Shown: piece after piece, positions 1 through 64,000 of the stretch
Numbering within the stretch: position 1 is the first letter of the stretch
How the letters are laid out: each line of letters begins with the position of its first letter
Source of the DNA: Actinomycetota bacterium
GTDB lineage: Bacteria > Actinomycetota > Actinomycetes > Nanopelagicales > Nanopelagicaceae
Direction of reading: 5' to 3'
Assembly: GCA_016870975.1 (NCBI GenBank)
Contig: VGAE01000002.1
Coordinates: 62,001-126,000 of the forward strand
DNA length: 64,000 bases
Notes under the pieces: model-generated
Databases searched by the model: none
What the model was told of the DNA's origin: nothing
Seen by the model: the letters and a program-made list of their open reading frames with translations, nothing else
Program-made: the position numbers and the translations under genes

Positions 1-128
1 CCCGCCCTCAGTGATTTAACTTCTGTACCCATTAGAACTAAGCCTGCTTCAAAAACCTCATCAATAAAATAATCATGGCGGCCTTTTTTATTTTGGGCAA
101 TTAATTTACGCCCAGTCTCCTTAACCAT
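1..128 (-). CDS. smpB: SsrA-binding protein SmpB (N-terminal part, runs off window start)
   Basis: Reverse strand from 128 reads [43 protein letters not shown], a typical SmpB N-terminus. Confidence 0.93.
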
Positions 129-248
129 AGTTACGTCACCATAAATTCGTTAGCGTTTTTGCCTGCTGAGATCACGCTCTAAGGGTAATCAAATTTGTTG
201 AACAATTCCGACTATTGCAATTCAACTTTAGAGGCTTTTTATTGAGTC

Positions 249-1577
249 TCACTCATTGACTGGCCGATTTAGCACAGAAAGCCCACCAAGGATTTGTAAC
301 GCCTTCAAGTTCAAATCTTCGGCTCTCACAACGAGATCAGGAGTCACGCCAACATTCTCAATTGTCCGACCAGATGGGGTTAGGTAAAGCGCGACCGTAA
401 GCTCAATTCTTGAGCCATCTCGAAGAGTTACAAAGTCTTGTATGGAACCCTTTCCATATGAACGTTCTCCAATTACAACTCCACGATTTCTATCCTGGAT
501 AGCGGCAGCAAGAAGTTCAGCGGCGCTTGATGTTCCACGATTTATCATCACAACAATTGGAGAAAGTATTGGATTTCTGTTTCTAGCATTGAATACCCGC
601 TCTTCGCCCAAAACTTTGTAAGAAGTTATCAATCCATTGCCGATAAAAATTTCTGCGACACTCACTGCCTCTTGGATTTGTCCTCCCGGATTGTTCCTTA
701 AGTCAAGAATAACTCCGTTACGAAAATCCAAGCTCGAGATCGCGCTTTTAGCTTCATCAGCAGTTCTCAAGGCGAAATTTGAAATTGCTAGATAAGCAAC
801 TCCGTTATCAATTTGCGAGCCCTCAACTGTATTTAGATTTACTCGCTCGGTCGCAACTCTAAATTCAAACTTTTCAGAATTTCTTAGCACGCGCATCTGT
901 AGTTCTCGACCTATCTCGCCACGAATCAAGGCGCCAACTGTCGCTAACGAGGCACCTTGTACATCTGTCTCATTCACCTCAAGAATCTGATCGCCAGCAA
1001 GCAAACCTGCTTTTTCTGCAGTTGTGCCACTAATCACCTTAACAATTTCAATGGCACCTGATCTGGCTTTCTTTAAAGTAACTCCGATTCCAGTCAAAAT
1101 ATTGGAATTTCGCTCCTCTAATTTATCAATCGCAGACGAAGGAAAATAATTTGCCCACTGATCACCAGAGGCTTTAAGTGCTCCCTCAATCGCTGCGCGT
1201 TCTAGCACTTGTCTACTAATTTCACTTGGCGCATTCTCTGTTAGTAAATCAATCGCGCTATCAACTACTGAATCTCTATCTCTGCCTCCGATGCCAATTC
1301 CAATAACTAGTGTGAGGATAAGTAAAAATACTATGAGAATAGAGTTTCGTATCTGCTCACTTCTCTCTTGATTCGTTATTGATGTGGCGCCCGCAAATCC
1401 CTCGTTTTTCGGCGATAATAAATTTTTGTGGCTCCTTGGTTTAGCGGTTTCGGCTTGTTTAGATATTTCGGCTTGTTTAACTTTCTCGATTTGCTTAACT
1501 ACTCCTGAGCGAGTTTTTGGGCTTGAGGCCATGCCAGATCGAATCGTTTTTTTGCGACGATTCGCGGCTTTGGACAC
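249..1577 (-). CDS. S41 family C-terminal processing peptidase with PDZ domain
   Basis: PDZ (GIGVTLKKA..GLLAGDQILEVNETDV) and S41 core (LRNNPGGQI, NRGTSSAAELLAAAIQD, GKGSIQ); sits between smpB and ftsX. Confidence 0.92.
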   Translation of the reverse strand: MSKAANRRKKTIRSGMASSPKTRSGVVKQIEKVKQAEISKQAETAKPRSHKNLLSPKNEGFAGATSITNQERSEQIRNSILIVFLLILTLVIGIGIGGRDRDSVVDSAIDLLTENAPSEISRQVLERAAIEGALKASGDQWANYFPSSAIDKLEERNSNILTGIGVTLKKARSGAIEIVKVISGTTAEKAGLLAGDQILEVNETDVQGASLATVGALIRGEIGRELQMRVLRNSEKFEFRVATERVNLNTVEGSQIDNGVAYLAISNFALRTADEAKSAISSLDFRNGVILDLRNNPGGQIQEAVSVAEIFIGNGLITSYKVLGEERVFNARNRNPILSPIVVMINRGTSSAAELLAAAIQDRNRGVVIGERSYGKGSIQDFVTLRDGSRIELTVALYLTPSGRTIENVGVTPDLVVRAEDLNLKALQILGGLSVLNRPVNE

Positions 1578-1632
1578 GAGGACTCTCCTAGGAATTTAAA
1601 TTATCTGCTGGGCGACCCTATCGAGTTCTTAA

Positions 1633-2535
1633 TTAGACCTTCAGATACTTTCTTAGGGTAAGAGTAGAGGCTACGGTCGCTACTAGTAAACCTGTCCCAA
1701 GTAAGTATGCGGAGCTCAGCCAAACATCGTTCCACGTAAAGAAATTTGTGAAAGATAGTAATGGCGCTATTCGGTCATCAATCACATATTTCAGTCCAGA
1801 AAGAAGTCCAACGCTAAAGCTCCAGCCGACTAAAGATGCAAATATACCTTCCAAGATAAAAGGTAATTGAATCGAAAATGATGTCGCTCCAACAAGTTTC
1901 ATAACGTTTGTTTCACGACGTCGATTAAATGCAGCAATTCTCAAGGTGTTGCTAATTAGCAACGCAGCCGTTAGCACGCTCGCAAAACCGATTGCTAAAG
2001 CGCCATCTCTAAGCACATTCAATAATCGGAAGAACTTTTCAAGAATTGATCTTTGATCTTGAACTACATCAACTCCGGGTCTACCGGAGAAAGCACTATC
2101 AATTACGGCAAATTGGGTTGGATCTTTAAGTTTTACTCTAAAAGACTCGGGTAATTGATCAACCGTGACATTTTGTGAGATTGCAGAGTTCTTAAATCGC
2201 TCTTGGAATCTTTCGTATGCTTCTGATTGGGATTCATAGTAGACAGTGTCTACAACCGGTAGCGCTTCTAAATCGCGTTGAATTTCAAGACGTTGTGGCG
2301 CCGTTACTGATCCAGAAGGGCAAGATGCTGAATCTGAAAGCGTTCCACATAAGAATACGGAGACTTCAATTTTGTCATACCAGTAATCCTTCATTACTCG
2401 AACCTGGGCATTTGAGAGTAAACCGATCCCCAGGAGCGATAGTGAAATTGCAACCGTAACTACCACAGCAAATGTCATCGTCAAATTGCGGCGGAGTCCG
2501 ATTCCGACTTCATTAAGAATGAAACGTGCTCTCAT
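1633..2535 (-). CDS. ftsX: Cell division ABC transporter permease FtsX
   Basis: MRARFILNEVGIGLRRNLTMTFAVVVTVAISL N-terminus, adjacent to ftsE. Confidence 0.95.
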   Translation of the reverse strand: MRARFILNEVGIGLRRNLTMTFAVVVTVAISLSLLGIGLLSNAQVRVMKDYWYDKIEVSVFLCGTLSDSASCPSGSVTAPQRLEIQRDLEALPVVDTVYYESQSEAYERFQERFKNSAISQNVTVDQLPESFRVKLKDPTQFAVIDSAFSGRPGVDVVQDQRSILEKFFRLLNVLRDGALAIGFASVLTAALLISNTLRIAAFNRRRETNVMKLVGATSFSIQLPFILEGIFASLVGWSFSVGLLSGLKYVIDDRIAPLLSFTNFFTWNDVWLSSAYLLGTGLLVATVASTLTLRKYLKV

Positions 2536-2544
2536 TTCGCCAAC

Positions 2545-3234
2545 CTATCCTGTGTATCCATAAACACCACGGGCTTGGTCTCGGATTACATGTCCAGCAT
2601 CTAATTCGATAACTCGTTTACGCATCTGATCCACGATTCCCGAATCGTGAGTAGCCATAACGACAGTGGTGCCTTCTCGATTAATTCGATCTAGAAGTTT
2701 CATAATGCCAACCGATGTTGCTGGGTCGAGATTTCCTGTTGGCTCATCTGCAATAAGAATGGCTGGATTACTTACATAAGCTCTCGCAATAGCGACTCGT
2801 TGTTGCTCACCACCAGACAATTCGTTCGGTTTACGATCTCCTTTATCCTCTAATCCAACAAGTTCGAGAGCTTCTGGGACTTCTCGATCAATTTCTTTAC
2901 GCGAAAAGCCGAGTACATGAAGAGTAAAAGCCACATTCTCAGAAACGGTTTTATTTGGAAGTAAGCGAAAATCTTGAAACACCGTCCCAACTTGTCGGCG
3001 GAGCTCAGGCACCCTCCAATTAGAAAGCGAGGTTAGATCTTTTCCGGCAACGTGAATCTTTCCGGCCGTTGGTTTCTCTTCACGCAGTACCAAGCGAAGG
3101 AACGTTGATTTACCAGATCCAGAGAGTCCAACTAGAAATACAAATTCTCCCTTCTCAACATCAAGAGAGACATTGTCTAAAGCCGGTTTGTCCGACTTTG
3201 AATAGACCTTTGTTACGCTCTCGAATTTAATCAC
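2545..3234 (-). CDS. ftsE: Cell division ATP-binding protein FtsE
   Basis: Walker A GLSGSGKST, LSGGEQQRVAIARA, Walker B ILIADEPTGNLD. Confidence 0.96.
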   Translation of the reverse strand: MIKFESVTKVYSKSDKPALDNVSLDVEKGEFVFLVGLSGSGKSTFLRLVLREEKPTAGKIHVAGKDLTSLSNWRVPELRRQVGTVFQDFRLLPNKTVSENVAFTLHVLGFSRKEIDREVPEALELVGLEDKGDRKPNELSGGEQQRVAIARAYVSNPAILIADEPTGNLDPATSVGIMKLLDRINREGTTVVMATHDSGIVDQMRKRVIELDAGHVIRDQARGVYGYTG

Positions 3235-3313
3235 GGTGCGATTCTAGATAGTGGAGCGCGAGAATCTCGGGATATATCAAGCGTGAATGTTGTGAATTAG
3301 GTGAATTTTTCCA

Positions 3314-4426
3314 CTAGCGAGAGCGGCGCCACTTGATTCCTGCTTGCACGAAGCCCTCAAGATCACCATTCAAAACAGCTTGGGTATTTCCAGTCTCAAA
3401 ATCAGTGCGATGATCTTTAACCTTTTGATATGGATGAAGTACATAAGAACGAATTTGATTTCCCCAAGAACCAGAGTTGTCACCCTTAAGTGCGTCAATT
3501 TTCGCCCGCTCTTCTTGATTTCTTCGTTCCAATAATTTTGATTGCAGTACGGCCATAGCTGTAGCTTTATTTTGAATCTGAGATCTTTCATTCTGGCAAG
3601 AAACAACAATTCCGGTGGGTATATGCGTAATTCTTACCGCTGAATCGGTTGTATTTACACCCTGTCCTCCAGGACCAGAGGATCGATAAACATCGACGCG
3701 AATCTCTTTCTCATCAATCTCAATGTGGTCGCTTTGTTCAACTACCGGAACGACTTCAACTCCGGCAAAAGAAGTATGCCTTCGATTTTGGCTATCAAAA
3801 GGTGAAATTCTTACAAGTCTGTGCGTTCCTTGTTCAACGGAAAGAGTTCCGTAGGCATATGGGCCAGAAACTTTAAAGGTGGTTGATTTGACTCCCGCCT
3901 CTTCTCCATATGAAGTTTCGAGAACTTGTACAGAGAAATCTTTTTTTTCACAATATCGTAGAAACATGCGGGAGACAATTTCCGCCCAATCCGCAGCATC
4001 GACTCCGCCAGCTTCTGAGCGAATTGTTACGAGCGCACCTCGATGATCATATTCACCGCTAAGGAGTGTCCGCACTTCAAGTTCTCCGATAGCTTCCTGT
4101 AAAGATGTTAGTTCGCTAGTTAGATCGGAGGTCATTCCATCACTTGATGTTGTACCATCACGGAAGTTGGCAAGTTCCAACATAACTGGAAGATCTTCTA
4201 CTCTCTTGCGCAAAGAGGTTAATTCAGAAATTAGCGATTGGCTGCGTGATAGAGCGCTTGTTACTTTTTGAGCGTTCTCCGGATTGTTCCAAAGGTCAGG
4301 AGCTGCTGCTTTGCTCTCGAGATCTAATACGTCTGCCTGCAACTGAGCAATATCCAAAACGGATTCTATGCCCGCGAATGTTTTTGAAAGATGTGAAATC
4401 TCGCTTTGAAAATCTCTATCGGTCAC
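3314..4426 (-). CDS. prfB: Peptide chain release factor 2
   Basis: [23 protein letters not shown] and an SPFD motif ([15 protein letters not shown]); uninterrupted frame. Confidence 0.96.
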
Positions 4427-4657
4427 GACTCAAGGATAGTGGAACAAAAAGTATCAAATTTAGGGGCAAGGTTATGACTTCCAATCAATGAAACACATTT
4501 CAGTTTTTACCTGGTACGTTGCATTGAGAAATCCGCTCAACCAGTGTCTGCTAATTTGGAGAGTGCCGTTGGTGTCAATTTTGTTCAAGTTTGAATCCAT
4601 TTTGATGCCTGTGAAGGATAATGGCGTTATCCGATAGACTCTCCTATGCAGTTCAAT

Positions 4658-4734
4658 GGTGGGCGTAGCTCAGCTGGTAGAGCACCCGGTTGTGGTCCGG
4701 GATGTCGCGGGTTCGACCCCCGTCGCTCACCCCA
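4658..4734 (+). tRNA. tRNA-His (GTG), 3' CCA encoded
   Basis: G-1/C73 pair, acceptor GTGGGCG/CGCTCAC, anticodon loop TTGTGGT, T-arm GCGGGTTCGACCCCCGT. Confidence 0.93.
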
Positions 4735-4801
4735 ATGAATTTAGCGAATTCCGGTGGAATGAATCGCTCGCGCGCAGATAGGCTTACTTTCTGTGGTAGG
4801 T

Positions 4802-7800
4802 ATGACTCCCGACAACAAATTTGGTGGCTCATTCGGCCCCAATGAATGGCTTGTCGATGAGATGTATGAACGGTACCTTCGAGATCCAAACTCAATCGAT
4901 GAAAAGTGGCGAGCATTTTTCGCCGGATATAAACCTGGAGCTAATGGTTCGAGTGGTTCGAGTGGTCTAGCTGCCGGAGCGCCGCCGGTTCCAAAGCGAG
5001 AACAGCGGAGTAATCAACAAGTGAACCCACCACAAGTTGTAAGTAATGAAGTGAAGGTTGAGGTAAGTCCAACCCAAACAAGCGAAAACTCGAGCGCCGT
5101 TCAGAGAAATCAACCGGTAGTGCGCCAAGCAAAGTTAAATTCTCCAACTCCAGCCCAACCAATCTCTCGCCCAGTTAAAGAGATAAGCACCCCGAGCGCT
5201 GCACGAGTTGAACCTTTGCGAGGAGTCGCAAGTCGAGTTGTTGCAAGTATGGAGGCATCGCTCTCGGTACCAACCGCAACCAGCGTTCGCGCAATCCCCG
5301 CAAAATTAATGATTGATAATCGAACTGTTATTAATAATCACTTGAAGCGCGCTCGTGGCGGAAAAGTTTCATTTACACACATTATTGGCTACGCGATGAT
5401 TCGCGCTCTGCGCGAGATGCCAGAGATGAATGTGTTTTTTACCGGGCAAGACGGTAAACCTGCTGTCGGATTCCCGGAGCATATAAATCTTGGAATCGCA
5501 ATCGACTTAGCTAAAGAAGATGGCACACGCCAACTTCTTGTTCCTTCAATAAAAGGTTGCGAGTCACTCGATTTTGGTCAGTTCTGGGCCACCTATGAAT
5601 TTCTAGTTAAGAAAGCACGCAAAGGTTCACTCACCGTAGAGGATTTTGCTGGAACAACTTGCTCTCTAACTAATCCGGGAACGATTGGCACGGTTCACTC
5701 AGTTCCCCGGCTAGTACAAGGCCAGGGTTTAATTCTGGGCGTAGGCGCGATGGATTACCCCGCCGAATTCCAGGGCGCAAGCGGAGAAACTATCGCTCGC
5801 CTTGCAATATCTAAAGTCGTAACCCTCACCTCAACCTACGATCACCGTGTTATCCAAGGTGCGCAATCAGGTGATTTCTTACGTCGTGTTCATGAAATTC
5901 TGCTTGGTGAAGATGGCTTCTACGATGAGATTTTTGCAGCTCTTCGAATTCCATATGTACCAATCCGTTGGCATACCGATGTTCACTTTAATAGCCAAGT
6001 AAGTCTTAGCAAAGAAGCTCGCATTCAACAGTTAATCAACGCTTATCGAACCTTCGGCCATTTAATGGCGGATATTGATCCTCTGGAATATCAACAACGC
6101 ACTCACGCTGACTTAGATATAGCTACTCATGGACTAACGCTCTGGGATCTTGATCGTGACTTTGCAACCGGCGGCTTTGGCGGAAGAAATTCTGCAAAAC
6201 TTCGAAATATTCTGGGAACGCTCCGTGATTCATATTGCCGCTCTATCGGTGTGGAATATATGTATATCGAGACTCCGGAAGAACGTCATTGGATTCAAAA
6301 TCAAGTAGAAGTTGGCTCTCCCTTCTTTCCAAGGGAAGAGCAGCTCCGCATTCTGCGCAAATTAAATTCTGCTGAGGCCTTTGACACTTTTCTACATACT
6401 AAGTTTGTTGGTCAGAAACGCTTCTCGCTCGAGGGTGGCGAATCTGTAATACCTCTTCTCGACACTATCGCGCGCTACGCCGCTAAAGCAAAGCTTGATG
6501 AAGTCTGTATCGGTATGCCACATCGTGGTCGCTTAAATGTTCTCGCCAATGTCGCTGGAAAATCTTATGGTCAGATTTTCCAAGAGTTCGAAGGCCACTA
6601 TCAAGCAAATTCTGTTCAAGGCTCTGGCGATGTTAAATACCATCTTGGTACATATGGTGATTTCATTACTGAAAATGGTGAGAAAACTAAGGTCTATCTC
6701 GCTGCTAATCCTTCACATTTAGAGGCAGTAAATCCGGTTCTCGAAGGAATTGTTCGCGCCAAGCAAGATAAGAAGAATGTCCTTAACGCCTTCTCAATCC
6801 TTCCGGTCTTAATTCACGGCGATGCTGCTTTTGCTGGGCAAGGTGTAGTCGCAGAAACTCTAAATATGTCGCAACTACGTGGATACAAGACCGGCGGAAC
6901 AATTCACGTAGTAATTAATAACCAAGTTGGTTTCACTACCTCCCCTGAATCTGCGCGCTCTTCAAGATATGCAACCGATGTTGCGAAAATGATTCAAGCG
7001 CCGATATTCCATGTAAATGGTGATGATCCAGAGGCCTTGGTCCGTGTGGCACGAGTTGCATTCGAGTATCGACAGACTTTCCATAAAGATGTCATCATCG
7101 ACATGGTCTGTTACCGTCGCCGTGGCCACAACGAAGGCGATGAACCAAGTTTTACCCAGCCGCGCATGTACCAGATGATTGATTCAAAGCGCACTACGCG
7201 AGTTCTTTATGCTGAAGCTCTCGTTGGTCGTGGTGACATTACGCAAGAGGAGGCAGATGGCATCGCGAAAGAGTTCCAGACGCAGCTAGAGGGGATCTTT
7301 GCAACCGTTCATGACAAGATGCCAGAAAAACCAGAATTTGACCAACTTCAAGAGGCGGATCCTCGAAGCACAAATACTGCAATCTCTGAGGCGGTAGCGC
7401 GCAAAATCGCAGCGACTCAAATTGCCATTCCGGAAAATTTCAAAGTTCATCCCAAACTCTTGCCACAATTACAGCGTCGCGTATCGATGTTAGATGATGG
7501 CACGATTGATTGGTCTGGTGGTGAGATGTTGGCATTTGGTTCGTTACTTCTTGAGGGCCATCCTGTTCGAATCGCTGGTCAAGATGTCGGTAGAGGTACA
7601 TTCTCAAATCGACATGCAGTAATTAGAGACCACAACGATGGAAGTGAGTGGCTACCACTTCGCGCGCTAATTGAAGATAACAATCAATTTTTTGTCGTTG
7701 ATTCACTCCTCTCCGAGTACGCAGCTATGGGATTCGAACATGGTTACTCGCTACAACGAGATGATGCGCTAGTTCTCTGGGAAGGACAGTTTGGAGACTT

Positions 7801-8524
7801 TGCTAACGGCGCTCAGACAATTATCGATGAGTTCATCTCATCTTCACTCCAGAAATGGGGAGAACGCACCTCGCTCGTACTACTTCTGCCACATGGCTTT
7901 GAAGGTCAAGGTCCCGATCACTCATCCGGGCGCATCGAAAGATTCTTAACGCTCTGCGCTGAAAACAATATGACGGTTGCGCAGCCATCATCGGCCGCAT
8001 CCTTCTTCCACTTATTGCGTTGGCAGATTAAGAATCCTGCCCGCAAACCATTAATTGTCTTCGAGCCAAAGTCAATGCTTCGCCTAAAAGCTGCAGCTTC
8101 GCAATTAAGCGACTTTACAAGTGGAAACTTCCAACCATTTATAAAAGAGAATTCCTCTGAACTCGAGGGCGTCGAGCGTTTGATCCTATGCAGCGGCAAA
8201 ATTTATTGGGAGTTAATCGGCGAACGTGCAAAGCGCGGCGATAAGAAAACTGCAATTGCAAGATTAGAACAGCTTTACCCCCTCCCAACCGAAGAGATAA
8301 TTGCCGAAATCAAACGATTCCCAAATGCCAAAGTTCTCTGGGTCCAAGATGAACCAGCAAACCAAGGACCATGGCCATTCTTCGCTGCGACGATGAGTGA
8401 GGCGCTTCCTGGAAACGCCATTCAACGCATCTCGCGCCGCGCATCTGCCAGCCCAGCTACTGGAAGTGTCCATGTGCATGAAGAAGAACAGAAAGCTTTA
8501 ATTGCTGAGGTATTTGCAAAGTAG
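4802..8524 (+). CDS. kgd: Multifunctional 2-oxoglutarate decarboxylase / 2-oxoglutarate dehydrogenase E1-E2 fusion (mycobacterial Kgd type)
   Basis: N-terminal FGPNEWLVDEMYERYLRDPNSID, succinyltransferase catalytic region (SLTNPGTIGT..TYDHRVIQGAQSGDFL), E1 TPP region (GMPHRGRLNVLANV, GDAAFAGQGVVAETLNMS). Confidence 0.95.
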   Translation: MTPDNKFGGSFGPNEWLVDEMYERYLRDPNSIDEKWRAFFAGYKPGANGSSGSSGLAAGAPPVPKREQRSNQQVNPPQVVSNEVKVEVSPTQTSENSSAVQRNQPVVRQAKLNSPTPAQPISRPVKEISTPSAARVEPLRGVASRVVASMEASLSVPTATSVRAIPAKLMIDNRTVINNHLKRARGGKVSFTHIIGYAMIRALREMPEMNVFFTGQDGKPAVGFPEHINLGIAIDLAKEDGTRQLLVPSIKGCESLDFGQFWATYEFLVKKARKGSLTVEDFAGTTCSLTNPGTIGTVHSVPRLVQGQGLILGVGAMDYPAEFQGASGETIARLAISKVVTLTSTYDHRVIQGAQSGDFLRRVHEILLGEDGFYDEIFAALRIPYVPIRWHTDVHFNSQVSLSKEARIQQLINAYRTFGHLMADIDPLEYQQRTHADLDIATHGLTLWDLDRDFATGGFGGRNSAKLRNILGTLRDSYCRSIGVEYMYIETPEERHWIQNQVEVGSPFFPREEQLRILRKLNSAEAFDTFLHTKFVGQKRFSLEGGESVIPLLDTIARYAAKAKLDEVCIGMPHRGRLNVLANVAGKSYGQIFQEFEGHYQANSVQGSGDVKYHLGTYGDFITENGEKTKVYLAANPSHLEAVNPVLEGIVRAKQDKKNVLNAFSILPVLIHGDAAFAGQGVVAETLNMSQLRGYKTGGTIHVVINNQVGFTTSPESARSSRYATDVAKMIQAPIFHVNGDDPEALVRVARVAFEYRQTFHKDVIIDMVCYRRRGHNEGDEPSFTQPRMYQMIDSKRTTRVLYAEALVGRGDITQEEADGIAKEFQTQLEGIFATVHDKMPEKPEFDQLQEADPRSTNTAISEAVARKIAATQIAIPENFKVHPKLLPQLQRRVSMLDDGTIDWSGGEMLAFGSLLLEGHPVRIAGQDVGRGTFSNRHAVIRDHNDGSEWLPLRALIEDNNQFFVVDSLLSEYAAMGFEHGYSLQRDDALVLWEGQFGDFANGAQTIIDEFISSSLQKWGERTSLVLLLPHGFEGQGPDHSSGRIERFLTLCAENNMTVAQPSSAASFFHLLRWQIKNPARKPLIVFEPKSMLRLKAAASQLSDFTSGNFQPFIKENSSELEGVERLILCSGKIYWELIGERAKRGDKKTAIARLEQLYPLPTEEIIAEIKRFPNAKVLWVQDEPANQGPWPFFAATMSEALPGNAIQRISRRASASPATGSVHVHEEEQKALIAEVFAK

Positions 8525-8549
8525 TTATCTCGCCAACAAATTAACCGGT

Positions 8550-8876
8550 TTAGCTGAGCGCATACCTCTTCGATTTGATGGCGCGCCCTCGTATCTCATG
8601 CGCCTGGATATAACCCCAAGTTCTCGAATCTTGCATTCGCGCCGATAAGTCTTGGTTATCTCCCTCTACCCAGTAGCTGTTGCCATGCGACCTCTGAACT
8701 CTCTTGATATAAAGAATTCCTGGCTGTTCATCTCGTTCAATCAGCACCACAGTTCCCAGCCGAATCTCATGAGGAATCGAATCGAATAACCGGACCCAGA
8801 TGACTTCACTATCCCGGTATGTCGGCGCCATCGAATCTCCAGTTATGCGCGCCCTGTGGATCGGCCATTTTTTCAT
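8550..8876 (-). CDS. sodX: Nickel-type superoxide dismutase maturation protease (S26 family)
   Basis: Short S24/S26-like protein (GDSMAPTYRDSEVIWVR; LYIKRVQR) divergent from the Ni-SOD gene. Confidence 0.85.
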   Translation of the reverse strand: MKKWPIHRARITGDSMAPTYRDSEVIWVRLFDSIPHEIRLGTVVLIERDEQPGILYIKRVQRSHGNSYWVEGDNQDLSARMQDSRTWGYIQAHEIRGRAIKSKRYALS

Positions 8877-8954
8877 TGGCGAGAGTTTCCCATGGCAGGT
8901 ACGCTGACTCCAACATCTAAGTAGCCAATTAAAAGCCCTACTAGAAGTGAGGAA

Positions 8955-9332
8955 ATGATGTTAAACGTTTATGCCCACTGTGATCTTCCTTGTGGAGTTT
9001 ACGATCCCGCGCAAGCAAAGATTGAAGCTCTATCTGTGAAAGCTTGCATGGAAAAGTACGCAGCTTCCAACGATTCAGATTTCAAATCTCGCGCGGTCTC
9101 AATTAAAGAAGCTAGATCTAATCTAGTTAAGGAGCATCTCTGGGTGCTCTGGACCGATTACTTCAAGCCAAATCATTTCGAGGCCTATCCACAACTTCAT
9201 GGTCTATTTAATGAGGCAACAAAATTGGCTGGCGCCGCAGGTACTAAAGGAACCACTGATGTAGCCGTAGCAGAGAAGTTAATCTCCAAAATTGATGAGA
9301 TTGCGGAGATATTCTGGGCTACGAAGAAATAA
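8955..9332 (+). CDS. sodN: Superoxide dismutase, Ni-type
   Basis: Ni-hook motif HCDLPCGVYDP directly after a 6-7 residue leader. Confidence 0.97.
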   Translation: MMLNVYAHCDLPCGVYDPAQAKIEALSVKACMEKYAASNDSDFKSRAVSIKEARSNLVKEHLWVLWTDYFKPNHFEAYPQLHGLFNEATKLAGAAGTKGTTDVAVAEKLISKIDEIAEIFWATKK

Positions 9333-9348
9333 TCTTTAAGCTAAGAAA

Positions 9349-9768
9349 TTAATCGCGCGGCGCTTGTTGTGACATCACAGCGAGCGCCGCACTCTTTGCT
9401 AGAAAAGTAACGCGGTCCACAAGTTTTCGATTCATCGTTCCTGTCGCCACCATTCGCTGACCATCATGAATCTCGCAGAAAAATATTAGATTGCCATCGC
9501 TAAATGAAGTGCAAGTAGCGGCTCCCTGGAGTTCCGTGCCAATTCCAACTGGATGCAAGACTTCAAATTGAAGATCTGTTAAAACTGTGGTGTCGCCATT
9601 TTCAATCAGATCAGCTAAAGACGAATTACATGCGCTCTCCATTAACGTAACAAAGAAGCTGGCGGAAAGAATCGCCATATCGCCACTGCCATGAGCCAAA
9701 GAGGTATCACCAGGTCGCACCGTCATCTGCGAGATTCCGACCGCACCAATAGCTGATTCGTTTAGCAT
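9349..9768 (-). CDS. Thioesterase, hot-dog fold (FlK-like)
   Basis: GSGDMAILSASFFVTLMESACNSSLADLI and downstream hot-dog pattern. Confidence 0.65.
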   Translation of the reverse strand: MLNESAIGAVGISQMTVRPGDTSLAHGSGDMAILSASFFVTLMESACNSSLADLIENGDTTVLTDLQFEVLHPVGIGTELQGAATCTSFSDGNLIFFCEIHDGQRMVATGTMNRKLVDRVTFLAKSAALAVMSQQAPRD

Positions 9769-9818
9769 CAGGTTTAATCTAACGGGTAAGAGGTTAAATC
9801 TCCGGTATCTTTACCGGA

Positions 9819-10481
9819 ATGAATTCGCAACACCTCTCGCAGAGCGGCGCTGGCCACTTGAGAAGCTACTACCCCATACTTGCCGCAATATTCTGTTCAC
9901 TCCTCTTAATCTCAAATATTGGGGCGGTTAAATTCATCGATTTCGGTCCAATTAAGACTGATGGTGGAGCATTTCTCTTTCCGCTTACCTACATCCTGGG
10001 CGACGTTCTGACCGAGGTATATGGATATAAAGCTGCTCGTAGAGTTATCTTTACCGGGTTCGGTATCGGAATACTTGCTGGATTTACATTCTGGTTGATC
10101 CAAATCTCGCCGGCTGCATCTAGTTGGGAGAATCAAGCAGCATTTGAAGCAATCCTTGGATTTGTTCCCCAAATAGTCGCAGCTAGCGTGATTGCATTCT
10201 TACTTGGACAACTTTCAAATTCATGGACTTTGGTTTGGATTAAAGGTAGAACTCATGGGAAAAAACTTTGGGCGAGACTTATCGGCTCTACTGTAGTTGG
10301 CGAGTTTGTAGATACCTTGGTATTTACCTTAATTGCCTCGCTGGGCAGATTAAATTTTCAAGAGTTCTTAAATTATCTTGCCACTGGTTATGTTTATAAG
10401 ACCTTATTTGAAGTAATTCTCTTGCCCATTACCTACCGAGTGATCGCAAAAGTTAAGCAACATGAGGCAATGACCTCGTAA
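9819..10481 (+). CDS. Queuosine precursor transporter (YhhQ/VUT family)
   Basis: Membrane protein with FPLTYILGDVLTEVYGYKAARRVIFTGF and GSTVVGEFVDTLVFTLIA. Confidence 0.9.
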   Translation: MNSQHLSQSGAGHLRSYYPILAAIFCSLLLISNIGAVKFIDFGPIKTDGGAFLFPLTYILGDVLTEVYGYKAARRVIFTGFGIGILAGFTFWLIQISPAASSWENQAAFEAILGFVPQIVAASVIAFLLGQLSNSWTLVWIKGRTHGKKLWARLIGSTVVGEFVDTLVFTLIASLGRLNFQEFLNYLATGYVYKTLFEVILLPITYRVIAKVKQHEAMTS

Positions 10482-10500
10482 CTACTTCTCTTATATATCG

Positions 10501-10884
10501 TTAATCTAGCGGGAAATCTCGACGAATTTCATGCGAGGTCTCTATCTCAATCTGGGTCTGGCCATCGATGGTGATTTCAGTTCGTCGATACTGCGTAATA
10601 ATCTCGGTCTGGCTGAAACCTGCCATCTGCTGTAATTGAATTAGATGTAATTGGTGTGCAATCCGCTCTTGCAAAGTTGTTGGCGCGGTTTCGCAGCAGG
10701 TTCTGACCAGAAGAGCTCGTACAACATCTATGGTGCGACGCTCAATCTCTAGTTGATTTCTGCAATCAGCGCAATCTTGGAGGTGGAATGCAATCTCATT
10801 AAATGTTGCCGAATCCTCGATCTGGTTATCGATAAATGGGATCAGCCATTCCTGACATTGGAGACAGTTAATCGACTCCATCAT
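10501..10884 (-). CDS. rsrA: ZAS-type anti-sigma factor (RsrA-like)
   Basis: HxxxCxxC motif (HLQDCADC); overlaps sigR. Confidence 0.85.
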
Positions 10885-11534
10885 GACCCTCCCTTTACAT
10901 ATCCCAGTTCACGGGCATACTCGGTCAACTTCTCCCGGAGCTGTTTTCTTCCCCGATGGAGGCGGGACATAACAGTTCCCGTTGGGACTCCCACGATTTC
11001 GGCGACTTCTTTATAAGAGAAGCCCTCTACATCAGCTAAGTAGACGGCGATACGAAACTCCTCGGGAATCTCTAATAGCGCCCGTTTGATATCGCTATCG
11101 GGAAGATTCTCTAGAGCAACATCCTCTGCAGATTTACCTTGATCACTAGTGTGGGATGCGGCTTCCGCTAATTGCCAATCTTCCGCCTCGTTATCTGAGG
11201 TCTGTGGCCGTCGCTGGTCTTTTCGATAAGTATTTATAAAGGTAGTAGTAAGCACGCGATAGAGCCAAGCTTTCAAATTAGTACCAGGCTCAAATTGATG
11301 AAATGAGGTGTAGGCCTTTGCATAAGTATCTTGAACTAGATCCTGGGCATCATCGGGATTTCTCGTGTAGCGAAGTGCAGCGGCGTAAAGTTGATTCATA
11401 TATTGCAAAGCATCTTGCTCAAAGCGCTTTGCACGCTGTGCTGCCGATTCCTTTTCGCGATCCACGCGAACCAATTCACCGGCTCCGGAGTTGGAATCTT
11501 TACTCAACTCTCTCCGCTCTTCTTTTTTCGCCAT
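10881..11534 (-). CDS. sigR: ECF RNA polymerase sigma factor SigR
   Basis: Sigma-70 regions ([81 protein letters not shown]) paired with rsrA. Confidence 0.92.
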
Positions 11535-11588
11535 CGCTGCTAAGGATATCGCCTCAATACCGCATTGGATAATTATCTGCGCGGAGCT

Positions 11589-12302
11589 CTAGAAGAGCGT
11601 CTCTGGATCTCCAACTTCGAGAGGTTCGATTAGCTCGGCCCCATTATTCTTAATTGAATTTACTAATGGGCGAACTGGCCAGAATTGCAACGCGCTATCG
11701 TCCTCTCGCGAATTTACCAATTCAATAAGAGGTTTGGTCTCAGTTAATTCTGGATCTAACCAGCTATCCCATAAATCTCTCGGCAAAAATACCGGCATCC
11801 GATTATGAACTCTAGCTAGTTTGCCAACCGCATCACAGGTCAAGATTGCTGCGCTCTTTCGCTCGACTCCTTCAGGTGAACGCCAGGTATCGAAGATTCC
11901 AGCGAAAGCAAGTAGATGAGAATCTTGGCGTGAGATGTAAACCGGCTGTTTAGATTTAAGTTCACCGAATTCCGTAGCCCACTCGTAATATCCGCTGGCT
12001 GGAATTAGACATCGCTTCTTATGGAATGCATTTCGAAAGGTTGGTTTCTCAAATACAGTCTCCGATCGCGCATTAATTGCCTGGGATTGAGAGCGTAACG
12101 CCGCTTCGCCATCCTTGCTCCAAGGTGCAATCAATCCCCAACTAACAACTTCGAGATTTCTCTCGTGAGATTTAATTATGTAAATATCTTGAGTCGGCTT
12201 GATATTCCAATCAACCGGTAAAGTGCGATTCGGTTCACCATTTGTAGTGAATTCCTCAGCAATTTCTGCTGCCATCGCCGAGAGCGCAAATCTTCCGCAC
12301 AT
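11589..12302 (-). CDS. SOS response-associated peptidase (YedK/HMCES family)
   Basis: MCGRFALS start; SQAINARSETVFEKPTFRNAFHKKRCLIPASGYYEW. Confidence 0.95.
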   Translation of the reverse strand: MCGRFALSAMAAEIAEEFTTNGEPNRTLPVDWNIKPTQDIYIIKSHERNLEVVSWGLIAPWSKDGEAALRSQSQAINARSETVFEKPTFRNAFHKKRCLIPASGYYEWATEFGELKSKQPVYISRQDSHLLAFAGIFDTWRSPEGVERKSAAILTCDAVGKLARVHNRMPVFLPRDLWDSWLDPELTETKPLIELVNSREDDSALQFWPVRPLVNSIKNNGAELIEPLEVGDPETLF

Positions 12303-12354
12303 ACTGACATTTAAGTCGACTTCTTCGATTTAAGCCAACAGGTAGAATTCCGTA

Positions 12355-13626
12355 ATGAGCGATTGGCAAGCACCATTTAGAGGTGATAAGCCGATATCTG
12401 CAACTTTGACTATTCCCGGATCTAAATCTGCAACAAACCGTGCCCTGGTGCTCGCTGCATTGGCGCAGACCCCTTCAACCTTGATTCGCCCACTTCATTC
12501 TCGTGATACCGAATTAATGATCAAAGCGCTTAAGGCGTTAGGAACTGAAATTTCAATTACGACTTCGGGAAGTGATGCGACAATCCAAGTTAATCCCAAG
12601 AAACTTATGGGTCCGGCTTCTATAGATGTTGGAAATGCTGGAACGGTAATGCGTTTCATTCTACCAATTGCCGCACTTGCTCAAGGGTTAATTCATTTTG
12701 ATGGAGATGCCAGATCTCATGAACGACCAGTGGGACCACTGATCAAAGCTTTAACTGATCTGGGAGTTTCAATTAAACATGATGGGAGATTTGCGCTACC
12801 TCTTACGATAAATGGTTCTGGTGGTATCGCAGGTGGTTCGGTTGCGGTTGATGCTAGTAAATCCAGTCAATTCTTATCCGCACTTCTGCTTGCCGCACCT
12901 GCTATGCGCAATGGTCTTGAGGTTCGACATATCGGCGAGCGCCTGCCTTCCCTTCCCCATATTGAGATGACGCTCGACCTATTAGCAACTTTCGGCGCGC
13001 AAGTAAGTGTTGCTGACAATCTTTGGAAAGTGACAGGTTCACTTTCCGGAAAAACTATGGCTATTGAGCCCGACCTCTCCAATGCCGCTCCCTTCTTAGC
13101 CGCAGTTATGGTCTGTGGCGGCGAAGTAATAATCAAAGATTGGCCCATCAAAACTAATCAGCCAGGTGATCGACTTAGAGAAATCTTTACTCAAATGGGT
13201 GCAAATATGGAGTTTGTTCAATCTGGGTTAAGAGTTAAAGGTAATGGTGTTGTCCGAGGCATAGATATTGATCTCCATAATGAGGGTGAATTAACTCCAG
13301 TGATCGCTGCGCTAGCTGCTCTCGCAGATTCGCCTTCGCGCCTGACTGGTATTGGACATCTTCGCTTACATGAAACTGATCGTTTGAGCGCTCTTAGAAA
13401 TGAATTAGAGCTACTCGGTGGCAAAGTGACTGAAGGGCCAGATTCACTTTTGATTGAGCCAAGGACGTTGCACTCAGGAACATTTCACACCTATGAAGAT
13501 CATAGATTGGCAACTGCGGGCGCACTCTTGGGGTTAAAAGTTTCTGGAATAAGAGTTGAAAACATTGAAACCACTCGCAAGACCCTCCCTGATTTTGTCG
13601 AACTTTGGAGCACTCTTCTCAGATGA
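12355..13626 (+). CDS. aroA: 3-phosphoshikimate 1-carboxyvinyltransferase (EPSP synthase)
   Basis: PGSKSATNRALVLAALA; DVGNAGTVMRF; LHETDRLSALRNEL. Confidence 0.96.
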   Translation: MSDWQAPFRGDKPISATLTIPGSKSATNRALVLAALAQTPSTLIRPLHSRDTELMIKALKALGTEISITTSGSDATIQVNPKKLMGPASIDVGNAGTVMRFILPIAALAQGLIHFDGDARSHERPVGPLIKALTDLGVSIKHDGRFALPLTINGSGGIAGGSVAVDASKSSQFLSALLLAAPAMRNGLEVRHIGERLPSLPHIEMTLDLLATFGAQVSVADNLWKVTGSLSGKTMAIEPDLSNAAPFLAAVMVCGGEVIIKDWPIKTNQPGDRLREIFTQMGANMEFVQSGLRVKGNGVVRGIDIDLHNEGELTPVIAALAALADSPSRLTGIGHLRLHETDRLSALRNELELLGGKVTEGPDSLLIEPRTLHSGTFHTYEDHRLATAGALLGLKVSGIRVENIETTRKTLPDFVELWSTLLR

Positions 13627-14615
13627 GAAAACGGTATGACGAGGCAGATGCAAGAATTCGTGCTCCCCGTTCCAAGCCTAGAAGAAGTAAGGATCGACCT
13701 GATTATTCATCGCTTGCCGTAGCTACTGTGATTACTGTCGATCGTGGCCGAATCACTTCGATTTTGGATAATGGTCAAATCGTTATGGCGATGAAAGCTA
13801 GAGAATTAGGAAAAAACGCAATAGTTGTCGGAGACTTAATTAAATTAGATGGAGATCTATCCGGCGCCCCGGGCACGCTAGCGAGAGCGGTCGAGGTTGA
13901 GCCACGACGTAATGTTCTATCTCGCACAATTGATGATGCGGGGGCGCAAGAGAAAGTTGTTGCTGCAAATGTGGACCAGCTCTTAATTGTCGTTGCCGCT
14001 GCAAATCCGCAGCCGCGTCACGGTTTCGTAGATCGTTGTCTCGCCGTCGCTTTTGACCAGGGAATTAAGCCGATTCTCGTTATAACTAAATCAGATCTTG
14101 CCAATCCAGTTGGGTTTATTGCAGATTACGAACTCCTTGATATAGATATCTTCAAGAGCGCGCTCCCGAGAGAGAACCGGAGCGAAAGCGCTAAATCAGA
14201 GGAGATAAATAAGTTAAAAGGCGCGCTAAAAGGTAAGCGCTCTGTTCTCATTGGACATAGCGGTGTTGGTAAATCAACTTTAGTAAATGCAATTACGGAG
14301 AGCTCGCTTCGCTCAACCGGAGATGTTAACGAAGCAACTGGTCGCGGACGTCATACATCTTCAAGTGCCTATGCCTTTGAAATTCCTGGCTCCGGTTGGA
14401 TTATTGATACCCCGGGAGTTCGTTCATTTGGTCTCGAACATATAGATAGAAATCGAATTATCGGTTCATTTGAAGAATTGGCACGCTTGATTGTGAAGTG
14501 TCCAAAGAATTGCTCACATGATGAAGCAGGTTGTGCGCTAAATGGGGCGAGTGAAAGCGGAGCGAAGCGACGTATCTCGGGTCTGCGCCGAATACTTGCC
14601 GCCAGCGAACGCTAA
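13623..14615 (+). CDS. rsgA: Ribosome small subunit-dependent GTPase A
   Basis: GHSGVGKSTLVNA, GRGRHTSSSA, DTPGVRSFGL and zinc-binding CPKNCSHDEAGC; ATGA overlap with aroA. Confidence 0.94.
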   Translation: MRKRYDEADARIRAPRSKPRRSKDRPDYSSLAVATVITVDRGRITSILDNGQIVMAMKARELGKNAIVVGDLIKLDGDLSGAPGTLARAVEVEPRRNVLSRTIDDAGAQEKVVAANVDQLLIVVAAANPQPRHGFVDRCLAVAFDQGIKPILVITKSDLANPVGFIADYELLDIDIFKSALPRENRSESAKSEEINKLKGALKGKRSVLIGHSGVGKSTLVNAITESSLRSTGDVNEATGRGRHTSSSAYAFEIPGSGWIIDTPGVRSFGLEHIDRNRIIGSFEELARLIVKCPKNCSHDEAGCALNGASESGAKRRISGLRRILAASER

Positions 14616-14624
14616 TCTAGCGCT

Positions 14625-15443
14625 ATGAAAACTTCTGGTGCGAGCGAAATTGAACTTCTTAAAGTTCTCGCAGATATCTCAGATGAGATATCAATGGCGC
14701 GTTATCACGCAATGGATTTAAAGGTTGAGACCAAGCCTGATCGGACTCCCGTAACTGATGCAGATCGTTCTGTAGAAGAGGCGTTGCGAAAAATACTTTC
14801 GAGAGATCGGCCTGATTATTTAATCGTGGGTGAAGAATTTGGATCTCCAAAAGAGATTTCCAATGGGAGTCGTTATTTTGTAATTGATCCGATTGATGGA
14901 ACTAAGAACTTCTTACGAGGAGTTCCGATTTGGGCAACGCTGATTGGTTTAGTGGAGCGTAATAACTCGGGTACTGACCGGGTGATTGCCGGCATGGTTA
15001 GCGCACCTGCATTATTTCGACGTTGGTATGCAGCTGCTGGTTTTGGCGCTTTTACCGAAGTAAATGGTGGTCCCGCAACCCAGATACAGGTATCTAAAGT
15101 TGCAGAGTTAAGTGATGCTTCAATCTCTTTTTCAGATTTAGCAGACTGGGGCGACCGTAAAGAAAGTTATTTAGCAATACTCGATCAAGTCTGGCGAGTT
15201 CGTGGTATCGGAGATTTCTGGTCACATATGTTGGTTGCAGAGGGGGCAGTTGATATCGCGGCTGAACCTAAACTAGCGCTCTGGGATATGGCAGCGCTCG
15301 CAGTCATTGTTGAAGAGGCGGGCGGTATCTTCTCTGATTTCCAAGGGGCGCTAGGACCATTTGGCGCTGGCGGAATCTCCTCCAATCGCGCACTGCATCC
15401 GAAATTCTTAAGCGCTATCAATTCTGGAAAAATTGGCAATTAG
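14625..15443 (+). CDS. hisN: Inositol monophosphatase family protein, probable histidinol-phosphatase
   Basis: VIDPIDGTKNFLRGVPIWATLIGL, LWDMAALAVIVEEAGG; aroA-rsgA-hisN order. Confidence 0.88.
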   Translation: MKTSGASEIELLKVLADISDEISMARYHAMDLKVETKPDRTPVTDADRSVEEALRKILSRDRPDYLIVGEEFGSPKEISNGSRYFVIDPIDGTKNFLRGVPIWATLIGLVERNNSGTDRVIAGMVSAPALFRRWYAAAGFGAFTEVNGGPATQIQVSKVAELSDASISFSDLADWGDRKESYLAILDQVWRVRGIGDFWSHMLVAEGAVDIAAEPKLALWDMAALAVIVEEAGGIFSDFQGALGPFGAGGISSNRALHPKFLSAINSGKIGN

Positions 15444-15444
15444 A

Positions 15445-17697
15445 ATGTCGAATAATCTTGATTTAGAGCAGGTCGATCTACAAATTGCCGGGATGACCTG
15501 CTCATCATGTGTCGCAACCATTGAAAGATCTCTCAACAAAGTTCCTGGCGCACAGGCCACGGTGAATCTTGCTACGGAGAGCGCACATGTCTTGGTACCG
15601 CGCGGAACTCGCAGTAAGGATTTAATTGATGCGGTAGAAGGAGCTGGATACTCGGCTAAATTGCGAACTGATGAGAGTGAGAGCTTCTCACATACCCGAA
15701 AGATGGGGCTTCGCACGCTACTTTCAATACTCTTTACTATTCCAGTCATCGTTATATCTATGGTCCACACGATTCATAGCGATGTTGATAGCTATATTTT
15801 GAAGCTGCTTGATCAATTTGGTCTGCCAAATCCGCTGTATTCTCCGAGCGGCTGGTTAGCGATTTCACTTACCGCTCCAGTTGTCATCTTTATCGCTTGG
15901 CCAATTCACCGCGCCGCACTGCGCAATCTCACACATCCCACTATGGATAACTTGATCTCGCTTGGATCTATTACTGCTTTTCTCTGGTCAATTTATGCAA
16001 ATTCCACAGGAGCTGGCGATATCTATGCTGAAGTTGCCGCAGCAGTTATCACCTTTATCGTCTTTGGGCGATACCTAGAGTCACGCGCAAAACGTCGCGC
16101 TGGAAGCGCACTCGCAAAATTGATTTCACTTGGAAGTAAAGAGGTAAGAATTCTTAGAGGTAGCGAAGAGATTGTTGCCCCGATTGAGAATCTGCAAGTT
16201 GGCGATAATTGCATTGTTCGCGCAGGAGAGCGGATTACTACTGATGGCAGAGTTGTGGAAGGCGCCAGCTCGGTAGATAACTCTTTGCTAACTGGAGAAT
16301 CACTTCCTATTGAGGTGAGTATCGGATCTGAAGCAATAGCTGGCGCGATAAATCGATCTGGTCGGCTAGTAATCTGCGCAACGCGTGTGGGAAGCGATAC
16401 CGAACTCTCTCGAATCACGAAGATGGTGCTTTCCGCCCAGAGTGAGAAAGCGCCGATTCAACGACTTGCAGACCGAATTAGCGCTGTGTTTGTTCCAATT
16501 GTCTTGTTATTCGCAATAGCGACCTTAGCAACATGGATCTACCTTGATAATCCGATTTCTAACTCAATCTCAGCAGCTGTTGCCGTATTGGTAATCGCCT
16601 GTCCATGTGCACTTGGACTAGCTACGCCTGTGGCGCTCCTTGTTGCTACTGGTCGTGGCGCACGCAGTGGAGTCATCTTGCGAAGAACAGCGGTGCTTGA
16701 AGTTGCTCCAAAAATTGATGCAGTTATCTTGGATAAGACTGGAACCATTACCACTGGTCAGATGCAAGTTATAAATGAAATCTTTGATTACTCTCCCAAA
16801 ATTGGTATCACAGAAGAAGCTACGAGATTAGCAATTTTGACTGTAGCACGAGAAAGTAATCATCCCGTTGCCAGAGCAATTGCTAGATCTCTCTTAAAAG
16901 AAATCCCGAACGGAGTGGTACTTCCTTTCAGTGATTTAATAGAGACAAGTGGCCAAGGGATTGCGGCTCGGGTGCAATTTGCAGCTGCTGGCTTACCGGT
17001 AATAATTGGTTCGCCCAATGCAATTCGTAAAGCAACCTTAAATATTCCAGATTCTTTTGAAAGCCTTATTGGAGGAGCCCAGAAAAATGGAAACTCAATC
17101 GCCCTAGCTGCGATCGATGGAATTGCCGTAGCAGCTTTTGAAGTAGGCGACACGATTCGCCCTGATTCATCAAGAGCAATCCGTGAGCTACGAGAACGCG
17201 GATTAAGCATTTATCTTGCTTCTGGCGATAACGCAGCGGTTGCTAAGCGAGTTGCTAGCGAAGTTGGAATCGATGATAACTTGGTTCTGGCAGACGCTAC
17301 TCCAGAGATGAAGATTGAAAAAGTTAGAGAACTCCAAACAAATGGCTCAAAAGTCTTGATGGTTGGAGATGGCGTAAATGATGCTGCGGCTTTAGCTGCC
17401 GCTGATTTAAGTATTGCAATGGGCACTGGAACTGATACGGCAATTGCAACCGCAGATATTACGTTGATGCAACCAAATCTTGGTAGCACATTAAAGGCGA
17501 TTGATCTCTCTCGGAAAACTCTAAGAATTATTCGTACCAATCTTGGTTGGGCTTTTATTTATAACGTTATTGGTATTCCAATTGCTGCAATTGGTGCGCT
17601 TGATCCAATGTATGCCGGAGGGGCAATGGCATTTTCCAGTCTTTTTGTCGTTTTAAATTCGCTTCGACTCAATCGGGGCACTAACCTCTCCCGGTGA
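15445..17697 (+). CDS. copA: Copper-translocating P-type ATPase
   Basis: HMA GMTCSSCVATIE, CPCALGLATP, DKTGTITTG, GDGVNDAAAL. Confidence 0.94.
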   Translation: MSNNLDLEQVDLQIAGMTCSSCVATIERSLNKVPGAQATVNLATESAHVLVPRGTRSKDLIDAVEGAGYSAKLRTDESESFSHTRKMGLRTLLSILFTIPVIVISMVHTIHSDVDSYILKLLDQFGLPNPLYSPSGWLAISLTAPVVIFIAWPIHRAALRNLTHPTMDNLISLGSITAFLWSIYANSTGAGDIYAEVAAAVITFIVFGRYLESRAKRRAGSALAKLISLGSKEVRILRGSEEIVAPIENLQVGDNCIVRAGERITTDGRVVEGASSVDNSLLTGESLPIEVSIGSEAIAGAINRSGRLVICATRVGSDTELSRITKMVLSAQSEKAPIQRLADRISAVFVPIVLLFAIATLATWIYLDNPISNSISAAVAVLVIACPCALGLATPVALLVATGRGARSGVILRRTAVLEVAPKIDAVILDKTGTITTGQMQVINEIFDYSPKIGITEEATRLAILTVARESNHPVARAIARSLLKEIPNGVVLPFSDLIETSGQGIAARVQFAAAGLPVIIGSPNAIRKATLNIPDSFESLIGGAQKNGNSIALAAIDGIAVAAFEVGDTIRPDSSRAIRELRERGLSIYLASGDNAAVAKRVASEVGIDDNLVLADATPEMKIEKVRELQTNGSKVLMVGDGVNDAAALAAADLSIAMGTGTDTAIATADITLMQPNLGSTLKAIDLSRKTLRIIRTNLGWAFIYNVIGIPIAAIGALDPMYAGGAMAFSSLFVVLNSLRLNRGTNLSR

Positions 17698-18689
17698 ATA
17701 TAACTCTCTCAATCTGGTTAGCGACTGTTGCTTTAATCGTAGGTCTCTTGCTCTTTGACTTATTGACCTCGACTCGCAAGGCTCATGATGTCTCTTTTAA
17801 AGAGGCCACTTTCTGGTCCATTTTCTATATTGCAGTAGCAGTTATATTCGGAATCTGGGTCTGGGCAGATTTTGGAACGCAATTCGGGAGAGAATACTTC
17901 GCGGCCTATATCGTTGAAAAATCACTATCAATGGATAATCTATTTGTATTTATAATCATTCTAAGTAATTTTGCAGTACCCACGATTTACCATCAACGTG
18001 TATTGATGGTGGGTATCGTCCTAGCTTTGATTATGAGAGCCATCTTTATTGCGATTGGAGCAGCTGCCCTTGAAGCTTTTGCCTTCACCTTTGTAATCTT
18101 TGGTGCGGTCTTACTCTGGACTGGTATCAAGTTAATGCAGCACTGGGATGAAAATCCTGATTTGAGTGAAAATCCCATCGTGAATTATGCGCAGCGTAAG
18201 TTTAATTTCACCGATAAGTATCATGGTACAAAGCTATTTATAAAAGAGAATGGAAAGCGCTTTGCTACCCCACTTCTTCTAGTAATGATTGCGATTGGCG
18301 CTACCGACCTTCTCTTTGCTTTAGATTCCATACCTGCGACTTTTGGCGTTACACAAGAACCATTCTTAGTCTTTGCCGCCAACGCTTTCGCTTTACTTGG
18401 TCTGAGAGCGCTCTATTTCCTTATGAAGAACCTGGTCCAAAAACTAATCTACTTCTCACTAGGACTCTCTTTTATCCTGGTCTTTATCGGAGTCAAATTA
18501 ATGTTGCTCTGGGCTTACGAAGAATTCGACGCTCCAACTAAGATTTCAACGAATATCTCGTTAATAGTAATCGGCTCAATTATTGCGATATCGACCATTG
18601 CTAGCTTGATCAAATCAAAGAGAGATCCATCTGCGGTAGCCCACGCCGGTCGAATGTCTGATCCCAAAAAATCGAAAGAGGTTAAATAG
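17694..18689 (+). CDS. TerC family integral membrane protein
   Basis: YIVEKSLSMDNLFVFIIILSNF and LLVMIAIGATDLLFALDSIPATFGVTQEPF. Confidence 0.93.
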   Translation: MNITLSIWLATVALIVGLLLFDLLTSTRKAHDVSFKEATFWSIFYIAVAVIFGIWVWADFGTQFGREYFAAYIVEKSLSMDNLFVFIIILSNFAVPTIYHQRVLMVGIVLALIMRAIFIAIGAAALEAFAFTFVIFGAVLLWTGIKLMQHWDENPDLSENPIVNYAQRKFNFTDKYHGTKLFIKENGKRFATPLLLVMIAIGATDLLFALDSIPATFGVTQEPFLVFAANAFALLGLRALYFLMKNLVQKLIYFSLGLSFILVFIGVKLMLLWAYEEFDAPTKISTNISLIVIGSIIAISTIASLIKSKRDPSAVAHAGRMSDPKKSKEVK

Positions 18690-18767
<78 letters not shown>

Positions 18768-18828
18768 TCGGTAAGTCGAACAATAGAGGTTGTTTACTAA
18801 AGGAACCAAATCTCTACTTTGAGAAGTG

Positions 18829-21711
18829 CTAGCGGCGTTGTGCGTTAACCGCCGCTTCAATCGCTGCCTTCAAACGATCCTGTGCCTTTCCATAAGCAGC
18901 AAAATCTCCGCGAGTCAACGCTGCTTGCGCGTCAGCAAGCGCTCGCTGTGCACTCTCTAACGCTTGTTGTAAATCATTGCCACCGCTGCCAGTTCCTGGT
19001 GTAGTTGAAGTATCGCTACCTGGAATATCTCGGGAACCGCTATCGCCACCAAATACTTCATCGAGAGCACCACGCAACGTATCGTCGAATCCAATTTTCT
19101 CACCAAAGGAGACGAGAACTTTCTGGAGAAGTGGATATGCCGCAGTATTAGCAGTCGCTCTTACGTAGACTGGCTGCACATAAAGCAAACCACCACCAAC
19201 TGGAAGCGTTAGGAGATTTCCGAGCACAACATCTGATCCGCCTTGACGCAATAATGAGAGCGAGAGCGCGACAGTTGGATTAGCTTCGAAGTTAGAGGCA
19301 ACCTGTGATGGACCAGCAATATTTGTGGAACGCTGCAATTGCAGAACGGTAAATTTGCCATAGTTATCACCAGGATCAGAATTTACGACTGCGAAGGCAG
19401 AGAGATTCTCTCGTCCACCTCTCGGCACAAACGGCGTGGTCAATGAGAACGAGGCCTTCTCCTCGCCCGGTAATTTCAAGGTATAGAAATACGGTGGTTG
19501 CGCGCCTGCATTGGCTCCAAGTGTTGAAGGATCTCTCGGCACTCTCCAGAAATCTTGTCCGCCGTAGAAGGCATTGGAATTCTTCACATGGTAAAGCGAT
19601 AAGACATCTCGTTGTACCCGGAAGATATCTTCGGGATACCTAACATGTGACGTCAAAGCCTCACTCATCTCACTGCGCGGCTTTACCACAGCAGGAAAAG
19701 CTTTGGTCCAAGTCTGCAGTACTGGATCTTTCTCATCCCAGGCGTAGAGAGTGACAGTGCCGTCGTAGGAATCGACTGTCGCCTTAATTGAATTTCTAAT
19801 GTAATTGATCTTCGAATTAGGAACCGCTGTTAATGGGTTGCTATTAATATTAAGAGCATCAGTTGTGGCGCCCGAGACATCTACAGTTCGAGAGTATGGA
19901 TAACCGGCGCTAGTTGTGTAGCCATCGATAATCCAGAGAATTTTGCCATCAACAATTGCGGGATATGGATCTCCATCAAGTTTCAACCAAGGCGCAACTT
20001 TGGCAACCCGGTCGCGTGGTACACGATTGAAGATAATCTTTGATTCAGAGTTAATCAGGTTAGATAGAAGAATTCGCTGTTCTTGGTAATGGATTGCGAA
20101 TAGCAATCTTGAGAAGAGCGAACCCATCGGTACTCCACCAGTGCCGGTATATGTGTAGTTCTTCTGGCCATTTGGCGAGGCATCATCCGGGTAATCGAAC
20201 TCGACTTGGTCACCGCCTTTAAGGGCGCCGATAATCGAATACTCTGGATTATTTTCACCGAAGTAAATTCTTGGTTGAAAATCGCCCAAAATCCCTTTTG
20301 GTGGGATATCACCCATTGTGAATACAGGTTTTCCATCTATATCTTGAGCATTTCCGTAGGCACCGACAAAACCAAAACCATGAGTGTAAACGAGGTGATC
20401 ATTAATCCAATTTCTATTTGGATTACCTTCGATATTTAATTCACGGACTGCTACGACCATATCGCGCATCTTTCCGTCAATTAAATAGCGATCTACATCT
20501 AAAGATTCCGTAAATGTGTAATAAGGCTTAATCTGTTGGAGTTGGCGAAAAGTTGAAGAGAGGACATTTGGGTCCATCAATCTTATGTTGGCGACAGTAT
20601 CGACATCATTATTTAACTGACCCGCGCTAGTGTCGATAGTGGCCTGGTAATCCTTCACTTCGACTTTATCTAAACCATAAGCAGCTCTCGTTGATTCGAT
20701 ATTGCGTTGGATAAATGGCGATTCTTTGGCAGATTCACTTGGTTTTACTTGGAATTGTTGAATCAATGCGGGATAGACGCCGGAGATTAAGAAAGATGAT
20801 ATTCCAAGCAACGCTAGTCCCGCCGCAGGTAAAACCCATGAGCGGCGGATGATATTGGCAAAGAAAAGAAGAGAGCAGATTATTGCAATACCGGTAAGAA
20901 TTGATTTTGCTGGAAGGACGGCGTTGACATCGGTGTAGGTAAGACCGGTGATGATTCCTTGATCGGAGGTAGCTAGAGCAAATCGATCTAGCCAGTAAGC
21001 AATCGCCTTAATGGCAACTATCGCCCCCAAGAGAATTGAGAGTTGTACTCGAGCGGTTACGGTTGTGCGATCTTCGCGAACTTGCGGGCGAATACCACCG
21101 TAGATGTAGTGGACGACAGTCGCAGCGATTGTTGCCAATATCAAAGTCGAAATCGCCCAGCTCACAAGCGATTGCCAGAATGGCAAGGTAAACATAAAGA
21201 ATGAGATATCGCGGTTGAATTGTGGATCTAATACGCCAAATGGAGTTGCATTTCTATATAGCAACCAGCTCTCCCAGAACTTTGAGCCAGCAGATCCAGC
21301 GAAGTAGAAAATCGCGAGGAAGATACCGACGATCGCAGCCTTCCTAATTGGCTCAATTTGAGATCGATACCGCTCTAAATTATCAGCCTCTGCCGTCGTA
21401 GGAACATAGATTGGTCGACGCTTATAGGCCACGATTATGTTGGTAACTATTACAAGTGCGGTGACCAATCCAAATGCAACAAATAAGGTAACTTTAGTAA
21501 TCAGAAGCGTTGACCATACTGATGCATAATCAACTGATCTAAACCACAAGTAATCGACATAGAAGCCACTTAGCGAGACCAGAACAACCGCTAAAACGGT
21601 AAGAATAATTACCGTTAAAGGGAGCGCGCCTAATCGTCGAGGCTGACCCAGATTTCTCTTGGAAAAATTGAAGTTACGGAATGGATTTTCTGGGCCGCTA
21701 CCAAATGTCAT
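18829..21711 (-). CDS. UPF0182 family membrane protein
   Basis: Large protein with N-terminal TM helices and VDYLWFRSVDYASVWSTLLITK; neighbours Lon-like PDZ protease and DUF2342. Confidence 0.93.
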   Translation of the reverse strand: MTFGSGPENPFRNFNFSKRNLGQPRRLGALPLTVIILTVLAVVLVSLSGFYVDYLWFRSVDYASVWSTLLITKVTLFVAFGLVTALVIVTNIIVAYKRRPIYVPTTAEADNLERYRSQIEPIRKAAIVGIFLAIFYFAGSAGSKFWESWLLYRNATPFGVLDPQFNRDISFFMFTLPFWQSLVSWAISTLILATIAATVVHYIYGGIRPQVREDRTTVTARVQLSILLGAIVAIKAIAYWLDRFALATSDQGIITGLTYTDVNAVLPAKSILTGIAIICSLLFFANIIRRSWVLPAAGLALLGISSFLISGVYPALIQQFQVKPSESAKESPFIQRNIESTRAAYGLDKVEVKDYQATIDTSAGQLNNDVDTVANIRLMDPNVLSSTFRQLQQIKPYYTFTESLDVDRYLIDGKMRDMVVAVRELNIEGNPNRNWINDHLVYTHGFGFVGAYGNAQDIDGKPVFTMGDIPPKGILGDFQPRIYFGENNPEYSIIGALKGGDQVEFDYPDDASPNGQKNYTYTGTGGVPMGSLFSRLLFAIHYQEQRILLSNLINSESKIIFNRVPRDRVAKVAPWLKLDGDPYPAIVDGKILWIIDGYTTSAGYPYSRTVDVSGATTDALNINSNPLTAVPNSKINYIRNSIKATVDSYDGTVTLYAWDEKDPVLQTWTKAFPAVVKPRSEMSEALTSHVRYPEDIFRVQRDVLSLYHVKNSNAFYGGQDFWRVPRDPSTLGANAGAQPPYFYTLKLPGEEKASFSLTTPFVPRGGRENLSAFAVVNSDPGDNYGKFTVLQLQRSTNIAGPSQVASNFEANPTVALSLSLLRQGGSDVVLGNLLTLPVGGGLLYVQPVYVRATANTAAYPLLQKVLVSFGEKIGFDDTLRGALDEVFGGDSGSRDIPGSDTSTTPGTGSGGNDLQQALESAQRALADAQAALTRGDFAAYGKAQDRLKAAIEAAVNAQRR

Positions 21712-22772
21712 GAGGTGAGGCTATCTAAACTCTCGCAAGTAAGAAATTTGTAGTTATCTGGGGCTCGGAGGGAGGTAATTGCTTCTGCCAGGGTAGTAAC
21801 TGGGATTACCTGCAATCCGTTGGGAATATGTCGGATATCTCCACAATTTTCTCGCGGCGCAAGGAAAATTGTGGCTCCTTTGCGCGAAGCACCGATCATC
21901 TTCCCTTCAATTCCTGAAATCGCACCAACTCGACCACTCGGTGTTATGGTTCCCGTCCCAGCAACCGACCTTCCTCTCAGCAAGTCCTCAGCACCAAGCT
22001 TCTCAACTAAGCCGAGGGCAAAGATTAAGCCGCCGCTTGGACCGCCTACTCCGCGAAGATTAAAAGTGACATCTATTGGGAACTCTGCGCTTGTGCCAAC
22101 CAAGATACCAATCGCGGGACCGTTTCCACTATCAATATTTTTTGTGAGTTCTACATCAACCGAAATTCTCTTGAGTTGTCCATCAATAACTCTCTCAACT
22201 TCAATTCTAATTACATCGCCAACTTCGCGACCTTTATACGCATCCCTGATCTCTTCAATTTCCTTAATAACTTTTCCATCAACAGCTCGAATTCGATCTC
22301 CTTCTTTGAGAATTCCAACTGCATTGGAGTAATCGCGAACTTTACTTACGACGTAATCTTCCGTTATCTCGTAGCCAAGATAATTTAGAGCGGCCGCGGT
22401 TGCTGCGGTGCGAGATACCGCCATTTCAACCCTAGAGTCTCGTTGTCGTTCTACATCTCTACTTGCAGGCGGATAAACGCTCTCGCGTGGCAGAACTGCG
22501 TGCGGACCAATCGCCCAATTGTAGAGGGTTTCGGCTCCAAAAACGGAAGATTGTGGATTAGTGACAAGGATTGAGGTTAAGTAGAGCTTGCCATTTGGCT
22601 TATATGTTTGGGCCCGCTCAATTGTGATTAATTTTCCAGTCACATCATTGGGAACACCTGGCTTGAAATAGACGTACGGAATTGGTGCTGCTAGCGTTAC
22701 TATCGTTAGAAAAAAGAAAAAAATTCGTGCCGACAATGGCCAGCGATAACGAAGCGGGGAAATATCTTGCAT
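21708..22772 (-). CDS. PDZ domain Lon-like (S16) secreted protease
   Basis: PDZ LKEGDRIRAVDGKVIKEIEEIR; S16 GGPSGGLIFALGLVEKL; N-terminal TM. Confidence 0.93.
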   Translation of the reverse strand: MQDISPLRYRWPLSARIFFFFLTIVTLAAPIPYVYFKPGVPNDVTGKLITIERAQTYKPNGKLYLTSILVTNPQSSVFGAETLYNWAIGPHAVLPRESVYPPASRDVERQRDSRVEMAVSRTAATAAALNYLGYEITEDYVVSKVRDYSNAVGILKEGDRIRAVDGKVIKEIEEIRDAYKGREVGDVIRIEVERVIDGQLKRISVDVELTKNIDSGNGPAIGILVGTSAEFPIDVTFNLRGVGGPSGGLIFALGLVEKLGAEDLLRGRSVAGTGTITPSGRVGAISGIEGKMIGASRKGATIFLAPRENCGDIRHIPNGLQVIPVTTLAEAITSLRAPDNYKFLTCESLDSLTS

Positions 22773-22781
22773 TAGATCAAA

Positions 22782-23039
22782 TTACTCATCGTTCTTCAAG
22801 GTGGGATTGAGCCGGGAATCTGGCGATGGATTTTTCTCAGTACTCTTAAATGAATTTTGAAATTTTTGAAATCTTCCGACCGAGCGATTGATTTGATTGT
22901 CGTATCTGCTCTTTAATTTTGTCGCCCAATAAGCATAAGCAAGGCCGCCGACAAGGGCGAGTGCCGGGATAATCAACCAGACCAGGGCTGAAATCGGGGC
23001 GCCGGCAGAATCGCTAGCGAGTTGCGTCAACATACTCAT
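22782..23039 (-). CDS. Small membrane protein of unknown function
   Basis: One predicted TM segment followed by a charged tail; upstream of the Lon-like protease. Confidence 0.55.
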   Translation of the reverse strand: MSMLTQLASDSAGAPISALVWLIIPALALVGGLAYAYWATKLKSRYDNQINRSVGRFQKFQNSFKSTEKNPSPDSRLNPTLKNDE

Positions 23040-23143
23040 AGCCTAGGTTAGGGTGGCTGAGAAAGCGCGGAGAAAACAGTTCGGGAAGAAATTTGATGCC
23101 GGCGTGGTTTAAGAGAGTCTAAGAAATCAACTTGTGAAGGTGG

Positions 23144-24460
23144 GTGGTGAAATTGGGTAGTCTCGGATTTTCACCTGATGATTCATCTAAGGATCCTAAA
23201 GATCCCAATAATCCCTTTGATTTCCAGGAAATTCTCAAACAGTTCTCTGGCCTTGGTTTAAATCTACCTGGATTAATGGCATCACTTTCTGGTCAAGCAT
23301 CTCCAGCTGCGCTCTCTAAAGAGTTGATAAGAGATATCTCGAAGAAGTTTCTCTCGGTACATGGTGATGTACCAGTAACACTCGCAAGCCAGAACCAAGT
23401 TCGCGAAGCTCTCGAGATTGCAGATCTCTGGATGAACGAAGCCACCGTCTTTCCAAATCTTCCAATCCCAGAAGGTTCTGCCTTAAGTCGACGCGATTGG
23501 ATCGACTCCACACTCGCGGGGTGGCAAGAAATTGCTAAACCCCTGGTCGCCGGAATGAGTGAGGCGATGACCCAACTATTTGAGGAGAATTCTGGCGCTG
23601 CCGAAGAGATAACAATTCCGGGCGCACCCTTTAATCTCTCAAAATCCACTATTACCTCCATAATCTCAACCTTTATGAGTTCGATGATTAGTTCTCAACT
23701 TGGCCAGACAATAGGTGCGCTCTCAACTAGCGTAACCGGAGCCAATGATGTGGCGCTCCCCCTTCTAAATCCGGTAAGAGCACAACTCGTTCCTCAGAAT
23801 GTAACTATCTGGGGCTCAGGTCTCGATATCGATGAGCGCGAGATTCGAATCTATCTCGCGCTTCGAGAAGTTGCTGCCGCACGATTATTTGCTGGCGTAC
23901 CTTGGCTCCGCGCCCACATTAACTCCGCAATCGCAACTTACGGAAAAGGAATTAGAGTCGACATCACCGCCATGACCGAACAAGCACAGAGCGCGATTGA
24001 TTCCGGCGAATTAGATATAAATAATCCAGAATCAACGACCTTAGCTATGTCCGGCGGTCTCTTTACCCCGGAAGAGACTCCGGCTCAACTAGCCGCCTTA
24101 GAGAAGTTAGAGACCTTGCTTGCACTTATTGAAGGATGGATAGATTCAGTAGTTGCCGGGGCGGTCCAAAATCGCTTACCTGACTTTGCGAAATTAAGTG
24201 AGACCCAACAGCGACGCCGTGCCACCAAATCTCCGACGCAACAGTTATTTGCTTCGCTAGTTGGCTTAGAAGTTTCGCCCCGACGTACCCGTGAAGCAAG
24301 AGAGTTTTGGAACCAAGTAGCAAAATTGCGCGACATAAGTGATCGAGATGCGATCTGGGATGAGGCAGTACTACTACCAAGTGCGGAACAACTCCTTGAT
24401 GTTGAGGGCTTTCTTAAGGCGATGACTGTTCCAGATGATCTCTCTGGTCTAAATCCATAG
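23144..24460 (+). CDS. DUF2342 / zinc-dependent metalloprotease-like family protein
   Basis: REVAAARLFAGVPWLRAHI and LIEGWIDSVVAGAVQNRLPD; conserved next to UPF0182. Confidence 0.85.
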   Translation: MVKLGSLGFSPDDSSKDPKDPNNPFDFQEILKQFSGLGLNLPGLMASLSGQASPAALSKELIRDISKKFLSVHGDVPVTLASQNQVREALEIADLWMNEATVFPNLPIPEGSALSRRDWIDSTLAGWQEIAKPLVAGMSEAMTQLFEENSGAAEEITIPGAPFNLSKSTITSIISTFMSSMISSQLGQTIGALSTSVTGANDVALPLLNPVRAQLVPQNVTIWGSGLDIDEREIRIYLALREVAAARLFAGVPWLRAHINSAIATYGKGIRVDITAMTEQAQSAIDSGELDINNPESTTLAMSGGLFTPEETPAQLAALEKLETLLALIEGWIDSVVAGAVQNRLPDFAKLSETQQRRRATKSPTQQLFASLVGLEVSPRRTREAREFWNQVAKLRDISDRDAIWDEAVLLPSAEQLLDVEGFLKAMTVPDDLSGLNP

Positions 24461-24462
24461 AC

Positions 24463-24494
24463 GTTCCAGTGCCTAGAAGTTCCAGTGCCTAGAA
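24463..24494. repeat. Tandem duplication of 16 bp GTTCCAGTGCCTAGAA
   Basis: Two identical adjacent copies, 24463-24478 and 24479-24494. Confidence 0.97.
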
Positions 24495-24508
24495 GCTTCA
24501 GATAAAAG

Positions 24509-24580
24509 CGAAGCCCCCGGGCGCACAATTCATTATCTGCCTTCCCCTTGCAGATAAAGAACGGTTATCCGGGGACTTCG
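24509..24580. promoter_or_regulatory. Nested inverted repeats (possible structured RNA)
   Basis: Outer CGAAGCCCCCGG/CCGGGGACTTCG (11 of 12 paired) around inner perfect TTATCTGC/GCAGATAA. Confidence 0.5.
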
Positions 24581-24632
24581 TGGTCGCAAAATACGACATG
24601 ACGAGGGAAATAATCAACTTCTTTCAGCAAGT

Positions 24633-25307
24633 TTGTCCAACAAAAGACTCAGGTACACCTCTAGAGTTATGCGCGCAGAGTTTGGTTTAGAGAGGCGTTG
24701 GCGTGTGGATGACTACATCCAAGATGAATTGTTCGGGGCTAATCTCGCCGGAATGCGGACAAAGACGAAGAAAAGCACCGAGCGAATTCCACCAATGGAA
24801 GTCTCGGGCGGCGCTGAGATCAAAGTAGTTCGAAGCTCAAGAAGAAGCCGCTCGATAAGCGCCTATCGTGAGCATGGCTCAATTGTCATTCAAGTTCCGG
24901 CACATCTCTCTAACTCAAAGATCCAAGAGGTTATCCCTGAGATGGTTGAAAAAGTACTCGCTCGAGAGGCCCGTGAAAAAATTAGCGATAACGATCTCTT
25001 TGCTAGAGCCAAGACTTTACTGGCCCGTTACTTGCCAGAATTTCAAGTAGATGCCGCCAGCGTCAAATGGCGGAATATGGATGAACGTTGGGGTTCTTGC
25101 ACAACTGTTGATCGAACAATTCGAATCTCCTCAAGGTTAAATGGTTCACCAGATTATGTGCTCGACTACATATTGGTACATGAACTTATCCATCTGGAAA
25201 TTCCAGATCACGGCGAAAATTTCCATGCGCTACTTGCGAGATATGAGAGGAGCGACTTAGCCAACTCCTATCTTGAAGGGTATGAAGCTGGTGCTCGCGG
25301 CCAATAG
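24633..25307 (+). CDS. YgjP-like (DUF45) metallopeptidase; alternative ATG at 24669
   Basis: HELIHLEIPDHGENFHALLARY and VKWRNMDERWGSCT. Confidence 0.88.
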   Translation: MSNKRLRYTSRVMRAEFGLERRWRVDDYIQDELFGANLAGMRTKTKKSTERIPPMEVSGGAEIKVVRSSRRSRSISAYREHGSIVIQVPAHLSNSKIQEVIPEMVEKVLAREAREKISDNDLFARAKTLLARYLPEFQVDAASVKWRNMDERWGSCTTVDRTIRISSRLNGSPDYVLDYILVHELIHLEIPDHGENFHALLARYERSDLANSYLEGYEAGARGQ

Positions 25308-25452
25308 AGCTCCAAAAACCTCATTTCGAGGTGAAAACTTGCTTTTGAACGAGAAAACGCCCTCAGCGTGCTTGGTTTGCGTCATTTTGAAGCTAGCCCG
25401 GGGGTATGGTCAGGGTATTCACAGGACAAACCTGTGAGGATCGGAGGGAGAA

Positions 25453-25611
25453 ATGGCTGAGACATACAAAGGTGAGGCCTACTGCGTTAAGTGCAAAGAG
25501 AAGCGTCAGTTCGAAGGGTTTGTAAACGTATCCGACTCTGGTCGTCGCATGGCGAAGGGCAAGTGCCCTGTATGCGGCACCACTGTTAATCGCATCCTTG
25601 GCAAGGCTTAA
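25453..25611 (+). CDS. DUF5679-like small zinc-ribbon protein (52 aa)
   Basis: MAETYKGEAYCVKCKEKRQFEGFVNVSDSGRRMAKGKCPVCGTTVNRILGKA; GGAGGGAG RBS; two CxxC; not in the supplied ORF track. Confidence 0.88.
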   Translation: MAETYKGEAYCVKCKEKRQFEGFVNVSDSGRRMAKGKCPVCGTTVNRILGKA

Positions 25612-25631
25612 TAGCTAATTCAGGAAGTTTG

Positions 25632-25658
25632 AAAGCGGGGGCAACGCCCCCGCTTTTT
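25632..25658 (+). terminator. Rho-independent terminator
   Basis: AAAGCGGGGGC-AAC-GCCCCCGCTTTTTT. Confidence 0.93.
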
Positions 25659-25750
25659 TCTTTCCCAAAAGTTAAACAGAGCGCATATCTCTTCACATAA
25701 AGTGTGGGTGGCCCTAAGGGTGAGCCTTAGTTTCATCGGAATATCCAGCC

Positions 25751-26812
25751 ATGGCACCGCGATTGAAAGCTGGCATCTCCATTTGGTGCTGCGGTGAACG
25801 GCTCTATATCGGAGATCAATTTAGATATTTTCTCCTCCCTGAAAAGATTGGTGAGATTCCATGTATTCAAAGCCTGCACCGTCTAACAAATAATTCACTC
25901 GAGAATATAGATCAACCCCTACTGGAGGCGTTGGCGCGACTCGACCTTATAGATCAGAGAGTAACTGAGATTTCATATCGATATCGAGCCGACCGGTTCT
26001 TTCTAAGTTCGATAGATGGAACACGTAGCCTCGCGCTCCAACAGTTCCTAAAGAGATTTCAAATCGAATCCGATAGCGCTTCTCATCGATTAGGTGATAT
26101 CGATAGCGGACGTTCGAAATTGCTTGCTGGGAGGAACTTTTCCATTGAAATTGCAACTTCGCCAAACTCATCAAATCGAATCGCACTTAATCTCTTTGTT
26201 GCGCTAAAGGCTGCTGGCTTTGAGAGAACTTCACTACAACTCCCTGGAGAGAGTGCAATTGGAGATTTAAACGGTACTCAAATGCAGAAATGCGAATTAG
26301 AAGTAAATCGCTCAGATGTTGTAAAGCGTATCGATAGAGATGCCTCGCTCTACCCAGAACCCATTGATCCACCTGATGAATTCTTATTTGCAATAACCAT
26401 CGGAGCGCCATCACCTGATATCCAACATCGATGGCTAAATAATGGCATCAATCACCCTCTTATCAACTAAGTCTGAGATTCGGTCAGAGTTGGTCCAATA
26501 GTTATTGCTGGGAAGACTCCCTGTACTAACTGTCTCGCCATATCTGAGATTGAAACCGGGGCGAATCCAGCGAACGGGAGTTACATTTTTAAAGTTTCGG
26601 GCCGAGAAGTTGGTGCAGCGCTCGCAAATCTTGCGGCATCAATTGCAACCCTTGAGGTAATGAGATTTGCCGATTCAGCAACAAGTGCTCTTATTGGCAA
26701 GAGCGCTGATTACAGAAGCTCTCAGTTTATTGCGCCCCAGATCACAAATTGGCAGCTCCAACCTAGGTGCGGCTGTCGAAATCTGCCTTCAACTCGCGTC
26801 ACATCCACTTAA
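25751..26812 (+). pseudogene. ThiF/TOMM-type leader-binding-like protein with two in-frame stops (TAA 26468, TGA 26474)
   Basis: Continuous 354-codon frame apart from the two stops; C-terminal part GPIVIAGKTPCTNC...NWQLQPRCGCR keeps the CxxC/CxC zinc ligands; located between DUF5679 and ABC1 kinase. Confidence 0.7.
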
Positions 26813-26828
26813 GTAAGAGACTTCGTGG

Positions 26829-28160
26829 GTGGCCCATGAAATCCCCCGCAAGACCAGCACTCGTAGCGCCAAGTTGGCAAGTATTCCGCTCTCGGTAGCG
26901 GGACGTGGTGCACTTGGACTTGGCCGACAATTAATTGGCCAATCGCCACAATTTGCATTTGCGGAATTACAGGAGAAGACCGCTGAACAAGTTTTTAAAG
27001 TTCTCGGTGAATTAAAGGGCGGAGCTATGAAATTTGGTCAAGCGCTCTCAGTCTTCGAAGCCGCGCTTCCTGAAGATATCGCGAGGCCCTATCGACAGAC
27101 CCTGGTAAAACTTCAAGAAGCTGCGCCACCGCTACCGGCAAAGGTAGTTCATAAAGTTCTCGCGAAAGAGCTTGGTGAAGATTGGCGAGATAACTTCGCC
27201 GAATTTGAAGATAAGCCGGCCGCCTCAGCCTCAATCGGCCAAGTCCATCGCGGACGTTGGAAAGATGGACGGGTGGTTGCAGTAAAAATTCAATATCCGG
27301 GAGCTGCCGAAGCCCTTGTCTCTGATTTAAACCAGATTGAGAGATTCTCAAAGATCTTCCAATTATTTATGCCAGGTCTTGAGATGAAGCCTCTCCTTGA
27401 AGAGTTAAAGGCTCGAATTATTGAAGAGGTTGATTATCGATTTGAGGCTCAGGCCCAAGAAGCATGTTGGAACGCTTATTTAAATGATCCTGATATCGCG
27501 ATTCCCAAAGTTGTCTTAGCTACCGATCGAATTCTGGTCAGTGAATGGTTAGAGGGTAAACCCCTTGCTCGCGTTATCGCAGAAGGCGATCAAGAGGAGC
27601 GAAATAAGGCGGGAATTAAATTAGCAAGATTCCATTTCACTGCTCCGATGCGAGCCGGCTTGCTACATGCCGATCCTCACCCAGGCAACTTTAGAGTTCT
27701 TGCAGATGGCAGATTGGGAGTGCTTGATTTTGGTGCTTGTAATCGTCTGCCCAATGGATTTCCTGAACCATTTAAACGGTTACTCCGCAATGCGTTAGAG
27801 GGCGATGCGCTAGCGCTATACAACGGTTTTAAGGAGGATGGATTTATCCTTCCCGATGTTGATGTGGATCCACAATTGGTACTTGATTATCTCTTACCTC
27901 TAGTTGAACCGCTACGTGCAGCTTATTTTGAATATACCCGCGAATGGTTGCGTGAACAAAGCGTTCGAGTTGGCGATCCGAGAAATCCAACTGCAAAAAT
28001 CGGCTTCCAACTAAATCTTCCAGCGGAATACGTTTTGATACATCGCGTTACTTTAGGAACAACCGGAATTTTCTGTCAGCTACGTGCTCAAGGAAACTTT
28101 AGGGATGAGGCGCTCTCTTGGTTTCCCGAGATAACGCCCTCCCATCTACAGCAGGTTTAG
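26829..28160 (+). CDS. ABC1/AarF (UbiB-like) kinase family protein
   Basis: KFGQALSVFEAALPE, ASIGQVHRGRWKDGRVVAVKIQYPG, HADPHPGNFRVLADGRLGVLDFG; GTG start. Confidence 0.94.
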   Translation: MAHEIPRKTSTRSAKLASIPLSVAGRGALGLGRQLIGQSPQFAFAELQEKTAEQVFKVLGELKGGAMKFGQALSVFEAALPEDIARPYRQTLVKLQEAAPPLPAKVVHKVLAKELGEDWRDNFAEFEDKPAASASIGQVHRGRWKDGRVVAVKIQYPGAAEALVSDLNQIERFSKIFQLFMPGLEMKPLLEELKARIIEEVDYRFEAQAQEACWNAYLNDPDIAIPKVVLATDRILVSEWLEGKPLARVIAEGDQEERNKAGIKLARFHFTAPMRAGLLHADPHPGNFRVLADGRLGVLDFGACNRLPNGFPEPFKRLLRNALEGDALALYNGFKEDGFILPDVDVDPQLVLDYLLPLVEPLRAAYFEYTREWLREQSVRVGDPRNPTAKIGFQLNLPAEYVLIHRVTLGTTGIFCQLRAQGNFRDEALSWFPEITPSHLQQV

Positions 28161-28162
28161 AA

Positions 28163-28522
28163 CTAGGCGCTTGCTCCCGCCAATTCAACGAGGCGAGGTC
28201 TTCCAGGAGTTCGCTTCTTAGCAATTACCTGGCCATCTTCAAATAACTCTCCACCCCAAACCCCACATGGTTCTTCACGTGAGAGCGCTCCAGCTAAACA
28301 TTCTCGTCTAACGGGACAGGCGCCACAGAGGCTCTTCGCTAATGCGATCTCTTCACTCCTCTCCGAGAAGAAAAGTTCCGGGTCAGAGTTGTGGCATGGC
28401 AGGGTTACTGCGCGTTGATCGCTAGATGTGCCAGTGATGTAATCAAGGCCAAGCTTTGCGCTCTCGCCTTCTGCCCATCCTGGAACTAATAACTCACTAA
28501 AGAGAACTGTCATAGTTCTCAC
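28163..28522 (-). CDS. whiB7: WhiB-family Fe-S transcription factor, WhiB7/WblC type with C-terminal AT-hook
   Basis: Cysteines CHNSD..CGACPVRREC, EEPCGVWGGELF, terminal AT-hook PGRPR; between ABC1 kinase and uvrD2 as in other actinobacteria. Confidence 0.88.
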   Translation of the reverse strand: MRTMTVLFSELLVPGWAEGESAKLGLDYITGTSSDQRAVTLPCHNSDPELFFSERSEEIALAKSLCGACPVRRECLAGALSREEPCGVWGGELFEDGQVIAKKRTPGRPRLVELAGASA

Positions 28523-28577
28523 CTCTCCCTTTCTTCTTCTCGTTTGGTATTGGCTCTTCGGTTCTTGACCGGGGATA

Positions 28578-28615
28578 GAAAAAGGGGCCCGAATCCATTT
28601 GGATTCGAGGCCCCT
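28578..28615 (-). terminator. Intrinsic terminator/attenuator in the whiB7-like leader
   Basis: Minus strand AGGGGCCTCGAATCC-AAAT-GGATTCGGGCCCCTTTTTC, between uORF and whiB7 start. Confidence 0.9.
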
Positions 28616-28634
28616 GGGCTTCTCTATCTCTTAC

Positions 28635-28793
28635 CTACTCGATAGAGGCTCCAGGTTTCGAACCCTTGGTATTTGTCGCAAAATAGGTGAAAACCGACTC
28701 TGTCGACGGAGCGGACCAATGGGCAGCCCAATTGCGGTGAGCACGCTTAGCGGCCACCGTTGAGATGATCTTCTTCATCGAAGTTGTCTTCAT
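28635..28793 (-). CDS. Upstream leader ORF (52 aa) of the whiB7-like gene
   Basis: MKTTSMKKIISTVAAKRAHRNWAAHWSAPSTESVFTYFATNTKGSKPGASIE*, ends 20 nt before the terminator hairpin. Confidence 0.72.
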   Translation of the reverse strand: MKTTSMKKIISTVAAKRAHRNWAAHWSAPSTESVFTYFATNTKGSKPGASIE

Positions 28794-28800
28794 GGAGCTA

Positions 28801-28843
28801 AGGGTAAGCCAAGCCCATCTCTGCTGGCAAACGAGTTTTAAAT
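28801..28843 (-). promoter_or_regulatory. Candidate promoter of the whiB7-like leader
   Basis: Minus strand ATTTAAAAC (AT-rich), TTGCCA (-35-like, 28830-28825), TACCCT (-10-like, 28806-28801), uORF ATG 7 nt further on. Confidence 0.5.
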
Positions 28844-30469
28844 CAGCCCTGCCTCACGGAGAAATGGGCTTGCCTCACCGGCATAACTGAGATGTAGGGC
28901 GCGTTTTGCGCGAGTAACCCCAACATAGAAGAGGCGGCGCTCCTCATCTATCGGCTCAGCCAGGGGTAGATATCTAGCCGATGCTCCGGCGAGATAGACG
29001 CTCTCCCACTCCAAACCTTTGGCGCTATGTAACGTGGCGATTGTTACTCCAGGAAGATCAGGTGGATTGTTCTGATCAGCGCGCTCCTCTAGTTCTCGAA
29101 GGAATGCTCGCATTGAATCAATTCCATCATTTGATAATTCTTGAGCCAACTGAATCAAAGCTCTTACATATTTATCTTCAGCGCCAAATGATTTTAATAA
29201 GTCCCTTAATTCGCCTAGCCAATCCCCGGATGAGAGTACGGAAGCGCTGCGAATCGCCGCCATCATGGATCTGACATCACCTCTATCAAAGAAGCGTTCT
29301 GCGCTCCGTATCTGATTCTCAATCCCTGCGTTATTCAAGGCCGCTTCAATTGCATCTAGTTGAGAATTGGTACGAGCGAGTACTGCTAGTGATTTAACGC
29401 CAGTAGATATCTCACTCTTAACAGTTTCGGCAAGGGTTAATAGCTCTTCCGCCTCTGAATTTACTGAAACAACTTTAGGTCGATCGCCATGGGTGTTAAT
29501 GGCATCTAAATCGTGACCCAACTCGCCACTTCTCAAGATTGAATTAGCAATATTTATAATTTCTGGGGTGGAACGATAGCCAGCGCTAAGCCGAATAACT
29601 TCAGCGTTTGGATATTTCTTCGTGAAGTTCAGTAAAAATGCTGGAGTTGCTCCAGCAAAAGAATAAATGGTCTGGGCGGGATCTCCAACGACACAGATAT
29701 CTTCGCGCTTGCCTAACCAGAGATCAAGTAGTCGCTGTTGTAACGGAGATACATCCTGGTATTCATCAACAGTGAAATAACGGTACTGATCGCGTATCCG
29801 ATCTCGGATCTCTCTTATCTCCTCTAACATGCCAACTGTTAATAAAAGTACATCCTCGAAATCAATTGCTCGTTCTTGCCGCTTTAAACTCTCATACGCC
29901 TCGTAAGTTTTGGCAATATCCTCAAGTCCAAACTGTTCTCTACTCTTTCGAGCGCTAACTCGAACGGATCGAGAATTAGTCAAGGCAGATTCAATATACT
30001 CATCGCTTGGAATCTGTTGCACTTTGGCCCATTCAATTTCACTCGAAATATCGCGGAGCAGAGTGGGGCTCTTAATTAATTTCAATCCAGCGCGATCAAT
30101 TGCCTCACCAAGAAATGTGCTCTTGCTCGTCAATAGCGAGGGAAATCTGCCGCCGAGGGCTTCCGGCCAGAAATATAGAAGTTGCTTTAGCGCTGCCGAG
30201 TGAAATGTGCGCGCTGCAATTGCGGGAACTCCTAAGGTGCGAAGTCGCGATCTCATCTCACCAGCAGCCCGCGCTGTAAAAGTTAGCGCGAGAATTCGAT
30301 TTGGCTCGATAATGCCAATATCAACGGCGTAGGCCAATCGATGGGTGATTGCTCGCGTCTTTCCCGTTCCAGCGCCGGCAATTACGCAGACTGGACCTCG
30401 AACAGCGGTAGCAACTGTGCGTTGCTCATCATCTAATGCCGCCAGGATCTCTTCAGCGGCCGACATCAC
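28838..30469 (-). CDS. uvrD2: UvrD2-like superfamily I DNA helicase
   Basis: GAGTGKTRAITHRLAY, VDEYQDVSPLQ, GDPAQTIYSFAGA, ATLHSAKGLEWESV. Confidence 0.92.
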   Translation of the reverse strand: MMSAAEEILAALDDEQRTVATAVRGPVCVIAGAGTGKTRAITHRLAYAVDIGIIEPNRILALTFTARAAGEMRSRLRTLGVPAIAARTFHSAALKQLLYFWPEALGGRFPSLLTSKSTFLGEAIDRAGLKLIKSPTLLRDISSEIEWAKVQQIPSDEYIESALTNSRSVRVSARKSREQFGLEDIAKTYEAYESLKRQERAIDFEDVLLLTVGMLEEIREIRDRIRDQYRYFTVDEYQDVSPLQQRLLDLWLGKREDICVVGDPAQTIYSFAGATPAFLLNFTKKYPNAEVIRLSAGYRSTPEIINIANSILRSGELGHDLDAINTHGDRPKVVSVNSEAEELLTLAETVKSEISTGVKSLAVLARTNSQLDAIEAALNNAGIENQIRSAERFFDRGDVRSMMAAIRSASVLSSGDWLGELRDLLKSFGAEDKYVRALIQLAQELSNDGIDSMRAFLRELEERADQNNPPDLPGVTIATLHSAKGLEWESVYLAGASARYLPLAEPIDEERRLFYVGVTRAKRALHLSYAGEASPFLREAGLI

Positions 30470-31358
30470 GCCAACTCTCTTTGGCGACCAACTCGCGAGC
30501 CGATGGACCGCACCAAGAGTTGATCATGGCTCGCGCTACTGAAATGGCTGGTGGGAGTAAGAGTTCTTGGGAAGCAACTTTTGCTTTTAACAGTTCTCTA
30601 TCTAGCCAGATTATCTCTTCAATCTCTTCGCCGTCGGCCTTAGTCGTTCCTGGATTTGAGATTACGGCCTCGTAGGCAATCATGATGGAAGCCGGAAATG
30701 GCCAAGGTTGCGAGCCAAGATATTTCATTGAAATAACTTGGCCACCACACTCTTCAGCGACTTCTCGCAAGACCGTGCTCTCAAAAGATTCACCTGGTTC
30801 GACAAAACCAGCAAAGGTTGAGAATCGTTTTTCCGGCCAAACTTTCTGGCGACCAAGAAGTATTCGATCACTTTCATCTTTTACTAAGACAATTACCGCT
30901 GGGTCAGTCCGAGGATGGTGTTCGGCAGAACAAGCTGAACATTTTCGAATTGCACCCGCCATGCCAATCACTGTTGCGCCGCCACACTTTGCACATCGCT
31001 GGTGGCTCTCATGCCACTGCGCTAGGGCAAGTGCATGAACAGCGGCACCAATCTCAAGATCAGCTAACTTCTTTCCAATGGTACGCAAGCTCTGAAATTC
31101 ATCAGAGGTGCTCTCCACGAAGCCTTTCCGATAAGCGACAAAATAAGGAGCACCAGCTTTATCAAGCCCTAAGAAGAATCGATCGCCCTCAGTTTCTGGT
31201 GAGACATAATCGAGCGACTCATCTTTGATGCGGAATTGATCATCAATCAACTCAATTATTTTTGCCCGTTGCCACATCTCAGCGAGCGCAGCCAGATCAC
31301 CGCGTAGATGAGCCGCGCGGTCTAATTCGCATCGGGAGAGCGGCAGATCGAGCAGCAC
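30453..31358 (-). CDS. nudC: NAD(+) diphosphatase (NUDIX)
   Basis: Zinc ribbon CAKCGG..CSACSAEHHPRTDPAVIVL and Nudix box GFVEPGESFESTVLREVAEECGG. Confidence 0.94.
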   Translation of the reverse strand: MLLDLPLSRCELDRAAHLRGDLAALAEMWQRAKIIELIDDQFRIKDESLDYVSPETEGDRFFLGLDKAGAPYFVAYRKGFVESTSDEFQSLRTIGKKLADLEIGAAVHALALAQWHESHQRCAKCGGATVIGMAGAIRKCSACSAEHHPRTDPAVIVLVKDESDRILLGRQKVWPEKRFSTFAGFVEPGESFESTVLREVAEECGGQVISMKYLGSQPWPFPASIMIAYEAVISNPGTTKADGEEIEEIIWLDRELLKAKVASQELLLPPAISVARAMINSWCGPSARELVAKESWRDVGR

Positions 31359-31404
31359 GGGGCGACCTTACTAGCGACCCCGATACTCCAGTAACCTTGC
31401 AAAT

Positions 31405-32202
31405 ATGAAGGGATTCACGCTCACCTCTTGGAACATTCTCCACGCAATGGCGATACCGCCTAACTCTGGCGGCACTCTGCGGAGCGCCCTTAAATCACTT
31501 CAGAAAGATGTATCGAGCGATCTAATTGCGATTCAGGAAGTTGATGTTCATCAAGATCGCTCCGGTGACGGTAATCAAGTTCGTCAGATTGCCGAGGAGA
31601 TTGGCGCCCCTTATTGGGCCTTTGCGCCATCTATATATGGAACTCCGGGCCAGAAGTGGCATGGCGTTACCGAGGATATTATTTTTGATAATGCTTCACC
31701 GATTCCACCCGATGCCATGTATGGAATTGGCATAGTTTCTAAAGTTCCAGTGAAGCGATGGCATCGGATAAATCTTGGCCGAGCACCAATAGGTATGCCA
31801 TTACTTGTGCCCGGTGAAAAGCGACCTCAATTTATTTATGTTCATGACGAACCGCGATCAGCGCTAGTCGCTGAATTAGAAAACGGTATCTGCGTTACTA
31901 CTACCCACCTCTCATTTGTACCACTGAAAAATTGGAGCCAACTCCGCAAGATCGCAAATTGGGTCGAGAAATTACCGGGACTTCATATTATGACCGGAGA
32001 TTTCAATCTACCGTGGGGGCTTGGTCCGAAGTTAATTGGTTGGAATGATTTAGTAAAAGGTGCAACTTATCCATCATGGAAGCCAAGCATTGAATTTGAT
32101 TACATAATGAGCAAGGAGCTAACAAGTAGCGAGGTAGATGGCAAGATACATAGCCACTTAGGTATTAGTGATCATCTAGCAACAAGCGCAACTATTAAGT
32201 GA
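31405..32202 (+). CDS. Endonuclease/exonuclease/phosphatase family protein
   Basis: SWNILHAM, AIQEVD, MTGDFNLPWG, SDHLATSA. Confidence 0.9.
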   Translation: MKGFTLTSWNILHAMAIPPNSGGTLRSALKSLQKDVSSDLIAIQEVDVHQDRSGDGNQVRQIAEEIGAPYWAFAPSIYGTPGQKWHGVTEDIIFDNASPIPPDAMYGIGIVSKVPVKRWHRINLGRAPIGMPLLVPGEKRPQFIYVHDEPRSALVAELENGICVTTTHLSFVPLKNWSQLRKIANWVEKLPGLHIMTGDFNLPWGLGPKLIGWNDLVKGATYPSWKPSIEFDYIMSKELTSSEVDGKIHSHLGISDHLATSATIK

Positions 32203-32205
32203 TTA

Positions 32206-32748
32206 TCAAGCAACTTCCGCGTTTTTTATTAGATGACTCCGCTTATCGTTAAATGCTCGAAGTAGTTCGCTTCGTTTTCCTTCCGGCATATTGAAGGTAG
32301 CTGCGTAGGCTGACCAAGCTCCTAATTGCTCTTGGGTGGAGCAGGAAATTAATTGTTTCAATAGCGATTCATAATCACCGCTCTGGAGCTCTTTCCTCGC
32401 CACGCCGCGCATCGCCTTTACCATCTCTTCTCGACTTGGTCGCTTTCCTTTAGCAGCAAAACCGAGATTCGCTAGACAGCGTCCGATACTTGATGTTTCA
32501 CAGTTTTCACTCGCGTTAGCTCGATTAATCGGAGAGGTTCCCTCGATCTCAGTTGCGTAGCCAGTTGCCTGGGGGCGAAGTTCTTCTAAGTTTATATAAG
32601 CCTCAGTACGACAGATCCATTCAACGCGTCCGTCAGCGCGTTCAGTTCTATTTAAATCGGTAAGTAATCGACCATTTGGATACTTCGACCAGAATGCGCG
32701 GATTCGGTTCTCAACGGGTTCGTAGTGTTCGAGATTAAAGTAACCCAT
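32206..32748 (-). CDS. Phage-like protein, possibly recombination/ssDNA-related
   Basis: FNLEHYEPVENRIRAFWSKYPNGRL...ATGYATEIEGTSPINRANASENCETSSIGRCLANLGF resembles proteins common in actinophages. Confidence 0.6.
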   Translation of the reverse strand: MGYFNLEHYEPVENRIRAFWSKYPNGRLLTDLNRTERADGRVEWICRTEAYINLEELRPQATGYATEIEGTSPINRANASENCETSSIGRCLANLGFAAKGKRPSREEMVKAMRGVARKELQSGDYESLLKQLISCSTQEQLGAWSAYAATFNMPEGKRSELLRAFNDKRSHLIKNAEVA

Positions 32749-33275
32749 TACTGGCCCACCGCCATTAGCAATTCTTCAGCCATAACTTCATTAGGAGTTA
32801 GCGCGCCAGCTCTAAAAGTTTCGATCAACGCTTCACGTCCGCCATCTTTAAATCTCGTAGCGATATATGGTTCTCTAGAATTAAAGTTAATGAAGTCGAG
32901 AACTTCACCGGTACGTGGATAGATTGCTTTTCCATCAACATTCTCAACACTCTCTAAGATATGTTTACGGAAGGAGTCTCGAACGCTCTCAACAATCTCG
33001 TACTCCCAATTCTCTTTAACCCACGATACAAATAAGTTCTCATTTCGTACTTGGGCGGAAGTTTTTGGATGTACGAGTGAGACTTTTGCAATCTCTTCGC
33101 CAGCAAGCATCGCCGTAGCAGCATCGGCGCCAACTTCATCTAGCGCACTTGCAAATTCGCGTCGCAACCGTTCTTTAGCCTCTTTAGCGGCATCGACAAT
33201 CAAGGTAATGGCCGAGAGTTGGAAGGCGAGTTCACGGAGGTTCATGTAGGGCATTAGAGCGGAGCCCACTGACAA
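32748..33275 (-). CDS. Phage-like protein of unknown function, partner of preceding gene
   Basis: KVSLVHPKTSAQVRNENLFVSWVKENWEYEI...PRTGEVLDFINFNSREPYIATRF resembles actinophage hypothetical proteins; 1-nt overlap with next gene. Confidence 0.5.
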   Translation of the reverse strand: MSVGSALMPYMNLRELAFQLSAITLIVDAAKEAKERLRREFASALDEVGADAATAMLAGEEIAKVSLVHPKTSAQVRNENLFVSWVKENWEYEIVESVRDSFRKHILESVENVDGKAIYPRTGEVLDFINFNSREPYIATRFKDGGREALIETFRAGALTPNEVMAEELLMAVGQ

Positions 33276-33297
33276 ACCGCCCCAGGGGCGTGTCGCG

Positions 33298-35202
33298 CTA
33301 CTCCTGGTTGGCTTTTTTCGCCTTAGAAGTTAAGCGGGAGCGTTCATTCTGGTCGAGAACAACTTTTCGGATCCGCACATTTACCGGAGTCACTTCGACG
33401 CATTCATCCTCACGGCAATACTCCAAAGCCTGCTCGAGATTTAAGATCTTTGGTGGAATCAAACGTTCATTTTCATCAGAACCAGCTGCGCGCATATTGG
33501 TTAATTTCTTCTCCCGAACAATATTTACATCCATATCTTCTGGGCGCGAATTCTCACCAATCACCATCCCTTCATAAACATCGGAGCCTACTTCAGCGAA
33601 GATGGTGCCGCGCTCTTGTAGTCCAAAGATTGCATAAGAGGTAGCGGTTCCGGCTCGATCTGAGACTAAGGAGCCAGTTGGACGCGTGCGAAGCTCACCG
33701 CTCCACGGTTCGTATCCATCGAAAACATGGTGCAACAATCCGGTTCCACGAGTCTCGGTTAGGAACTCAGTTCTAAATCCAATCAAACCGCGAGATGGAA
33801 CTGTGAAATCCATTCTGATCCAACCAGTGCCGTGGTTGACCATCTGTTCCATTCGTCCTTTGCGAAGCGCCATAAGTTGAGTTATTACACCCAAATAATC
33901 TTCCGGTGCATCGATAGTTAATCGCTCCATCGGCTCATTTAATTTGCCATCGATAATCTTCGTTACAACTTGAGGTTTTCCAACTGTTAGCTCGAAACCT
34001 TCACGGCGCATCATCTCAACTAAAACTGCCAATTGGAGTTCGCCGCGACCTTGGACCTCCCAGGTATCGGGGCGGTCGGTGTTGAGAACTCTAAGTGAAA
34101 CATTTCCGACCAATTCACTATCTAACCAATTCTTTACAAGTCTTGCCGTTAATTTCTTGCCGATTCGGCCAGCAAGTGGCGAGGTATTGATACCAATCGT
34201 CATAGAGATGGAAGGTTCATCGACAGTGATTGGAGGTAACGCGTGAGCATTCTCGCTATCTGCCAAAGTTTCACCAAGAGTAATGGTCTCGATTCCAGCG
34301 ACTGCGATGATGTCGCCTGGACCAGCTTCAGCAACCGGAATTCGCTCCAGACCTTCAGTCATCATCAGCTCAGAAATCTTTACCTTTTCTTGGGAGCCAT
34401 CGCTCTTAAGCCACGTTACAAGTTGTCCCTTCTTTATCTTGCCTTCATGGACCCGGCAGAGTGCCAATCGTCCAAGATATGGCGAAGAGTCAAGGTTTGT
34501 GACATGGGCTTGTAACGGTGCGCCCTCATGAAATTTCGGCGAAGGAATCGTTTTGAAAATTACATTGAAGAGCACGTCAAGATTCTCTTGATCCGGCATT
34601 CCCCCATCGCTCGGTCGATTTAACGAAGCGCGACCAGCTTTAGCAGAGGTGTAGACAATCGGAAAATCAATCTGAGTTTCTGTTGCATCAAGATCTAAGA
34701 ACAATTCATAAGTCTCATCTACCACCGCCGCCACTCGGGCATCTGGTCTATCTACTTTATTAATTATCAAAATAACTGGAAGATTTTTCTGAAGCGCTTT
34801 TCGCAGAACAAATCGAGTCTGTGGCAATGGACCCTCGGATGCATCGACCAAGAGCGCAACGCCATCAACCATTTCTAGCCCGCGTTCAACCTCGCCGCCG
34901 AAATCTGCGTGGCCAGGGGTGTCGATGATATTTACTATCGTGTTTCCACGTTTGACCGCAGTGTTCTTCGCAAGAATTGTGATTCCTTTTTCTCGCTCCA
35001 AGTCCATCGAATCCATTACTCGATCTTGTGATTTAGATTGGTCTTTATGAGCCGCAAAGGCTCCGCTCTGCCAGAGCATGGCATCAACGAGTGTGGTCTT
35101 GCCATGATCCACGTGGGCGATGATTGCGATATTTCGCAATTCATCACGTTCTAGCAGAGGCAATCCGGTGAGGTGAGCGGTTGATTTCTTTATCTCAGAC
35201 AT
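33298..35202 (-). CDS. typA: Translational GTPase TypA/BipA
   Basis: NIAIIAHVDHGKTTLVDAML, DTPGHADFGGEVER, NKVDRPDAR. Confidence 0.97.
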   Translation of the reverse strand: MSEIKKSTAHLTGLPLLERDELRNIAIIAHVDHGKTTLVDAMLWQSGAFAAHKDQSKSQDRVMDSMDLEREKGITILAKNTAVKRGNTIVNIIDTPGHADFGGEVERGLEMVDGVALLVDASEGPLPQTRFVLRKALQKNLPVILIINKVDRPDARVAAVVDETYELFLDLDATETQIDFPIVYTSAKAGRASLNRPSDGGMPDQENLDVLFNVIFKTIPSPKFHEGAPLQAHVTNLDSSPYLGRLALCRVHEGKIKKGQLVTWLKSDGSQEKVKISELMMTEGLERIPVAEAGPGDIIAVAGIETITLGETLADSENAHALPPITVDEPSISMTIGINTSPLAGRIGKKLTARLVKNWLDSELVGNVSLRVLNTDRPDTWEVQGRGELQLAVLVEMMRREGFELTVGKPQVVTKIIDGKLNEPMERLTIDAPEDYLGVITQLMALRKGRMEQMVNHGTGWIRMDFTVPSRGLIGFRTEFLTETRGTGLLHHVFDGYEPWSGELRTRPTGSLVSDRAGTATSYAIFGLQERGTIFAEVGSDVYEGMVIGENSRPEDMDVNIVREKKLTNMRAAGSDENERLIPPKILNLEQALEYCREDECVEVTPVNVRIRKVVLDQNERSRLTSKAKKANQE

Positions 35203-36268
35203 TGAACCTAAATTCCACTACGTCGCCATCTTGCATTACGTAATCCTTTCCTTCCATTCGAACTTTGCCGCGCGCTTTGGCTTCCACCATGGAACCAGCT
35301 GCAACTAAGTCTTCAAATGAGATCACTTCGGCTTTAATAAAGCCTTTTTGGAAATCGGTATGAATTACTGCAGCAGCAGCGGGTGCGGTATCACCTTTAT
35401 GGATAGTCCAAGCCCGCGCCTCTTTCTCGCCCGCAGTTAGATAAGTTTGCAGACCAAGAGTTGTAAAACCGACTCGTGCCAAGGTACTTAGGCCCGGCTC
35501 TGTTAAACCGATTGACTTTAGTAAATCCAAAGCCTCATGATCATCGAGTTCCGTCAATTCAGATTCAGTCTTCGCATCTAAGAATATTGCCTCAGCTGGC
35601 GATACTATTTCTTGTAATTTATTGCGGAGCACAGCATCACCCAATTCGCTCGCATCAACATTGAAGACATAAAGAAATGGTTTTGCGGTGAGTAAGCCAA
35701 GCTCTTTTAGTAAATCTAAATCGATTCGGGAACCAAAAAGGAGCTTTCCTTCGCAAAGAATTGCCTGGGCCTCTTTCATAACTTCAAGAAATTTGGCTCG
35801 GTCTTTATCTTGACGCGCCTCTTTCTCAACTCTTGGGATCGCTTTCTCCAATGTTTGTAGGTCGGCAAGTTGTAATTCAGTGTTAATAGTTTCGATATCA
35901 CTTGAGGGATCTACACGCCCATCAACATGAACCACATCAGGATCGGTAAAAACGCGAATAACCTGACAGATTGCATCGCTCTCGCGAATATTTGCGAGGA
36001 ACTTATTGCCTAGGCCAGCTCCTTCAGAAGCGCCCTTCACAATTCCCGCGATATCAACAAAAGAGACTGCGGCCGGGATGATTCGTTCTGAGCTAAAGAG
36101 TTTGGCGAGGACTGGTAGGCGGGAATCTGGAACGCCCACGACGCCGACATTAGGTTCGATGGTGGCGAAGGGATAGTTGGCCGCCAGGACGTTGTTCTTC
36201 GTTAAAGCATTGAAGAGGGTCGATTTTCCAACATTGGGAAGGCCGACGATTCCGATAGAGAGGCTCAC
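35195..36268 (-). CDS. ychF: Redox-regulated ATPase YchF
   Basis: [48 protein letters not shown]. Confidence 0.97.
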
Positions 36269-36313
36269 GAGGGGTAGAGCCTAACCGTCAATGTCAGCCC
36301 CGACTGCCACGAT

Positions 36314-37468
36314 ATGTGCATGAACGGCGCTCTCTCACTTCTGATTGGTCTCATTATCGGCCTCGCTATCGGCGCCTTAATCGCAACTCTGCGCACAAAT
36401 AGCGAACGCGGAAAAGTCGCGTTACTTAACGCGCAACTTGAAGAGATGCGAAAAGAAGAGGCGCGACTTACCACTTTAAATGAACAGCTTCGCTCAGTGA
36501 CAGTAGGCATGACGCAACTTGCCACCCAGAGCCAAGAGGCTGAAGTGAAACGCGCTCGAGCAGAGAGTGAGATGCGCACTCAAATAGAGACGATGCGTCT
36601 CGGTAACGAAAACTTACTTCGCGAAACCACAAAGCTAGCCGGCGCGCTCTCTAACTCACAGACACGCGGTAAATATGGTGAAGCCCAATTAGAGACGCTC
36701 TTGGAGAGCGCGGGACTTCTCGAAAATGTTCATTTCTTCAAACAAGATTATCGAGCCAGCGGAACTGAAATCACTAAACCAGATATAAAGATTGCTGTTC
36801 CTGGTGGAAGTGAAATATTTATTGACTCTAAATTCCCCTTTGATCGTTTTCTAGATGCCGTGGTTGAAAAAGATCCAATTGAGCGAAATCGATTAATGCA
36901 GCTCCATGCAAAAGATTTGGTGGGCCATGTAAATGCCCTCGCTAAGCGAGGCTACCAAGAGAGCAGCAACTCTCCTGATTATGTTGTTCTATTCGCCCCC
37001 TTTGAATCGATACTTTCGGAGGCGCTAGAAGCAGAACCCCAACTTCTCCATAAAGCCTTCGAAAAGAATGTCTCTATCGCAACGCCCACAACGATGATGG
37101 CCTTACTTAGAACAGTTGCTTACGTCTTTAGTCGAAGCGAACTTGCTAAGAATGCCCAGGAAATCACCGACCTAGCTGGCGAACTCTTAAAGCGAATCGG
37201 AAAAGTTCATAGCAAGATCGAAACGCTTGGAGAGCGGATTAAATCCTCAGAGCGCGCATTTAATGACCTAGTAAAGAGCGCCGAAGAAAATATTTTAAAA
37301 CCAGCCCGAAAAATGGTGAAACTTGGCGCACCTTCCAGCAGCAAGCTAAAAGCAATAGAAGATGTCGATGATGAACTTCGTCAAATTGCGCCTAAAGAGT
37401 TAACGACCGGCGACCTATTTGATGAAGGAAGCGATGAAGATTTAGGAGATGATGACGATGCGAAGTGA
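36314..37468 (+). CDS. rmuC: DNA recombination protein RmuC
   Basis: GKYGEAQLETLLESAGL, DSKFPFDRF, VLFAPFESILSEAL, N-terminal TM. Confidence 0.93.
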   Translation: MCMNGALSLLIGLIIGLAIGALIATLRTNSERGKVALLNAQLEEMRKEEARLTTLNEQLRSVTVGMTQLATQSQEAEVKRARAESEMRTQIETMRLGNENLLRETTKLAGALSNSQTRGKYGEAQLETLLESAGLLENVHFFKQDYRASGTEITKPDIKIAVPGGSEIFIDSKFPFDRFLDAVVEKDPIERNRLMQLHAKDLVGHVNALAKRGYQESSNSPDYVVLFAPFESILSEALEAEPQLLHKAFEKNVSIATPTTMMALLRTVAYVFSRSELAKNAQEITDLAGELLKRIGKVHSKIETLGERIKSSERAFNDLVKSAEENILKPARKMVKLGAPSSSKLKAIEDVDDELRQIAPKELTTGDLFDEGSDEDLGDDDDAK

Positions 37469-37880
37469 CCTGCCCCAACCACCATTCAAATCTCCTGTAA
37501 AAGGAGCTGGCCTAACTAAGCAAGGAATTGCAATTCTGCAGTTTCTCTTGATCTCCTTCGTGGCCATCGTAGAAATATTCTTCAGCTCCAATATTGGATT
37601 TCTCACCGGAATCTCAATCTGGGCAACGTACTACGGTGGATTAATCTATGGAAGAACTGGAGCAACTTACGTTGCCGTCGTTAATCCCCCAATTGCTCTC
37701 GCAATCGCAACTTTAGTTCTTTTGCCGACAGTAGGTGGCTTCTCTCTCAGCCTTACTCGACTTGGCGTAGATCTTGTAACTGGTCTTGCCAGCGTTGCGC
37801 CATTCTTAATAACGGGCTCACTATTTGGTTGGTGGTACTACTTCCGAGAAGCGAAGCGGCTACTTTCCAGCGGCGCGTAA
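37458..37880 (+). CDS. Hypothetical membrane protein (DUF6542-like)
   Basis: Several hydrophobic segments; follows rmuC, convergent overlap with ispH. Confidence 0.6.
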
Positions 37881-38813
37881 ATCTTGTCTTAGTTCGGGAG
37901 GAAGCGCGAATAAAAGGCTCTCTTCCATCGTAGTAATCTCTTTCACATCGTTAAAACCTCGCTCTGCTAAGTCACTTAATAGTTCTCTTACCAATAACTC
38001 AGGAACTGAAGCGCCACTTGTAACGCCGATAGTTTCGACTCCGTTAAACCACTCTTCTTTTACCTCACTTGAATAATCGATTAGATATGCCTGTTTTGCC
38101 CCATATTCTCTGGCAACTTCAACGAGGCGGACTGAGTTTGATGAATTAGTTGAACCCACCACCAAAACTAGATCAGCCTCGGGAGCAATCTGTTTTATAG
38201 CAATCTGGCGATTTTGGGTGGCGTAGCAGATGTCATCTGATGGTGGATCTTGAAGCTGCGGAAAACGTTCCTTTAAGATCGCAACGGTCTCAAGAGTTTC
38301 GTCAACGCTAAGTGTTGTTTGGGATAGCCAAGCGACCGGGCGCTTTGGATCGATCTCAATCTTCTTGGCATTATCAAGGCCATCTACTAATTTGATGTGC
38401 TCCGGCGCTTCGCCGGCGGTTCCCTCCACCTCTTCATGGCCATCATGACCGATAAGAAGTATCTGAAGATCCTCCGCTGCAAACCGACGCGCTTCCTGGT
38501 GAACTTTAGTTACCAAGGGACAGGTCGCATCAATCGTTTTTAGATTTCGATCCGCTGCCTCTTGGTGGACTTTGGGAGAGACTCCGTGCGCCGAAAAAAC
38601 AACGCGAGCGCCTTCTGGGACTTGATCGGTCTCATCAACAAAAATTGCACCACGCTTTTCAAGTGATTCGACCACGTGCTTGTTATGAACAATCTGTTTG
38701 CGTACATATACCGGCGCTCCATACAACTCAAGAGCTTTTTCCACAGTTATGACTGCGCGATCTACGCCTGCACAATAACCACGTGGCGCAGCGAGCAGAA
38801 CTCGTTTTGGCAT
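37860..38813 (-). CDS. ispH: 4-hydroxy-3-methylbut-2-enyl diphosphate reductase
   Basis: [41 protein letters not shown]. Confidence 0.97.
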
Positions 38814-38847
38814 AGGCGCATCCTATCGGCGCCATTACTATCGTGTC

Positions 38848-40011
38848 GTGCTAGAGACCTCAGCAGAAAAACCAGTTCCGGTGAGAGTTGTCTCAGAAGC
38901 AATCAGTGATTATATAAATCGTCTTGGACAGATCTGGGTTGAGGGCGAGATAGCACAGCTCAATGATCGCGCTGGCTCTGGAATGGTCTATATGAGATTA
39001 AGAGACTCCAGCGTTGATATGTATTTAGAAGTTATCTGCCCGAGATCAGTATTTAAATCAATTGCACCGTTGACTGAAAACGCTCGAGTGGTAATCAATT
39101 CGAAAGTAAATTTCTATACTACTACCGGGCGACTCTCTTTAAATGCCCAGGAAATCCGCCAAGTTGGAGTGGGCGAATTACTAGCCAGGTTAGAGGCGTT
39201 AAAGAAACTGTTGGCAGCTGAAGGACTTTTTGCAGCTGAACGAAAGAAACCACTGCCATTCTTGCCACGGAAAATTGGCTTAATATGCGGACGCGGCAGC
39301 GCTGCTGAGAAAGATGTAAAAGAGAATGCCAAGAGACGTTGGCCATCGGTTCAATTTGAAACTAGAGAAGTTGCGGTGCAAGGAGCCGATGCCGTAATTC
39401 AAGTATCTGCAGCTCTCAAGGAGCTTGATGCGAGCCCAGATGTCGATGTCATAATCATTACTCGCGGCGGCGGATCATTTGAAGATTTGTTGCCCTTTTC
39501 AGATGAAGGACTAGTAAGGCTTGCAGCAAATTGCACGAAGCCAATTGTCAGCGCAATTGGCCACGAACAAGACACGCCCTTGCTGGATCTTGTCGCCGAT
39601 CTTCGAGCCTCTACTCCAACTGATGCGGCTAGGCGAGTCGTGCCTGATATCAAAGAAGAGCTCGAGAGGATTCGCCAATTAAGGAATCGAGCTGATCAAA
39701 AGATTAATGATCGAGTAATTCTTGAAATGACCAAAGTGGTGAATTTGATGCAACGCTCTTTTGCCAGCATCAACTCTCGCATTATGAGAGCAAGCGATGA
39801 GCTAAACCATATGCTCAACCAGGTTCGCGCGCTCTCGCCACAAGCCACTTTGGATCGCGGATATGCTGTGGTTCAGAAGAGTGATGGCTCAATTGTGAGA
39901 ACCCCGACAGCATTAGCAAAAGGCGAGGCGCTGCGACTAAGACTTGCCGAAGGTGTGGCTCTGGCGACAGCAACCGGAGAATCTGAGCTTGATCGAATCA
40001 GAGGTGAGTAG
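38848..40011 (+). CDS. xseA: Exodeoxyribonuclease VII large subunit
   Basis: LGQIWVEGEIAQL, IGLICGRGSAAEKD, IITRGGGSFEDLLPFSDE, SAIGHEQDTPLLDLVAD. Confidence 0.96.
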   Translation: MLETSAEKPVPVRVVSEAISDYINRLGQIWVEGEIAQLNDRAGSGMVYMRLRDSSVDMYLEVICPRSVFKSIAPLTENARVVINSKVNFYTTTGRLSLNAQEIRQVGVGELLARLEALKKLLAAEGLFAAERKKPLPFLPRKIGLICGRGSAAEKDVKENAKRRWPSVQFETREVAVQGADAVIQVSAALKELDASPDVDVIIITRGGGSFEDLLPFSDEGLVRLAANCTKPIVSAIGHEQDTPLLDLVADLRASTPTDAARRVVPDIKEELERIRQLRNRADQKINDRVILEMTKVVNLMQRSFASINSRIMRASDELNHMLNQVRALSPQATLDRGYAVVQKSDGSIVRTPTALAKGEALRLRLAEGVALATATGESELDRIRGE

Positions 40012-40020
40012 ATTACGAAT

Positions 40021-40215
40021 ATGGCGAAGTTGAGCTATGAAGTGGCGAGAGATGAGTTGGCAAAAGTTGTCTCCGCTTTGGAGTCGGGCGGTCTGGGCCT
40101 TGAGGAATCGCTAAAACTTTGGGAACGTGGCGAAGAACTGGCCAACATCTGCCAAGAGTGGCTCGATAGTGCGCGTGCTAAATTAGAGGCTGCAAAACAG
40201 GTATCTGATGAGTGA
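40021..40215 (+). CDS. xseB: Exodeoxyribonuclease VII small subunit
   Basis: [37 protein letters not shown], follows xseA. Confidence 0.95.
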
Positions 40216-41860
40216 ATTTATATACGAAGATCTACTTCCGATAGGTCCAGATAAGACGGAATATCGCAAGATTTCTGGAGACGGGGCCTCTACTTTTACC
40301 GCCGATGGCAAGACCTTTGTAAAAGTATCTCCGGAAGCAATTCGTAATCTCACTGAGATTGCCATGCACGATATTTCGCATTATTTGCGAGGCGAACATC
40401 TCCAGCAATTAGCTAACATTTTAAAAGATCCCGAGAGTTCGCCGAACGATAGATTCGTCGCCCTTGATCTTTTGAAGAATGCCAATATTTCAGCTGGCGG
40501 AATCCTTCCGATGTGTCAAGACACCGGTACTGCGATTGTTATGGGTAAGAAAGGCCAATACGTAATTACCAGCGAGCGAGATGAATCCACAATTTCACGA
40601 GGTATTTTTGATGCTTTTACTAAACTAAACCTTCGCTACTCACAATTAGCTCCAGTAACTATGTGGGAAGAAAAGAACACCGGAAATAATCTTCCAGCAC
40701 AGGTTGAAATCTATTCTGATTATGAGAAGAGCGATGAATATAGTTTCTTGTTTATCGCTAAAGGTGGAGGTAGCGCCAATAAATCTTTCCTCTATCAAGA
40801 GACAAAAGCCATCTTAAATCCAAAAACTTTCCTAACTTGGCTCGAGGATAAACTCCGCTCACTTGGTACCGCTGCTTGTCCCCCGTATCACTTAGCAATT
40901 GTGATTGGTGGAACGAGCGCCGAGTTCACTGCAAAAGTTGGCAAACTTGCCTCGACAAAGTACTTGGACTCGCTTCCAACAACCGGAGATGCCAAGACTG
41001 GACGCGCCTTCCGCGACCCAGAGATGGAGCGGGCCGTCTTTGAGCTCACTCAAAAACTAGGAATCGGTGCCCAATTTGGCGGAAAGTATTTCTGTCATGA
41101 TGTTCGGGTAATTCGATTGCCGCGACATGGCGCATCGCTTCCAATTTCAATTGCCGTCTCCTGCTCTGCAGATCGACAAGCAAAAGCAAAAATTACAAAA
41201 GAAGGCGTATTTATTGAGAAATTAGAGACGGATCCGGCTCACTATCTTCCTGAAACTACTGATGATCATTTAGATGATGAAGTAGTACGAATAGATTTAA
41301 ATCGCCCAATGCCAGAGACAACCGAGAAATTGAGCAAGTATCCGGTTAAAACTCGGTTATCGTTAAATGGAACTATGGTTGTAGCGCGCGATTTAGCTCA
41401 CGCCAAGTTGAAAGAGTTGGTTGATTCCGGTAAGCCATTACCTGAATATTTTAAGAAGTATCCAGTTTATTACGCCGGTCCCGCTAAGACCCCGGCTGGC
41501 TTTGCCTCCGGTTCGTTCGGACCTACTACCGCAGGTCGAATGGACTCTTATGTTGAACAATTCCAAGCTCTTGGTGGATCATTAATTATGTTGGCAAAAG
41601 GAAATAGATCGCAACAAGTTACTGACTCTTGCAAGAAATATGGCGGCTTTTACCTGGGTTCAGTTGGTGGACCTGCGGCGCGACTAGCTCAAGATTGTAT
41701 TAAGAAAGTAGAGGTACTTGATTACGAGGAGCTTGGTATGGAAGCGATTTGGCGAATTGAAGTTGTAGATTTTCCGGCTTTTATCGTGGTTGACGATAAA
41801 GGAAATGATTTCTTCGCCGAAACTACACGTCCATTAACAATTGGAAGTAGACCAAGCTAA
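40208..41860 (+). CDS. Class I (Fe-S) fumarate hydratase
   Basis: [62 protein letters not shown]. Confidence 0.95.
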
Positions 41861-41868
41861 ATCTTGAA

Positions 41869-42420
41869 TTAGTAGTATCGCGAGCGTTTAAATTTGGCGA
41901 GCGCTCGGCATGGCGTCTCATATCGAATACTGATGTATCGCAATCCCCACTCAATCTGGGTGATGGGATTACTTCGCCAATCAGAGCTAATGATCTCCAT
42001 CCGAGTAGCCGGTAGCGCTTGTGGAATTCCATGAGCGCCAGTAATTGGATTTCTAGCACGGTAATTCCAATGGCTCTCTCTAGTCCAGAGAGTATTTAGA
42101 CAGGAATACTGGTAGCTGCCCCAACCATAGTTCTCTTTCGCCAACTCTTTACCGACAGCCCTGGCCCCTTTTGGTTTTCGAGCTGCTTCAACCTTTGCAA
42201 CCACCACTGAGACCATTGCCATCTCCATTGAGTCGACTGATGAGGCCTCGCTCATCTCAAGCAGGGTCGACCAGGTCGGTTCAGAGTCTCCGGGTGGAGA
42301 GACCTTTAGACGCGCATCAGGAAGATCTAGAGCGACCTGGGCCGGCTGCGCATGGGCGCTATTGACCGTGGTGAAGAGAATGGCAGCAGCCATCAGAGGC
42401 GCTAGTGCCTCTCGCTTCAT
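41869..42420 (-). CDS. Secreted lytic transglycosylase-like protein
   Basis: Signal peptide MKREALAPLMAAAILFTTVNSAHA; C-terminal LNTLWTRESHWNYRARNPITGAHGIPQALPATRM. Confidence 0.85.
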   Translation of the reverse strand: MKREALAPLMAAAILFTTVNSAHAQPAQVALDLPDARLKVSPPGDSEPTWSTLLEMSEASSVDSMEMAMVSVVVAKVEAARKPKGARAVGKELAKENYGWGSYQYSCLNTLWTRESHWNYRARNPITGAHGIPQALPATRMEIISSDWRSNPITQIEWGLRYISIRYETPCRALAKFKRSRYY

Positions 42421-42441
42421 AAACCCTCCCTCGCTCCGCCC

Positions 42442-42476
42442 ATGGTCAAAGCCCGCTCTTTCGAGCGTTTGACCAT
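42442..42476 (-). promoter_or_regulatory. Strong hairpin/inverted repeat in 5' leader of the transglycosylase-like gene
   Basis: ATGGTCAAA-GCC-CGCTC-TTTC-GAGCG-TTTGACCAT (9 bp + 5 bp with one bulge). Confidence 0.6.
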
Positions 42477-42644
42477 CGGGGATGACCGTTAGGCTGACAA
42501 AGGAGCAGAGCAGTTGCAAATCTAAATAGGCGCGTGGCGAGAAAAAGAGAAATCTCTCAGTAATTGTGGATAAGAAAAGCCCTGTTCATCAACGGGAATG
42601 TCCGAAAAATACCTTTTAATGCTTTTACCTGTTTGGAGGGCTCT

Positions 42645-43970
42645 CTAGGCAAAGAGTTGAATCGGGTCCTCCAACATCTCAGTCACTAGAGCTGCGATCT
42701 GGGAGCGCTCAGAGCGGGTCAAGGTCACATGGGCAAAGAGGGGATGGCCTTTAAGAGATTCGATGACAGCTACCACTCCATCGTGGCGACCGACGCGCAA
42801 GTTATCTCGCTGGGCAACATCATGGGTTAGAACTACCCGTGAACCCTGGCCGATACGAGATAAAACAGTCAGTAGTACTCCTCGCTCTAGAGATTGGGCT
42901 TCATCCACTATGACGAAGGAGTCATGGAGCGAGCGTCCACGGATATGAGTGAGTGGAAGTACTTCGATCAGACCGCGATCCATAATCTCTTCAATTACTT
43001 GATTAGAAACTAGAACGCCCAAAGTATCGAATACTGCTTGAGCCCAAGGAGACATCTTCTCGCCCTCGGTTCCAGGTAAATAGCCAAGTTCTTGCCCGCC
43101 TACGGGATAGAGCGGACGGAAAATTATAACTTTCTTATGTAAGCCCCGTTCCATAACCGCCTCTAGTCCGGCGCAGAGCGCTAGCGCTGATTTACCAGTT
43201 CCGGCGCGGCCACCGAGTGAAATAATTCCGATCTCATGATCTAGAAGTAGATCAAGAGCTACCCGTTGTTCGGCCGATCTTCCATGGATTCCAAATGCAC
43301 TTCGGTCACCGCGAATTAAGAGTAAAGATTTATCGGCGGTCACTCGAGCGAGCGCACTTCCTTTTTCAGAGTGGAGAACTACTCCGGTATGACAAGGCAG
43401 ATTCTCTGCCAATGGATCGCTAACACGTGCGCCGGCATAAAGCGCATCAATCAATTTACTTCCAACGCTCTCCTCCACCATTCCAGTCCAACCGCTATTA
43501 GGGACTAGCTCAGCGCGATACTCCTCAGCATCAATTCCAACAGAAGATGCTTTTACCCGCAGCGGTAAATCTTTGGTGACGAGAACAACGTGCTTACCTT
43601 CGCTAACTAAATTTCTAGCAATCGCAAGAATTCGAGAATCATTTGTGCCATCGCGAAGAAATCCCAATGGTAGTGAAGTAGTGTCGGTATGGTTTAACTC
43701 AACCGAGAGTAAGCCACCCGCTGCATTAATTTGCACTGGTTTATCAAGGCGTCCATGGGCAACTCGGAGATCATCAAGAGTTCGCAGCGCAGCTCGAGCA
43801 AAATATCCCAGCTCTGGATGGGCACGCTTGCTCTCGAGTTCGCCAATAACAGCAATTGGAATGATGGTTTCATGTTCTACGAAGCGAAAAATTGCGGTGG
43901 GGTCGGCTAGAAGGACACTCGTATCTAAGACGTAAGTCTTTATCTCACCGCTGGAGCTCTTACGGGCCAA
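42645..43970 (-). CDS. PhoH family ATPase with N-terminal PIN domain
   Basis: [17 protein letters not shown] (PIN), [49 protein letters not shown]. Confidence 0.94.
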
Positions 43971-44104
43971 TTGCTTCCTTTTACTTATTCTGTTGTCTAG
44001 TTACTAAAAATTGGGCGGTTTGCCTAATTTGTGGGAGAGGATAAAAGGTAGATCCTCGCCCGAGCACTTTTCAGGCGACACGCTCAAGTAGAGGTTGAGG
44101 TTTT

Positions 44105-44896
44105 TTAGCGACCTAACCTTCGCACTCTCTGGGCATAAGAACGGAGCGCTCTTAAGAAATCTACTTTTCGAAAATCAGGCCAGTAAGCCTCACAGAAATA
44201 AAACTCAGATTGATGGCTCTGCCAGAGAAGAAAACCGCTAAGTCGCTGCTCGCCCGAAGTTCGAATCACCAATTCGGGATCGGGTTGTCCCGCGGTGTAA
44301 ATATAGCGACCGATCACTTCAGCAGATATCTCTCGCTTAATCTCATCCAGAGATTTCCCTTTGGCGCCCTCCTCATCTAGAAAACGCTTTACCGCATCAA
44401 CAATCTCCAATCGACCACCGTAGGCGACTGCTACATTTACCGTTATGCCATCAATTCCGGAAGTTCGCTTCTCCACTTGGCGAAGTTGATTTTGCAGATC
44501 ACTTGGTAAGGCTTCGAAAGATCCCATGGGATGAATCTGCCACCTTCTCGTACTCTGTAATTTGGCGACCGTTTCCGTGATTATTCGATAGAGCGAGGCA
44601 AGTTCTTCTGGATCTCGATTTAAGTTATCGCTCGAAAGTAACCAGAGCGTGACAACCCTAATCTCCGTCTCTTCACACCAATTGAGTAGTTCAAGGATTT
44701 TTTCAGCGCCCGCTTGGTGGCCTCGTTGAGATGAGGTATCTCCTGTTGGTGAAGGATTCTCCCTAGACCAACGGCGATTTCCATCAAGTATTAAGGCGAT
44801 ATGTTCTGGGGTATTCGCTAGATCTAGATTCGCTAGAAGGCGACGTTCATAAATTGGATAAAGCGTGGATTTCACTAGAGATTTTAGCTTTGACAT
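44105..44896 (-). CDS. uppS: Isoprenyl (cis-prenyl) transferase, UPP synthase family
   Basis: HIALILDGNRRWSREN, GHQAGAEKILELLNWCEE, DPELVIRTSGEQRLSGFLLWQSHQSEFYF. Confidence 0.95.
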   Translation of the reverse strand: MSKLKSLVKSTLYPIYERRLLANLDLANTPEHIALILDGNRRWSRENPSPTGDTSSQRGHQAGAEKILELLNWCEETEIRVVTLWLLSSDNLNRDPEELASLYRIITETVAKLQSTRRWQIHPMGSFEALPSDLQNQLRQVEKRTSGIDGITVNVAVAYGGRLEIVDAVKRFLDEEGAKGKSLDEIKREISAEVIGRYIYTAGQPDPELVIRTSGEQRLSGFLLWQSHQSEFYFCEAYWPDFRKVDFLRALRSYAQRVRRLGR

Positions 44897-44897
44897 C

Positions 44898-45200
44898 TCA
44901 CTGGTAATTTCTAGCAACTCTCCGCTCTGCAATAAAAGATAAAATTGGCAAAGTTCCCGCAAGAATTAGGGCAATCATCTGGCGAACGGTAAATCTAGCC
45001 TTCGCTGCAAAATGGATTGCAGTTAGAACATAAAAAGCATAGATATAGCCATGCACAAATGGGATCCACTTAACTTTCTCAGCTAGCTCTGGAGCGTCTA
45101 AAAGATAAACCACAGGTAGCTCCACAAACCAGAGCAAGAGCGACATGACGCCAGCCAGAAGCGCCATTACTCGAAAACGGATAACTACGCCGCGTTTCAA
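44898..45200 (-). CDS. DUF3817 family membrane protein
   Basis: RVMALLAGVMSLLLWFVELP...WIPFVHGYIYAFYVLTAIHFAAKARF; start (TTG 45200 or later) uncertain. Confidence 0.8.
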   Translation of the reverse strand: MKRGVVIRFRVMALLAGVMSLLLWFVELPVVYLLDAPELAEKVKWIPFVHGYIYAFYVLTAIHFAAKARFTVRQMIALILAGTLPILSFIAERRVARNYQ

Positions 45201-45907
45201 TTTAGCTCTCCCTTCGTGCGCCGTTCGCGCCCATTTGAATAGAGCAGTAGGAAAAGTACTACGCCGGCCATAAGCCACCAAATAACGACATAGGCAATGT
45301 GCTGCCAATAGTAACCAGGGACAGTGGGTTCAGTGGGATCTGCTGACACTCGACTGGATTCAACAATCTGACGTCCATTTCTCTCTTCACTCATCGCAAT
45401 TACATATCCGTCGTAATAATCGCCCGAGTACTCAGCAAGAAGTAGCGAAGGATCTATTCTGCGGAGCTGACCCGAAGACAAAGTTGCCTCCGGTGCACGA
45501 TCTTCAAATTGTCGATGATAAAGACGTCCCTTAACCGCAATCTCACCACGCGGAGTTTCAATTAACCCTTCGCCTCGAACGACCAGCAAAACTCCACCAC
45601 CATCGACCTCCATGAGCGCCACGCTCCATTCGCTGGTTTCAAATTCTTTATTAACCGTTTGTTTCGGTGCCAGATATTGCGTTACGTAACTTCCTGAGAA
45701 CTCTACGATTCGATTGACCGCATCCCCCGATAAGTTAGTGCTCGATGTTGATATTTCCGAGAGCGCAATTAATGGCAATTCTTGAAAAGGCTTTTGCAAC
45801 TCTCTTACTTGAGCGGCGCGATCTAGCTGCCAGAATCCAAGAAAAACAAAAAGCGTCGCAAAAGCTACAGCAATTATTACGTTAGCAAAAGTTCTACTTC
45901 TGCTCAT
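45197..45907 (-). CDS. SURF1 family protein
   Basis: ATLFVFLGFWQLDRAAQVRE N-terminal TM and GYYWQHIAYVVIWWLMAGVVLFLLLY C-terminal TM. Confidence 0.88.
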   Translation of the reverse strand: MSRSRTFANVIIAVAFATLFVFLGFWQLDRAAQVRELQKPFQELPLIALSEISTSSTNLSGDAVNRIVEFSGSYVTQYLAPKQTVNKEFETSEWSVALMEVDGGGVLLVVRGEGLIETPRGEIAVKGRLYHRQFEDRAPEATLSSGQLRRIDPSLLLAEYSGDYYDGYVIAMSEERNGRQIVESSRVSADPTEPTVPGYYWQHIAYVVIWWLMAGVVLFLLLYSNGRERRTKGELN

Positions 45908-46037
45908 CTTCAAATCGACGTTGCTCCATCCTTTTATAACGTTTGTAGAAACTGCGGAAAAGAATTATGGAGGCGAGGGTAAGAAATATCATGGTTAATG
46001 AGCCAGCAATACCCTGATCTAAATAGTCCTCACGCAT
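45894..46037 (-). CDS. Small membrane protein (47 aa) overlapping the SURF1 start
   Basis: MREDYLDQGIAGSLTMIFLTLASIILFRSFYKRYKRMEQRRFEDEQK*; stop overlaps SURF1 ATG (ATGAGCAGAAGTAG). Confidence 0.65.
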   Translation of the reverse strand: MREDYLDQGIAGSLTMIFLTLASIILFRSFYKRYKRMEQRRFEDEQK

Positions 46038-46051
46038 GCGAGAATCATCCC

Positions 46052-46477
46052 ATGTCCGATAAAGATTTGTCCGGGGGAAACGAAGAGCTTATGCGGCAAC
46101 GCTATGGCCGGCGTAACACTCGCAGCTGGCGCTATGTAGCGCTAATCATTTCTCTCGTCGGAATTCCGTGGCTGATATGGAGCGCTTGGAGCTTTGCAAA
46201 TCCTCCATTTAAAGCCACAGTCATTAGTTATGAAACGCTCTCTGATGAAAAGATAACAATCACATTCACACTCGCTAGACGCGACGAAGCTCAGCCTTTT
46301 CTCTGCACTTTACTAGCCGAAGATTTTGACCGAAATGTTGTTGGCGAAATCGAATTCCTCGTTAAACCCGGACTCGATAGAAATAGGTTAACAACTGAGA
46401 TACCCACTCGACTCCGCCCGGTAGCAGCCTCGATACTCTCTTGCAGCGCCGCTCCGACTGGGCAAGCGGTCGAGTAA
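46052..46477 (+). CDS. DUF4307 domain-containing protein
   Basis: MRQRYGRRNTRSWRYVALIISLVGIPWLIWSAWSFANPPFKATVISYETLSDEKITITF; upstream of greA. Confidence 0.85.
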   Translation: MSDKDLSGGNEELMRQRYGRRNTRSWRYVALIISLVGIPWLIWSAWSFANPPFKATVISYETLSDEKITITFTLARRDEAQPFLCTLLAEDFDRNVVGEIEFLVKPGLDRNRLTTEIPTRLRPVAASILSCSAAPTGQAVE

Positions 46478-46496
46478 ATAAGTAATCTTATCCTCT

Positions 46497-46964
46497 ATGT
46501 CTAAAACCTGGTTAACTCAAGAAGCCGCCGATCGACTTCAGGCAGAACTCTCTAAATTAGAAACCACTGGAAGAGTTGAAGTGGTTAAAAAGATTGAAGC
46601 AGCTCGCGCCGAAGGTGATTTAAAGGAGAATGGCGGTTATCACGCAGCACGTGAAGAACAAGGAAAACTCGAAGCACGAATTAGACAATTGAAGGCGCTT
46701 CTAGAGAACGCAGAAATTGGAACCCCAGTTGGCGCTAGCGACCAAGTTAATCCAGGCATGAAGGTGACTGTTGAGATCATGGGTAAAGAGATGCAATTTC
46801 TCCTGGGATCAAGAGAGATTGCTAGTGATCTAGATGTTTATAGCGAACAGTCGCCGCTTGGTACAGCTGTGTTAGGCGCCAAAATTGGTGAGAGCCGAAC
46901 ATATACCGCACCCAATGGTAAATCGATAACCGTAAAAGTCGTTGCCACAGATATTTTTGTTTAG
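46497..46964 (+). CDS. greA: Transcription elongation factor GreA
   Basis: AARAEGDLKENGGYHAAREEQGKLEARIRQLKALLENAEIG. Confidence 0.96.
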   Translation: MSKTWLTQEAADRLQAELSKLETTGRVEVVKKIEAARAEGDLKENGGYHAAREEQGKLEARIRQLKALLENAEIGTPVGASDQVNPGMKVTVEIMGKEMQFLLGSREIASDLDVYSEQSPLGTAVLGAKIGESRTYTAPNGKSITVKVVATDIFV

Positions 46965-46969
46965 CTACT

Positions 46970-47788
46970 TTATTTCTTGGCGCTAGCCCTTACATACTTT
47001 CGAACGCTGAGCGGCACGAAAATAGCCATGATTACAACCATATAGAGCAATGACATCTGTAGTGGATGTTGGCTAGGTAATGAATTGGCAGTAACTCCGA
47101 ATAGATTCTCTAAACCGAATAACTCACGGCAGCCAGCCACCATTGTTGAAACCGGATTCCACTCCGCAAAGTACTGAAGTGCTTTGGGCATTCCAGTTGT
47201 AGGAGCAAAAGCATTGGATAGAAAAGTAAGTGGGAATACTGCAATAAAAACTACGGAGCTGGCAACTCGCGCTTCTCGAACAGATAGACCTATTAAGATT
47301 CCAACCCAAGCCATAGCGAATCCAAAGAGAAAAAGAAATAGAAAACCAAGAAAGATATTGAGGGCTCCAGAACTTGGACGCCAACCTACGATAAATCCGG
47401 TAATTCCCATGACTGTAAGTACAACTACATTCAGCAACCCGTCACCCATCGCTCGACCAAATACAACTGCGCTCCGTGAAATCGGAAGTGATCGGAAGCG
47501 ATCGATAAGTCCCTTTTGCATATCCTCAGCTAAACCGACAGCGGTGCCGGCAAGGGTGAAGGCAACGGTTTGGACAAAGATTCCCGGCATTAATAGTTGA
47601 ACATAATCAACACCAGGTAGGCCCGTCGATATTGAGCCGCCAAAAACGAATCTAAAAAGTACTACGAACATTACGGGTTGAATTGTCGAGAAAATTAATA
47701 CTTCCGGTACACGGAAAAGCTGCAACATCTGACGTTTTGTAATGATTAAAGCATCGGAAATTGCTCTAGTAGATTTTGTATTGGACAT
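46970..47788 (-). CDS. ABC-2 type transporter permease (DrrB-like)
   Basis: Multi-TM ABC-2 permease (QPVMFVVLFRFVFGGSI; GLIDRFRSLPISRSAVVFGR). Confidence 0.92.
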   Translation of the reverse strand: MSNTKSTRAISDALIITKRQMLQLFRVPEVLIFSTIQPVMFVVLFRFVFGGSISTGLPGVDYVQLLMPGIFVQTVAFTLAGTAVGLAEDMQKGLIDRFRSLPISRSAVVFGRAMGDGLLNVVVLTVMGITGFIVGWRPSSGALNIFLGFLFLFLFGFAMAWVGILIGLSVREARVASSVVFIAVFPLTFLSNAFAPTTGMPKALQYFAEWNPVSTMVAGCRELFGLENLFGVTANSLPSQHPLQMSLLYMVVIMAIFVPLSVRKYVRASAKK

Positions 47789-48777
47789 TAACGGCCTCGC
47801 TTTCCTGCCTTGACTTCCGGTTCAGATTTTTCGTCCTCTGCGGCATGGCCAGTTAACGCAATAAAAACATCATCGAGTGACGGTCGCTTCAGCCCAATAT
47901 CAAGCGGATGAATGGAGCTCTCATCTAATTGGCGAGCGGCATCTATAAGCGCTCGAGAACCGGTGCTAACTGGAGCTGAAATCCTTCCCAGGTCTTCCTC
48001 CACATTTACTTTTCCGCTCGCCACCTTTGCGACAATCTCTTGACTCTTTGCTAGATCTGTTAGCTCTACAACGATTTCCAGTCGCTCGCCACCAATATCT
48101 CTCTTCAAGCTATCCGCAGTCCCGCGAGCAATAACTTTTCCATGATCCACAACAACGATTTCGTCTGCGAGTTGATCGGCTTCCTCTAGATATTGGGTAG
48201 TTAAAAGCAGCGTCGTTCCCTCTTCAACAAGACCCTTAATAACTCCCCACATCTCTTTTCGTCCACGTGGGTCTAATCCAGTTGTTGGTTCGTCTAAGAA
48301 AAGAATCTTTGGATGAACAATTAATGACGCCGCTAGATCTAATCGGCGCCTCATGCCACCTGAGTAAGTTTTTATCGGCCGCTTAGCCGCATCAGTTAAG
48401 TTAAATTGGTCAAGTAATTCCGTCGCTCGAATCTTGGCTTGGGATGCTGATAAATGATGGAGACGACCAAACATAATTAAGTTATCCCAACCGGTTAAAG
48501 TTTCGTCGACAGCTGCATATTGGCCACATAAACCAATTACTTCACGAACTTTTTCTGGATGCTTGATTACATCTATTCCAGCTATTTGGGCATTTCCAGA
48601 ATCAGGAGTAATCAGAGTGGACAACACACGAACCGTTGTTGTTTTGCCCGCACCATTTGGGCCAAGAACTCCCAACATTGTGCCTTCACTCACATCTAAA
48701 CTCAATCCATCTAACGCTCGTATGCGTCCATTGTCATAAGTCTTAACGAGATTCTCGGCGATTACGCTTTTCATCAT
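47788..48777 (-). CDS. ABC transporter ATP-binding protein (DrrA-like)
   Basis: GPNGAGKTTTVRVLSTL, YSGGMRRRLDLAASL, LFLDEPTTGLDPRGR, DrrA-type C-terminal tail. Confidence 0.94.
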   Translation of the reverse strand: MMKSVIAENLVKTYDNGRIRALDGLSLDVSEGTMLGVLGPNGAGKTTTVRVLSTLITPDSGNAQIAGIDVIKHPEKVREVIGLCGQYAAVDETLTGWDNLIMFGRLHHLSASQAKIRATELLDQFNLTDAAKRPIKTYSGGMRRRLDLAASLIVHPKILFLDEPTTGLDPRGRKEMWGVIKGLVEEGTTLLLTTQYLEEADQLADEIVVVDHGKVIARGTADSLKRDIGGERLEIVVELTDLAKSQEIVAKVASGKVNVEEDLGRISAPVSTGSRALIDAARQLDESSIHPLDIGLKRPSLDDVFIALTGHAAEDEKSEPEVKAGKRGR

Positions 48778-48827
48778 CTTGAGAGTAGTAGCCTCTCCGC
48801 CATAGACAAAATCAAGCAAAGGGATTC

Positions 48828-49670
48828 ATGTCGAAGAGAACCAAGATAGACCACTCCAAACCCTTAACACATCGCGAAATTCTCATAATTATGAGCAGCC
48901 TGATGACAGGATTACTTTCAGCAGCGCTGGATCAAACGATTGTCTCTACCGCGCTCAAGAAAATTGTGGAGGATCTCAACGGCTTAAATCACTACTCGTG
49001 GGTGGTGACCGCGTATCTATTGACCTCAACTGCGTCAACGCCACTTTACGGAAAAATTTTGGATCTATATGGTCGTCGCCCGGTTTATCAATTTTCCATA
49101 ATCGTTTTCTTATTAGCATCTTTTCTTTCAGGCGTCGCCTCATCTATGGATCAATTAATTGCATTTCGCGCCATCCAAGGATTGGGCGCGGGCGGGTTAA
49201 TGGGACTTACCTTCGTCATTGTCGGAGATCTCGTTGCGCCCCGCGAGCGTGGAAAATATCAAGGAATGTTTGGAGTGGTTTGGGGACTTTCATCAGTAGC
49301 TGGCCCATTACTTGGCGGCGCCTTTGGTACTGCAATCTTTGGAACTATTCTTAATCAGCAAGTTAATTCAAATTTGAAGAGTGGTTTCGCAGATTTAGCT
49401 AGTAGTAATCCCGATCAACTAGGAAACCTTGATCCATCACTTCTGGACTCACTTCAGAACAACACCGAAGCAATCACAACGCTTTCCCCTCTTCTCCAGA
49501 CCACCGTACTTGAGTCGTTTGCCGGTGCATTTCAAACGATCCTCTGGGTAGCTCTTCCGGTTGTGTTAATCGGTTTTATTTTTGCCCTATTCCTAAAGGA
49601 GAAGCCACTTCAATCGAGCGCCGAACACGCTAGTGCGCGCAGTGATGCTGCCGGCGATTCGATGGGATGA
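48828..49670 (+). CDS. Internally deleted DHA2-type MFS transporter (280 aa)
   Basis: N-terminal MFS half (LDQTIVSTALKKIVEDL, YGRRPVYQFSI, RAIQGLGAGGLMGL) joined at GPLLGG to a DHA2 C-terminus (AFGTAIFGTILNQQV...LWVALPVVLIGFIFALFLKE). Confidence 0.75.
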   Translation: MSKRTKIDHSKPLTHREILIIMSSLMTGLLSAALDQTIVSTALKKIVEDLNGLNHYSWVVTAYLLTSTASTPLYGKILDLYGRRPVYQFSIIVFLLASFLSGVASSMDQLIAFRAIQGLGAGGLMGLTFVIVGDLVAPRERGKYQGMFGVVWGLSSVAGPLLGGAFGTAIFGTILNQQVNSNLKSGFADLASSNPDQLGNLDPSLLDSLQNNTEAITTLSPLLQTTVLESFAGAFQTILWVALPVVLIGFIFALFLKEKPLQSSAEHASARSDAAGDSMG

Positions 49671-50890
49671 GATTTCCTAAATCTCCTTTTAAAGGTCTTC
49701 CTCGCGAAGTTTCCGTGCTCACATCAATTTCATTTCTAGTCGCGATAGGTTTTGGATTAATTATCCCAGCGATTCCTATTTTTGCTCAAACTTTTGGCGT
49801 ATCAAATACGCTAATTGGCTTGATTGTCTCCAGTTTCGCAGTGATGCGATTTACCTCCGGATTGATAGCGGGGCGATTAGTAGAAATATTTGGCGAGCGG
49901 TTAGTGCTTGGCTTTGGATTAATGATGGTCTCTGGTTTTACTCTCCTTGCAGGTTTAGCACAGAGCTATTCACAACTACTGATTTCTAGAACAGCTGGCG
50001 GCTTAGGCTCTGCGATGTTCTCGGTTTCCGCCGGTGCGCTAATTCTTCGAGTAGTTTCGGATAGCCAGCGTGGACGTTCCCAATCTCTCTATAACGGTGG
50101 CTTTATCGCTGGCGGCGTTGCTGGTCCTGCATTCGGTGGCGCGCTCTTGGCAATCTCGCCACGTGCTCCGTTTTTTATCTATAGCGCGCTCCTCCTTGCC
50201 GCGAGCATAGTCTCATTCATTTTTTTACATGAAAAACGACTTGGCGAAAAAGTTGCTGATAAGCAAGAAGAGGCAGTTATAAATCTACGAGAAGCGCTAC
50301 GTATTCGCCCATACTTGTACTCATTATTTCTGGCATTCTTGGGAAGCTGGATTTTCTTTGGAATGCGCTCTTCCATTTTGCCACTTTTTGTTATCTCAGA
50401 TCTAGGTGCAACTACAGCAGTAGTCGGACTTAGCTTTACCTTGGCTCTAATCGCTCAAGGATCAGTAATGGTACGAGCTGGAAAATACTCAGATAAGAAA
50501 GGTAGACGACCAGTAATTGTTGCTGGATTCTCAATTACGATGCTCGCGCTAGCAATCCTGGTCTTGGCAAATAGCGTTTTAATTTACTTAGTTGCGATGG
50601 TGGTTATGGGTATCGGAGCTGGTTTTGCCGCCTCGGCGGGAGCAGTTGTCGGAGATGTAATTAAAGGGCGCAGCGGTCGAGTCTTTGCAGTATTTCAAAT
50701 GGCCGGTGATGCTGGGATGATCGTGGGACCGCTATTGCTTGGAGTGATCGCAGATTTGTTCTCATATCGAGATGCAATTCTGGTGAGTACAGTTATCTTT
50801 TCGCTGGCAATCTTCTTTGCAATAAGAATCCCCGAGACTAATACTGTTCGTCTCGGGGATTCTCAGAAGCCTGCGCTTCGTGAAGAGTGA
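49667..50890 (+). CDS. MFS transporter
   Basis: 12-TM-like MFS, FGVSNTLIGLIVSSFAVMRFTSGLIAGRLVEIFGER; ATGA overlap with upstream gene. Confidence 0.92.
   Translation: MRFPKSPFKGLPREVSVLTSISFLVAIGFGLIIPAIPIFAQTFGVSNTLIGLIVSSFAVMRFTSGLIAGRLVEIFGERLVLGFGLMMVSGFTLLAGLAQSYSQLLISRTAGGLGSAMFSVSAGALILRVVSDSQRGRSQSLYNGGFIAGGVAGPAFGGALLAISPRAPFFIYSALLLAASIVSFIFLHEKRLGEKVADKQEEAVINLREALRIRPYLYSLFLAFLGSWIFFGMRSSILPLFVISDLGATTAVVGLSFTLALIAQGSVMVRAGKYSDKKGRRPVIVAGFSITMLALAILVLANSVLIYLVAMVVMGIGAGFAASAGAVVGDVIKGRSGRVFAVFQMAGDAGMIVGPLLLGVIADLFSYRDAILVSTVIFSLAIFFAIRIPETNTVRLGDSQKPALREE
50825..50863. repeat. Perfect 14-bp inverted repeat with 11-nt loop at the 3' end of the MFS CDS
   Basis: AGAATCCCCGAGAC-TAATACTGTTC-GTCTCGGGGATTCT. 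Confidence 0.95.
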
Positions 50891-50891
50891 G

Positions 50892-51665
50892 CTAGTCGTT
50901 ACCGCCACGCAAGATCGATAACAATCTCAGAATTTCTAGATAGAGCCAGACCACTGTCATTACAAGACCAAATCCGGCGCGCCAAGACTCTTCTTGTGGG
51001 ACTCCCATGCGTACACCTTGTTCGGCGGCATCAAAATCTAGAATCAAGAAGAAGCTAGCGATTGCTACGCCAACAAAGGCAAGCATTGGACCAAAGAGGC
51101 TTAGCGAGTAAAGGCTACCGCCGCCAAGAAGAACGCTAATCAAACTTCCAAAAGCGAGAACTAAATATCCCAGCGCAGCGCCCAAGAGAACCTTGGTGAA
51201 TTTAGGAGTAGCGCGCAATCTTCCACTCTTATACATAAATAACATTCCGACAAATGTGGCAACCGTTGCAACGATCGCTTGTTGAACAATTCCAGGATAG
51301 AAGAGTTCAAAAGTCTTGCTGAGGATTCCGAGAACTAAACCTTGGAAGACGGCGTAGGTTACATAAAGCGCAGGTCGAACTTTTTTGCTAAATGCGCCGA
51401 TGAGGCCTGTTACTAAACCGCCAATAAAACCTACAAAAAGAAGTGCAGGTGGAAGATTTAAATACCAGGCAGCAGCGCCAACTAAAACTGCGGTTCCTAG
51501 CAAGAACGCAGTGCGTGCCACGACATCATCCATCGTCATTCTTCCGGTACGTAGCGATGATGCAGCTGGAGCGTTGAAACTCTCTTCCAACTCAGGAATG
51601 GTATCCATAGCAGCGTAACCGCGCCGGCTATATGCGCGGTTTAGTACTGGATTAGAACTGTTCAT
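50892..51665 (-). CDS. Bax inhibitor-1/YccA family membrane protein
   Basis: MNSSNPVLNRAYSRRGYA and multi-TM profile ending EESWRAGFGLVMTVVWLYLEILRLLSILRGGND. Confidence 0.92.
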   Translation of the reverse strand: MNSSNPVLNRAYSRRGYAAMDTIPELEESFNAPAASSLRTGRMTMDDVVARTAFLLGTAVLVGAAAWYLNLPPALLFVGFIGGLVTGLIGAFSKKVRPALYVTYAVFQGLVLGILSKTFELFYPGIVQQAIVATVATFVGMLFMYKSGRLRATPKFTKVLLGAALGYLVLAFGSLISVLLGGGSLYSLSLFGPMLAFVGVAIASFFLILDFDAAEQGVRMGVPQEESWRAGFGLVMTVVWLYLEILRLLSILRGGND

Positions 51666-51733
51666 TGCTCTCCTCTTTTTCTTAAGTTTTTTTCTTAAGT
51701 TATACCTTAAGAATCTAGTTACTACTTTGGTCG

Positions 51734-51806
51734 TGCCCCCGGTGGGGGTCGAACCCACACTGGGACGATTTTAAGTCGTCTGCCTCTGCCATTGGGCTAC
51801 AGGGGC
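51734..51806 (-). tRNA. tRNA with TAA anticodon (Leu by anticodon) but short variable loop; no encoded CCA
   Basis: GCCCCTGTAGCCCAATGGCAGAGGCAGACGACTTAAAATCGTCCCAGTGTGGGTTCGACCCCCACCGGGGGCA; canonical acceptor, anticodon and T arms. Confidence 0.85.
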
Positions 51807-52501
51807 CTTGCGTGGGCAAATCTACCTGCCTTACGTACAACAGAATCCAATTGGGATCGCGTTAACTTTCCCGTGAAAGTGTTCTGCTGGCTAGGATGGT
51901 AACTTCCAATCACCATTCTATTATTCCCATCGCTTCCTTGAAACTTGAAATTGGCTCCATGGCCGAAGTTCGGGCGTTTTCTAGGCATTTCCTCACCAAT
52001 CGCGCTGAGAGCCAGGAGCGTTGATTTCCAAGCTATCGCGCCCAGCGCCAAGAATGCGCGAGCAGTGGGAAGCACGGCAGCAATTTCTAACTCCAACCAA
52101 GTTGCACAATTCGCAATCTCCTCAGTTGTTGGCTTGTTTTCGGGAGGTGCGCAATGAACCGCGCAAGTTATTCTCGTGTCAGAAAGTTCTTGGCCATCAT
52201 CTTTACTGACACTTGTTGGAATTCGCGCCAGCTTTGCGTTGTAGAGCGCTATAAAAAGCCAATCACCAGAACTATCCCCAGTAAAAATTCTTCCAGTTCT
52301 ATTTGCGCCATGTGCGCCCGGAGCTAAGCCAATAATAATTAGGCGAGCATCTTTTGGCCCGAAGCCGGGGACCGGCTTTCGCCAATATTTTTGATTCTTA
52401 TATGACTTGCGTTCTGTAACTGATTCTCGCCAATCGGCTAACCTTGGACATTGGTTGCATTTAATTAATTTCTGATCTATTACCTCTAATTCTCTAATCA
52501 A
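51797..52501 (-). CDS. Type-5 (UdgB-like) uracil-DNA glycosylase
   Basis: CNQCPRLADWRE, KPVPGFGPKDARLIIIGLAPGAHGANRTGRIFTGDSSGDWL; 3' end overlaps tRNA. Confidence 0.92.
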   Translation of the reverse strand: MIRELEVIDQKLIKCNQCPRLADWRESVTERKSYKNQKYWRKPVPGFGPKDARLIIIGLAPGAHGANRTGRIFTGDSSGDWLFIALYNAKLARIPTSVSKDDGQELSDTRITCAVHCAPPENKPTTEEIANCATWLELEIAAVLPTARAFLALGAIAWKSTLLALSAIGEEMPRKRPNFGHGANFKFQGSDGNNRMVIGSYHPSQQNTFTGKLTRSQLDSVVRKAGRFAHARPL

Positions 52502-53424
52502 GACTTCGCACCGCTTGCAATCGACCAGACCATTCCGTCGAGAATATCTGACTCGGATGCTACAAACTCGGTGGCGCCAGATCTCTTCAAAATTCGATCG
52601 AGAATAAGTGATCCAGCGGCAATCACATCAACTCGTCCCGGATGCATGTAACCAAGTGATGCGATTTCATCTCGTTTCATCACCAAAAAACGCTCGGTTA
52701 TTTCACTTACTTTAGATGATGAAATTCTTGAAAGATGAATGGCATATCGGTCATAACTTGCTAAATCCAAACTCGCAGCTGCAACTGTTGTGGCTGTGCC
52801 GGCAACTGCAATCACAGTTGCTGCACTAGCAATCGGTACTTGCGCAGCTGCATCTTCAATTGCGGCATCGATATCTCTAATACTTGCGGCTATAGCCTCA
52901 CTGCCCGGTGGCCCATTCTTGAAATGTCGTTCGCTCATTCGAACACATCCAATGTTTACGCTCTTCGCTGCTTCAATATCGGAAACGCCAATTACGAATT
53001 CAGTTGACCCACCGCCGATATCAACGACTAGAAAGGGCGCATCTGTTTGATGGAGCTGGTGTATTGCGCCTTTGAAGGTTAGGCGAGCCTCTTCATCACC
53101 ACTAATTACCTCGGGTCTTACTCCTAGAATTTCAAAAACACCATTGATAAATTCATCTCGATTTGATGCATCTCGAGTAGCGCTAGTTGCACAAAAACGA
53201 ATCGCTGTCACACCTCGCCGCCTAATTTCCGCGGAGAATTTGGATACGGCGCGTAGGGTTCGTTCAATTGCAGCCGGTGAAAACTTCCTCTCTCGATCAA
53301 CTCCCTCTCCGAGTCTGACAATCTCCATAGTCCGGTAAATGTCACGGAAATTTTCCCCTTCAATATCTGCGACAAGAAGGCGAATTGAATTTGTCCCACA
53401 ATCAATCGCTGCCACTCGACTCAT
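52498..53424 (-). CDS. Ppx/GppA phosphatase family protein
   Basis: AIDCGTNSIRLLVAD, FLVVDIGGGSTEFVIG, AGTATTVAA. Confidence 0.95.
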   Translation of the reverse strand: MSRVAAIDCGTNSIRLLVADIEGENFRDIYRTMEIVRLGEGVDRERKFSPAAIERTLRAVSKFSAEIRRRGVTAIRFCATSATRDASNRDEFINGVFEILGVRPEVISGDEEARLTFKGAIHQLHQTDAPFLVVDIGGGSTEFVIGVSDIEAAKSVNIGCVRMSERHFKNGPPGSEAIAASIRDIDAAIEDAAAQVPIASAATVIAVAGTATTVAAASLDLASYDRYAIHLSRISSSKVSEITERFLVMKRDEIASLGYMHPGRVDVIAAGSLILDRILKRSGATEFVASESDILDGMVWSIASGAKS

Positions 53425-53941
53425 TTGTTCTCAGATCTTCTCTCTAGACAATTTCCATTTACCCACCAGCTATCAAGTAAATTGAGCGCCTCATCACCTA
53501 AGGGATTCACGCCGCTTCCTACAGCTAATGATTGCGCAATTAATGAATGCAAGCACTTAACTCGATCTGGCATACCTCCGGCAGAAATCTCTGCGACTTC
53601 TGGTACTTCCTGTTTCAACTCTCTAGCAAGCGCACTTCTTGCTGCGATGTAATCATCATGAGCCGCGTGATACTCGCCAGCTAACTCCAAATCTGTTGTC
53701 AATCTCTGGTTCATTTCATCCATTAAAGGACTATTTTCTAGGGTAGAGATTGCAGAAGTTAAATTGGGGCAGGTTGCGTAATAGAAAGTTGGGAAAGGCG
53801 TACCGTCGCTCAGCCGAGGCGGTGTTTCAATAACCGCGGGATTTCCGCATAGACACCGATATGCAATTGCATGGACATCCCGGGCTTTTCTTCCAAGTTG
53901 AACCTCTAGAGCGATCAAATCTTCATCCGAAGGGCGTTCGC

Positions 53942-53945
<4 letters not shown>
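53421..53945 (-). CDS. DUF501 domain-containing protein
   Basis: AYRCLCGNPAVIETPPRLSDGTPFPTFYYATCP; between ppx and ftsB. Confidence 0.9.
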
Positions 53946-56300
<2,355 letters not shown>

Positions 56301-56307
56301 TAGACGA

Positions 56308-56904
56308 CTACTTGTTTGTTACTGCGTTACCCGCAGGTTCCGTGCCGATTACTGAGATTGTGGCCGTATCCCAGATGCCATAACGAGGATTAACAACAAC
56401 CCTAATTTCATCGGATTTACGTGTCACCAAAGTTTGGATCGCTTGATTGATAGTTGCATCATCCGCTCCGGATTCAGCGAGCGTCGTTCCGATTTTTCGC
56501 AAGATTAAATCTCTTCGTAAGACATCGTTTAAAGCGTCTGGGGCTATTGAGGCATTGACGAGTACCTCAGGAAGCCTGCGTTCGCCGCCAATACTTCCGT
56601 AAATTTCTAGGCGATAAGCTTCTAAATCAGAATTTGAAACTTCAATCTCTATGTCTTTGGCAATTTCATCCAAAATAATATTTGAGATTAAGAATGTGAG
56701 TTGGGAGCGCGCTAAGACATCACCACTTTCTAGACGCATCTGAGAGGTGTCGATTTTTAAACGCTCAGCGAGAATGGCATCAACGCGGCCTTGTAGAGTT
56801 TCTAACTTAATTTCAGTAGTTCCGACGGTCGCAGCAGAATCCATACGAGCGCAGCCGGTCAGTAGTAGAGCTAAGCTCGCTAAAAGAACTGCTAGTTTTT
56901 TCAC
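56308..56904 (-). CDS. Lipoprotein, SurA N-terminal-like
   Basis: Lipobox LALLLTGCA; conserved position between mfd and mazG. Confidence 0.75.
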   Translation of the reverse strand: MKKLAVLLASLALLLTGCARMDSAATVGTTEIKLETLQGRVDAILAERLKIDTSQMRLESGDVLARSQLTFLISNIILDEIAKDIEIEVSNSDLEAYRLEIYGSIGGERRLPEVLVNASIAPDALNDVLRRDLILRKIGTTLAESGADDATINQAIQTLVTRKSDEIRVVVNPRYGIWDTATISVIGTEPAGNAVTNK

Positions 56905-59900
56905 GTCTTAACCTCTCTAGATTTCAGCTGGGTTAAGACTTCGCTTACCCATTCCAAGGCCGAAGTATCTCCTATATTTGTACTCTCTTTCGACCAAGCG
57001 GCCACTACTGGGCGCGCAACCAACAGGGTCTTAGTCACAGATTTGTAGATTGATCCGGGATAAATCCGTTCGATGCGAAGTTGAAGAGATTCACTTAATG
57101 CTACTTGTGAAATTCGAAGATGGAGTCCATGAATTGCTAAATCCGAGATTTCTAGACTCTTGGCCATAATACGCAATTTTGCGATTTTAAGTAATCGACT
57201 TGCCTCTTCAGGTAGATCTCCAAATCGATCTTGCAGCTCTTCGGCAATTCCATCGATATCACCAAAATCATTAGAGTCCGCCAATCTGCGATAGATATCG
57301 AGGCGTAATCGATCAGATGGCACATACTCCGTTGAGAGATGCGCAGTAATTGGAAGTTCGACTTTGCATTCCTTATCTTCTCTCCCATCATCAATAATTC
57401 CACGCTTGTATTCATTTACCGCTTCACCCACCATGCGCATATACAAATCGAACCCGACATCGGCAATATGACCAGATTGTTCGCCTCCGAGAAGATTTCC
57501 AGCGCCTCTAATTTCGAGATCTTTAAGCGCAACCCGCATACCAGAACCTAACTCGGTATTGAGCGCAATCGTATTTAGTCGTTCCAAGGCAATTTCAGTT
57601 AATGGACGATCGCTTGGATATAGAAAATATGCGTACGCGCGCTCGCGACTTCTGCCAACGCGACCTCTTAATTGATGTAACTGGGAGAGACCAAATTTAT
57701 CCGCTCGCTCTACGATCAAAGTGTTTGCATTTGCGACATCTATTCCATTTTCAACTATGGTTGTGCAAACCAAAATATCGTACTCTCGATTCCAGAATGC
57801 AAGTACTACCTGCTCAAGAGTTCCTTCGTTCATCTGGCCATGCGCAGTTGCAATCCGAGCCTCCGGAATTAATCGTCGCAATCGAGCGGCAGTCTCATCA
57901 ATACTTTCCACGCGATTATGGATATAGAAAACCTGACCGTCCCGTAACAGCTCTCTATGAATTGCTGCCACCACTTGTTTATCGTCTTGCGGACCAACAT
58001 AGGTAAGTACTGGATGCCTCTCTTCTGGCGGCGTAGTGATTGTGGACATTTCCCGAATTCCAGTAATCGCCATCTCTAGAGTTCTCGGTATTGGGGTAGC
58101 AGACATCGCAAGAACATCTACCGTGGCACGTAACCGCTTTAAGCGCTCTTTATGCTCAACGCCAAATCGCTGTTCCTCATCGACAACGATCAATCCCAAA
58201 TCACGAAACTTGATGTCGTCAGAGAGTAATCGATGAGTTCCAATTACGACATCTAAGGTTCCATCAGAAATTCCCTTAAGCGTCTCACTTATCTCTTTAT
58301 TCGAATTAAATCTGGATAGTGAATTTACTCGGATTGGAAATCCCGAGTAGCGCTCAGTAAACGTAGCTAAATGTTGCTGTACTAGCAAAGTTGTTGGGAC
58401 CAATATGGCAACTTGTTTTCCATCTTGTACCGCCTTAAATGCAGCCCGTACCGCAATCTCAGTCTTTCCATACCCGACATCACCGCAGACAATTCGATCC
58501 ATTGGATATGGTTTTTCCATATCCCGTTTTACTTCTTCGACTGTTACTAGTTGATCGGCAGTCTCTACATATTCAAATGAATCTTCTAATTCTCTCTGCC
58601 ATGGCGTATCAGGAGCGAAGGCATACCCAGGAAGCCTGGTTCGCGCTGCATAGAGGCGGATTAGCTCTCCTGCAATTTCCTTAACCGCCTTCTTGGCGCG
58701 CGCTTTACTCTTTACCCATTCGCCACCTCCAATCTTATGAAGCGTTGGAGTTTCACCTCCGATATATGAGGTCACTAAATCCAATGAGTCCGTCGGCACA
58801 AAGATGCGATCTGCGGGTTGGCCGCGCTTGGATGGCGCATATTCGATTACAACATATTCCCGCTCAACACCAAGCACTTTTCTCTTTATCAATTCTTGAT
58901 ATCTACCAACTCCATGAATTTCATGAACAACGTAATCACCCCGCTTGAGTTCGAGCGGATCAATTGCTTTCTTCCTTCGGGTTGGCATCTTTGAGATAGC
59001 GCGCCGATCTCTAGTTCCTGTTATATCGGCTTCCGTAATTAATAGAACGCGATTTACGAGATCTTCGTAGCCAAACTCAATAGGACTTTGAATCAGAGAG
59101 ACAATCTCCGTTTTCAGTGGTGTAGCAATCTCCGAAATTATGCGAGCTGGAATACCCCCCTCAGAGAGAAGTTGCAGATACCTCTCAGTTAAACCGTGAC
59201 CATAAAATGAAAGAACGACCGATTTACTATCTTTAACAGCAATTCTTACATCCGAGATTAATTTTTCGAAATCTCCTCGATAGGAGGGCGCTTCGCGATA
59301 TTGATCTAATTTGGCATCCTCCGCATCACCAAAGAGATTTAAGCTTCGCCAGCGGATTTTTCTCTTTTTCGCATTCTCTTCAACATCTGAGAGCGTCACA
59401 TATCCAGCCCGCTGTAACTCACTTCTTAAAGGAACGTTGCCATCTAGAGCAGCGGTTGACCAGGCTGCTTCTAGAAACTCTTCACTACTCTTAATCAAAT
59501 CTAGTGAGCGATTACGAATTCGCTCATCTTCTAAGAGAATAACTTCAAACGAATCATTTAGAAAATCGATTAAGAGTTTAGTTTCAGGATGTAGCACACC
59601 AACAATCGATTCCATACCTGGTGGGTAAATACCTTCAGAAATTTTGCTACACATCTCTAGGAGTTCAGGATAAAGATGACGAAGCGCATCAGCTCGCTCT
59701 CTTACTCCGCTATCGATAAGTAATTCCCTGCCAGACAGAATCGAGATAGCGCCTACTTCATCTTGAAAGGTCCGTTGATTGGCAATTTCAAAACTTCTAA
59801 TTTCCTCAATCTCATCACCAAAGAATTCAACTCGCACTGGATAGTCGCGCCCTGTTGGGAAAATATCGATTATGCCGCCTCTTACCGCGAATTCACCTCG

Positions 59901-60368
59901 CCGCTCAACCATATCTACCCTTGAATAAGCCCGCTCTACCAGCGATCGAATTAGCCCTTCAAATTCCAAACGTTCACCTTTGCGCAATTCCAGCGATGGT
60001 TTCTCCAATACATTGGAGACTATTGGTTGCACGAAAGCGCGAATTGGAACTACCAGAATTGGAATTTCTGTAATGGAATGTAGAACTTCGATTCGTCGGG
60101 CAATCGTGTCGCCATTTGGACTTAACTTTTCATGAGGCAAGGTCTCCCATGAAGGAAACTCTCTTACACCATCAAAATAACCGGATAATTCGCGTACTAA
60201 CTCCGCGCTTCGTTTACTCGAATGGGTAACTACGACCAATTTCTTTTCTTGAGCTCGTTGCGCAATAAGCTGAGAAAAAAGAGGCGCTGGTGCAATTAAT
60301 ACATCGCTATCTTCAAGATAATCTAAAGTTTTTGTAGATGGCGCAATTAGCCCACTTATTCTGGACAT
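56901..60368 (-). CDS. mfd: Transcription-repair coupling factor
   Basis: RID (GDYVVHEIHGVGRYQEL), GDVGYGKTEIAVRAAFKAV, VDEEQRFGVEHKERLK, QLRGRVGRSRERAYAYF. Confidence 0.98.
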   Translation of the reverse strand: MSRISGLIAPSTKTLDYLEDSDVLIAPAPLFSQLIAQRAQEKKLVVVTHSSKRSAELVRELSGYFDGVREFPSWETLPHEKLSPNGDTIARRIEVLHSITEIPILVVPIRAFVQPIVSNVLEKPSLELRKGERLEFEGLIRSLVERAYSRVDMVERRGEFAVRGGIIDIFPTGRDYPVRVEFFGDEIEEIRSFEIANQRTFQDEVGAISILSGRELLIDSGVRERADALRHLYPELLEMCSKISEGIYPPGMESIVGVLHPETKLLIDFLNDSFEVILLEDERIRNRSLDLIKSSEEFLEAAWSTAALDGNVPLRSELQRAGYVTLSDVEENAKKRKIRWRSLNLFGDAEDAKLDQYREAPSYRGDFEKLISDVRIAVKDSKSVVLSFYGHGLTERYLQLLSEGGIPARIISEIATPLKTEIVSLIQSPIEFGYEDLVNRVLLITEADITGTRDRRAISKMPTRRKKAIDPLELKRGDYVVHEIHGVGRYQELIKRKVLGVEREYVVIEYAPSKRGQPADRIFVPTDSLDLVTSYIGGETPTLHKIGGGEWVKSKARAKKAVKEIAGELIRLYAARTRLPGYAFAPDTPWQRELEDSFEYVETADQLVTVEEVKRDMEKPYPMDRIVCGDVGYGKTEIAVRAAFKAVQDGKQVAILVPTTLLVQQHLATFTERYSGFPIRVNSLSRFNSNKEISETLKGISDGTLDVVIGTHRLLSDDIKFRDLGLIVVDEEQRFGVEHKERLKRLRATVDVLAMSATPIPRTLEMAITGIREMSTITTPPEERHPVLTYVGPQDDKQVVAAIHRELLRDGQVFYIHNRVESIDETAARLRRLIPEARIATAHGQMNEGTLEQVVLAFWNREYDILVCTTIVENGIDVANANTLIVERADKFGLSQLHQLRGRVGRSRERAYAYFLYPSDRPLTEIALERLNTIALNTELGSGMRVALKDLEIRGAGNLLGGEQSGHIADVGFDLYMRMVGEAVNEYKRGIIDDGREDKECKVELPITAHLSTEYVPSDRLRLDIYRRLADSNDFGDIDGIAEELQDRFGDLPEEASRLLKIAKLRIMAKSLEISDLAIHGLHLRISQVALSESLQLRIERIYPGSIYKSVTKTLLVARPVVAAWSKESTNIGDTSALEWVSEVLTQLKSREVKT

Positions 60369-60388
60369 ATCCGCCTCCAAACGCCGAT

Positions 60389-60416
60389 TGGCCCCGCTCC
60401 TAGAAGAGGGGGGCCA
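60389..60416 (-). promoter_or_regulatory. GC-rich hairpin between pth and mfd
   Basis: TGGCCCC-N14-GGGGCCA outer stem with inner CTC/GAG; no strong U-tract. Confidence 0.5.
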
Positions 60417-60436
60417 GCTTTAATTCTACGATGAGG

Positions 60437-61012
60437 TTAAGAGTTAAAGCGAGTTTGTGCGATATCCAATCCATTGGTGACTAGAGATTCAACCGCGCCA
60501 GCTCCGTTACTGATGAAATCTTCGAGTGCTCCCCGTTCTTGCGAACTAAATGGCTTTAAGACGAAATCGGCTGGATCTTGCGCGCCAACTGGTCGGCCTA
60601 TTCCCATTCGAATTCTTAAATAATCAGCACCTAAGGTCTTGGTGATGCTCTTTAAACCATTATGCCCGTTGTCGCCGCCACCAATTTTCAATCTAATCGC
60701 CTCAAATGGAATGTCGAGTTCATCATGGATAGCAATCAAATGATCTGGCTTTATCTTGAAATAATCTGCAAGAGCTTTGGTGGTACCACCGGACTCATTC
60801 ATGTAGCAACGAAGTTTTGCGGCAACAATCACTGATCCGTTTAATTTGAATTCAGCAATGTCGGCACGCGATTTATGATTGGAGAATTTCGCGCTATTTG
60901 AAGAGGCTAATTGAGATACCACCATCGCTCCAATGTTGTGGCGAGTTCGTTCGTATTCAGCGCCAGGATTTCCAAGGCCAATAACTAACCAACGTTCCTT
61001 AGAACGAAACAT
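60437..61012 (-). CDS. pth: Peptidyl-tRNA hydrolase
   Basis: VIGLGNPGAEYERTRHNIGAMV, GGGDNGHNGLKSI. Confidence 0.97.
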   Translation of the reverse strand: MFRSKERWLVIGLGNPGAEYERTRHNIGAMVVSQLASSNSAKFSNHKSRADIAEFKLNGSVIVAAKLRCYMNESGGTTKALADYFKIKPDHLIAIHDELDIPFEAIRLKIGGGDNGHNGLKSITKTLGADYLRIRMGIGRPVGAQDPADFVLKPFSSQERGALEDFISNGAGAVESLVTNGLDIAQTRFNS

Positions 61013-61034
61013 GAAGAAAGGTTAGTAGGAAGCC

Positions 61035-61703
61035 TTACTTCTTGGCTTTAGCTTCAGCTCCGCCTTCAGCAGGAGCGGCACCTTCAGCAGGAGCGGCGCC
61101 TTCACCTTCAACAGGAGCGGCGCCTTCACCTTCAACAGAAGCGGCAACAGGAACAATCTCTTCAATCGCTGCGCGTACCGATAGGTGAACAACTACCATC
61201 TTTGGATCACTCTTAAGAATGATTCCTTCAGGAAGTACAACATCAGATGCCAACTTCGAATCGCCAGCCATTAGACCAGTGAGATCCAATTCAAGGAATT
61301 GTGGGATAGCTGTAACGTCAGCTTCAACCTCAATTGTGTTGTGAACGTGCTCGAGAATACCTTCTGGATCATGCTTACCTGACGCATGAACTGGAACATT
61401 AACAACAACTCGCTCGCCGCGGCGAACAATAATTAAATCGATATGTTCCAAAGTTCCTTTAAGTGGATTACGAACAATGGACTTTGGAAGAACTAATTCT
61501 TGTTTTTCGCCAAGATCAATATTAAGCAGAACGTTTGAAGTCTTAATCGCAACGCCAACTTCACGAGCTGGAAGAGAGATATGTGTTGGCTTCTCACCGT
61601 GGCCATAGATGACCGCTGGAACTAAACCATCACGTCGGATTCTGCGGGATGCGCCTTTGCCGAATTCATTACGGAGCGCGCCTTGAATTGCTACTTCTGC
61701 CAT
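61035..61703 (-). CDS. rplY: 50S ribosomal protein L25/general stress protein Ctc
   Basis: GKGASRRIRRDGLVPAVIYGHGEKP, HIDLIIVRRGERV; repeated VEGEGAAP tail. Confidence 0.95.
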   Translation of the reverse strand: MAEVAIQGALRNEFGKGASRRIRRDGLVPAVIYGHGEKPTHISLPAREVGVAIKTSNVLLNIDLGEKQELVLPKSIVRNPLKGTLEHIDLIIVRRGERVVVNVPVHASGKHDPEGILEHVHNTIEVEADVTAIPQFLELDLTGLMAGDSKLASDVVLPEGIILKSDPKMVVVHLSVRAAIEEIVPVAASVEGEGAAPVEGEGAAPAEGAAPAEGGAEAKAKK

Positions 61704-61791
61704 TGTCTTGCCTTTCGTCGATTACGGGGGCTACCCCCTCGCCGTGAAGCGGAAGGCTACCGAGCCAGACTGCAATTCGACAAATCGACAA

Positions 61792-63144
61792 CTATCTTCG
61801 AATGCAAAGGAAGATTCGCCAGCCGATAATGGAAACTAGCGCCAGCGCCACGTAATGCCAGAATCCAAATGGGAAACGAGCGTGAACTGGAAGTACCGGA
61901 TCAACGATATTTGCTCCCCTTGGCAACTCGATAGTTGCTACGACGCCAGCATGATCAGAGGCAAAACATTTCTTATTTCCGCAATCCCAGATGGAAGAAC
62001 CATCTGGATAAATATTTCCAATCATTTTAGAACTTGAGTTGGCGTAAACATTTTTCGTAAATATATAATCTAATCGATCAGTAAATCCATATTGATTTCC
62101 ATAACTTTTCGCAACGGCCGCGCGATCTGTATCTGGGCCATCAAGAAGCGCGCCCGCTCCCCAGGAAAAAAACTTTGGATCTTTCGCATCCGGTGATGCG
62201 TTAAGAAAACCGGCATCAAGCATTGTTTGATAAGCGTTACATTCGCTAGCCCCTGAGATCGGGCAAGCCTCACTAACGACTGGCTGCAGACCCGGGTTGG
62301 GTGCATCGATAGAACGCGGGTCGCGATAATCTGCATTGAAATCACCAAGAACAATTAGCGGCATCTTTGCATTCGCCAAATCTGAGACTAATTGCCTCGC
62401 TTGAATCGCCGAATTTGGAACTTTATTCTTATCCCAAATAGATTCTAAATGAGTGGAAACAACTCGAACCAACGAATCTGAGACTTGGTAATCAACCCAG
62501 GTGTATCCGCGATAAACTTTCATGATCGTTGGAACAATTGAATAAATCTGATCGTATTCGGTATTTCCTACTTGCTTAATTGAACCGGCAACATCAGAGC
62601 GAACCAGAATGGCATCTCCGATTGTGAAACCACAGGCAGCAGTATCGCTATTGAAAATGGCGGGGAAAATATCAGGATCTTTAACTTTGGTGAGATATGG
62701 AATGGCGGCAATTGAGTAGCCGGGGTTGAAAGCAGAAATGCCATTTGCGGTTGCTAATTCAAAGCTAACGCTAGTTACTTTTGTGGCGTCAATAAATTGC
62801 TTGAGAAAATCAAAGACCACAATTTTTTCATCCCACAAGTTTTTCTTGCAGTACCACTGGGTTGCCTCTTGAATACCTATCAAGTCAGGCTTCTCAGCCG
62901 CTGCTTCACCCGCTAGTTTAGAAACTCGCTTATTGAAATCGGTGGCCTTTACCTGATCCCACAAAAATTGGGCCGCCGTCGGAAAATTAGGGATCAATTC
63001 GAGAGCCACACCGACGTCAGCGCCTAGATAGAGGTTACGTGACATCACGGTGACTTGATATGGCTCAGCTGATTTAGCAGCTGGTAACGGTAGAGAGATT
63101 AACGAAATTAAGGAAATCGCGAGTAAGCGATTAAGTTTAGGCAT
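61792..63144 (-). CDS. Secreted/membrane-anchored endonuclease/exonuclease/phosphatase family protein
   Basis: Signal peptide, VMSRNLYLGADVGVALEL, IGIQEATQWY, VLGDFNADYRDPRS, SDHAGVVATIEL, C-terminal TM plus CIRR. Confidence 0.88.
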   Translation of the reverse strand: MPKLNRLLAISLISLISLPLPAAKSAEPYQVTVMSRNLYLGADVGVALELIPNFPTAAQFLWDQVKATDFNKRVSKLAGEAAAEKPDLIGIQEATQWYCKKNLWDEKIVVFDFLKQFIDATKVTSVSFELATANGISAFNPGYSIAAIPYLTKVKDPDIFPAIFNSDTAACGFTIGDAILVRSDVAGSIKQVGNTEYDQIYSIVPTIMKVYRGYTWVDYQVSDSLVRVVSTHLESIWDKNKVPNSAIQARQLVSDLANAKMPLIVLGDFNADYRDPRSIDAPNPGLQPVVSEACPISGASECNAYQTMLDAGFLNASPDAKDPKFFSWGAGALLDGPDTDRAAVAKSYGNQYGFTDRLDYIFTKNVYANSSSKMIGNIYPDGSSIWDCGNKKCFASDHAGVVATIELPRGANIVDPVLPVHARFPFGFWHYVALALVSIIGWRIFLCIRR

Positions 63145-64000
63145 GGCCGTCGAAGAGGCTAGTGACTGATCCATCTTCGAAAACCTCTCTAATTGCGCGA
63201 GCAATTAGTGGTGCAATTGAAAGTACGGTGAGATTTGCGAATCGTTTCTCATCTGAAATTGGCAGAGTATTAGCAACTACAACTTCACTTACCTTCGAAT
63301 TTACTAAGCGTTCTGCAGCTGGGCCGGAGAAGACTGGGTGGGTTGCTGCGACCATTACTTCTTTAGCGCCATCGTTATAGAGCGCCTCTACCGCTTTTGT
63401 TATGGTGCCTGCAGTATCAATCATGTCGTCGATAACGACACAGGTCTGACCTTTAACTTCACCGACAACTCGTCCTGTGACAGCTTCGTTGGGCAATCTT
63501 GGATCTCGCGTTTTATGAATGAATGCAATCTGGGCACCACCTAAAATATCGCTCCAGCGTTCTGCAACTCGAACTCGTCCAGAATCCGGAGAAACAATCG
63601 TCAAGCGAGAGCGATCTACTTTTGAGCCAACATAATTTGCAAGAAGTGGCAAGGCATGTAAGTGGTCGACAGGTCCATCGAAGAATCCTTGAATCTGGGC
63701 AGAATGTAAATCAACTGTCATTAATCGATCGGCGCCGGCAGTTTTGAAGAGGTCTGCCATTAATCGAGCTGAAATTGGCTCGCGGCCCCGATGTTTTTTA
63801 TCTTGTCTTGCGTACCCATAAAAAGGAGCGATAACGGTAATTCGTTTTGCGGAAGCGCGTTTAAGCGCATCTACCATTATGAGTTGCTCCATTACCTGTT
63901 TATTTACGGGATTGGAATGGCTTTGAATAACGAAGGCATCGCAACCACGTACGCTCTCTTCAAATCGAATAAAAATTTCACCATTGGCAAAGTCGTAAGC
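63137..64000 (-). CDS. prs: Ribose-phosphate pyrophosphokinase (N-terminus beyond window end)
   Basis: APFYGYARQDKKHRGREPISARLMADLF, DLHSAQIQGFFDGPVDHL, VVIDDMIDTAGTI; frame continues to window end. Confidence 0.96.
   Translation of the reverse strand, partial: AYDFANGEIFIRFEESVRGCDAFVIQSHSNPVNKQVMEQLIMVDALKRASAKRITVIAPFYGYARQDKKHRGREPISARLMADLFKTAGADRLMTVDLHSAQIQGFFDGPVDHLHALPLLANYVGSKVDRSRLTIVSPDSGRVRVAERWSDILGGAQIAFIHKTRDPRLPNEAVTGRVVGEVKGQTCVVIDDMIDTAGTITKAVEALYNDGAKEVMVAATHPVFSGPAAERLVNSKVSEVVVANTLPISDEKRFANLTVLSIAPLIARAIREVFEDGSVTSLFDGHA

Follow-up and report, generated by a model that had tools for sequence, protein, structure and literature searches.

The analysed window, a 64,000-nucleotide stretch of a Nanopelagicaceae genome (contig VGAE01000002.1), has along its minus strand the order nudC–uvrD2–leader–whiB7–MABP1, in which a leader with an upstream open reading frame (uORF) and an intrinsic terminator separates a uvrD2-like helicase gene from a whiB7-like gene (Table 1). 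In the window mrx1 is missing from the interval between uvrD2 and whiB7, and apart from this absence we take the gene order to be that of mycobacteria. The whiB7-like product contains a WhiB domain (PF02467, E 4e-17), and its best match in the Protein Data Bank is M. tuberculosis WhiB7 (7kif, E 7.5e-26), with an alignment that runs through the GRPR AT-hook. The genome holds three further WhiB-like genes that are all far weaker matches to WhiB7. By its best structural match and the flanking uvrD2-like and MABP-1-like genes, the gene downstream of the leader is a true WhiB7 orthologue. The initial annotation had recognized a whiB7-like gene but placed its start at 28522; the GTG at this position is in frame in the window, but four relatives (L021, L023, L028 and L029) have the corresponding GTG in a different frame from the conserved ATG, so the ATG at 28513 is the most likely start. 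The convergent neighbor has its best NCBIfam match in MABP-1 (NF050082, E 1e-133), yet scores under that model's cut-off. At the other end of the locus, the nudC-like and uvrD2-like frames share 17 overlapping bases (30453–30469, minus strand).

Table 1. Features of the whiB7 leader and its flanking genes, in window coordinates.
Feature	Position	Strand	Details
ABC1/MABP-1-like gene	26829..28160	+	convergent with whiB7; PF03109
whiB7 orthologue	28163..28513	-	116 aa from ATG 28513; Shine–Dalgarno (SD)-like AGGGAGAGG at 28530-28522
Intrinsic terminator	28579..28615	-	stem AGGGGCCTCGAATCC 28615-28601, loop AAAT, GGATTCGGGCCCC 28596-28584, TTTTT 28583-28579
Apical hairpin CTCTATC/GATAGAG around uORF stop	28622..28649	-	fold; genus-swap p <= 5e-5
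uORF	28635..28793	-	52 codons, MKTTSMKKIISTVAAKRAHRNWAAHWSAPSTESVFTYFATNTKGSKPGASIE; stop TAG 28637-28635; frame kept in relatives
Antiterminator helix 2, CCTGG	28651..28655	-	pairs with CCAGG 28617-28613; fold and genus variants
Antiterminator 5′ arm, helix 1, GGGTTCGA	28658..28665	-	pairs with TCGAATCC, 28608-28601, in terminator 5′ arm; fold and covariation
Predicted -10 element TACCCT	28801..28806	-	family promoter pattern
Predicted -35 element TTGCCA	28825..28830	-	directly past uvrD2 stop; AT-rich TTTAAAA upstream; family promoter pattern
uvrD2-like helicase gene	28838..30469	-	flanking, order conserved; PF00580/PF13361

The predicted promoter of the window follows a pattern shared across the family, composed of an AT-rich stretch, TTGCA or TTGCC, an 18-nt spacer and TACYCT. 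This pattern is matched, in a few cases more poorly, in 78 of 102 family leaders, and the spacer is exactly 18 nt in nearly all of them. From these motifs alone, transcription is predicted to start at 28794/28793, which is the uORF ATG itself. Wherever a promoter was recognized in a g1 leader, the uORF ATG lies 7–9 nt past the -10 element; distances of 6–9 nt characterize the window's genus and also appear in individual leaders of g2, g8, g9 and g16, compared with 15–90 nt in most other genera. The short distance therefore predicts a leaderless uORF in the window's genus and in those individual leaders, in contrast to mycobacterial whiB7 uORFs, which follow an SD motif (PMC4128351). The AT-rich element adjoining the -35 is conserved across family leaders and is a candidate feed-forward site through which WhiB7 may act back on its own promoter. 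A search of the genome with the strict pattern TTGC-N20-TACYCT returned four matches against four in the control and thus no clear regulon; one of the four was checked and proved intragenic, and for both reasons we claim no WhiB7 regulon.

Folding of the leader supports two alternative structures. The strong intrinsic terminator noted between uORF and whiB7 in the initial annotation is present: the segment alone folds at -27.4 kcal/mol (z -4.4), and none of 200 shuffles is as stable. A 76-nt segment that begins in the uORF tail and runs through the terminator 5′ arm forms one interrupted stem of -30.8 kcal/mol that occupies 82% of the ensemble (z -4.2, with 1 of 200 shuffles as stable), and a duplex between these two elements reaches -23.3 kcal/mol (shuffle p 0.0006). 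Both structures use the terminator 5′ arm, and terminator and antiterminator are mutually exclusive. The proposal that GGGTTCGA, late in the uORF, pairs with the terminator arm as an antiterminator thus agrees with the fold, and also with the covariation described below. The CTCTATC/GATAGAG helix around the uORF stop is likewise present, not as the separate second element first described but as part of one long antiterminator, and a third antiterminator helix, CCTGG/CCAGG, had been missing from that description.

We compared about 100 leaders, 93 of them distinct, from nearly all of the family's 17 genera. The leader plan is kept in approximately 100 family loci, with a median of 17.5 nt between the uORF stop and the terminator stem, and in 92 of the 93 distinct leaders the minimum free energy fold contains the pairing between uORF tail and terminator 5′ arm. 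The exception, L119 of genus g9, has a terminator and a uORF, yet its uORF tail is unpaired with the terminator arm in this fold and no clear antiterminator was seen. A WhiB-like match is present in 295 of 296 family genomes; in many incomplete genomes weaker WhiB-like matches were found and the WhiB7 orthologue was not. Genome G031 (genus g4, 93% complete) has other WhiB-like genes and no WhiB7 orthologue at E <= 1e-25, a possible case of WhiB7 loss. Two assemblies each carry two whiB7 loci, G043 (C3 and C1) and G236 (C3 and C56), through either duplication or strain mixture.

All three helices covary between genera. Covariance model R1 caught the terminator alone (10 pairs). In the window's clade MAFFT places the uORF tail one base out of register, and column-wise pair counts on that alignment were uninformative. 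We therefore used alignment-free tests in which helix arms were swapped between genera, with 20,000 genus permutations, none of which reached the observed value. Matched arms were more stable than swapped arms for the terminator (-21.1 versus -16.6 kcal/mol), the antiterminator (-22.0 versus -17.8 kcal/mol) and the stop-codon hairpin (-8.5 versus -6.2 kcal/mol; permutation p <= 5e-5 in each case). In helix 2 the genus variants can be read directly as ACCTGG/CCAGG, ACTTGG/CCAAG and, in g6, CCCGG/CCGGG, and the synonymous ACC/ACT codon before TGG tracks CCAGG/CCAAG in the terminator arm.

The 52-codon uORF was found at the position and with the sequence originally quoted, and in relatives it is kept as a reading frame with a third-position bias. 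Across 35 independent close pairs, in the part of the uORF outside the antiterminator, substitutions at codon positions 1, 2 and 3 number 91, 72 and 164, pointing to a coding constraint that is real but modest. Gaps in the aligned uORFs often have a length that is not divisible by three, and the peptide is therefore loosely constrained. Ala, Ser and Thr are enriched in uORFs family-wide. The suggestion of an Ala-rich uORF holds clearly across the family, where Ala makes up 12–27% of the uORF upstream of its final 10 codons, compared with 9.7% in the window's long ORFs, but is not significant for the window uORF alone (Ala 8/51, p 0.12).

The uORF tail of the window differs from that of its sisters by a compensated local frameshift. 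Sister tails read GGA TTC GGC ACC TGG AGC TCT ATC GAG TAA (GFGTWSSIE), whereas those of the window and of L005, its nearest relative, read GGT TCG AAA CCT GGA GCC TCT ATC GAG TAG (GSKPGASIE). A base has been lost ahead of the shifted stretch and another gained behind it, so that the conserved TWS codons are replaced and the peptide is altered while the pairing RNA is intact. Sequencing error is unlikely because L005 is a separate assembly. Independently, uORF tails in genus g8 encode TPGGYIG or similar. A frameshift that changed the peptide and kept the pairing, together with the independent case in g8, argues for selection on the tail of the window's clade as pairing RNA rather than as peptide. 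The lineage thus has its own uORF sequence, as had been proposed, in the detail of these last codons; the device itself extends across the class.

Beyond this family, most of the leaders sampled elsewhere in the class combine a GC-rich terminator (GGGCCGCGGAACCC...) with a uORF that ends just upstream and whose tail pairs with the 5′ arm of that terminator; several of these uORFs end in WSPPV or WSDPA, about 18–24 nt before the terminator. The class-level terminator scan was simple, and some leaders gave no terminator. The window's own genome has one strong copy and no other (E 7.8e-18). Since most class-wide leaders have the same layout, the device is, judged by its architecture, the known whiB7/wblC uORF attenuator and not a lineage invention. 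Attenuation of whiB7/wblC by a uORF is described in mycobacteria and Streptomyces (PMC11550727, PMC10727445, PMC13393426, PMC13236596, PMC4128351), with the riboregulator attributed to Lee, Lee & Roe 2022 (Mol Microbiol) as cited in PMC11550727 and PMC10727445. As far as these sources describe it, that riboregulator shares with the leader studied here a uORF, a Rho-independent terminator, an antiterminator built from overlapping uORF and terminator sequences, and a position before the orthologous whiB7 in a similar gene neighborhood. The leader of the window differs in being shorter (about 280 versus about 350 nt), in the lower GC content of its arms and in the locally frameshifted uORF tail of its clade. 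Leader-peptide attenuators of amino-acid genes (actinobacterial ilvB, trp/his type) also let the ribosome's position on a leader ORF choose between terminator and antiterminator, but they are not homologous; here there is no run of a single amino acid, and the target is a regulator of general translation stress.

We conclude that the leader very probably controls whiB7 as a cis-acting transcription attenuator and is a homologue of the mycobacterial and Streptomyces riboregulator. Transcription would start at or beside the uORF ATG. Ribosomes that translate freely as far as the uORF stop would mask or open the uORF tail and stop hairpin, allowing the terminator to form and transcription to stop about 65 nt short of whiB7; judged by footprint size, a ribosome at the stop would shield both the apical hairpin and helix 2. 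Ribosome stress that blocks translation or stalls it early in the uORF, which we infer to be the trigger, may come from an antibiotic or from a shortage of an aminoacyl-tRNA such as that for Ala, alanine starvation being a known whiB7 inducer in mycobacteria according to papers that cite Poulton 2024. By the same footprint estimate, the antiterminator would stay accessible when a ribosome stalls within the first ~35 codons, which include 6 of the 8 Ala codons. The exposed tail could then pair with the terminator 5′ arm through GGGTTCGA/TCGAATCC, CCTGG/CCAGG and the stop hairpin, so that no terminator forms and whiB7 is transcribed.

A hairpin about 220 nt past the uvrD2 stop and on the same strand could simply terminate uvrD2, with the uORF a chance open frame. 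This explanation is scarcely credible given a conserved promoter between uvrD2 and the uORF, the third-position bias within the uORF, the covariation of its tail with the terminator arm and the recurrence of the plan across the class. The third-position excess and conserved residues would also suit a uORF that encodes a functional small protein, with the attenuator acting as a simple constitutive brake. We consider that very improbable, as the peptides are strongly divergent from genus to genus and the local frameshift in the window's clade replaced the C-terminal motif and retained the RNA pairing.

The widespread TWSxIG/WSPPV-like endings raise the further alternative of a sequence-specific, ErmCL-like arrest of the ribosome by the uORF peptide, in which the amino acids near the stop would be the sensor. 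However, the codons for these endings are the antiterminator arm, the CCTGG-type RNA is mostly kept where the residues differ (GASIE in the window and L005, TPGGYIG in g8), and the synonymous ACC/ACT changes follow CCAGG/CCAAG, so arrest by the peptide is improbable, if a little less so than the two explanations above. Within the preferred reading of a translation-coupled attenuator, a bolder proposal combines two ideas: that with a leaderless uORF as sensor the switch may report leaderless initiation and respond to another spectrum of inducers, and that the clade frameshift is a natural experiment in which selection acts on the final uORF codons as RNA and not as peptide. We hold this combination only tentatively and think it rather doubtful as a whole.

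The leader is a previously undescribed but well-supported case of a known RNA switch, with nothing new in principle. We found no paper that names Nanopelagicaceae together with WhiB7, and these data add direct covariation evidence that the whiB7 attenuator extends to this streamlined, low-GC freshwater family. That small genomes retain it almost without exception suggests that translation-stress sensing matters beyond antibiotic producers and pathogens. Local features worth reporting are the predicted leaderless uORF and the compensated frameshift in its tail, and the family comparison yields a three-part antiterminator model open to mutational test. No curated Rfam family matched the window leader or nine relatives, class-level leaders included, at gathering score, and a covariance model could thus be built for annotation.

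Sequences around whiB7 also vary within the family. A palindromic repeat, GTTGGGGTAAAGCAAAT...ATTTGCG.ACCAACG, lies between whiB7 and the MABP-1-like gene in L008, L009, L015 (two copies), L017 and L019, and was sought in the window and found absent. In several genera, short tandem repeats lengthen the spacer between terminator and whiB7, including AACCAAGCCAGG in L027, CAGAAAAG in L109 and a further case in L087.
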